Shown in pieces: positions 1 to 33,649 of a stretch of DNA of 33,649 nucleotides. This stretch comes from a virus. The notes under the pieces are model-generated. The model worked only from the letters and a program-made list of their open reading frames with translations. It was not told the DNA's origin and made no database searches. The stretch is taken from positions 1 to 33,649 of the IMG/VR virus record IMGVR_UViG_3300023108_000087; one strand, given 5' to 3'. Each line of letters begins with the position of its first letter. Within the stretch, counting starts at the first letter, position 1. The position numbers and the translations under genes were made by a program.

Positions 1-1499
1 ACACCTGAACCAGATATAGTTCCACTTTCTGTTGAAGAATATTCTTGTACAACACCTGTTGCACCTGATGTGCCACCTGTTACAATTTCTCCATCAGTAA
101 ATGATTGTGCAGTGGTTATATTTAAATGTTTAAACAAAACAATATCAAAAAGATAATGTCTGTAAATTGCACTGGTTAAAGATGAACTTGAAAATATGTT
201 TGCTGATGCAGTACCAGCTGCATATTCAAAACCTCTACTTTTTGCTCTACCAATTGTAGTAATAGATGAGTCTGATCCTGAGTTTGCACTACCACGTGAA
301 CTCGTTGCTTCATTGTGTAATGTTAAACCTTTAAATGCCTCAACACCTGACGCAGAAGCGATATCTGGAGAACCATATACATTTGTAACGTTGATATAAT
401 TACCAACATCAAACCTTGTACTAAAATTATTTTGTGTATCGAAATCTCTTGCCTTATCTACATCAACAAATGTTGTAGCAATTGTATCTATCTCATATCC
501 TTTTACGTAAGCTTTTCCAGGAGAAAAACCAACAGCAAGTTTTGTTGCATCTCCACCATTAGCAGCTGTATAGATACCTCTATTATTACCTGATGCTAAA
601 TGTTCTCTTACATCTATGTCAAATGGTTTTACAACATAATCACCAGACTCATCAAAAGTTCTTCTTGCCAAAGTGTCCTCTAAAACAGCGTACTCAGTTG
701 ATCTTACTTGATTTTGTAAAGTACCATTTGATAATCTAAGTAATTCATAAAAATTACTATCATCAGTACCTGAAAGTGCCTTTTTAGCTAATGTTAATTC
801 TATTTTAAATCTATGAGCGCCAGGTGCATTTGTATTTGAAACACCTTGAGCATTATCGTTTAAAGTTGTATCATCACCAGAAGTTACAAAAGATTCTGTG
901 ACTGTTAAACCTACTCTATAACTTGGTGTATTTGTATATTTGTCTAATATTAATGTCTGTGCAGAAACTTGAACATGAAAACCATTAATATAGTAAACAC
1001 CTTGTTGAATTTGAGCAGCTGAACCTGTTGCAGTTGTATCAACAACAGCAGTGTCTCCTGATGAAGCAGATATTGTTTCACCATCTGAAAATGCAATTGT
1101 TGTATTATCTGTACTATTTGTATTAAAATATTTTACAAATAAAGTATCTGGATCTGTTCCATCGGTTGCAACAGCATTTATTACTTTTGCAGTAACACTT
1201 GATGTACCACCAGTTAAAGTTGTACCAATATAGTCAGCGATTGTTGAATTAGATTTTGATGTTAACTTTACAGCGTAGTAATTTAAATCATATCCAATTT
1301 CACCTGGAATGACCATTGCACCCTTTTCAAAAAGGTGATCGGATACTTTTTCTACTTGATTTTGTAATTGTGTTTGTGATTGAGTTAATTCCCTAGCCTG
1401 TACAGCAAATGCAGGTCTAAAAAGAATACGGTGAAACTTTTTTGACTCTGTAAAATCGTCATAATAAGGACTGACATTAAAATCAGTTGGACTTGGCAT
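1..1499 (-). CDS. DUF4815-type virion structural protein (3' end cut by window edge)
   Basis: The frame is open from ATG at 1499 to the left edge, giving at least 499 residues without a stop; the C-terminus lies outside the window. The N-terminus reads MPSPTDFNVSPYYDD, then LFRPAFAVQARELTQSQTQL and LFEKGAMVIPGE, the signature I know from the DUF4815 family of large structural proteins in T4-like cyanophages and pelagiphages. A Shine-Dalgarno (SD) AGAGGAAA sits just before the start. It follows gp8 by 14 nt, so it is probably the last wedge or fibre gene of the late operon. Near the visible end a module GEIVTGGTSGATG occurs, also found in gp7 and gp8. Its position in the virion is not known from the sequence. 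Confidence 0.85.
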   Translation of the reverse strand, partial: MPSPTDFNVSPYYDDFTESKKFHRILFRPAFAVQARELTQSQTQLQNQVEKVSDHLFEKGAMVIPGEIGYDLNYYAVKLTSKSNSTIADYIGTTLTGGTSSVTAKVINAVATDGTDPDTLFVKYFNTNSTDNTTIAFSDGETISASSGDTAVVDTTATGSAAQIQQGVYYINGFHVQVSAQTLILDKYTNTPSYRVGLTVTESFVTSGDDTTLNDNAQGVSNTNAPGAHRFKIELTLAKKALSGTDDSNFYELLRLSNGTLQNQVRSTEYAVLEDTLARRTFDESGDYVVKPFDIDVREHLASGNNRGIYTAANGGDATKLAVGFSPGKAYVKGYEIDTIATTFVDVDKARDFDTQNNFSTRFDVGNYINVTNVYGSPDIASASGVEAFKGLTLHNEATSSRGSANSGSDSSITTIGRAKSRGFEYAAGTASANIFSSSSLTSAIYRHYLFDIVLFKHLNITTAQSFTDGEIVTGGTSGATGVVQEYSSTESGTISGSG

Positions 1500-1513
1500 A
1501 TGTTTCCTCTATA

Positions 1514-3013
1514 TTAAAACTCAATGATTAATTTTATATTTTCTGTCTGATCAGTTGCTCTTGTAATTTTAGTTCTATTTTCAACATATAAAATATCACC
1601 TGAGTCATGTTGTAATTCTGGAGCAGCATATCCTGATGAAAAAGTTACACTATTAACTGTTCCACTTTGAGATGTTTCTGGTGTTCCAGTTGCACCTGAA
1701 GTTTGTCCACTTATCACATTTGCACCCGAAAACACAGGAATATTACCATCAGTATTTGCACCTGCATTATTGTGTCTTGTTTGTATGTAATACAAAATAT
1801 TATTTACTGAATCCCATTCTACAACTTTACCAACAGCACCTGTAGTTGCTTGATTTATTTCTTCATCAACAGTAAATGTTCCTGGTGTTGGAGAACTGTT
1901 AATTTTAACAGCATATGTTCCTCTTAAAGTAGTTGCAGAGGCAGCTGTACCACTTGCATTGTTAGGATTTTTTATTAAAGTAATTTTTCTAAAATCGTTT
2001 GCAGCTGTAAAGTCGCCTGAATTTGTACTTTCAGTTCCTTCTAAAGAAGTATTTAACATTACAAAGAATCCACCTAATTCTTTTACAGCGTTTTTACCAT
2101 GTCCACCTTTTGGTGGAATAATAACATCTAATTCAGCACCTGATCCTGTACCACCAGCATTTGTTGCTGAAAGTATGTCAGCGTTTCTAATGTAAGCAGA
2201 TGAGTAATCAGTTCCTCTTGTTGTAACTGTAACTGATGTAATAACACCAGAAGTTAAAGTAACAGATGCAACAGCATTTTCACCGTCACCTTTGATAGGT
2301 ACATTTGAAATTGTTCCTGATGTTGCACCACCTGAGATTGTATATCCTGTACCACCAGTTTTAATTTTTACAACATCTAAAGAACCGTTAATAGCATTTG
2401 ATTGAACAGACGAGTTTGTTGAAACACCCATAAAATCAGTAGATAAAAAGTTTGATTGTTCAGCCGCTGAAAGTGTGTACATATATTTCCACTTATAACT
2501 ATCTGTAGTGTTTATAACTGTTGTACCAGTTCCTGTAGGTTTATCAGTTGAGGTTCCATTATTATTATTGTCTAAGCATTTATATACATTAAATTCGTCT
2601 GTCACTACGTAAAATGTTGAGTCAAATAATGTTGTTGCACCACTATTAGATGTAACCCTTGTAGTTGAACTACCTGTTACATATTCTTCATAGTCGTGTC
2701 TGTAAATGTCGTAAACTGTTCCTGATGTCCAATTTCTTCTTGGAATAACAAATGAAACATCAGCGCCTGTAATTTTCTTTGCAGCTAATAGGTCATCATA
2801 GTTTTTATATTCATTTAATACACTATCTGCTGGAGTGATTGGTGCTGTTTCAGTACCTTCGTAATCTGTTCTTGCATCTGGTCTTGTTAAAGTACCATAT
2901 TCTTGCGCTCTACCTATTCCTAAGTAATATACAGTTGGGGATGACTCAGAAAAAGACTCTTCAAACTGTTCAGCGTTGTTTATTCTAAATTTATTTGTTA
3001 TAATTGCTGGCAT
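1514..3013 (-). CDS. 8: Baseplate wedge subunit gp8
   Basis: 499 residues, longer than T4 gp8 (about 334). Matches to T4 gp8 that I recognise are VIPRRNW at residues 89-95 (T4 VIPRRDW), the YKCLDNNN stretch (T4 VYRCLD), the KWKYMYTLSA stretch (T4 YVWEYLFEI) and the C-terminus ENRTKITRATDQTENI (T4 ENRPPIIMAMDQTEEI). gp8 is a dimer that links gp7, gp6 and gp10 in the baseplate wedge. The extra length is mid-protein, in Gly/Thr/Ser-rich modules (GGTGYTISGGATSGTI, VISGQTSGATG) that resemble segments of gp7. A perfect late box lies at 3031-3038 with SD GAGGAAT before the ATG. Confidence 0.92.
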   Translation of the reverse strand: MPAIITNKFRINNAEQFEESFSESSPTVYYLGIGRAQEYGTLTRPDARTDYEGTETAPITPADSVLNEYKNYDDLLAAKKITGADVSFVIPRRNWTSGTVYDIYRHDYEEYVTGSSTTRVTSNSGATTLFDSTFYVVTDEFNVYKCLDNNNNGTSTDKPTGTGTTVINTTDSYKWKYMYTLSAAEQSNFLSTDFMGVSTNSSVQSNAINGSLDVVKIKTGGTGYTISGGATSGTISNVPIKGDGENAVASVTLTSGVITSVTVTTRGTDYSSAYIRNADILSATNAGGTGSGAELDVIIPPKGGHGKNAVKELGGFFVMLNTSLEGTESTNSGDFTAANDFRKITLIKNPNNASGTAASATTLRGTYAVKINSSPTPGTFTVDEEINQATTGAVGKVVEWDSVNNILYYIQTRHNNAGANTDGNIPVFSGANVISGQTSGATGTPETSQSGTVNSVTFSSGYAAPELQHDSGDILYVENRTKITRATDQTENIKLIIEF

Positions 3014-3030
3014 TTTTTATTCCTCATTTA

Positions 3031-3038
3031 TATTTATA
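3031..3038 (-). promoter_or_regulatory. T4-type late promoter for gp8
   Basis: The minus strand reads TATAAATATAAATGAGG. The octamer is a perfect match to the T4 late -10 element, 17 nt before the gp8 ATG and in the gap after the fibre gene. With the usual start 6 nt downstream the leader is about 12 nt and still contains the SD GAGGAAT. Confidence 0.8.
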
Positions 3039-3049
3039 ACGATTTTTTA

Positions 3050-5161
3050 TTATGTTCCTGACCCAAATAATGTTTTAACTATTGTGCCTGATGAGTTTAA
3101 AATATCAAGTCTTACAGCACTATTAAGTTGTGTTGAAGTTATTCCACCACTAGCAACATTTAACGTTACAGAACCAGAAGCACCTCCTCCAGATAATCCT
3201 GTACCTGCTGTAACATTTGTTATATCACCTACATTTGTAGTAAATCCACTGTCATTGTTAAATATTGACAATCCTATTTCACTAGCAGCCTTTCTTCTAT
3301 CAAGTCCACCATCTAAAACGATAAATTCGTCTGAACTTGTCATAGTCGCAGTCATATCTGTTAATTCAGCTAAATCAATGTTAAGCGATATATCACCTGA
3401 AGTACCACCTCCATTTAATCCTGTTCCTGCTGTTACTGAAGTTATATCTCCAGTATTAGTAGTATAACCTTTACTTAAAATACGATCTTCAATTGCAGCC
3501 GATGTCATTAGTGATGTATCATTATCTACAAAAGATTCTGAAGATAACTGTATTGAAGAGGCTGCAAATTCTGAAACAGTTAATCCTGATACATTAAGAG
3601 TTGCTGATCCTGAAGTTGCACCACCAGATAAACCTGTACCAGCAACAACTGCTGTTATGTCTCCAGTGTTTGTAGTAAATCCAGAGTCATTGTTAAATTC
3701 TGATATGTTAATATTTGCCTTTGTAAGTTTGTGTTGACCATTTGAACTATCTACAACAACAAAAAAATCACCATCACCATTAGTAGTTGATGTTGCAAGT
3801 TCAGATAAGTCAACATCTATTTGATCAGCTTGAACGTCAATTAAGTTTCCAGCACCAACATTTAATGTAACATCATTGGCATTACCACCACCAGTTAATC
3901 CTGATCCTGCAATTACGGCTGTTATATCACCTATTGTTGCAATTGAATCAACATAAGTTTTAATTGCTTTTGCTGATGCTAATGTATCGTCATTTGAAGA
4001 TACTGTGGTTAAATTTGTATCTAATACTCCAGATTTTAAATTATCTACTTCAATATTAGACAATGTATTATTATCTACATCAATAATTTTATTGGTTAGT
4101 GTTTGTGAACCTGTTAATGTTGCAACTGTAGAGGTATCAATATCTAATGTTGCTGAACCTGAAGTTGCACCACCTGTTAAACCTGTGCCAGCAACAACGG
4201 CCGTTATGTCTCCAACAGCTGAACTGTCAATATAATCTTTTATTGCTTTAGCTGATGCTAAAGTATCATCTGATCCTGAAACACTTGTAAGGTCTGTGTC
4301 TAACACACCACTTGCTAACATTGATACTGTCAAGTTAGAAACGGTATTATTTGATGCATTGAAAATTTTATTTGTAAGAGTTTCTGAACCTGTTGTTGAA
4401 ACTAATGTGGCATCTGTAACTGCTGTGTTTAATTGTGCTAGAGATGTTGACAATGTGTTGTCTGATAAATTTATTGTTTTACCTTCTATAGTTTGACTTC
4501 CTGTAAGTGTAACTAGAGTCGATGTATCAACTGAAATGGTTAAAGTATTAGTTGTAATAGATGTATCAACACCTGTACCACCAGCAATAGTTAATGTTTC
4601 ACCTAAAGCAACTGTATCGCTTGTGGCATCACCACTAATAGTAATTGTAGAATTGCTTAAACTTGAGTTGCCTATGTTTGATAACGTGTTACTTGAACCA
4701 CTAATTGTTTTATTTGTTAAAATTTGATTATCAGTTAAAGTTGCAGCTGTGCTTGTATCTAAATCTATAGTTACTGTGTCTGAGCCAAATGATGTAGTTA
4801 TGCCTGTTCCACCAGCAAATGTTATTGTTGTTCCTAGAGATGCAACGCCAGTAGATCCGTCTGATGCAATACCAAAAGTTGAATTTACTAAAGCACTATT
4901 ACCTATATTAGATAATGTATTATTACCAGCATCAATTGTTTTATTGGTTAAAATTGTACTTGATGTGCCAGTAACAATAGATGATACACCAGAAAGTAAA
5001 TTTAATTCTGCTGGTGAAGCTGTAAGTGTAATACTTGTACCGTCACCTAAAGCTGAGTAAATTTCACTAAAATTACTATTAACAAATGTAGCACCCGCCC
5101 TTAAACTAGAGCCTGTGCCATCGTTTGCTACTGTTCCTATATCTATTACTTGTTTTGCCAT
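3050..5161 (-). CDS. Repetitive fibre protein with a gp10-like N-terminal head
   Basis: 703 residues. The first 40 residues (VIDIGTVANDGTGSSLRAGA, then NSNFSEIYSALGDG) match the N-terminus of T4 gp10 (INIGNVVDDGTGDYLRKGG, then INENFDELYYELGDG), the part that anchors that protein in the baseplate. The rest is not gp10. It is built of two interleaved repeats: about five copies of a unit like LTNKTIDAGNNTLSNIGNS and about five of a unit like GDITAVVAGTGLTGGATSGS. One longer block (SGVLDTDLTSVSGSDDTLAS..KAIKDYIDS) occurs twice. The composition is Ser/Thr/Gly/Asn/Asp rich, nearly free of Cys and Trp, as in trimeric beta-structured fibres. The gene lies between gp7 and gp8 under its own late box. 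Likely a short tail fibre or host-range fibre. Confidence 0.8.
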   Translation of the reverse strand: MAKQVIDIGTVANDGTGSSLRAGATFVNSNFSEIYSALGDGTSITLTASPAELNLLSGVSSIVTGTSSTILTNKTIDAGNNTLSNIGNSALVNSTFGIASDGSTGVASLGTTITFAGGTGITTSFGSDTVTIDLDTSTAATLTDNQILTNKTISGSSNTLSNIGNSSLSNSTITISGDATSDTVALGETLTIAGGTGVDTSITTNTLTISVDTSTLVTLTGSQTIEGKTINLSDNTLSTSLAQLNTAVTDATLVSTTGSETLTNKIFNASNNTVSNLTVSMLASGVLDTDLTSVSGSDDTLASAKAIKDYIDSSAVGDITAVVAGTGLTGGATSGSATLDIDTSTVATLTGSQTLTNKIIDVDNNTLSNIEVDNLKSGVLDTNLTTVSSNDDTLASAKAIKTYVDSIATIGDITAVIAGSGLTGGGNANDVTLNVGAGNLIDVQADQIDVDLSELATSTTNGDGDFFVVVDSSNGQHKLTKANINISEFNNDSGFTTNTGDITAVVAGTGLSGGATSGSATLNVSGLTVSEFAASSIQLSSESFVDNDTSLMTSAAIEDRILSKGYTTNTGDITSVTAGTGLNGGGTSGDISLNIDLAELTDMTATMTSSDEFIVLDGGLDRRKAASEIGLSIFNNDSGFTTNVGDITNVTAGTGLSGGGASGSVTLNVASGGITSTQLNSAVRLDILNSSGTIVKTLFGSGT

Positions 5162-5174
5162 GTTTCTCTCTTAC

Positions 5175-5182
5175 TATTTATA
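5175..5182 (-). promoter_or_regulatory. T4-type late promoter for the fibre gene
   Basis: The minus strand reads TATAAATAGTAAGAGAG, a perfect octamer 13 nt before the ATG at 5161. The expected start leaves a leader of only about 8 nt, which carries a weak SD (AGAG). Confidence 0.78.
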
Positions 5183-5184
5183 TG

Positions 5185-7809
5185 TTATGGTTGAGTATCC
5201 ATTGTAATATTATCATTATCAAAAGTTGTTAATGTTTCATCAAAAGAATTTTGTCCATATACTTGTGTTATACTTCTAATATCAGCAGGTATTGTAAAAT
5301 TTGTCTTTAATTTTTTACCTTGTTCATTTGATGTCATTAAAAATATTGCATTAGAACCATCTAAAGTAGTTTTTGTATGTTTTACTATTATATCATTTAA
5401 TATTTGTAAAGTTATACCACTACTGCCGCCAGTTGCTGAAGTATTTGCAGTAGTACCAAAGGCCGTATTTGCAAATCTATCTATTGTTCCTAATCTAGGT
5501 CCTGCATATGCAAATCCTTGTCTTACATTTATCAAATCTCCAGATGAGTTAGATAAATTTCTTCTTGTTCTACTTAAATATTTTATATTGATAGGTTTTG
5601 TTAAAGTAACATCTCTTGTAGTTTTATCAAACTGAGTTATGGTTGCATCATCTAAGTCAGCAGACACACCAAGTTTTGCATTTGCTCTTAGTGTTGTACC
5701 ATCGGTTTCAGTTCCTAATCTACGTCCTACAATAGTAGAGAAAAGTTTGTTTAGAACTGATTTAAATATTTGAGTAACACCAGAATTTATACCAGTAATA
5801 GTTTTTATTTGTGCATCTAATTTTGTTGTAATAGCAATCTCACCTTGAAAATAAAAACCAGCAGAGTGTAAAGTTTTTACGTAACTATCTCTCCATTCAT
5901 TGATTGATCTTCCAATTCTAATAATATATGAATAATCTTGGTACAACAAACTATCTTGTATTCTCATTGTATTCTCAGATATCCATCCATCTTCATTTAA
6001 AAAAACACCATCAGTTGTAACTACAGCCGATGTGTCAACTGTAGCAGTTGCTTGTTCTAATCTTGTTACGGTCGCCGTTGCACCACCTGATGATGTAATT
6101 GTTATGTCTGTACCATATGTACCTGTTGCATCTGAAAGTTTTAAAACATTGGTATTAGTATTAAATGAAACAATGGTAGAAGTAATCGTTGAAGAACCAT
6201 CTGAACCAAGTCCTGTTACAGTATCACCTTCTGTAAACGTACCTACAATATTGGTTGCTAAAATATAAGTAGGTAATACTATTGTTGGAGCTGGTGATAA
6301 ATGATAATCATATCCTGCTTCAGTAACGTTGACTGTTAATGCACGACCTATTTCTGTTCCATATGCTAAAACTTTTGCACCACTACCAAAAGATGAAGTT
6401 ATAGATAAAATAGGTAATGATGAATAGCGGCTTGTAGTGTTGATTAATCTTACATCAGTAATATCACCTACACCTGTACCACTTTCTTGTACGACCTTAT
6501 CGCCAAAGTAAGAGTCACTTGCCATCGTTTCAGTTTCTAAAACTAATTGTCCTGAATCATCCTCTAAAGTTACACCACCATTTACAACTGAAACTTTTCC
6601 TGTTGTACCACCTGAACTAAAGTTAACAACATCACCCACTTCATATCCACTACCACCATCATCAACTATAACTTCTTGTATTGTTCCAGAACCTATTGGG
6701 CCAACTTTTAATGTTGCACCTGTTCCACCACCATTAATAGATATATTATCTCCCTCATTATATAAAGCTCCATCATTTGTTATATTCCTATTATTAATAA
6801 TTCCAGATTGTGTAAGTGTTACGGTTACATCACTATTAGTATTATCTACTCCTGTTACGTTTTCTCCTGCAACAAAACTGCCATCTATAGAGTCATCACC
6901 TAAAACTAATTCAACAATTTCTTGTCCACCAATAACATATTTAAATACATCCTCTACTACCGCTGTAGTTTTATTAATAGTTGAGTCAGTTGGATCGTCT
7001 GCTTGTGTAATAATTTGTCCTACAAGATTTGCAGCATCTGAACTTCCTAATTCTACACAACGCAATATTTTTTTTGTGTTCCATTTACCATCTGATACTC
7101 TTAAAATATTGTCTTTTGGATATCTTATCTCAGCATCCTCATTAAATAATAGTTTAAAAAATATTTCACTTGCACGTTTTGTACCTTTTGCTTGATAAAG
7201 TGATTTAATATTTTTAATTAGATTTCTTTTGTTAACATCACCATCTAATGTATCAGGTATAGAAGTTAAAAATGAATTTCTAAACTTAGTTAAAAAACCT
7301 GATATAGTTTTGTCCACATCAGCGTAATCTAAAAGTTGTTGTATGTTTTGAACTGGATTGGCTCTGTACTTACCAATGTTTGCCTGAGCACCTGAAGATG
7401 AACCTGTAATCAATTCACCTTCTATAAATTTATTTTGATGTGTAACAAATAAACGAGAACCTGCATCTACATCTTCTACTAATATTGTAGCAGTAGCACC
7501 TGAAGTAGCACCCGTAATTAATTCACCATTTAAAAAATCACCAAATGATGTATCTTCTAAAAGTATTCTATCTGTAGAATCATCTTTGTTTACATTTGTA
7601 CCATCTAACAATATAAAGTTTGTTGCACCAGTGGCACTATCTAATTGAAGATGATCTGGATCGCCAATGTTTGTTAATGTGATCTCAGCTGATTCCATCA
7701 ACTGATAATATGCTTTTACAAAGTCTAAAAATAATGGATGATCTTCAAGTACAAAATCAGGTACTTGTGAATTTAGAAGATTTGATATTTTATCTTTAAA
7801 GTCGGCCAT
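5185..7809 (-). CDS. 7: Baseplate wedge subunit gp7
   Basis: 874 residues (T4 gp7 is 1032). The match is to the C-terminal half of T4 gp7. VPDFVLEDHPLFLDFVKAYY near the start corresponds to T4 MPDSYLLQDSNFEAFCEAYI. AKGTKRASEIFFKLLFNEDA near residue 220 corresponds to T4 TKGIEASYKFLFKVLYNEEV. SINEWRDSYVKTLHSAGF near 660 corresponds to T4 SSRWKSDVIRFVHPVGFGF. The T4 N-terminal beta-propeller half has no counterpart. Between the conserved parts are Gly-rich modules such as DDGGSGYEVGDVVNF and LITGATSGATATI. gp7 is the backbone of the wedge and binds gp10, gp8, gp6 and gp53. The gene follows gp6 by 5 nt, so it is translationally coupled; no clear SD is seen. Confidence 0.88.
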   Translation of the reverse strand: MADFKDKISNLLNSQVPDFVLEDHPLFLDFVKAYYQLMESAEITLTNIGDPDHLQLDSATGATNFILLDGTNVNKDDSTDRILLEDTSFGDFLNGELITGATSGATATILVEDVDAGSRLFVTHQNKFIEGELITGSSSGAQANIGKYRANPVQNIQQLLDYADVDKTISGFLTKFRNSFLTSIPDTLDGDVNKRNLIKNIKSLYQAKGTKRASEIFFKLLFNEDAEIRYPKDNILRVSDGKWNTKKILRCVELGSSDAANLVGQIITQADDPTDSTINKTTAVVEDVFKYVIGGQEIVELVLGDDSIDGSFVAGENVTGVDNTNSDVTVTLTQSGIINNRNITNDGALYNEGDNISINGGGTGATLKVGPIGSGTIQEVIVDDGGSGYEVGDVVNFSSGGTTGKVSVVNGGVTLEDDSGQLVLETETMASDSYFGDKVVQESGTGVGDITDVRLINTTSRYSSLPILSITSSFGSGAKVLAYGTEIGRALTVNVTEAGYDYHLSPAPTIVLPTYILATNIVGTFTEGDTVTGLGSDGSSTITSTIVSFNTNTNVLKLSDATGTYGTDITITSSGGATATVTRLEQATATVDTSAVVTTDGVFLNEDGWISENTMRIQDSLLYQDYSYIIRIGRSINEWRDSYVKTLHSAGFYFQGEIAITTKLDAQIKTITGINSGVTQIFKSVLNKLFSTIVGRRLGTETDGTTLRANAKLGVSADLDDATITQFDKTTRDVTLTKPINIKYLSRTRRNLSNSSGDLINVRQGFAYAGPRLGTIDRFANTAFGTTANTSATGGSSGITLQILNDIIVKHTKTTLDGSNAIFLMTSNEQGKKLKTNFTIPADIRSITQVYGQNSFDETLTTFDNDNITMDTQP

Positions 7810-7814
7810 TTCAT

Positions 7815-9671
7815 TTAATAACTACTAGTCGTGGTATAACCAATACCAGCGTTTGCTGAGCCTCCAACTAATGTATCAGCCTCTACTGTGACCGAACTAT
7901 TTGCAACATCTATTTCCAATATTTGATTTCGTATTGGAATTAAATCATTTGAATTTGGTTTTACCGTTACTTCAATAACTGTTGAAGCTGCACCTCTTAT
8001 GTTTTCTATATTTGAAACATTTAAAGAATTTACTTCAACTAAACCTGATGTGTAGTTAATTGTACCTTGTGTACTATTAGCATATGATCTTACAGAGCCG
8101 TCAAGTTTGTATCTTCTAACATTACCTTGTCCATCATCATCTAAGTACCAGACGGTTGTGGTATCACCTTCTATTTTAAATCCTGTTGATGATAATATAC
8201 CACCTTCAACAGAAGCGTGACCACTATGAGGATTATATAATGCATTTGCAAAGTTAATTGTATATTTTGTAGAACTACCAATTGTTGGTACAAAAGATTT
8301 TCTTAAACGTACTGTAGTTATATTTGATAAAATACTTTCATCTGTATCATCAATTAGACCTGTAAGTTTTGAATGCCTAAACATTGTATCAAACTTTTGT
8401 AATGTGTTTAAATTGTAATTTGTAATAGTATCAATAACGTTTGATTTTAAAGTATCAGCTGTTTTTGTTGTTGTTTTTTCATCAAACTTAACTGTTGAAG
8501 TTAATAGTACATTTGTAATTTCAGGATCAACGATAACTGGTGTAACTGAAGCAACAGAATATTTTTTTAAGTCTGTTACTATTCTTGCCTTTGTTGACTC
8601 AGTAAGATTAGACCCACTTGTTGGTAAAATAGAAATATAAACTCGACCATAAAAAGGTGTTTCAGCGTTTTCACCACCCCAAGCAGAAACTGCTTGTGTG
8701 TTAGCATAAAGTTGTTTTACTTTTGATTTATAATCTTCTATTGTTACAGCTCTATCCTGTGATGAATAAAAATTAGGAACATTTTTTCTAATACTTTCTA
8801 TTGTTTCAGGTTCTGAACCACCTTGTGCATTTGAGTTTACAGTAACGGTAATGTCTGTAAATCCTGCAATAGATCCTAAAACATTAAAACTTGATGCACC
8901 GTTTGCTTCTGTTTGGTTTGTAACAACATAACTTATAGTAACAATATTATCATCATCTAATTTTTTACCTATAACACCATCACCAAAATATATTTCATAT
9001 TGACCATCTTCAGCTTCTTGTAAAAAGAAAACTTTTGATGTACTATCTAATTCTGTAATTGATGTTGCTTTAGTGTATGTGTTAACTGTTAAATCTGAAG
9101 AACTATTTTGAACGGTGACTCTAATAGTTGTGGTATCAACTTTATCACTTGGTATTAAAAATCTTTGATCAACATCAGATGTATTAACAACATAATTATA
9201 ACTTACGTAAGTACCCTCATATACATTTAAACTTTGTGCTGTGTATACACCATCAACAGGTTGTATAACTTTTTCACCTACAGTAACAAATGAATAAGAC
9301 ACCTCATCTATGACAGATGAAAATTTTGTACCTGCTGGAATAGCAATTGTGGAACCACTACCATCATTAATAACTATTTTTAAATCAGCAACAGGTGCTC
9401 TTGCTGAAATAGGTGTGTACCCTACAAGTTTAGCTAATGATGCCACACTTGATCTTAGTTCAGCTGTATCTAAAAACATTTCGTTTGCTACGAAATTGGC
9501 ATTATATGACAGATAGTGTGTATTGTATGATAACACGTCTAACAAAATTGAAAGTGAACTGCCTTCAAAGTCATAATCTTTAAACTCATTTTGATTTGAT
9601 AAAAATCTTTTTAATGATGCTTTTATATTTTCAAAATCTAATTCTGATATTTGTAACTTATGATTTGACAT
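7815..9671 (-). CDS. 6: Baseplate wedge subunit gp6
   Basis: 618 residues (T4 gp6 is 660). Residues 28-37 read NEFKDYDFEG, against NEFLDYDFEG in T4 gp6, followed by LDVLSYNTHYL (T4 CDLLAYNTLYI) and ELRSSVASLAKLVGYTP (T4 NLRSSVVQAAQDNGYLP). The middle has FYFGDGVIG-type and AITPSI-type features of the gp6/GpJ-like wedge family (SVASVTPVIVDPEITN). gp6 forms the iris-like inter-wedge ring that opens on sheath contraction. The start overlaps the end of gp25 within 2 nt (gp25 stop TAA, one base, then ATG), so expression is probably coupled. Confidence 0.93.
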   Translation of the reverse strand: MSNHKLQISELDFENIKASLKRFLSNQNEFKDYDFEGSSLSILLDVLSYNTHYLSYNANFVANEMFLDTAELRSSVASLAKLVGYTPISARAPVADLKIVINDGSGSTIAIPAGTKFSSVIDEVSYSFVTVGEKVIQPVDGVYTAQSLNVYEGTYVSYNYVVNTSDVDQRFLIPSDKVDTTTIRVTVQNSSSDLTVNTYTKATSITELDSTSKVFFLQEAEDGQYEIYFGDGVIGKKLDDDNIVTISYVVTNQTEANGASSFNVLGSIAGFTDITVTVNSNAQGGSEPETIESIRKNVPNFYSSQDRAVTIEDYKSKVKQLYANTQAVSAWGGENAETPFYGRVYISILPTSGSNLTESTKARIVTDLKKYSVASVTPVIVDPEITNVLLTSTVKFDEKTTTKTADTLKSNVIDTITNYNLNTLQKFDTMFRHSKLTGLIDDTDESILSNITTVRLRKSFVPTIGSSTKYTINFANALYNPHSGHASVEGGILSSTGFKIEGDTTTVWYLDDDGQGNVRRYKLDGSVRSYANSTQGTINYTSGLVEVNSLNVSNIENIRGAASTVIEVTVKPNSNDLIPIRNQILEIDVANSSVTVEADTLVGGSANAGIGYTTTSSY

Positions 9672-9672
9672 A

Positions 9673-10104
9673 TTATCTTACTCTTTGTAAAAATGTTGTT
9701 AATGTTATTGGTTCACTTGTGCCTATTACTAAAAATGAAACTGTAATGTTCACACCATTTCCATCAAAGTCTTCTCTTACAATAACATCTTCGACTTGTA
9801 CTCTAGGTTCAAAGTCTTCAATAGCGGTAACAACTCTATCTTTTATTTTAATCAAAATTGGTGGTGTTAAATTTTCAAAAAGATAATCTCTTAAACTTGC
9901 ACCAAAATCTGGATTAAAAGGTCTTTCATATTTGTTTGTTAAAATTATATTTTTAACAGCTCTTTTAATTGCCTGTATATCAAAAACTTTTGCAACATCC
10001 TTTGTAGCAGGATTTTTAGTAAAACTCAAATTTAAATCACTATAGATTCTATTTGATCTTTTACTCTTATTAGTTGTTGTTGCATCATAGTTTGAGTAGG
10101 CCAT
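9673..10104 (-). CDS. 25: Baseplate wedge subunit gp25
   Basis: 143 residues, close to T4 gp25 (132). Family features are RPFNPDFGASLRDYLFEN (T4 RPFDPEFGCDLSDQLFEN) and the EPR motif in EDFEPRVQVEDV (T4 YEPRIDKLAV), which is the sheath-initiating and wedge-binding core conserved up to T6SS TssE. The first 20 residues (Asn/Thr/Lys/Ser-rich) are an extension. A late box ends exactly 5 nt before the ATG and there is no SD, so the mRNA from that promoter would be leaderless. Confidence 0.93.
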   Translation of the reverse strand: MAYSNYDATTTNKSKRSNRIYSDLNLSFTKNPATKDVAKVFDIQAIKRAVKNIILTNKYERPFNPDFGASLRDYLFENLTPPILIKIKDRVVTAIEDFEPRVQVEDVIVREDFDGNGVNITVSFLVIGTSEPITLTTFLQRVR

Positions 10105-10109
10105 ATCAA

Positions 10110-10117
10110 TATTTATA
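10110..10117 (-). promoter_or_regulatory. Late promoter giving leaderless gp25 mRNA
   Basis: The minus strand reads TATAAATA-TTGAT-ATG. The T4 late start lies about 6 nt after the octamer, which is the A of the gp25 ATG. It lies in the short gap between the PAAR gene and gp25. No SD is present. Confidence 0.75.
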
Positions 10118-10121
10118 TGAA

Positions 10122-10430
10122 TTATCTGCCGTTTACTAAAACGTTTAAGGATCCAGAGATCATTGCACCACCATCAGCACTATCACCTACACGTCCCCAA
10201 GGTATACCGCCTATCAAAACACTTGGTGAACCTTGATTTAAAACTGCTGGGTGTGAAATACATTTTGGCGGGTCACCAGGGATTAAAATAGTATGAGGTG
10301 ATGTAGGAGTGCCTCTTACAGCACCTATAATACCATTTGCTCTAACTGTTCTTACTAAAGATATTGCTAAAGTAGTAATTCCATCACATCCGTGACCTGT
10401 TGTTAAAAAATCTCCCTCTCTTACGGCCAT
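10122..10430 (-). CDS. PAAR-domain spike-tip protein (gp5.4-like)
   Basis: 102 residues, the size of T4 gp5.4. It is Gly/Pro/Ile/Val rich with the alternating pattern of PAAR cones: GDFLTTGHGCDG at the N-terminus, TPTSPHTILIPGDPPKCISH in the middle, then GSPSVLIGGIPWGRVGDSA and a C-terminal SGSLNVLVNG. His and Cys residues in these loops (H13, C15, H46, C57, H60) are candidates for the metal site that sharpens the tip. PAAR proteins cap the gp5 needle. Here the gene is over 4 kb from gp5, with gp25, gp6 and gp7. SD-like GGGT precedes the ATG. Confidence 0.85.
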   Translation of the reverse strand: MAVREGDFLTTGHGCDGITTLAISLVRTVRANGIIGAVRGTPTSPHTILIPGDPPKCISHPAVLNQGSPSVLIGGIPWGRVGDSADGGAMISGSLNVLVNGR

Positions 10431-10431
10431 T

Positions 10432-10581
10432 TTACCCTTTTCCTTGCCCGTTATACGCTTTCCAACTACGTCTTTTTGATTTATTCATTGATGAAAACTT
10501 TGTACTTCGTTTTTTCTTACCTAAAGATGATTTTTTATAGTTTTTTTCCCTTGCAACAAAGGTTTTACTTATTTTTGCCAT
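10432..10581 (-). CDS. Small basic conserved phage protein (49 aa)
   Basis: The frame starts at ATG 10581, sharing one base with the stop of the upstream gene (TAATG), and ends 1 nt before the PAAR start. It begins MAKISKTFVAREKNYKKSS and ends RSWKAYNGQGKG, with about 35 percent Lys/Arg. Small proteins of this type with a RxYxGQGK-like end occur next to baseplate genes in T4-like marine phages. Function unknown; the basic composition suggests contact with nucleic acid or an assembly role (inference). Tight coupling on both sides supports it as real. Confidence 0.7.
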   Translation of the reverse strand: MAKISKTFVAREKNYKKSSLGKKKRSTKFSSMNKSKRRSWKAYNGQGKG

Positions 10582-10787
10582 TATCTACCTATTTTTTTCT
10601 TTCTACCAAGTGGTAATTGTATAGAAGACACGATTTTTTTGCCTTTTTTACTAATATACTCGTATCCAATCAACTGATTCTTAAATTTTTCTTGGACTGA
10701 CTTAACAGCCTTCTTAAAACTTGTATCTTCTTTCTTTTCTTCTTGTCCTGATTCGTTCCAGAACAGAAATTCACGCATTTTTGCCAT
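10581..10787 (-). CDS. Small unknown protein (68 aa)
   Basis: Starts MAKMREFLFWNESGQEEKKE after SD GAGGAAAT and ends with a basic tail LPLGRKKKIGR. It is charged, with no membrane segment and no domain I recognise. It is the first gene after the late box at 10817-10824 and is coupled by a TAATG overlap to the 49-aa gene, so the two probably lead the late wedge operon. A structural or assembly role is inference from position only. Confidence 0.7.
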   Translation of the reverse strand: MAKMREFLFWNESGQEEKKEDTSFKKAVKSVQEKFKNQLIGYEYISKKGKKIVSSIQLPLGRKKKIGR

Positions 10788-10816
10788 AATTTCCTCAATT
10801 TTTAGTTAATTTCTAC

Positions 10817-10824
10817 TATTTATA
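10817..10824 (-). promoter_or_regulatory. Late promoter at the head of the wedge operon
   Basis: The minus strand reads GTTATAAATAGTAG, a perfect octamer. Its expected start leaves a leader of about 24 nt before the ATG at 10787, with SD GAGGAA. It stands back to back with the plus-strand sigma70-like promoter at 10920-10947. Confidence 0.82.
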
Positions 10825-10919
10825 ACGGTTTTTGTTCTAGTTTTGTTCTTTATGTGTCAAAACCTACGGTTCCCAACGTAAAAAAACGACATTTTTTTGG
10901 TATTTTTTCCCGAAAGTGC

Positions 10920-10947
10920 TTGAATTCCTTGCTCATTCTGATATAGT
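10920..10947 (+). promoter_or_regulatory. Sigma70-like early promoter for the plus-strand cassette
   Basis: -35 TTGAAT at 10920-10925, 16 nt, -10 TATAGT at 10942-10947, then exactly 6 nt and ATG at 10954. The expected start is the A of that ATG and no SD is present, so the first gene would be translated from a leaderless message. Confidence 0.65.
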
Positions 10948-10953
10948 AGCAGT

Positions 10954-11166
10954 ATGAAAACAACAAAAACAAATAAAATGAATTTGCAAATCGTTAGAAA
11001 CGTTGCATATTCTCAAATTAATAAAATAAACAAAAATATCAAAGAAATTATTGAAGTTGATAATACTCTTTTAAAGATGATTGACATTAATATGAAAAAT
11101 GCTATTAATAAAATCATTAATGACTATAAGGCATACGAAGAAACTGGTATAATAAAAGTAAAATAA
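10954..11166 (+). CDS. Unknown early protein, first gene of plus cassette (70 aa)
   Basis: Lys/Asn/Ile-rich, mostly helical by composition: starts MKTTKTNKMNLQIVRNVAYS, with a middle of alternating hydrophobic and charged residues (NKNIKEIIEVDNTLLKMI). I recognise no family. The ATG at 10954 is 6 nt after the -10 element; a second ATG at 10978 also lacks an SD. Head position in an early cassette is typical of small host-takeover proteins, but that is inference. Confidence 0.65.
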   Translation: MKTTKTNKMNLQIVRNVAYSQINKINKNIKEIIEVDNTLLKMIDINMKNAINKIINDYKAYEETGIIKVK

Positions 11167-11180
11167 TGAAAGGAAACACT

Positions 11181-11336
11181 ATGAAAGACAAAATATCAAT
11201 GATAAGTTTTATGATTTTTGTATTCAGTATGTTTTTTGCTGCTGGTGCCATTGAAGAAAATCAATTTTTTATGGGTGCCATGTTAGTATTGACTGGAATA
11301 CTTACTGGAACATTAACTGCTATATTACAAAAATAA
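11181..11336 (+). CDS. Small two-helix membrane protein (51 aa)
   Basis: Starts ATG 11181 after SD AAAGGA. Two hydrophobic stretches are visible, ISMISFMIFVFSMFFAAGAI and a second from MGAMLVLTGILTGTLTAILQ, separated by EENQFF, so it is probably an inner-membrane hairpin. The stop TAATG overlaps the next start by one base. Function unknown; small membrane proteins in early phage operons can act in superinfection exclusion or membrane takeover, but nothing here proves that. Confidence 0.7.
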   Translation: MKDKISMISFMIFVFSMFFAAGAIEENQFFMGAMLVLTGILTGTLTAILQK

Positions 11337-11464
11337 TGAATAATAAACAATTAAAAACTGCAATTAAAAAACTTGAAAAAAGAGTTGCTTATGGAAACAA
11401 ATTACTTAAAACAAAATCTTTATTTCAAGTAATACAAATAATGAAAACTAAAAAGGACAAATAA
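11336..11464 (+). CDS. Small basic protein (42 aa)
   Basis: The frame opens at the TAATG overlap with the membrane-protein gene. It begins MNNKQLKTAIKKLEKRVAYG and ends IMKTKKDK, with about one third Lys/Arg. Probably a single amphipathic helix. No family recognised. Support is the stop-start overlap and the 4-nt gap to the next gene. Confidence 0.5.
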   Translation: MNNKQLKTAIKKLEKRVAYGNKLLKTKSLFQVIQIMKTKKDK

Positions 11465-11468
11465 CACT

Positions 11469-11834
11469 ATGATTAAAGTATCACAAAAATGCGAAACACT
11501 AGACGAAGGAATTAAGTTCTTAATGGCTGGCGCAAAAGCTGACTATGTTGCAATGTCAACTAGTTATGGTAAAAAAGAATTAACAGGATGGGCATTAGAA
11601 CAAACTGATAAATGGGATTCTAAAACAAAAATCAAAGAAGGTAAAAAGTACATTAAGATTGTACAAGATACTGGCGTTTTTTGTTTTATCGTAAAAGAAG
11701 ATTTTAAACATTTTAAAAAAGGTGATATACTAAAGGCCGCTGGTTATAATAAACCTGCTTTAAACTCACCAAGAGGAAATGTATTAACAGGTAACTATCC
11801 AATTCAATGGACAGGACCTTTATATTTAAAATAA
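11469..11834 (+). CDS. Unknown protein (121 aa)
   Basis: Starts MIKVSQKCETLDEGIKFLMA after the SD-like AAAGGAC. The middle (GKKYIKIVQDTGVFCFIVKE, then DFKHFKKGDILKAAGYNKPA) looks like a small beta-rich fold. The end NYPIQWTGPLYLK is aromatic. No signal peptide, no membrane segment and no family I can name. It is the third-largest gene of the cassette and keeps the same orientation and close spacing, so it is probably co-transcribed. Confidence 0.75.
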   Translation: MIKVSQKCETLDEGIKFLMAGAKADYVAMSTSYGKKELTGWALEQTDKWDSKTKIKEGKKYIKIVQDTGVFCFIVKEDFKHFKKGDILKAAGYNKPALNSPRGNVLTGNYPIQWTGPLYLK

Positions 11835-11835
11835 T

Positions 11836-12009
11836 ATGATAAAATATCAAGTAACAAAAAACGGCAAAGTATTAAAAGAGTTGTATAATGATTATGACGC
11901 TGCTATCTTTGCTTGTAATAATGAATACGGACCTGGTATGAAAATATTAACTAATTCAAAAGAGAAGTCTGAATCATGGACCCATTTTGAATACAAAGAA
12001 AAACTGTAA
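11836..12009 (+). CDS. Small unknown protein (57 aa)
   Basis: ATG at 11836, 1 nt after the previous stop. The product begins MIKYQVTKNGKVLKELYNDY and contains DAAIFACNNEYGPGMKI and a C-terminal SWTHFEYKEKL. Short phage proteins with the pattern KYxVxKNGKxLKELYxDYxxA are common, probably forming one sheet plus one helix, but have no assigned function that I know. Coupling to the upstream gene is likely. Confidence 0.65.
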   Translation: MIKYQVTKNGKVLKELYNDYDAAIFACNNEYGPGMKILTNSKEKSESWTHFEYKEKL

Positions 12010-12024
12010 CAAAGGAGTTATATT

Positions 12025-12300
12025 ATGACAAATGAACAATTAAGAAACGAAATTATTGAAGTTGCAAAGAAAGTTGGTGCTACCGATGTCAATGTAGTTT
12101 GTGGTACTTTGTTTTGTAAATTTAACAATAGTATTGCCCATACAATGTCTGATAATCTTAAAACTGTTTTACAAAAGTTTTTTGACAAACGTAAACCGTA
12201 TGATACGTTAGTTAAAATGTCAGGTGCATTGCCTGATAATGAATATGCTTATGACTTTATGCCTGTTGTAGATTTTAGATTAAACGAATATGGAATATAA
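12025..12300 (+). CDS. Unknown protein (91 aa)
   Basis: ATG 12025 follows a good SD (AAAGGAG). The product starts MTNEQLRNEIIEVAKKVGAT and continues DVNVVCGTLFCKFNNS. It has a mixed alpha/beta look, two cysteines close together (C26, C31) and an acidic end (PVVDFRLNEYGI). No family recognised. Same SD style and spacing as the following Api92-like gene. Confidence 0.7.
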   Translation: MTNEQLRNEIIEVAKKVGATDVNVVCGTLFCKFNNSIAHTMSDNLKTVLQKFFDKRKPYDTLVKMSGALPDNEYAYDFMPVVDFRLNEYGI

Positions 12301-12314
12301 CAAAGGAGAAAACT

Positions 12315-12833
12315 ATGCCAAACTGGTGTGATAATTTTGTTGAAATAAAAGGTCCTAAAAAAATATTAGATGAAATAGAGGCCATTGTTGATGAAAAAAA
12401 TAATGATAAAGAAAAAGAAGACGGCTTGTTAAATCATTTAAGACCTATGCCAAAAGAAGAACAAGAAAATTGGTATCAATGGTCAGTTGATAATTGGGGA
12501 ACAAAATGGGATGTAAAAGAGTTTTATGGTGCTAAAAGAGATGGTGATAAACTATGTTTTTCTTTTCAATCTGCATGGGGACCACCTACAGAAGCGTTTG
12601 ATTACTTTTATGATAATAATGATGATGTAAGTATCAACTTACAATATTATGAACCTGGTATGGACTTTGCTGGTATCTATAATGATGGTGAAGATAAAAG
12701 TTATACATTATCAGAGGCCGCACCAAATGGTTCAAAAGATGTATTTTGGAAAACAGTAGAAGGTAAAGCATTAGATGATACCTTTGAAATTGTCCAACAG
12801 ATGATAGATTATGAAGAAATGGATAATGAATAG
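12315..12833 (+). CDS. Api92/YubB-like ferredoxin-fold protein (DUF1281 type)
   Basis: 172 residues. It opens with MPNWCDNFVEIKGPKKIL and carries WSVDNWGTKWDVKEFYGAKR and FSFQSAWGPPTEAF. The trio MPNWCxN, WGTKWD and F-x-S/T-AW-x-PP is the signature of the Api92-like ferredoxin-fold family found in phages and plasmids. Biochemical function is not established. SD AAAGGAG precedes the ATG. It is the last gene of the plus cassette and is followed by tandem terminators. Confidence 0.85.
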   Translation: MPNWCDNFVEIKGPKKILDEIEAIVDEKNNDKEKEDGLLNHLRPMPKEEQENWYQWSVDNWGTKWDVKEFYGAKRDGDKLCFSFQSAWGPPTEAFDYFYDNNDDVSINLQYYEPGMDFAGIYNDGEDKSYTLSEAAPNGSKDVFWKTVEGKALDDTFEIVQQMIDYEEMDNE

Positions 12834-12843
12834 TTTTACAGTT

Positions 12844-12863
12844 ACCCTATAAGGGTTGTTTTT
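12844..12863 (+). terminator. Rho-independent terminator 1 of the early cassette
   Basis: ACCCT-ATA-AGGGT hairpin (12844-12856) followed by TGTTTTT, 10 nt after the Api92-like stop. Short stem but with a U-tract. Confidence 0.65.
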
Positions 12864-12922
12864 CCTCACTGAGAGTTTTCTTTTGTTTTTGTTAATTATC
12901 TCTCGGTGAGGTTTTTATTTTT
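12864..12922 (+). terminator. Rho-independent terminator 2 of the early cassette
   Basis: CCTCACTGAGAG (12864-12875) pairs with CTCTCGGTGAGG (12900-12911), 12 pairs with one G-U, around a 24-nt T-rich loop, followed by TTTTTATTTTT. The T-tract lies only on the plus-strand side, so it stops the early cassette before it runs into the convergent symporter gene. Confidence 0.8.
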
Positions 12923-13394
12923 AAAATCGGTTTAAAAAGTTCGCAATATGTTTTACAAAAGGCATTAACGTTAATGCCATAAACATATTTACACCAGTGT
13001 GTGCCATTGCAATTCTTAAAGTATCCCCTTTAGGCATACCATCAGAAACTAAAAGACCTGCAAGCCATATTGTTCCAGTTGTTCCTATATTTGCACCTAA
13101 TACAGCTGCAATTGCAGCAGGTAAAGGTACTGCACCAGAAGCTACTAACGCAATAATCGCTGTGGTAGATAATGAAGATGATTGCCAAAGCAATGTCATA
13201 ACAATACCACCAAAAAACATATAAACGGTGTTGTGTGTAAAAAAGGCAAGATGATCTAAATTACCCATAGACTTCATCCCACCAGAAAACATTTTAAGAC
13301 CGATATAGAACACCACTAACCCAACAAGGGTAGTAATGACAGGATTTCCTAGTTCCATATCTTTTACTTTCTGAATAAGTTTTTTAATAAACAT
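12921..13394 (-). CDS. Single-repeat Na+/phosphate symporter-like membrane protein
   Basis: 157 residues with three or four membrane helices (about 18-36, 53-70, 76-98 and 125-148). LLWQSSSLSTTAIIALVASG includes the QSSS motif (residues 71-74), followed by GANIGTT at 100-106. Both are hallmarks of the Na_Pi_cotrans family (NptA/YjbB type). Family members normally carry two such inverted repeats in 300-550 residues; here there is one, so the protein would need to dimerise or pair with a host half. If functional it would move phosphate into the host during infection. It lies in the late-oriented block; a weak late-like box TCTAAATA is 7 nt upstream and there is no SD. Confidence 0.8.
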   Translation of the reverse strand: MFIKKLIQKVKDMELGNPVITTLVGLVVFYIGLKMFSGGMKSMGNLDHLAFFTHNTVYMFFGGIVMTLLWQSSSLSTTAIIALVASGAVPLPAAIAAVLGANIGTTGTIWLAGLLVSDGMPKGDTLRIAMAHTGVNMFMALTLMPFVKHIANFLNRF

Positions 13395-13435
13395 TCAGAA
13401 ATATTTAGACCTTAAAAGTGTATTGTAACAAAAGT

Positions 13436-13513
13436 TTAATATGAATAAGGTCCAACAATTAATGCAAACGCAACTAATAATATAATAAGTGTTCCTGTAA
13501 CGTAGTAATTCAT
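13436..13513 (-). CDS. 25-residue single-span membrane peptide
   Basis: ATG 13513 to TAA 13436, preceded by the strongest SD in the window (AGGAGGT). The product MNYYVTGTLIILLVAFALIV plus GPYSY is one membrane span with almost no soluble part. It lies between the coiled-coil gene and the symporter-like gene. The SD and start lie in a palindrome (13512-13527). Role unknown: a regulatory subunit of the symporter half, or a lysis or membrane peptide, are both only guesses. Confidence 0.65.
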   Translation of the reverse strand: MNYYVTGTLIILLVAFALIVGPYSY

Positions 13514-13527
13514 AGGAGACCTCCTAT
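13512..13527 (-). promoter_or_regulatory. SD-sequestering hairpin
   Basis: The minus strand reads ATAGGAG-GT-CTCCTAT followed by G. The arms of 7 nt are fully complementary and include the SD AGGAG on one side and the A and T of the ATG on the other. In RNA about 5-6 pairs could form around a small loop and mask both SD and start. Confidence 0.45.
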
Positions 13528-13781
13528 CTATTTTTTAATAACAGTTTTAATTTTTCGTACCAATAGATACCACCTTCTCGTAGGTCTTCATTGGCCGTTC
13601 TTAATTTTTCTAATCGTTTGGTTAAGTCTTTAAGTGACTTTTTATCTAACGCCTTTTTACGTTCAACTAACTTTTCTAATTTACTTATAACATTATCTAT
13701 ACTGACACAAGTATGTGACGGTATTTTAGGTGCCTTTTTTTTTAAAGACGTAAGTGTAATCTTCTTAGGCTGTTTAGGCAT
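13524..13781 (-). CDS. Basic coiled-coil protein of unknown function (85 aa)
   Basis: Begins MPKQPKKITLTSLKKKAPKI. From about residue 28 it is a heptad-like helix (ISKLEKLVERKKALDKKSLK, then DLTKRLEKLRTANEDLREGG), so a coiled coil is likely. The end is aromatic and basic (YWYEKLKLLLKNR). No family recognised. A late box lies about 86 nt upstream (13867-13874). The SD (GAGGA) is rather far from the ATG. The stop overlaps the palindrome of the next gene, which suggests one late transcript. Confidence 0.65.
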   Translation of the reverse strand: MPKQPKKITLTSLKKKAPKIPSHTCVSIDNVISKLEKLVERKKALDKKSLKDLTKRLEKLRTANEDLREGGIYWYEKLKLLLKNR

Positions 13782-13866
13782 AAGTGTAAGTCCTCTTGTG
13801 GGTTAATTCGACAATGTTCGGAAGTAAAAAAAAAATATAAGATTATATAAATTTATTATATAGTAT

Positions 13867-13874
13867 TATTTATA
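13867..13874 (-). promoter_or_regulatory. Late promoter for the coiled-coil, peptide and symporter genes
   Basis: The minus strand reads TATAAATAATACTAT, a perfect octamer, in the 152-nt gap between the IscA-like stop and the ATG at 13781. The leader would be about 80 nt. The rest of this A/T-rich gap holds nothing else I can support. Confidence 0.7.
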
Positions 13875-13933
13875 AGAAATCCGCACAAGTTATCACTCAA
13901 GTTACTCGAAGTTTTGCGAAAAATTTTTTGCGT

Positions 13934-14242
13934 TTAAATAGAAAACGACTCACCACAGCCACAACTAGACTTACTATTTGGATTCGTAATTACAAACTCA
14001 CTTTTAAAGGCCTCATCTATATAATCTAATTCTGTACCTAATAAGTAAAACTCTAAATCCTTTGATATTAATAAAACGTTTTCTAATAACATATCATTGT
14101 CTTCCTTATCCTCTGTAAAAGACCATTCATAATTAAAACCTGCACACCCACCTCCCTTTACATCTAAACGTATGTAACGAGATTTGTTTTTCAGTTTAAC
14201 TTGAAATAGACGCCACTTTGCTGTTTCTGTAATTGTAATCAT
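13934..14242 (-). CDS. IscA/HesB-type iron-sulfur carrier
   Basis: 102 residues, the usual length of A-type carriers. The three cluster cysteines are in place: C33 in KGGGCAGFNYEW and C94 and C96 in SSCGCGESFSI. It also has the family's IDEAFKSEFVITNPN stretch before the Cys pair. Such proteins accept and hand on Fe-S clusters to apoproteins in the cytoplasm. In a phage it is best read as an auxiliary metabolic gene supporting host or phage Fe-S enzymes during infection (inference). It sits with late genes. SD-like AGAGGAAA lies some 20 nt upstream, so the start is not strongly supported. Confidence 0.9.
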   Translation of the reverse strand: MITITETAKWRLFQVKLKNKSRYIRLDVKGGGCAGFNYEWSFTEDKEDNDMLLENVLLISKDLEFYLLGTELDYIDEAFKSEFVITNPNSKSSCGCGESFSI

Positions 14243-14303
14243 ATTGCTAGCTCTAGCACTTTCCTCTGGGACTCAACATAACTATGTATAATACTTTGTA
14301 TCC

Positions 14304-14453
14304 TCAAAACTCTTTAGTAATGGCCATGTTAGGTTGTTCTTTACAGTCTTCGACCGCGGATGCGATTTTCTCTACATTATCTACTTTACATGATACCGAC
14401 ACTTTGACACAGCCGACTAATAGCACAAAAAATAGCACGAAAAAAATTTTCAT
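14304..14453 (-). CDS. Small lipoprotein, possible outer-membrane spanin
   Basis: 49 residues from ATG 14453; an in-frame ATG 16 codons upstream (14501) would put residues ahead of the signal peptide and is less likely. The N-terminus MKIFFVLFFVLLVGCVKV is a signal peptide with lipobox LVGC (Cys15). The mature part is about 35 residues with two more cysteines (C22, C37). Size and form fit an o-spanin or another lysis lipoprotein, but I find no inner-membrane partner beside it, so the function is open. No clear SD for either start. Confidence 0.6.
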   Translation of the reverse strand: MKIFFVLFFVLLVGCVKVSVSCKVDNVEKIASAVEDCKEQPNMAITKEF

Positions 14454-14553
14454 ATATGAGGCTAAGGTTTTGCCTTGAGTTTGCCGCTTCGATATATTCA
14501 TATGTTACTTACTACTTTTATAGATTACAAGGCCAGCCTAGTTTTAATAGTGT

Positions 14554-15651
14554 TTAATTATGGTCAATAGGAGAACCGTATGTGTGATACTCTCCTTGAG
14601 CACTTCTTGTGGTTGTTGTTTGTGATGATTCTATGATTTTATTGGCACTAATGGTTAACTGGCCTGTAGCGGCCATAGTAATGTCTTTACCTGCATATAG
14701 GTTTATATCCCCACCAACTGTTTGAGGGCCGTTTTGTGATGTAAAGGCAGATACATTGACATTACCACCATCTACTTGTATATTGACATTTGCATTAGGG
14801 CCGACCTGTATATCATAGTTATTGCCTGTTTTACCATCTGTGTTTAAAAAGAGTTTGTAATGGCCGCCTAAGGTGGTATTACTATTACCTTTAATATAGA
14901 CGTTACTATTGCCTTCTGTTACATTGTAATCGGAAGACTTTAGAATTGTGGTTCTTGTACCATCATCTGTTATTTCTGTTTCAGTACCACTTGCATGATA
15001 TTCTAATATTCTACGAGCATTGGGTGTATCGTCATATTCTTTAATGTGGCCGCTTTCAGTTGCAAACACATGATTATAGGGATACTCAGCAGCGTAAGTG
15101 TTTTCAGGCATGGACCACAGTTCTCCTTCAGAGGCTGCGTCAAATACTGCTATTGTTGATGCCGTCGGTATACCAAGTATTCTGTCAAGTTTACGTAATT
15201 CAAGTATAGGTATCTCAACATCATTGGTGGCCAGTTTGTTTGTATCTGCGTGATCTTTGTAGACATCTAAAGGATAGACACCATTGGGATCAGAAAATCC
15301 TAGACCCTTTTGTAACTGCTCTGCACCTGTGTAAGTAGGTTTGCCTGGCAATGCCCCAATTACAACGGCCTCTTGTGCGTATTTACCATCTCTAAAGAAA
15401 CCTAATACCCACGAACCTTCAACAAGGCCAAGAGGTGTCTGGCCGATACCAGATATGCCTGATGAAGTAATAGGTAACAAAGGATGCGACCAAGGTAGAT
15501 CGGCCGTAGGTAATAACTCTTTATCATCTGTATGAAAACCTAAACAACGTACACGAACACGGCCAAGTTTCTCAGGATCCTTACGATCTTCAACAACACC
15601 AATGAACCATACAAATCCATCTCTGCCCATAAAATCTGAATACTGTTCCAT
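14554..15651 (-). CDS. 5: Baseplate central spike gp5 without the lysozyme domain
   Basis: 365 residues (T4 gp5 is 575). The N-terminal OB fold matches T4 closely: WFIGVVEDRKDPEKLGRVRV (T4 WFVGVVEDRMDPLKLGRVRV), then SSGISGIGQTPLGLVEGSWV. After residue 190, EYPYNHVFATESGHIKEYDD matches T4 EYPYVHTMETESGHIQEFDD, and the C-terminal half is the Gly/Asn/Val beta-helix needle (NVYIKGNSNTTLGGHYKLFL). The T4 lysozyme domain between them is absent, leaving only about 70 residues of linker. So the spike can pierce but not digest peptidoglycan. SD AGGAGA is well placed. Confidence 0.93.
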   Translation of the reverse strand: MEQYSDFMGRDGFVWFIGVVEDRKDPEKLGRVRVRCLGFHTDDKELLPTADLPWSHPLLPITSSGISGIGQTPLGLVEGSWVLGFFRDGKYAQEAVVIGALPGKPTYTGAEQLQKGLGFSDPNGVYPLDVYKDHADTNKLATNDVEIPILELRKLDRILGIPTASTIAVFDAASEGELWSMPENTYAAEYPYNHVFATESGHIKEYDDTPNARRILEYHASGTETEITDDGTRTTILKSSDYNVTEGNSNVYIKGNSNTTLGGHYKLFLNTDGKTGNNYDIQVGPNANVNIQVDGGNVNVSAFTSQNGPQTVGGDINLYAGKDITMAATGQLTISANKIIESSQTTTTRSAQGEYHTYGSPIDHN

Positions 15652-15668
15652 AATTCTCCTAATGTTTA

Positions 15669-15827
15669 CTAAAAATTCCCATAAATGACCGTATTTAAAG
15701 CACTCAAGCTATTATATTTATCCGTATTTAAACAATCTGCGTAGGCATCCGCGGTGCGAAGCACTAATCTAGGCCATCTGTTAGGACCTTTCTGTTTCAT
15801 TGACTTATTGAGTGTTTGTTCTATCAT
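15669..15827 (-). CDS. Possible small protein between hub and gp5 (52 aa)
   Basis: ATG 15827 to TAG 15669. It begins MIEQTLNKSMKQKGPNRWPR, then LVLRTADAYADCLNTDKYNS. Codons such as CGC ACC GCG GAT GCC TAC are richer in G+C than the surroundings, and the frame fills the gap between the hub gene and gp5. No SD. I do not recognise it; it may be a real small protein or a chance frame. Confidence 0.4.
   Translation of the reverse strand: MIEQTLNKSMKQKGPNRWPRLVLRTADAYADCLNTDKYNSLSALNTVIYGNF
15715..15722 (-). promoter_or_regulatory. Possible late promoter for gp5
   Basis: The minus strand reads GATAAATATAATAG, one mismatch from the octamer, about 63 nt before the gp5 ATG and inside the 52-codon frame. 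Confidence 0.4.
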
Positions 15828-16000
15828 ATTTGTTCAAATTGTCTTTGTTCCTTTTAGATTATGTAATTCTTAGGTCTATTCTTACATTCTTTGTACATTT
15901 GCTCTATTGAGACCTTTCTTATGGCCGCTATAAAGTTGTTCTGGAAAATTTTTTTCTAAACTCGCAATAAACTTTGAGGATGCTCAATGTTTGTATCATC
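15828..16000. other. Gap downstream of the hub gene
   Basis: About 170 nt between the hub stop and the 52-codon frame. I see only very short frames on the minus strand (23 and 14 codons) and an AGGTCT/AGACCT inverted repeat with a 30-nt-plus loop. No promoter, terminator or tRNA is convincing. Confidence 0.4.
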
Positions 16001-18040
16001 TTAGAATAATCCTTTAATAAAAGACGTAGCACTTGATCTAAACTGTTTAAAGTTTGCTATTGCTGACTTAACAAAAGCATTGTCTTTTAACTTGCTAGCA
16101 ACGGCATTTATACCTTTTGATAGTCCTAACTGTTTTATACCCTCAATACTCGTAGGAACGTTCGGGAGGGCGATTCCAGACACGTTTTTGACTATGTTAT
16201 TGATTACAGACTTACTTTCTGCAACCTTATCACTTATAGCGGCAATATACTTGTTTTGTTTAACTCTATTTGTGGCACTATTGACAACAGCATTTACTGC
16301 CTTGTTTTGTGCGTCAGTAAGTGAATTTGCGTTAAAACCAAGTCTATCTATTACATCTTCAACTGTTTGTATTTGTGCGCTTGGTACGTTCTTAGTAATG
16401 GTATCTAATACCTTTTTAGAACCATCGGGTAATGTTATAAAACCTTTTTTTCTGTCTATTGGAGTATATGTACTTGTAGATATAGCCGATGATAATACAT
16501 TTGTCACTTTTGTTGAATACTCTGGAAAGTCATATGTCGGTAACTCCTGATATGTTGAAAATATATCTCTTTCTACGATTATTGACATACGGTGATTATT
16601 TGCAACTAAATCTACGGTATGATTTACACTTTTAACTAGATAACGTCCTGATAACATAGGATTTACGTCTTCAATATTATGTTCTTCAGCAACTTCTTCA
16701 ACAAACTCTGGATAATCAACCCATACAAGGTCACCAGCTGCAACCGTAAAGTTACCAGGCGCTTCAATAGTAATTGAAATAAATCTGGACGTATCAGTAC
16801 TGTTTGTGTAATCAGCAGAAATACGACCTTGATCACCTGTTGTAATGTTTTCATGTAAATTGCTTGTATCAGGTATTAAACGTAGGCGACTATCAAAATA
16901 ATCTGAATACTTTGATCTATTGTAAGATTGACCAATTGGTGTCTTTTTTAAGGCACTTAGTATTTTTGGATTATTTAAACCATAGGTCTTACTGTCTGGT
17001 GTGTGTTCATCATCTAACTCAGCTGCACCTGGTGGCATCATGCCATGATAAGAAGATGAATTTACATTATCAATGTGTAATTTTCTGTAATACAATTCGG
17101 TATAACTTGATCTGTGTGTATTGTATGTCTTTGTAAACATATCGTGTGAAATGTTTTTACTTGCAAAGTGTCCTAATCGGGATGACTTTACGGTATCTAA
17201 TTCGGTGTTGTATCTAAATCCATATGGTTTTTGTAATATCTCGGTCGGATCTAAAGCAGGTGCGTCAAATGATGGTTGACCTGATATTCTTAAATCATAA
17301 TAAGCAATAAATGGTCTTAACTCATTATTGTTTTGTGCTGACCGATATAAACTTTCAATACATCTAAAATGAAAACCTCGTTTGTTTTCAAAAAACTTAT
17401 AACCAGCCGATTTAAAATCTTGTGGTTCAGCTATAGATGCCAACATGTTTACTGCATCAACAGGTCTTAAATTAGGAAAAACAATTTTATCATTACCTTT
17501 TGTATCATCAACCATTACCACCTTTTTACTATTTAAATACTTTTTACCTTTAATCATCTTATCAACCATCTCACCATAGGTGCCTGTCATTGATTGAGAA
17601 ACCTTAACTCTTTGATTTCGGCTTAACTCTACTGATGAAAATGATAGTAAAACTGCTTGTGCGTTTTGAGTTGACTTTATTGCTTTTGCTTTATGTACAT
17701 GTAATCTGAAATTTGTAAAGTCTATTTCTTCATCACCGTCATTCATAATAGGTGTTCTCATTTTAAATTCTAAGAACTCCTGTCCTATAATAGGAAATTT
17801 AGAATACAAACCTTTTGTATCATTAAGTAACAAATCACCTGTAATAAAGTTGTTGTCTATGCTTTGATATATTGTAATTGTTGCTGTTGAGTCTGTAATG
17901 TCTAATATAGGACCATCTTTACCACGATAACTATATAAAAGTACGTTGCTGACTCTTGTGTCACCTTGATAACGATAAAAGTTATTATCGTATTCTACTG
18001 TATTTGTTTGAGGTGGATCTGTGTGTAATTCTCTTGGCAT
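16001..18040 (-). CDS. Baseplate hub protein, gp27-like (inferred)
   Basis: 679 residues. Residues 45-95 (ILDITDSTATITIYQSIDNN, then GLYSKFPIIGQEFLEFKMRT) follow the tube-like-domain pattern of phage hub proteins: a secondary-structure-rich start, then a loop with PIxGxE. The strand-rich segment PMLSGRYLVKSVNHTVDL with MSIIVERDIFS is the closing tube-like domain. The last 130 residues (from about 540) are Ala/Ser/Lys-rich helix and are extra compared with T4 gp27 (391 residues). It lies between gp53 and gp5, as expected for the hub trimer that carries the gp5 spike. Direct sequence identity to T4 gp27 is not obvious to me. Confidence 0.65.
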   Translation of the reverse strand: MPRELHTDPPQTNTVEYDNNFYRYQGDTRVSNVLLYSYRGKDGPILDITDSTATITIYQSIDNNFITGDLLLNDTKGLYSKFPIIGQEFLEFKMRTPIMNDGDEEIDFTNFRLHVHKAKAIKSTQNAQAVLLSFSSVELSRNQRVKVSQSMTGTYGEMVDKMIKGKKYLNSKKVVMVDDTKGNDKIVFPNLRPVDAVNMLASIAEPQDFKSAGYKFFENKRGFHFRCIESLYRSAQNNNELRPFIAYYDLRISGQPSFDAPALDPTEILQKPYGFRYNTELDTVKSSRLGHFASKNISHDMFTKTYNTHRSSYTELYYRKLHIDNVNSSSYHGMMPPGAAELDDEHTPDSKTYGLNNPKILSALKKTPIGQSYNRSKYSDYFDSRLRLIPDTSNLHENITTGDQGRISADYTNSTDTSRFISITIEAPGNFTVAAGDLVWVDYPEFVEEVAEEHNIEDVNPMLSGRYLVKSVNHTVDLVANNHRMSIIVERDIFSTYQELPTYDFPEYSTKVTNVLSSAISTSTYTPIDRKKGFITLPDGSKKVLDTITKNVPSAQIQTVEDVIDRLGFNANSLTDAQNKAVNAVVNSATNRVKQNKYIAAISDKVAESKSVINNIVKNVSGIALPNVPTSIEGIKQLGLSKGINAVASKLKDNAFVKSAIANFKQFRSSATSFIKGLF

Positions 18041-18048
18041 AATTCATA

Positions 18049-18576
18049 TTAACTAATTAGAGATGTAAACTCAACCATAAACAAAGATAAAAACTGTGGT
18101 CTTAAAACTCTTATCAATCTCTTTTTTAGTTGTAATCTTTCTTCATATTCATAATTAGTAACAGCAGTTGCACCTGGTGTTGTGCTGTTTACTTGTATTT
18201 TGTGTGAGTCATCACTTGATGATGTAGGACCACTTTCTTGTGTTATTTCATAATGATGAACAGCATTAGGATTTGTATATTTGTCATTTATATAGTTTTC
18301 AAATTGTACATTGTCTAACGGCCAATCGTAAAATCTGTCTTTGATATTATTAAATAACAATATAATCCAATAGTATTTTTGATCACCATAAAAGTTGTCT
18401 GCTAATATCTCTGGTGTTTCACCATTTTGTACTTCAACCTCATCAAATAATGATGCTGATTCCTTTAATCCATTTTTAATTTTAACACGTCTTAAAAGAT
18501 TTGTTATTACTTTAGGATTACCATTTCCCTCTACATCATACAAAATCTTAGGATAATAACTGAAATACTTTGGCAT
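18049..18576 (-). CDS. 53: Baseplate wedge subunit gp53
   Basis: 175 residues (T4 196). NGETPEILADNFYGDQKYYW, followed by IILLFNNIKDRFYDWPL, matches T4 RPEELANAIYGNPQLYWVLL followed by MCNDNYDPYYGW. This is the LysM-like core that clamps gp6, gp7 and gp25 within the wedge. The C-terminus (RLIRVLRPQFLSLFMVEFTS) fits the T4 end (IKIIAKSDINSFMNDLIRIM). It begins 2 nt after the gp48 stop and precedes the hub gene, so it is within one late operon. SD-like GGGA lies about 9 nt before the ATG. Confidence 0.9.
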   Translation of the reverse strand: MPKYFSYYPKILYDVEGNGNPKVITNLLRRVKIKNGLKESASLFDEVEVQNGETPEILADNFYGDQKYYWIILLFNNIKDRFYDWPLDNVQFENYINDKYTNPNAVHHYEITQESGPTSSSDDSHKIQVNSTTPGATAVTNYEYEERLQLKKRLIRVLRPQFLSLFMVEFTSLIS

Positions 18577-18578
18577 TT

Positions 18579-19571
18579 TTAATTCCCATCTCTTAATCTA
18601 CGTAACTGTCTATGTCTTAGTTTATCAATAAGTTCAAGTTCTCTAAATGATAATGTTAATTCAGTGGTGACAGGACTTCCATCTTTATGTGTTGAAAATT
18701 TATCTCCACCATAGTTAACTCCTACTTCCTGCAAAGCACAAAGACCTATTGAATCAATATATTTGTTTGGTGCTGTTTTATAATAGAATCTTATTACAAA
18801 TTCTTCTGGTAAGTTATATGCTGAAATAGGTCCACCTTCTTCACTTTTTGATGATGGTAACGAATGATATTTAAAAGTATCACATATTTTTTCTACCATT
18901 TCAGTTTCAGCTGGATTTCTTGGTGTAAACTTAAACGTAAAGTTAAAGTTACGATAGTCTATACCTTCAAATAAAACGTCTTTGTAAGCTGCTGGCGCTG
19001 TGTTTGTTGTCTTTTGAAAAACTGCTCGAGCAGTTTCATTAGGTATATATTTTGCTATGTCCTCTTTTGCAGGTATTATGGCGCCTAATTTTTCTAAAAC
19101 ACCCTCTTTTTTTGCCATCTCGTTTTTAATTTTTAGAAATGCACCAGTAAATAATCCTGCCTCCATTTCACCGTAGTTTACTTTAGTTGTAAAAGATAGT
19201 GTTTGTGGCATATACAATGCAATTGTTTGAACCACACGTCTTTTTGCTGATTGTCCTGCAAATCCATCACCTAAAAAATTTGTCTTTCCTTGTATAATTT
19301 TTTGAACATCACCAGTTCCTATGGCAGATGATCCTGAACTAAAAGATAGATTTTGTGGCATATTGCCAGGCCTTCTTTGTAATATATCAAATATGATAAA
19401 ATGTTGTTGATCAGCAGCTTGTTCAGGATAAACAGTTACATTTGGACCAGCAAATCTTTTAAAATTTCTACTTGTATCTGAGGTATTACGTATATTATTT
19501 TCTGTCTTTGCATACTTACCTCTTAAAGACGTACCGTTGTATATTCTGTTTAAAAAGTTATTATTTGACAT
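18579..19571 (-). CDS. 48: Baseplate tube cap gp48
   Basis: 330 residues (T4 364). FNFTFKFTPRNPAETEMVEK corresponds to T4 VFTWDLTPRSTEDLMAIINI, and the C-terminus SIGLCALQEVGVNYGGDKF with ELTLSFRELELIDK corresponds to T4 FGPCQIQSIRFDKTPNGNF with TLEITMREIITLNR. gp48 is a tube-like protein that sits on the hub below gp54 and starts tube polymerisation around the tape measure. A late box with exact leaderless spacing lies directly upstream; there is no SD. Confidence 0.85.
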   Translation of the reverse strand: MSNNNFLNRIYNGTSLRGKYAKTENNIRNTSDTSRNFKRFAGPNVTVYPEQAADQQHFIIFDILQRRPGNMPQNLSFSSGSSAIGTGDVQKIIQGKTNFLGDGFAGQSAKRRVVQTIALYMPQTLSFTTKVNYGEMEAGLFTGAFLKIKNEMAKKEGVLEKLGAIIPAKEDIAKYIPNETARAVFQKTTNTAPAAYKDVLFEGIDYRNFNFTFKFTPRNPAETEMVEKICDTFKYHSLPSSKSEEGGPISAYNLPEEFVIRFYYKTAPNKYIDSIGLCALQEVGVNYGGDKFSTHKDGSPVTTELTLSFRELELIDKLRHRQLRRLRDGN

Positions 19572-19576
19572 GTTAA

Positions 19577-19584
19577 TATTTATT
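19577..19584 (-). promoter_or_regulatory. Late promoter giving leaderless gp48 mRNA
   Basis: The minus strand reads AATAAATA-TTAAC-ATG, one mismatch to the octamer and a 5-nt spacer. The whole 18-nt gap between the tape-measure stop and gp48 is this element. Confidence 0.62.
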
Positions 19585-19589
19585 CGTTA

Positions 19590-21299
19590 TTAGTAAGAAT
19601 TTGTTAAAAGTTCATTAGCAAGATTTTCTGGTGTTAAAGGTACTGAATCACTTGAACCTTTTTGAGTGTTACTTATATTGTTGGTCACATTATTAGAATT
19701 TACAGTGTTATTACTATTGATTATAGATGCCTGTGCTTCAACATTTTTACTCATATTCTCGGCCATAATCTCATCTGCTTTTTGAGTTGAAACATAAGAA
19801 TCCATACCCACACTAGCACCTTCATCAACAGATGGATTGCCATAAATGGGTGGTATGTTTGCTCTGTCTTCTAATTTTTCTTCTTCAGTTCTTCTACCAG
19901 TCAAAAATCTAGCAGTTTTACTTGCATCCAAAGCGCCAAATGTAAATGAATCTAATGCTTTTGATAATCCTGCAATAGATTTTTCATACCAAGTAAGTGT
20001 CTCCTCTGGAGCTGCTTGTAATATTTCCTCAGCATTTAAAAATCCTGTAACTGCATCATATGTCGCAATAATTGGTGCCAATGGTTTTAAAATACCTTTA
20101 GCAAATGATGTTGACTTTTTAAGTATATTTTTTGATTTTGATAATTGTTTTTGGCCATCTTTTAATTTTTGTTTCTTTTTATCTTTATCCTTATCATCAG
20201 CACTACCTTTTAAATCATCTTTGGGTGCGCCATAGTTTATCATTTTTGCTGCAAGTGGTGTAGCAATACCAAAACCCTTTAAAATCTTACCAAACATGCT
20301 TGCTATTTTTTTTCTATATTTGAATCCAGCTGCTCCTGCACCTGCAGCTACTACCTCTGATGGAACGTCTGGTAGTTCAAAACCTAGAAAACCTGAGTCA
20401 TCTGCCTTTTTATCACCACCTAATAGTTCGTTTGTTTCTAACTGTGCCTCTAGTATTTTTTCTAATATTGTTTTTGTTTCACCAAATTGAGCATCAGATT
20501 CTCTTTCTTCTTCAACCATTGTTTCTTTATCAAATGAAGGAGTTTTAATACCACCAGTTAATGCATTACTCATGGCAGTTCTACTAGCAATTTCTTCTCT
20601 GCCAGATTCTGTATCTAAACTAGGACCAAAATCACTTGAGGCAGTTGAAATAGAACCACTTTTTCTACCAGACTTTATTAATGCTCGTCTTGTTTGTTGT
20701 TGTTGTCGCTCTGCTTGATCCTTTCTACTTTCTATTTTTTGTGCAAAATCAGCAACAGGACCTGGTGCATATCTTTGAAGTAGTTTTAATGGTGCAAACT
20801 GTTTTAAAAAGTCCTTTACACCAAATTTCAATCTTGTCGTTACACCTAATAAGTCTTTAAGTCTTTCATTAACTCCACCAACTAGATTTGTTACAACTGT
20901 TGACTCTTTATCATTTAGTCCTGATTTTTTTAAATCTGATAGGTATTGTGATGTAACTTTTTGAAAATCATTTATTTCATCAAATCCCATATCTCTTAAC
21001 CCATCTAAACTTAAACCATAATTAAAAATGTAGTCTATAACAGGTTTTCTGATTTGTTCTTTTTTTAGATTTTCTTCAGTATAATTGTATCCTTTTCTTA
21101 CACGATCAAAATATTTGACCATTGTTTCACCAAAGATGTAACTATCACCTTCTTCTTTAAACTTCTTTTTTTGTTTTGCAAGAATTGATCCAAATTCAGT
21201 TTTACGTAACTGACCAATCTTTGGTCTAAACGTATCTGTGGATTCACCAAATGTCAATTTGGTGTCTTTAACTTTTGGTCCTCTTGGTGCCTTTGCCAT
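19590..21299 (-). CDS. Probable tape-measure protein (gp29-like)
   Basis: 569 residues, almost the length of T4 gp29 (590), the tape measure of the hub and tube. Helix-rich and highly charged (KQKKKFKEEGDSYIFGETMV near residue 42; DKDKDKKKQKLKDGQKQLSK near 370), with one Ala/Gly-rich hydrophobic segment (VVAAGAGAAGFKYRKKIASM near 320) and another around ILKPLAPIIATYDAVTGFLN. The end is Asn/Ser-rich (INSNNTVNSNNVTNNISNTQ). Position between a holin-like gene and gp48 fits. Sequence identity to T4 gp29 is not visible by eye, so the call rests on size, composition and order. Confidence 0.65.
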   Translation of the reverse strand: MAKAPRGPKVKDTKLTFGESTDTFRPKIGQLRKTEFGSILAKQKKKFKEEGDSYIFGETMVKYFDRVRKGYNYTEENLKKEQIRKPVIDYIFNYGLSLDGLRDMGFDEINDFQKVTSQYLSDLKKSGLNDKESTVVTNLVGGVNERLKDLLGVTTRLKFGVKDFLKQFAPLKLLQRYAPGPVADFAQKIESRKDQAERQQQQTRRALIKSGRKSGSISTASSDFGPSLDTESGREEIASRTAMSNALTGGIKTPSFDKETMVEEERESDAQFGETKTILEKILEAQLETNELLGGDKKADDSGFLGFELPDVPSEVVAAGAGAAGFKYRKKIASMFGKILKGFGIATPLAAKMINYGAPKDDLKGSADDKDKDKKKQKLKDGQKQLSKSKNILKKSTSFAKGILKPLAPIIATYDAVTGFLNAEEILQAAPEETLTWYEKSIAGLSKALDSFTFGALDASKTARFLTGRRTEEEKLEDRANIPPIYGNPSVDEGASVGMDSYVSTQKADEIMAENMSKNVEAQASIINSNNTVNSNNVTNNISNTQKGSSDSVPLTPENLANELLTNSY

Positions 21300-21305
21300 T
21301 GTTTA

Positions 21306-21575
21306 TTATTTCTTAGTTTCTATTTTACTGGGTTTACCATTTACATATAAACCAAACCAAGCTGCACCAGCACCCACAACAACAGACACAAAACCTGCCT
21401 GTGCATTGTTTGGTTCAGGTAGTGCCATAAACCATTGCATTGTCATGTAAAAAGCATATCCATATAACAACATGAATACTCTTGGTATTAATCTCCAGTT
21501 TGACATAAACTGAGGCACTTCATCTCTTAAAAATACCCATATGTTTACTATTATATTTTTTCCTACTTCTATCAT
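21306..21575 (-). CDS. Holin-like two-span membrane protein
   Basis: 89 residues. Amphipathic N-terminus (VFLRDEVPQFMSNWRLIPR), then two membrane spans: VFMLLYGYAFYMTMQWFMAL and QAGFVSVVVGAGAAWFGLYV, joined by PEPNNA, and a basic tail. The pattern W-R-x-x-P-R, M-x-x-Y, W-F-M-x-L-P, Q-A-G-F-V-x-x-V-x-G-A-G-A-A-x-F-G-x-Y is one I know from holin-annotated proteins of marine myo- and podoviruses. Its role would be to open the inner membrane at lysis. SD AAGGAG precedes the ATG, which overlaps the stop of the gp26 frameshift extension. Confidence 0.7.
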   Translation of the reverse strand: MIEVGKNIIVNIWVFLRDEVPQFMSNWRLIPRVFMLLYGYAFYMTMQWFMALPEPNNAQAGFVSVVVGAGAAWFGLYVNGKPSKIETKK

Positions 21576-21766
21576 TACTTACTCCTTCTTTGTTCTTCCA
21601 ATCTTTGTTTTTCTTCTCTTAAATATTGTAGTAACATTTCAATATAAATTTCCCTCTCCCACGGCATCATGTTCTCAAGCTCTGTTAAAGAATATTTGTG
21701 ATGATGTATTAATGCAAAATTAGTACGATAGATATTCTCCAGGCTCTCATGTGAGAGGGTTATTGA
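21575..21766 (-). CDS. -1 frameshift extension of gp26 (tail chaperone-like, gp51-type)
   Basis: This 63-codon frame has no ATG/GTG/TTG start before its conserved part and lies in the -1 frame relative to the end of gp26. It reads SITLSHESLENIYRTNF, then HHKYSLTELENMMPWEREI and LLQYLREEKQRLEEQRRSK. The pattern Y-x-x-N-F-A-L-x-H-x-H-x-Y-S-L-x-E-L-E-N-M-x-P-W-E-R-E-I-Y resembles short C-terminal chaperone parts of phage tail or hub assembly proteins. The T/L/E start and MPWE core rule out an internal ATG start without loss of the conserved part. It would be made as a 293-residue fusion by slipping at 21766-21772. Confidence 0.72.
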   Translation of the reverse strand, partial: SITLSHESLENIYRTNFALIHHHKYSLTELENMMPWEREIYIEMLLQYLREEKQRLEEQRRSK

Positions 21767-21772
21767 AAAAAA
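21744..21772 (-). promoter_or_regulatory. Programmed -1 frameshift signal in gp26
   Basis: The minus strand reads GAT TTT TTT CAA TAA in the gp26 frame. U_UUU_UUU (21772-21766) is a canonical slippery heptamer, 3 nt before the stop. An 8-nt spacer (CAATAACC) leads to a hairpin CTCTC-ACAT-GAGAG (21757-21744), the usual spacing for a stimulatory structure. Slippage joins gp26 to the following 63-codon frame. Confidence 0.7.
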
Positions 21773-22455
21773 TCAGCCGCACCTTTCATTTCAAACTCAA
21801 ATTCTTTATTAGTCTTTGGGTTTTTATATTTTATAGTATGTTCAATTTGTGGCAGTTCTTCAAAAAACTTAGATAGTTTTTTAAACTGACTCATAGTTAA
21901 ATTTTCAACAAATTCTTCTAACTCTTTTACTTCAATATCTTTTCTATCAAACACTTCTTCACCGTTGTAAATAGTTTGAATACAATCACGTATTAAACCT
22001 GTACTTAATTCAACAAGACCTTTTTTACTTCCCACATCTTTTATCGTAGGAACTTTCATAATTACACCATAGTTTGGTTCAAACTCAATTTTATTATTAA
22101 TCGTCTTATTCAAATCTGGTTTAATGTCTTCAATTTTTAAAGTGTAATCAACAATCATTGACTCATCATCTGGACACTTTAATTTTAATTCAATATTTTC
22201 ACCAACTGACTTTGCTCTTATATTTAACCAAATCCATTCAAAGTCATAAAACGGAACTTTGGTCACATCTACATCTGATAAAACACAAGATTGAACAATA
22301 TCAATAAAAGCTTTAGTGATCTCGTCTTCATCTCTTGTTTCAATCGCTAATAGTAAAACTTTTTCCTCTTTTACTAAAAACGGTCTAAATCTTACCTTTA
22401 TATCATTTGACAAATTCAAATTGTATTCAGGCACTTTAATTAATGGTAAACTCAT
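21760..22455 (-). CDS. 26: Baseplate hub assembly protein gp26
   Basis: 231 residues in the zero frame (T4 208). It begins MSLPLIKVPEYNLNLS and has VRFRPFLVKEEKVLLLAIET, WIWLNIRAKSVGENIELKLK and MSQFKKLSKFFEELPQIEHT, followed by KGAADFFQ. These are the features of the gp26 family of T4-like marine phages: RPFLVKEEK, RxKSVGE, and a C-terminal SQFxKxxxFFE. gp26 takes part in forming the central hub and is absent or minor in the final virion in T4. SD GAGGAG is well placed. The last codons form a slippery run of seven T, so part of the product is probably extended to 293 residues. Confidence 0.85.
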   Translation of the reverse strand: MSLPLIKVPEYNLNLSNDIKVRFRPFLVKEEKVLLLAIETRDEDEITKAFIDIVQSCVLSDVDVTKVPFYDFEWIWLNIRAKSVGENIELKLKCPDDESMIVDYTLKIEDIKPDLNKTINNKIEFEPNYGVIMKVPTIKDVGSKKGLVELSTGLIRDCIQTIYNGEEVFDRKDIEVKELEEFVENLTMSQFKKLSKFFEELPQIEHTIKYKNPKTNKEFEFEMKGAADFFQ

Positions 22456-22484
22456 TATTACTCCTCATTTTGTAATATTATATA

Positions 22485-23576
22485 TTAGTATAATATATCT
22501 CTTATAATTTTAGGTTCAGGTAATCCTTTAGGAAATACCCTTCCTCCTGTTATTCTGCCAATAGGTGTATCTCTCCTAAATTTCTCATAAACTTGTCTTC
22601 CTACTGATCTTGCAATACCACCTAAACCAAATGGTAAATTATCTAAAAATCCTTGACCACCTTCAATAGTAGTATTTTTTCTGTACTCATTTATACCATC
22701 TTTTCCTTCAATGTTATTAAAGTTAACAGCCGACACATTTTCTGTTGTTGATGCCCAATATCTATATTTAAATGTAACATCAACTTTTACAAATGCATTG
22801 CTTGAACTATAACTCATCTGTTGTGCTGAAATAGATTTAGGATACACTTCATAGCATTGAAGTTGATATGCTGACTCATTTGATCCAACTAGTCCTCTTA
22901 ACTTATCTAATTCTTCTAAGGTCATTTCTGATGTTGGTTTATATTGCAACAATGTATCTAAAAATGATCTTTTTAAAGGTGTTATTGTAATTTTACATGG
23001 GGCAGCATAATCGTCATAGTAACCTGCATCATATGATATAGGATCAATTACCATATTTTGCCATGCCTCAAAATAAACTCTTTCATCAAAATCCTGACCT
23101 GTGTAAAACGATAATGTCAATTCATCAAATGATACATTTTTACCAAATGATCTGCTTGGACCATAATATTGTTCATTAACATCATCTGTTATTGTTCTAC
23201 CTGGCATTGATACATCACTACAAAATAAATCTAATCTTAACTGTAATGATTGTCTTAAGCCTGTTGCCAATCTTCTAAAATTTTCAAATCTTTTTTCTTT
23301 ATCGTCTGCTTGAAACGTATATCCTCTACGTCTTAATGCTTCTGACATATTGTTAGGACCATCTACAGTTACGATAAATTGAGTAGGTCTTGCTAAACCT
23401 TCAGCAGATTGAATGCTTGATCTAAATCTGTTTAAAATAGAATCTCTATTTGTAGAAACATTGTTATATCCTGCTTTAGCAGCTGCCTGTTGTCTGTCAT
23501 AATGAGGTGCTGAAGGTGGTATACCTATCCTCAAATCTAAATCACCTATTTTTTTACCTACACTAATTAATGACAT
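22485..23576 (-). CDS. 54: Baseplate tube initiator gp54
   Basis: 363 residues (T4 320). QCYEVYPKSISAQQMSYSSS with VKVDVTFKYRYW matches T4 MFTGCIPISVSAPELSYDGD with TTFDVTFAYRVM. LFCSDVSMPGRTITDDV and SFDELTLSFYTGQDFDERVY show the general tail-tube fold shared by gp19, gp48 and gp54. gp54 sits on gp48 and nucleates the gp19 tube and gp18 sheath. The ATG shares one base with the stop of the upstream gene (TAATG), and an SD GGAG lies about 10 nt upstream. Confidence 0.85.
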   Translation of the reverse strand: MSLISVGKKIGDLDLRIGIPPSAPHYDRQQAAAKAGYNNVSTNRDSILNRFRSSIQSAEGLARPTQFIVTVDGPNNMSEALRRRGYTFQADDKEKRFENFRRLATGLRQSLQLRLDLFCSDVSMPGRTITDDVNEQYYGPSRSFGKNVSFDELTLSFYTGQDFDERVYFEAWQNMVIDPISYDAGYYDDYAAPCKITITPLKRSFLDTLLQYKPTSEMTLEELDKLRGLVGSNESAYQLQCYEVYPKSISAQQMSYSSSNAFVKVDVTFKYRYWASTTENVSAVNFNNIEGKDGINEYRKNTTIEGGQGFLDNLPFGLGGIARSVGRQVYEKFRRDTPIGRITGGRVFPKGLPEPKIIRDILY

Positions 23577-24130
23577 TAAATAAATCTCCTACTGTCTGAA
23601 TAAACTTGTGCTTCACTTGCCTTTTTAAATCTTTGTACAGGTAAGTATATAGCAACTGCAGCTTCATCTGCATTTATTCTTAAAAATCCTGTTTGTACAT
23701 ATGAATACAAATACTTTTTAATTGTTGGTTTTACAATCTTTATATTTTTTACATCATCATAAGTTACATCAAATTTTGTTTTACTATCAAATCGTTGATC
23801 CGTAGCAGTTGCCTGCATACGTTCTAATAGTCTAAATCTCAACAACGGTGGTAGATAGTGAAAGTTCATACCCATAAATCCACCTGATATTGGTTCTAAT
23901 GGCAACACTAAAGGAAATATATCGTAGTACGGTAAAGTCTTTCTAAATTTAGGGTTATACCCAAATAAGTTCAATCGTCCTACACTAGGTCTACCGTTAA
24001 GTTTACCTTGTCTGAATAATTGACCTGCTGTAGTACCACTCGCAATCTTATTTACTTGTGTTCTATACCATGTAGCCGATCTATCACTATCGCCTGCTTT
24101 TACTTTGATTCTATCAAATACGCTTGCCAT
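23576..24130 (-). CDS. Conserved T4-like protein, possible gp2-type DNA end protector
   Basis: 184 residues with WYRTQVNKIASGTTAGQLFR, RLNLFGYNPKFRKTLPYYDI, then FPLVLPLEPISGGFMGMNFH and LPPLLRFRLLERM. The pattern W-(Y/F)-R..., Y-(D/N)-P-K-x-(K/R)-x-x-L-P-Y-Y-D-x-F-P-L-V, then G-F-x-G-x-N-x-H-Y-L-P-P is widespread in T4-like phages, where I recall it being annotated as virion or DNA end protector protein. It lies next to gp4 as gp2 does in T4. T4 gp2 is longer (about 270). Assignment is moderate. The late box ends 5 nt before the ATG, with no SD. Confidence 0.5.
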   Translation of the reverse strand: MASVFDRIKVKAGDSDRSATWYRTQVNKIASGTTAGQLFRQGKLNGRPSVGRLNLFGYNPKFRKTLPYYDIFPLVLPLEPISGGFMGMNFHYLPPLLRFRLLERMQATATDQRFDSKTKFDVTYDDVKNIKIVKPTIKKYLYSYVQTGFLRINADEAAVAIYLPVQRFKKASEAQVYSDSRRFI

Positions 24131-24135
24131 AATAC

Positions 24136-24143
24136 TATTTATG
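24136..24143 (-). promoter_or_regulatory. Late promoter, leaderless, for the gp2-like gene
   Basis: The minus strand reads CATAAATA-GTATT-ATG, matching the T4 late consensus TATAAATAcTATT except for the first base and one other. Spacer 5 nt to the ATG. Confidence 0.68.
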
Positions 24144-24148
24144 TTAGA

Positions 24149-24156
24149 AATAAATA
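24149..24156 (+). promoter_or_regulatory. Late promoter, leaderless, for gp4
   Basis: The plus strand reads AATAAATA-GATTT-ATG. One mismatch to the octamer and the same 5-nt spacer, 5 nt away from the divergent late box at 24136-24143. Confidence 0.6.
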
Positions 24157-24161
24157 GATTT

Positions 24162-24635
24162 ATGAAGAAGATTAAGAAGTTGACTAATCCAGATAAACGG
24201 CCATATTCAGGTATATTTAAACCTTTGAACCCTCAAAAATATAAAGGTAATGTAAACAACATTATTTATCGTTCAAGTTGGGAAAAACGTTTTATGGGTT
24301 ATTGTGATAAGAATAAAGATGTATTAGAATGGGGTAGTGAAGAAATAGCAATTTACTATCGTTCTATTGATAATCGGTCACATAGATATTTTCCTGATTT
24401 CTATATGAAAGTAAGGCAATCAAATGGTACATTTAAAAAGTTCATTGTAGAGATTAAACCTAAAGCACAAACTCGTAAACCTAAAAAACCTTTACGAGAA
24501 AGCCGTACATATAAAAACGCATTGTTAACTTATGAGAGAAATAGAAGAAAGTGGTCTACAGCGTATGCTTGGTGTTTAAAACGAGATATGAAGTTTGTCA
24601 TACTTACTGAAGACCACCTAAGACTTTTTAATTAA
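24162..24635 (+). CDS. 4: Head completion protein gp4
   Basis: 157 residues from ATG 24162; an in-frame ATG at 24105 would run through the divergent gene's start and is rejected. Motifs IYRSSWEKRFMGYCDKN, EWGSEEIAIYYRSIDNR, SHRYFPDFYM and KFIVEIKPKAQT are those of T4 gp4 (gp50/65). The E-...-FPDFY-...-EIKPK arrangement is a PD-(D/E)XK-like (TnsA-type) nuclease core: D in FPDF, E and K in EIKP. gp4 works after DNA packaging, before tails join the heads. It is the only late structural gene on the plus strand here, with its own leaderless late box, and it ends 4 nt from the convergent DUF262-HNH gene. Confidence 0.92.
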   Translation: MKKIKKLTNPDKRPYSGIFKPLNPQKYKGNVNNIIYRSSWEKRFMGYCDKNKDVLEWGSEEIAIYYRSIDNRSHRYFPDFYMKVRQSNGTFKKFIVEIKPKAQTRKPKKPLRESRTYKNALLTYERNRRKWSTAYAWCLKRDMKFVILTEDHLRLFN

Positions 24636-24639
24636 GCAA

Positions 24640-26208
24640 CTAATAACTTCTGTCACCTTTCTTTTTATTTTTATGTGCATCTTCTAATTCTTTATTTTCG
24701 ATTATTTCTTCTCCACCATCATTATTAGAAATAATGTGTCCAATATCATAGTTATCTTTATTTTCAAGGTAATGAATATCTGATATTGGTCTGCCAAACA
24801 TATCCTCTTTAGTTCCTGAAGTTTTATTAAATACATCATACCAATTTTCTTTTTGTCTTTCGTGTATAAGTTTTATAATACCTCTATCTTTTAAAGTAGG
24901 TATTAAAGTTTTTAATTGTACTTCAATCAAATCAAATCTCTTTTGCATCCGTAAGACATCGGTGGTGCTTTGCATTATATATTTTATACCTTCTCTATCA
25001 TCAATCTTTTTACCGTTTGAATCTACTTTGACATTACCATTTTCATCTAATTCATATTGATTAATACTCATAGATTTTATTTCTTCTTCTATCATCACTC
25101 TAGCAAATTCTTTTCTATCAACCACTGCAACCTTAGTTTTATATTTCTTAAAATCAGAAAATAGTTTTTCTAACACGTTTTGTCCTCTTTCAAATGAGGA
25201 ATTAAATATAAAATGATACTTAATAAGTAAATTCATAGCATTAGCATATTTTGGTATTTTTATATCTGTCAATTGAATACTAGCCAAAGTACCAATTAAT
25301 ATTTTAAGTAAATTATATTCCTCACTATCTAAATGTATTTTTTTCATATATGAAGTAGGATCTTCAAGCATTTTGTAGTACATACTAGCGTCAGGTAACT
25401 TATAATTAGCAGGAGAATTGATATTTTTAATCAAATGTATTGTTTCAAAAATCAACTGAATATGTCCAGCAACACTAAACCCGTACTTACCAGATTTCTC
25501 ACTAATATATTTTGGTGAACATAATGCAGGTAAATTATAATAATATATGATATCGTCTGAAATTTTAAATTTTAAAATATCAAACCAAATTAACCAATTT
25601 TTTCCTGATTGTGTAAATGGATTATTAGTATTGATACCCACAACTAATTTAGCAGCGTTTTTTAAAGATCCTTTAGTGACCACTTTTCCATCAATAACTT
25701 GGTCTAATATAGCATCCTTTTCATCACTTTGTAAATCATTCCAATAAAAATCAGTATAACTATTTCCATTTTCAAATGCGATAGTTCCAGTATATTTAAT
25801 TTTATTATCAAAAAAAGGTACAAGCGCTAATAGTCCTCGACTTTGTCCATCTATTATAAACTCTTCGGCATCTTTATAACCTTCAATTATCTTAATCGCT
25901 CTTTCTATAAATTCAACATTTTCTCCACTTAAAGATATATCGGCTGCCTGATTGAGTGCGTTTAACAATGCCTTTTTTGTTATAAAAATAAATGTTTGTA
26001 ATTGAGAACCACCTTCAAAAACAAAGTTTCCAGTCATATAGGAATTGGCAACTAAAGATGTCCAAACATCTTTTGGTAATATTCTTTGTAATAACTCTGG
26101 TACTGACACTACTCTACCAGATTTTAAATCATTATATAAATTTCTATAAGTATAGTTATCTTTTTTTGTAACTTCTACCTTGTTTTTAATTTTTACCTTA
26201 TTTTTCAT
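24640..26208 (-). CDS. DUF262-HNH (GmrSD-like) protein
   Basis: 522 residues. The N-terminal part has SVPELLQRILPKDVWTSLVA (family pattern iPxxQRxxxW) and FIIDGQSRGLLALVPFF at about 117-133, matching the DGQxR motif of DUF262 (GmrS/SspE-type nucleotide-binding domain). The last 35 residues are HNH-like (DUF1524/GmrD style): DIGHIISNNDGG with His491, Asn505, then HKNKKKG with Asn514. GmrSD enzymes are type IV restriction systems that cut modified DNA; the same pair occurs in SspE. Here they are fused, in a phage. The middle (about 200-450) is helical and unassigned. SD GGAGAG before the ATG; own sigma70 promoter and leader peptide upstream. Target or role not shown by the sequence. Confidence 0.72.
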   Translation of the reverse strand: MKNKVKIKNKVEVTKKDNYTYRNLYNDLKSGRVVSVPELLQRILPKDVWTSLVANSYMTGNFVFEGGSQLQTFIFITKKALLNALNQAADISLSGENVEFIERAIKIIEGYKDAEEFIIDGQSRGLLALVPFFDNKIKYTGTIAFENGNSYTDFYWNDLQSDEKDAILDQVIDGKVVTKGSLKNAAKLVVGINTNNPFTQSGKNWLIWFDILKFKISDDIIYYYNLPALCSPKYISEKSGKYGFSVAGHIQLIFETIHLIKNINSPANYKLPDASMYYKMLEDPTSYMKKIHLDSEEYNLLKILIGTLASIQLTDIKIPKYANAMNLLIKYHFIFNSSFERGQNVLEKLFSDFKKYKTKVAVVDRKEFARVMIEEEIKSMSINQYELDENGNVKVDSNGKKIDDREGIKYIMQSTTDVLRMQKRFDLIEVQLKTLIPTLKDRGIIKLIHERQKENWYDVFNKTSGTKEDMFGRPISDIHYLENKDNYDIGHIISNNDGGEEIIENKELEDAHKNKKKGDRSY

Positions 26209-26236
26209 ATCTCTCCATTATATAAAATTGAATCAT
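26200..26236 (-). CDS. Leaderless 12-codon leader peptide before the DUF262-HNH gene
   Basis: ATG at 26236 lies 6 nt after TATACT and reads MIQFYIMERYEK then TAA. It overlaps the first codons of the DUF262-HNH gene in another frame, and its codons contain the SD GGAGAG of the main gene. Translation of it would cross the main start site. Evidence is geometry only; the peptide may have no role of its own. Confidence 0.4.
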
Positions 26237-26242
26237 ACTAAT

Positions 26243-26271
26243 AGTATATCATAAATTAACGGGATTGTCAA
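26243..26271 (-). promoter_or_regulatory. Sigma70 promoter of the DUF262-HNH gene
   Basis: -35 TTGACA (26271-26266), 17 nt, -10 TATACT (26248-26243). This is a near-perfect host-type promoter, so the gene can be expressed early, independent of the late boxes. Confidence 0.82.
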
Positions 26272-26280
26272 GTATGTATA

Positions 26281-26303
26281 GGGTGTGCTAATACAGCACA
26301 CCC
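26281..26303 (-). terminator. Perfect 9-bp hairpin after gp32
   Basis: GGGTGTGCT-gtatt-AGCACACCC on the minus strand, 25 nt after the gp32 stop and before the DUF262-HNH promoter. No U-tract follows on either strand, so it may block or process gp32 mRNA rather than act as a standard terminator. Confidence 0.5.
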
Positions 26304-26328
26304 CATTTGAGAAAGTGAGAGAGATAGA

Positions 26329-27228
26329 TTAGGAATCGTCCTCAGCAAGTTTACTAAAATACGATAGGTCATCGCTATCGTTGGACTCATCCTCTTTCTC
26401 TACCGAGTTGTTAGAAGACGTTGGTACGTCATTACTGACAGGTGGGAGGTCAATATCTTCAACAGACTCGGTACTTCTTTGTCCAGTAAGTGTCTTATTC
26501 AGTTTCTCTTTGAGTTCATCATAAGATTTAAAATTACTTGGATCAACGAAAGGTTTTAGAGCATATTGAGATTTCCATATTTTGTCAATCTCCTCATCAG
26601 TAGGTTTTACTCTACTTGGTTGCTCAAATTCAGATTTATCATAATTCCAATAACCATCAACTTTTCTGATTTTTAGTTTAAAGTTTGCACCTTCCCAAAA
26701 ATCAAATGGGTTAACAGCCTTCTCATCTTCAAACGCTGGGTTCATTGCTTCTGTAATCTTATCAAAAATCTTTTTACCAAATTTGAATAAAAATACTTTA
26801 CCTTCGTTTTCAGGATGTTTTGGATCAGAAACTACTAGAATATTTGAATAGTAAGATAACTTTCTTTTTCTTTTTCTAGCAATTTCTTTATCTGCTTCAA
26901 TACCAGTATTCCATAGTCTTGTATTTTCTTCAGACACAGGATCTTTTTTGTTTAACGTTGTTAAACTGTTTTCAATATACCATTGACCACCAGGTCCTTG
27001 AAACGCATGATTCCAAACTCTTTGCCATGGCATATCTTCACCTTCAACTGCTGGTAAAAATCTTAGCACGGCATAACCATTACCTGATTTATCAAGTTCG
27101 GGTTTCCATAACCTATCGTCTTGGTATTTGTTTTTCTTTTCTGGTTGTTCGATTGTGTTTTCTAACTTCTTTGTTAGAGCATCAAAGTTGGACTTTGACT
27201 TCTTTAGGGCTTCTAATGCACTTGACAT
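26329..27228 (-). CDS. 32: Single-stranded DNA-binding protein gp32, zinc site lost
   Basis: 299 residues (T4 301). Matches to T4 gp32 include LDKSGNGYAVLRFLP (T4 LDNAGNGQAVIRFLP), KRKLSYYSNILVVSDP (T4 KRKTSYWANILVVKDP), NEGKVFLFKFGKKIFDKI and FWEGANFKLKIRKVDGYWNY. An acidic C-terminal tail (EKEDESNDSDDLSYFSKLAE) recruits replication partners in T4. Where T4 has the zinc ligands (TCSSTHGDYDSCPVC) this protein reads ENSLTTLNKKDPVSEE without cysteines. It coats ssDNA in replication and recombination. SD AAGGAGA is well placed, and an exact late box lies 59 nt upstream. Confidence 0.95.
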   Translation of the reverse strand: MSSALEALKKSKSNFDALTKKLENTIEQPEKKNKYQDDRLWKPELDKSGNGYAVLRFLPAVEGEDMPWQRVWNHAFQGPGGQWYIENSLTTLNKKDPVSEENTRLWNTGIEADKEIARKRKRKLSYYSNILVVSDPKHPENEGKVFLFKFGKKIFDKITEAMNPAFEDEKAVNPFDFWEGANFKLKIRKVDGYWNYDKSEFEQPSRVKPTDEEIDKIWKSQYALKPFVDPSNFKSYDELKEKLNKTLTGQRSTESVEDIDLPPVSNDVPTSSNNSVEKEDESNDSDDLSYFSKLAEDDS

Positions 27229-27285
27229 TGTATGTATCTCCTTGTATATATTGTTGTACGTATTTGTATTAATGTAAGTATAATA

Positions 27286-27384
27286 TTATTTATACTTCTT
27301 TTTTTTATCATTAATAACTTTTTTCACCTTTTCTATAAAGGTAGAAAATCTGTCTAAAATTTTATATAATATTTCATCAAACAT
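27286..27384 (-). CDS. Leaderless micro-gene upstream of gp32 (32 aa)
   Basis: ATG 27384 lies exactly 6 nt after a perfect TTGACA-17-TATAAT promoter. The product begins MFDEILYKILDRFSTFIEKV and ends in INDKKKKYK, an amphipathic basic helix. Its last codons TAT AAA TAA form the late box of gp32. Function unknown. Support is the strong promoter placed directly on its start. Confidence 0.55.
   Translation of the reverse strand: MFDEILYKILDRFSTFIEKVKKVINDKKKKYK
27287..27294 (-). promoter_or_regulatory. Late promoter of gp32
   Basis: The minus strand reads TATAAATAATATTATAC, an exact octamer plus the downstream T4-like TATT. It overlaps the stop codon of the micro-gene. The gp32 leader from it would be about 53 nt with SD AAGGAG. 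Confidence 0.8.
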
Positions 27385-27390
27385 AATCTT

Positions 27391-27419
27391 ATTATAACAG
27401 ATTTAACTCAATCTGTCAA
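27391..27419 (-). promoter_or_regulatory. Consensus sigma70 promoter before gp32
   Basis: TTGACA (27419-27414), 17 nt, TATAAT (27396-27391), all twelve bases consensus. It overlaps the 3' end of the upstream gene. Six nt then ATG of the 32-codon gene. Confidence 0.9.
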
Positions 27420-28263
27420 GCAGCTGTGCCTGACTAATATACTCTAAGTTTATATCTTCTTGTGCTGTAAACACGTCTATTTTACGGTTTGTAGGACTAT
27501 CGTTCAGTTCTTTATTTACTTTGTAAAACTTAATTTTAGGGTTTAACTCCATTAATCTTTTCCATTGTAACTCCCAATTACCTGATGGTGTAGGTTCAAA
27601 TTCTGAAGCAACATAGTTGTCTGTACTTTTGTACATATTATTAACTGTATTTGTATCAGATACTAGATCATGGCCTAACATGTAAATCTCATCTGGTTTT
27701 TCTAGTTTTGAAGCAATGTAACCTGTTGTAGGTCCACATGCCCAACCATCATCAACACCGTCTGGTTCACACTCTCTTATGTCATAAGATTTATCTGGTT
27801 GTTTAATCCAAGAAACATAAACGTGAGCATTGTGTACTTTCTTTTTTATACGTTCTCTATCACCACCTTGCTCTTTGGCCTTTTTAAGAATTGTAACAAT
27901 ACCATCTATTGTAGAGCCGTGTGTAACAAATTCTTGTGACTCACCTTGTTCGTTTGATTTTATTAAATCAAAATCTTTTATATCTTCAAGGTCTTGTATT
28001 GATGCCATACCTTCTACAATACTTTGATATAACATTGTAGGCACTTTTGTCCATGCTCTGAAATAGCATGGTATTTTTTGTGCAATGCCAGAGTGATAAA
28101 CTTCGTGTATCATACCACCATCAACAGCAGTTAATACGTCTATCAATTCGGGATGATCTCTATATATGGCATTACACCCATATAATTTACCATGTGGCTT
28201 TAAAAGACTTAAATCAAAATCTTTTCTACTTTCACCATTGCCAATTAAAAATACTCTATTCAT
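27403..28263 (-). CDS. Conserved phage protein with GNGESR Rossmann-like start
   Basis: 286 residues from ATG 28263; a TTG 8 codons upstream is possible but less likely. It begins MNRVFLIGNGESRKDFDLSL and continues KPHGKLYGCNAIYRDHPELI, a beta-strand, Gly-rich loop and second strand typical of a nucleotide- or sugar-nucleotide-binding fold (DUF115/MAF-like glycosyltransferase relatives share GNGPSxxD). Later ACGPTTGYIASKLEKPDEIY and MLGHDLVSD look like a second half of the same site. Substrate unknown. It overlaps the P-loop kinase gene by 8 nt, so the two are coupled. Confidence 0.55.
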   Translation of the reverse strand: MNRVFLIGNGESRKDFDLSLLKPHGKLYGCNAIYRDHPELIDVLTAVDGGMIHEVYHSGIAQKIPCYFRAWTKVPTMLYQSIVEGMASIQDLEDIKDFDLIKSNEQGESQEFVTHGSTIDGIVTILKKAKEQGGDRERIKKKVHNAHVYVSWIKQPDKSYDIRECEPDGVDDGWACGPTTGYIASKLEKPDEIYMLGHDLVSDTNTVNNMYKSTDNYVASEFEPTPSGNWELQWKRLMELNPKIKFYKVNKELNDSPTNRKIDVFTAQEDINLEYISQAQLLDRLS

Positions 28264-28693
28264 CTTTTTCTCTATAGTCTTCACCAAGAATATCTTTTAA
28301 TATTAATTCAGACCAAGTGTCAGCATCCATTTTTGATACTTTAATATCAAATTTTCTAGGTGGTATAAAGTATTGATTAGTATCCTCATATCTACCTTCT
28401 TCAATTGTATCCATCCATATAATATAATGAGGTGAAAATAAACGTCTTAATCTAGGTCTTGGACAAATAAAGTCAGCAATAACATAATCATAATCTAAAG
28501 CTAATTTATCTGCTAACTTTTTCATTCTTTTAGTTTGTCTAAGCCTACCTTCAGCAGTAAAGTCCCAATCGTTATGTGCCTCTCTTATCTCATCAGCATT
28601 TAATAATGGTGCCTCTAATTTATCTGCTAACATTTTCGCCAATGTAGTTTTACCAGAACCTGGTAGACCCATAACTAAAATTATTTTACCCAT
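28256..28693 (-). CDS. P-loop kinase resembling adenylylsulfate kinase
   Basis: 145 residues. Walker A GLPGSGKTT at 9-17, then LLNADEIREAHNDWDFTAEG (APS-kinase-like D-x-x-R plus an FT-x-E-G-R-x-R-Q segment), DYVIADFICPRPRLRRLF and YIIWMDTIEEGRYEDTNQYF. It is shorter than bacterial CysC (about 200), and the ISP motif of true APS kinases reads ICP here. Small kinases of this type occur in T4-like marine phages; phosphorylation of a sulfate- or sugar-nucleotide, or of nucleic-acid ends, is possible. It overlaps the upstream and downstream genes by a few bases. Confidence 0.65.
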   Translation of the reverse strand: MGKIILVMGLPGSGKTTLAKMLADKLEAPLLNADEIREAHNDWDFTAEGRLRQTKRMKKLADKLALDYDYVIADFICPRPRLRRLFSPHYIIWMDTIEEGRYEDTNQYFIPPRKFDIKVSKMDADTWSELILKDILGEDYREKDE

Positions 28694-28946
28694 TACTTTC
28701 TCTTGTTATTAAATTATCAGGTTTATCAATAGGCATGCCAGTTCTATCAAACCATTTGTTTTTTACATTATATACATGACTCATTGTACCATTAGATAGT
28801 TTGATTGATCTTTTATCAATCTTACCATCATAACTTGTGCCATCTTTTAAAATTAGATTTAGTGTGCCATGTAGATTTTGATATATTCTATCTATTGTTT
28901 TATCGCCTATTTTATTTGACTCAGGTGTTACTGGTTTTTCACTCAT
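28686..28946 (-). CDS. Unknown protein between gp59 and the kinase (86 aa)
   Basis: Begins MSEKPVTPESNKIGDKTIDR, then LHGTLNLILKDGTSYDGKID (beta-strand hairpin) and ends NLITRESNG. Probably a small beta domain. I know no family for it. ATG overlaps the gp59 stop (ATGA), SD GAGGTG is in the end of gp59, and its stop overlaps the kinase start, so it is translated as part of the gp33-gp59 operon. Confidence 0.7.
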   Translation of the reverse strand: MSEKPVTPESNKIGDKTIDRIYQNLHGTLNLILKDGTSYDGKIDKRSIKLSNGTMSHVYNVKNKWFDRTGMPIDKPDNLITRESNG

Positions 28947-29545
28947 ACAAACACCTCTTTCATAATAAATTTACATTTTGTTAAATTGAAATTAACAAAT
29001 GGTTTTAACTTGGCAATCTTAAATGACTTTTCAGGCCAGATAATAGTTTCAGCAATTTCTTTATCCCAATTTTTACAAAACGACAATATCTTATCCAAGA
29101 TGACGAATGTTTGTACTGCGATTTGTTCAGAAAGAAGTAACCGTAACAATCTTGGATGTTGGCCATTAGATATGCGAAAAACATCATCAAAAGAAATCCT
29201 ATCAGCATCAATGACATTACGCAATAATAAGCAATCGTTTCTAAAATTGTATGTAAATGATTGATTAAACTTTTTCCACTTTGTATAGTTTGTTTCTCCA
29301 TCAGCTCTAACTAAGTTTCCTATCCATGTTTTTGAATTATGAAAGAAATTACAGACAAAATATTCTAACATTTCTTCCTTATTGTATTTAGTTGTAAGTT
29401 TATGAAAGAAAAATCTATCATTACGCTTTAAAAATGTGTTAAAAGATGCATTAACTTTGGCATTGTGTTTGTAAAAATCATAATTAGAGGAAGTGAAGTG
29501 TAGTTTAATAGCCAAATATAATGTGTAAGCTTCATAACTGTTCAT
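28943..29545 (-). CDS. 59: Replicative helicase loader gp59
   Basis: 200 residues (T4 217). AYTLYLAIKLHFTSSNYDFYKHN corresponds position by position to the T4 segment with VYKLYLMIKQHMNGKYDVIK; RNDRFFFHKLTTKYNKEEML matches T4 RRDKYFFQKLSEKYKLKELA; TWIGNLVRADG matches T4 AWIGDISDAD. It is an all-helical protein that loads the gp41 helicase onto gp32-coated forks. Order gp33-gp59 is as in T4 (32-59-33). ATG overlaps the gp33 stop (ATGA), so it is coupled to gp33. Confidence 0.88.
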   Translation of the reverse strand: MNSYEAYTLYLAIKLHFTSSNYDFYKHNAKVNASFNTFLKRNDRFFFHKLTTKYNKEEMLEYFVCNFFHNSKTWIGNLVRADGETNYTKWKKFNQSFTYNFRNDCLLLRNVIDADRISFDDVFRISNGQHPRLLRLLLSEQIAVQTFVILDKILSFCKNWDKEIAETIIWPEKSFKIAKLKPFVNFNLTKCKFIMKEVFV

Positions 29546-29766
29546 ATAGGTAAAACTGCGGTACTTGATTTTTCAACCATGTTCAGTTTTTGTGCCTCTT
29601 CTTTTATTTTTTCTTTAAGTGGTTTGTTTATAAGTGGACCGACAGATGATAAGTCAATATCATTTTCTTCACAGTATTTAATAACTGCATCCATATAAGG
29701 TATTCTTTGTTTCTTAACCATATCTTCTATGATTAAACCAAACTTTTTACTATTCATTAAATTCAT
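29542..29766 (-). CDS. 33: Late transcription coactivator gp33
   Basis: 74 residues (T4 112, lacking the T4 N-terminal 35). KKFGLIIEDMVKKQRIPYMD, then AVIKYCEENDIDLSSVGPLI and LKEKIKEEAQKLNMVE, corresponds to T4 NGFIIEKMVEEFGMSYLEAT, then TAFLEENSIPETQFAKFIPS and IIEKIQSEAIDENLLRPS. gp33 bridges RNA polymerase and the sliding clamp gp45 at late promoters together with sigma gp55. The C-terminus (STAVLPI) is hydrophobic, as the clamp-binding end requires. It starts on the expected transcription start of a perfect sigma70 promoter, so the mRNA is leaderless; a second ATG 3 codons on is an alternative. Confidence 0.85.
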   Translation of the reverse strand: MNLMNSKKFGLIIEDMVKKQRIPYMDAVIKYCEENDIDLSSVGPLINKPLKEKIKEEAQKLNMVEKSSTAVLPI

Positions 29767-29772
29767 ACATTT

Positions 29773-29801
29773 ATTATATCATTTGTGAGTGATTTTGTCA
29801 A
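29773..29801 (-). promoter_or_regulatory. Consensus sigma70 promoter of gp33
   Basis: TTGACA (29801-29796), 17 nt, TATAAT (29778-29773), 6 nt, ATG at 29766. The -35 hexamer begins directly at the end of the tmRNA pseudoknot. Confidence 0.9.
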
Positions 29802-30036
29802 GCCTGTTTCTGTTACTCGGTACAGGCAAACCGTTTAGCAGTATTAAGCTGCCATCGCTAAATTGTTAGCATTTATAAGATGACTTTACGTTGTCAGCGA
29901 TTAAACTCCAGTAAGTTTTAACTGTATGTCGAACCTATTTCCACCCCTTAAATTTCATTGTTTAAATGGTGGAGTGGTTGGGTATTGCACCCAAGTCCAT
30001 ATCAGGTATTTTCTTACCTTCAACGTTTAATTCGGT
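29797..30036 (-). ncRNA. ssrA: Permuted two-piece tmRNA (ssrA)
   Basis: Order on the minus strand: acceptor piece (about 30036-29967), 19-nt spacer (29966-29948), coding piece (29947 to about 29797). The acceptor stem pairs GGGGTGG (29947-29941) with CCACTCC (29977-29971), 7 pairs with one G-U, then A and an encoded CCA. T-arm TTGGG-TGCAATA-CCCAA. D-loop motif AATAGGTTCGAC. P2 pairs CAG/CTG, CTTAC/GTAAG and GTTTAAT/ATTAAAC across the two pieces. The tag frame ends GCT AAC AAT TTA GCG ATG GCA GCT TAA (29870-29844), giving ANNLAMAA; its upstream start is uncertain. The stop lies in a GCAG/CTGC hairpin as in E. coli. A pseudoknot follows: CGGT/ACCG plus GCCTGT/ACAGGC. Function: rescue of stalled ribosomes with SmpB and tagging for proteolysis. 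Confidence 0.92.
29844..29870 (-). other. tmRNA proteolysis-tag frame
   Basis: Encodes ...ANNLAMAA then TAA, ending in two alanines like other SsrA tags. The frame stays open upstream for five more codons (SHLIN) to an in-frame TAA, so the resume codon may be earlier than the first Ala. Confidence 0.7.
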
Positions 30037-30356
30037 ATGTACAAATCAAATGTATGAAACAATAAACATCTTTCACTAGCATTTGGTACATCTATTGTAG
30101 CTGTAGTTTGTCCACTTTCACTGTTTACATAATAAGTTATCATATAAACAGGTTTACCAGTTTCTACCATACCTTCTCTTCCTAAGGATATATTTGACGG
30201 TTTAAAACTATAATGATTTAAATAACTGTCGATATATTCTGATGAAGCACATAATACTGGTGCTTGTGTCATATAATATTCACCAAGATGTTCTTCATGG
30301 TCTGCATATGCTACACTAGCAATTAATAAACTTAAAACTATTAATATTTTTTTCAT
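30027..30356 (-). CDS. Secreted protein of unknown function (109 aa)
   Basis: Clear signal peptide MKKILIVLSLLIASVAYA with cleavage after AYA, leaving about 91 residues. Two cysteines (one in APVLCASSEY, one in ERCLLFHTF) could form a disulfide in the periplasm. The mature part is beta-rich (MITYYVNSESGQTTATIDV). No family recognised. SD AAGGGA is well placed. A late box lies about 80 nt upstream (30437-30444). Its stop codon lies in the sequence that forms P2 of the tmRNA acceptor piece, so mRNA and tmRNA are probably cut from one transcript. Confidence 0.7.
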   Translation of the reverse strand: MKKILIVLSLLIASVAYADHEEHLGEYYMTQAPVLCASSEYIDSYLNHYSFKPSNISLGREGMVETGKPVYMITYYVNSESGQTTATIDVPNASERCLLFHTFDLYIPN

Positions 30357-30431
30357 AATTCCCTTTAGCTGTTAAGGTCGCAAGTAGGATAAAATAACTC
30401 ACCTTTTTAATTAATTCGACTATTGACTTTA

Positions 30432-31136
30432 TTAATTATTTATACTGTGGGTATCTAAAAAGTCTTTAGTATGTTTGTAAAATAAGTCTTGGTGATCTTT
30501 AATTTTATCTTCACCATGTAACCATTCTTGTACAAATCCATCTTCACAAGCAGCCAATATAACAGTTTGTTCTATTTTCTTTTCTGGATACAATTCTTCA
30601 AACATTTTAGCATATGCTGAACATTGTAAAAAGTTACCATAATTGTAATCAGCGTCACGTCTTTTTGTAGATGTTTTAAAATCAATTACAGACAGTTTAC
30701 CCTTATATTCAGCAATACAATCAACTTGTCCTGCGACACCTATCTCTTTTGAGTAAATAATTTCTTCTAGCATATGAATATTGTTTATTCTTGCTAGATA
30801 TGGTTTTATAATTCTAAAAAGACCAAGTGGTGTAACAGCAGTTATACCTACATTTTTATCATCTTCATTTCTTAAATGATTTTCTATTAGGGTATGTGTA
30901 GTTTTACCACGTGTTGTAGCAGAAACAGAAATATAGTTGGCCATTTTTACACCAACACTTTGTCTCCATGCTTCAATCTTTTGTTTTCTATCTGGTATGT
31001 TACCAAGAATAGAAGTAACAGAAGGCATATTAATGCCGTCAATTTCATATATTCTAATACCATTTTGGTTCTTACCTTTTTTACCTAAATTTTTAGGTAA
31101 AATACTTTCATCTAACTTCACATAATCATATGCCAT
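30432..31136 (-). CDS. PD-(D/E)XK exonuclease (RecB/Cas4/MGME1-like)
   Basis: 234 residues. The core is in order: SATTRGKTTHTLIENHL with H81, EEIIYSKEIGVAGQVDCIAE with E125 and D139, LSVIDFKTSTKRR with D152-x-K154, and FLQCSAYAKMF with Q171 and Y175. These are the metal and catalytic residues of the RecB-type nuclease family. The N-terminal GINMPSVTSILGNIPDRKQK is the helical start seen in phage homologs. It probably processes DNA ends in recombination or degrades host DNA. It has its own sigma70 promoter and SD AAGGAAGG, so it is expected early. Confidence 0.85.
   Translation of the reverse strand: MAYDYVKLDESILPKNLGKKGKNQNGIRIYEIDGINMPSVTSILGNIPDRKQKIEAWRQSVGVKMANYISVSATTRGKTTHTLIENHLRNEDDKNVGITAVTPLGLFRIIKPYLARINNIHMLEEIIYSKEIGVAGQVDCIAEYKGKLSVIDFKTSTKRRDADYNYGNFLQCSAYAKMFEELYPEKKIEQTVILAACEDGFVQEWLHGEDKIKDHQDLFYKHTKDFLDTHSINN
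30437..30444 (-). promoter_or_regulatory. Late promoter for the secreted protein and tmRNA
   Basis: The minus strand reads TATAAATAATTAATAAAG, an exact octamer, lying inside the last codons of the nuclease gene. The leader would be about 75 nt. It is the nearest upstream promoter I see for the tmRNA. Confidence 0.7.
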
Positions 31137-31165
31137 AATATACCTTCCTTATTAATAATATATTC

Positions 31166-31194
31166 ATTATATCACAAAATACAAGATTGGTCAA
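31166..31194 (-). promoter_or_regulatory. Sigma70 promoter of the nuclease gene
   Basis: -35 TTGACC (31194-31189), 17 nt, -10 TATAAT (31171-31166). Here the leader is normal (about 24 nt) with SD AAGGAAGG, unlike the leaderless sigma70 cases. Confidence 0.85.
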
Positions 31195-31276
31195 GCACCT
31201 ATATACCTTTCTGCATATATTGATCTATAATCTTGTCTTGTTCTATTTTTTTGTCATTATTAAGACGTTCAAACGC

Positions 31277-31747
31277 TCAGCTGGGATCGTACGGTTCATA
31301 TACCGTCTTACCATCATCATTTCTGTATGCTCTTAATACTTGTTTTCTGTTGTCATCAGCATTCTTATATGAACAATGAATCCAACCGCTGTTAGGTTCT
31401 TCTGGATTATGATATTCCAATATTAGTTGATCAAAATCTAGGTTGTCAATGATATATTTTGCTAGTTCAGCATTCGGCACACCAAAGATTTCAAAATCAG
31501 CGGCTTGGCCTTTGGCATGCTGTGATTTCGCACTTGAACCTATTTTTAAACATAGTTCAGGACTTCTATATCCTGATGATACAGATACTACTTTGCCATA
31601 ATGATCTCTAACTTTTTGTAGAACATTATCACAAAGTTTTTTTAAGTTATCCATATGATCTTCGCTTGGATTATTACTAATACCGTGTCTATCTGCTGTT
31701 TGTGAAGCAGTAAGTTCTTTAAGCGAAAAGTTTTTGCTTAGTTGCAT
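31277..31747 (-). CDS. M15-family peptidase (endolysin-like)
   Basis: 156 residues. It begins MQLSKNFSLKELTASQTADR and has the M15A/M15_3 core: VVSVSSGYRSPELCLKIGS, SQHAKGQAADFEIFG with zinc ligands H77 and D84, and GWIHCSYKN with H124; a Glu near 111 (ILEYHNPEE) is a candidate general base. Such enzymes cut peptide cross-links in peptidoglycan (D-Ala-D-Ala or endopeptidase type). With no lysozyme domain in gp5, this is the only cell-wall-degrading enzyme visible in the window, so it is probably the endolysin or a virion hydrolase. No signal peptide. The start lies inside the 3' end of the small upstream gene. Confidence 0.85.
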   Translation of the reverse strand: MQLSKNFSLKELTASQTADRHGISNNPSEDHMDNLKKLCDNVLQKVRDHYGKVVSVSSGYRSPELCLKIGSSAKSQHAKGQAADFEIFGVPNAELAKYIIDNLDFDQLILEYHNPEEPNSGWIHCSYKNADDNRKQVLRAYRNDDGKTVYEPYDPS

Positions 31748-31892
31748 TTAGTTTTTCCTTTGCTTTTAATTTAATTTTCTTCAAGGTTCTTAGATCATAC
31801 CATAATTTGTTTGATCGGTCTTGTTGTCTTTTTGACTCAATCTCATTTACTGCTCGTTTTAGTTCTTTATGATGAGCTTTCACTTCTAACAT
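31719..31892 (-). CDS. YdcH/DUF465-like small helical protein (57 aa)
   Basis: ATG 31892, 1 nt after the previous stop, SD AGGGGG. The product MLEVKAHHKELKRAVNEIES, then LWYDLRTLKKIKLKAKEKLN is a two-helix hairpin of the YdcH type (H-x-x-L..., L-K-K-x-K-L-x-x-K-x-x-L), a family common in alphaproteobacteria and with no settled function. It overlaps the M15 start by 29 nt in another frame. Confidence 0.65.
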   Translation of the reverse strand: MLEVKAHHKELKRAVNEIESKRQQDRSNKLWYDLRTLKKIKLKAKEKLNATKQKLFA

Positions 31893-31893
31893 A

Positions 31894-32286
31894 TTACCCC
31901 CTTGTTAGTTTTAACAATTTGTCCATCTGTGCCTTGATGATTGGTCCTCTATTTGGCCAATGTATGTAAGGTTCGTTGGACTTTGAAAGATTATATAAAA
32001 ATGGTAACATAATCTTTTCAATTTCTTTAAATCTTGCCTGTGTATCAGCGTCCCGTATCTCTTTTGTTACTGTATCTTTTTCAGCAACAATCTGCATAAC
32101 TTCATTCATAGCAGATTTAATATCAGAAACATCTGATTTAATTTTTGCTAGTTCTAAATTTGAATTTTCTATAACACTCGGGTCAATGCTGGGTTGTGTT
32201 TCTTCAGCTGGTTTAGATGATACAGGAGTAAAACCAAAGTCAACATCCGTATCAAACTCTCTCATAAAATCAGGTATATCTGCCAT
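31894..32286 (-). CDS. Conserved marine T4-like protein, unknown (130 aa)
   Basis: ATG 32286 is chosen because SD AAGGAGA precedes it; longer in-frame starts (to 32337) would be read from a hairpin. It begins MADIPDFMREFDTDVDFGFT, has a long helix (NSNLELAKIKSDVSDIKSAM) and ends EPYIHWPNRGPIIKAQMDKL. The C-terminal pattern Y-I-H-W-P-N-R is one I recall from proteins of many cyanophages and pelagiphages, without a function. It has a late box and a structured leader upstream. Possibly a head or neck component (inference). Confidence 0.75.
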   Translation of the reverse strand: MADIPDFMREFDTDVDFGFTPVSSKPAEETQPSIDPSVIENSNLELAKIKSDVSDIKSAMNEVMQIVAEKDTVTKEIRDADTQARFKEIEKIMLPFLYNLSKSNEPYIHWPNRGPIIKAQMDKLLKLTRG

Positions 32287-32309
32287 TGTTTTTCTCCTTA
32301 ATAGTTGTG

Positions 32310-32338
32310 GGTAGGTTATCCAAGCAGGATAACCCACC
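32310..32338 (-). repeat. 12-bp hairpin in the leader before 32286
   Basis: GGTGGGTTATCC (32338-32327) pairs with GGATAACCTACC (32321-32310) around TGCTT, 12 pairs with one G-U. It ends about 10 nt before the SD. No U-tract follows, so it is not a terminator. Confidence 0.65.
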
Positions 32339-32350
32339 GTTGTGAGGTTT

Positions 32351-32419
32351 GTACAATAAGCGGATTGACCTATTCGACTCAGGTATACGACCGTTGTGTT
32401 TCGGTTGCTCGCTCTGTAC
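32351..32419 (-). ncRNA. Structured 5' leader element (three-way-junction-like)
   Basis: On the minus strand GTACA pairs with TGTAC (32419-32415 with 32355-32351) and AGCG with CGCT; inside are two hairpins, ACCG/CGGT and ACCT/AGGT. The 5' base is exactly 6 nt after the late box at 32425-32432, i.e. the expected first transcribed base. It could be a 5' stabiliser or a separate small RNA. Pairing by eye only. Confidence 0.4.
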
Positions 32420-32423
32420 TATA

Positions 32424-32738
32424 TTATTTATTTTTTGCACTACGTCTAGCCTTGTACTTTTTTATTGCTTGTTCTGTTTTAACTTCTTTTACTGATCTTT
32501 TTCTATGCTGTTGTGCTAAAGGACTGTTAGGATGTGCTTCAGCAATTCTGCTTAAATTATCTTTCCAACCACCATCAGTTCTATAACTCATACCACTTAC
32601 ACCACCAACAATATTTAAACTGGTCAGTTGTTGTTTGATATGTTTATTTTTTTCTAAATAATCTTCCATTTCAGCAATACTCATCATATCGGTAAATGTT
32701 TTACCTGTCTTGGTATTTTTAAAAGTATATAATGGCAT
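32424..32738 (-). CDS. Conserved phage protein, FmdB-like N-terminus without cysteines (104 aa)
   Basis: Begins MPLYTFKNTKTGKTFTDMMS, a short beta hairpin like the FmdB zinc-ribbon start but with no CxxC. The middle SLNIVGGVSGMSYRTDGGWK, LSRIAEAHPNSPLAQQHRKR and the basic tail KKYKARRSAKNK form a pattern I recall from conserved proteins of T4-like cyanophages. Function unknown. ATG overlaps the stop of the upstream gene (TAATG). Its last codons AAT AAA TAA form a late box. Confidence 0.75.
   Translation of the reverse strand: MPLYTFKNTKTGKTFTDMMSIAEMEDYLEKNKHIKQQLTSLNIVGGVSGMSYRTDGGWKDNLSRIAEAHPNSPLAQQHRKRSVKEVKTEQAIKKYKARRSAKNK
32425..32432 (-). promoter_or_regulatory. Possible late promoter for 31894-32286
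   Basis: The minus strand reads AATAAATAATATAG, one mismatch to the octamer with a T4-like downstream extension. Expected start at 32419, the base of the structured leader element. Confidence 0.5.
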
Positions 32739-33112
32739 TATTTTAAAGATAGATGATAAGATAGTTGACTTGTAGCTTCAAGCATATCTTCTAAAATACT
32801 TTCTAAATCAATTTGTCCTACTATGTCTTTTGACATGTTAGCAATTATATTTGATTGTTCAACAACTTCTTTTTTTACAATCTCTACATCAGCATAATTT
32901 TTAATACCTGATCTCAACTCAGCACTAAAGTTAATTCTTTTATTATGTTTACCTTGCCATGTTTCAACAAATCGGTCATTAAGTTCATTAAATTTTGTAT
33001 AGTACTCACCTAATGCTTCGTGTTCAGAATATGATTCTGTTTGCCAATGATAACTTTGTACGTTATTTAAAAAGTTAATATTGTTTTGTATAAAATTTAT
33101 TATTTCATTCAT
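32738..33112 (-). CDS. Ferritin/Dps-like helical phage protein (DUF5856 type)
   Basis: 124 residues, helical. VQSYHWQTESYSEHEALGEY, then TKFNELNDRFVETWQGKHNK resembles the first two helices of Dps/ferritin-like proteins (His/Trp, then H-x-x-L-x-x-Y and D-x-x-x-E-x-x-x-G-K). I recall this pattern in small phage proteins of family DUF5856. Whether it binds metal is unclear: possible ligands are H22, H32, D45 and E48. A late-type box with 5-nt spacing precedes it and there is no SD. Confidence 0.6.
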   Translation of the reverse strand: MNEIINFIQNNINFLNNVQSYHWQTESYSEHEALGEYYTKFNELNDRFVETWQGKHNKRINFSAELRSGIKNYADVEIVKKEVVEQSNIIANMSKDIVGQIDLESILEDMLEATSQLSYHLSLK

Positions 33113-33116
33113 ATGT

Positions 33117-33263
33117 TTATTTATCCTTCAAAATCCTACCGTAGTTTGGCCAACCAAATTTATCGTGTGATTCTCCTACATATCTCCATCTTATCACACC
33201 TGTGTTAGGATTTCTTTCATAGATTTTAGGACGTTCTATTTTCGTTTTCTTTTTTTTGTTCAT
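33117..33263 (-). CDS. Small basic unknown protein (48 aa)
   Basis: ATG 33263 with SD AAGGAA is preferred to upstream in-frame ATGs. Begins MNKKKKTKIERPKIYERNPN, then a Trp/Tyr-rich end (VIRWRYVGESHDKFGWPNYG). No family recognised. It overlaps the end of the upstream gene by 38 nt, and its final GAT AAA TAA forms the late box of the next gene. Confidence 0.65.
   Translation of the reverse strand: MNKKKKTKIERPKIYERNPNTGVIRWRYVGESHDKFGWPNYGRILKDK
33118..33125 (-). promoter_or_regulatory. Late promoter, leaderless, for the ferritin-like gene
   Basis: The minus strand reads GATAAATA-AACAT-ATG, one mismatch and the 5-nt spacer. Built from the last two codons and stop of the upstream gene. Confidence 0.6.
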
Positions 33264-33649
33264 TTTTAATTCCTTCAGCAAACCACTCTGGCATTTTTGC
33301 TGGTGATTTCCATGTAGCAAATCTTTGCTTCTTCATTATATAGTACTTACGATAAGACGCAACCACATCACCAGGTACTTTACATTCATCTGGCATTGCT
33401 GGTGTAGCATCTGTACCTACAACACTAACTTTAGCGTTTTTAGGTGGATGTTTAAGTATATCACCTAGTTTTTGAATAGTTAAATGGTCTTTTGTATGAT
33501 TGTATCTTAACTTGTATTCTTCATTAAGAGCCATCATGTGTTTATATAACCATATATAATTGTATGCTGATTGTAATACCCATTGTGTAGATGGATGATT
33601 TAACCAACCTGCTTTGTAGATAATTGCTTCTTCATTTGAGTTATCAAGT
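33226..33649 (-). CDS. Conserved phage protein, pyrimidine-dimer-glycosylase-like (5' end outside window)
   Basis: The frame is open to the right edge; the first ATG inside (33537) is in mid-protein. Visible are NHPSTQWVLQSAYNYIWLYK, EEYKLRYNHTKDHLTIQKL, ATPAMPDECK, VVASYRKYYIMKKQRFATWK and PEWF. The pattern H-P-(S/C)-x-x-W, then E-Y-x-x-R-Y-x-x-x-H, A-M-P-(D/E)-E and Y-R-x-Y-Y-x-x-K-x-x-F-A-x-W is one I know from a conserved protein of T4-like marine phages. It has a loose resemblance to Pyr_excise-type C-termini. DNA repair is possible but not shown. At least 141 residues. Confidence 0.6.
   Translation of the reverse strand, partial: LDNSNEEAIIYKAGWLNHPSTQWVLQSAYNYIWLYKHMMALNEEYKLRYNHTKDHLTIQKLGDILKHPPKNAKVSVVGTDATPAMPDECKVPGDVVASYRKYYIMKKQRFATWKSPAKMPEWFAEGIKNEQKKENENRTS

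Follow-up and report, generated by a model that had tools for sequence, protein, structure and literature searches.

The 33,649-base virus record analysed here (a 33.6-kb fragment, hereafter the window) carries a complete, circularly permuted two-piece tmRNA gene (ssrA) of the alphaproteobacterial type. The gene lies on the minus strand at positions 29802-30033, a span that runs from the 5' strand of helix P2 to the end of the 3' pseudoknot and corresponds to the precursor RNA. A cmscan search of the whole window at gathering thresholds returned only two matches, both to tmRNA models and both at 29802-30033: one to RF04321 (tmRNA_permuted; 91.9 bits, E = 1e-16) and one to RF01849 (alpha_tmRNA; 84.6 bits, E = 9.8e-22), the model that a first-pass annotation of this DNA had proposed as a check. 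Both scores exceed the curated gathering scores of 47 and 50 bits, respectively. ARAGORN, which is independent of cmscan, called one permuted tmRNA (tmRNA*) with the tag ANNLAMAA. Given these E-values, the independent ARAGORN call and the strong covariation among relatives described below, the tmRNA stands far above chance, and the permuted two-piece gene of the first-pass annotation is upheld by all three. Its span had been put at 29797-30036; the tmRNA within it holds, but positions 29797-29801 already belong to the promoter in front of gp33, being bases 1-5 of its -35 box TTGACA.

Each of the parts that had been named is present on the minus strand. The acceptor piece (29967-30033) is encoded first and comprises the 5' strands of P2, the T-arm (29978-29994), the 3' strand of the acceptor stem (CCACUCC, 29971-29977) and an encoded ACCA (29970-29967), with the CCA ending at 29967. 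Directly after the CCA comes a 19-nt spacer (29948-29966), which is expected to be removed, and then the coding piece (29802-29947), which holds the acceptor 5' strand (GGGGUGG, 29941-29947), the D-loop (GGUUCGAC, 29928-29935), the 3' strands of P2, the tag reading frame, the stop hairpin and the 3' pseudoknot. The T-arm, the acceptor 3' strand, the ACCA and the D-loop were assigned by reading the sequence. An acceptor piece that precedes the coding piece, with a short spacer between CCA and GGGGUGG, is the permuted order, and with the RF01849 match it bears out the acceptor-first arrangement of alphaproteobacterial type that had been claimed. The two acceptor strands form 7 bp that include a G3-U70 pair, the alanine identity element for AlaRS, and the P2 that joins both pieces consists of three helices. 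The tag frame (29844-29870; GCU AAC AAU UUA GCG AUG GCA GCU UAA), as also called by ARAGORN, encodes ANNLAMAA and ends as tmRNA tags do, in a hydrophobic, alanine-rich stretch followed by UAA; on reading the sequence, this stop codon sits in a GCAG/CUGC hairpin. An H-type pseudoknot (CGGU/ACCG and GCCUGU/ACAGGC, 29802-29833) closes the gene at 29802 and aligns to the 3' end of the alpha_tmRNA model. The mature ends of the two pieces would lie at about 29967 and 29947.

The gene is widespread among viruses and evolves as a structured RNA. A first pattern scan of IMG/VR yielded 49 viral loci and a later one more than 100; the pooled set comprised 154 loci with 129 distinct sequences. We took 45 base pairs from the window structure and followed them through 22 diverse viral homologues that were aligned together. 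The pairs are kept in 90.4% of cells, changes on both sides occur in 29 of the 45, and the covariation score reaches 0.390, against 0.149 for shuffled and at most 0.094 for slid controls; the covariation on which the first-pass annotation had staked its reading is thus present in related phages. In these 22 homologues the acceptor stem is 100% paired and the G3-U70 pair is invariant (U-G in 22/22). The three P2 helices show both-side changes with 77-91% of cells paired, in a MAFFT alignment where the distant P2 strands appear partly misaligned, which should lower the pair counts rather than raise them. The helices of the 3' pseudoknot (helices 7-9) likewise change on both sides. Tag sequences vary among the viral tmRNAs (ANNLAMAA, ANNLAIAA, ADSQGFALAA, ANSQGYALAA, ANLNSFALAA, GNNQFAMAA, GEDNFALAA), and despite these differences an open tag frame with a similar end is kept. 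In many of the viral loci gp33 lies downstream on the same strand within about 1.5 kb. The spacer (29948-29966) can itself be drawn as a putative five-pair hairpin (UUUAA/UUUAA), for which compensatory variants were read from the viral loci (UUUAA/UUUAA, UCAAA/UUUGA, UCUAA/UUAGA and UAUAA/UUAUA).

In trans-translation, AlaRS charges the CCA end of tmRNA, which together with SmpB and EF-Tu rescues stalled ribosomes and adds a degradation tag. Judged from its sequence and conservation, the gene very probably specifies a functional alpha-type two-piece tmRNA with which a T4-like marine phage sustains ribosome rescue during infection, in concert with host factors. The RNA would be co-transcribed with the exonuclease and secreted-protein genes upstream, its 19-nt spacer would be cut out by RNase P and other host nucleases, and the two pieces would be held together by the acceptor stem and P2 pairing. 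Host AlaRS would charge it with alanine through G3-U70; aided by the SmpB and EF-Tu of the host, it would then enter ribosomes stalled on broken mRNAs, append Ala-ANNLAMAA and release the ribosomes, and the tagged peptide would be broken down by host proteases of the ClpXP type. SmpB (PF01668) gave no match in the window record, a 33.6-kb fragment, or in the complete genome of the related phage Mosig, and the partner is therefore presumably supplied by the host. Most likely, the phage keeps the tmRNA so that ribosomes continue to turn over as host RNA is broken down and transcription redirected. Infection brings degradation of host mRNA and a demand for fast recycling of ribosomes; a maintained rescue capacity would be the simplest explanation for such a gene in a phage.

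The surrounding genes form a T4-like locus in the order exonuclease, secreted protein, tmRNA, gp33 and gp59, these five all on the minus strand; a kinase and a ssDNA-binding protein lie farther along. A PD-(D/E)XK-type exonuclease gene (30432-31136; PHROG 298, E = 1.4e-54) probably heads the transcription unit that includes the tmRNA, and a strong promoter-like TTGACC-17-TATAAT before it (31166-31194, minus strand, 11/12 consensus) is the likely start of that unit. The small secreted-protein gene that follows (30027-30356) has no PHROG match, and its family is conserved upstream of the tmRNA in relatives with the gp33 locus. Its stop codon (30029-30027) falls within tmRNA helix P2a, and in some relatives (e.g. 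L058 and L070) its frame enters the tmRNA by about 30-40 bases. The tmRNA in turn lies just upstream of gp33, the late promoter transcription accessory protein (29542-29766; PHROG 254, E = 7.8e-25), which is followed by a gp59-like DNA helicase loader (28943-29545; PHROG 269, E = 8.7e-64). That the tmRNA is flanked by the secreted-protein gene and gp33 agrees with the first description, and this arrangement recurs in Mosig. Between the tmRNA and gp33 there is a promoter-like site (29773-29801, minus strand) that matches the sigma70 consensus at 12/12 positions, TTGACA-17-TATAAT with an extended -10. Its TTGACA begins one base past the last paired base of the tmRNA, and TTGAC-TATAAT sites occur at the equivalent place in many relatives. 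Since the gp33 ATG at 29766 falls at the expected transcription start of this site, the gp33 mRNA is possibly leaderless or nearly so. Elsewhere in the window, a 522-aa protein (24640-26208, minus strand) lies among T4-like core genes without a PHROG match, and its C-terminal DIGHIISNNDGG looks HNH-like by eye. A Dps-like protein (32738-33112, minus strand; PHROG 858, starvation-inducible transcriptional regulator) is also phage-carried.

Other roles for the RNA have to be weighed against ribosome rescue. The first-pass annotation had put forward rescue, replacement of a lost host tmRNA and retagging of proteins as possible roles. The tmRNA could also be a decoy, or a modified form that does not itself carry out trans-translation but competes with that of the host or alters its tuning, for example with a tag by which peptides are spared or redirected. 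The tmRNA of phage DS6A, which has no tag, reportedly inhibits the cell's own tmRNA in E. coli (PMC11915505), and the window tag is short, its MAA ending being less usual. However, the relatives' tags end in ALAA or AMAA, as host tags do, and all core parts are present and conserved, including an open tag with its stop; because every part of a working tmRNA is conserved in this way, we consider such a role unlikely.

The arrangement of the locus invites two further readings. In one, the tmRNA would be part of an expression switch in the late-transcription locus that links ribosome status to late gene activation: translation up to the secreted-protein stop codon would cover the 5' strand of P2 and so gate tmRNA folding, while the abutting early-type promoter would yield an almost leaderless gp33 mRNA. 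We regard this as quite unlikely, and both the promoter abutment and the stop codon in P2a may simply reflect compact genomes. The same overlap of P2 with the upstream stop codon, and a gp33 promoter that starts right past the last paired base, might instead speak for a mainly cis-acting RNA, one that serves processing or regulation at the junction of the secreted-protein gene with gp33. Such an element would have no use for the conserved tag frame, the CCA and the AlaRS identity pair, and in some relatives other genes separate the tmRNA from gp33; we regard this reading as very unlikely. Although mobile elements commonly integrate at host ssrA (PMC9004378), it is also very unlikely that the gene is a functionless host fragment carried by chance as an integration scar or through transduction: no part of it is missing, its pairs covary, it keeps its place beside gp33 across many contigs and in two isolates, and it clusters with viral tmRNAs and away from the host genes that were sampled. 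Host flank or a transduction scar was rejected on this conservation, and with T4-like neighbours around it the gene is phage-borne, as the first-pass annotation had held. Ribosome rescue remains our preferred role.

The grouping with viral tmRNAs comes from a tree of 217 aligned columns, in which the viral genes separate from the sampled alphaproteobacterial genes with a support of 0.83 under midpoint rooting; the tree is rough and short, lends weak support only, and all its members were aligned to a phage-built model, which may favour a phage grouping. Hosts were sampled as the four Rhodobacterales-type genomes that a pattern scan of genome contigs gave, plus other alphaproteobacterial genomes, low-GC ones of 1.2-1.4 Mb included, with no SAR11 genes named among them; of the host genes sampled, the closest shares 62% identity with the window tmRNA over core columns. 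The tree suggests that the viral lineage is old and was not captured recently from a host. The permuted form is a pointer to alphaproteobacterial ancestry and not necessarily to the current host. An alphaproteobacterial host had been proposed for the window phage, and this is plausible because its gp33 shares 53% identity with the counterpart in a Pelagibacter phage and the gene order is shared. It is not proven, because phage Melnitz carries an alpha-type ssrA yet infects the gammaproteobacterial OM43 clade (PMC9004378). The window phage is a T4-like marine phage and probably related to the pelagimyophages.

Comparison with related phage genomes recovers the same gene near gp33 in two isolates. 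Pelagibacter phage Mosig EXVC030M (MT647606) has an annotated SsrA (Mosig_00148), also a permuted two-piece tmRNA, in the order exonuclease, homologous small secreted protein, ssrA and gp33. Its gp33 is 52.8% identical to that of the window, and its tmRNA differs in the tag (GEDNFALAA versus ANNLAMAA), in a longer spacer and in sequence, with about 61% identity over aligned core columns. The deposited genome of HTVC008M (KC465899), the type pelagimyophage, lacks a tmRNA annotation; in it we found a permuted tmRNA at 145146-145419 (L200:1468-1741), where the record annotates no feature. It scores 90.6 bits with RF04321 and 177 bits with our model R1, which was built without HTVC008M, so that this match is an independent check. 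It belongs to the same family and lies upstream of gp33 after exonuclease and small-protein genes; it differs in its tag (ANFNEYALAA) and in two more small genes that separate it from gp33. A nucleotide search of deposited phages with the window tmRNA gave no match at E = 1e-5; one with a relative's tmRNA did reach HTVC008M. The wide conservation at the gp33 locus suggests that T4-like phages infecting streamlined marine bacteria have a lasting need for ribosome rescue, a role that can be tested in culture on Pelagibacter HTCC1062 with Mosig or HTVC008M.

Phage tmRNAs of this kind have been described before. A count of public phage genomes gave 53 two-piece tmRNAs, and in Melnitz, a phage of OM43 (Methylophilales), a two-piece tmRNA lies upstream of a gp33-type coactivator (PMC9004378). 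The tmRNA database paper, from which the RF04321 model originates, holds 79 bacteriophage sequences (PMC11915505). By its published description, Melnitz has the same arrangement as the window; it differs in a glutamine riboswitch reported at its ssrA, an association called common but not defining (PMC9004378), whereas none was detected at the window tmRNA (positions 29400-30500, no match even at E up to 5). In the Mosig stretch (L051) ssrA and a glutamine riboswitch match are about 19 kb apart, the match being outside the gene, and a manA RNA adjoins the rubrerythrin gene (L051:7198-7251 and 23165-23372, with the glutamine riboswitch). With the alphaproteobacterial two-piece tmRNA (RF01849, Caulobacter type) the window gene shares gene order, the G3-U70 acceptor stem, P2, the tag and the 3' pseudoknot; gene and tag are shorter than in the Caulobacter type, and the best sampled host gene matches at the 62% given above. 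The window tmRNA is not new in kind, phage two-piece tmRNAs at the gp33 locus being already published and annotated; what it contributes is a divergent lineage of a phage gene that is known but under-annotated.
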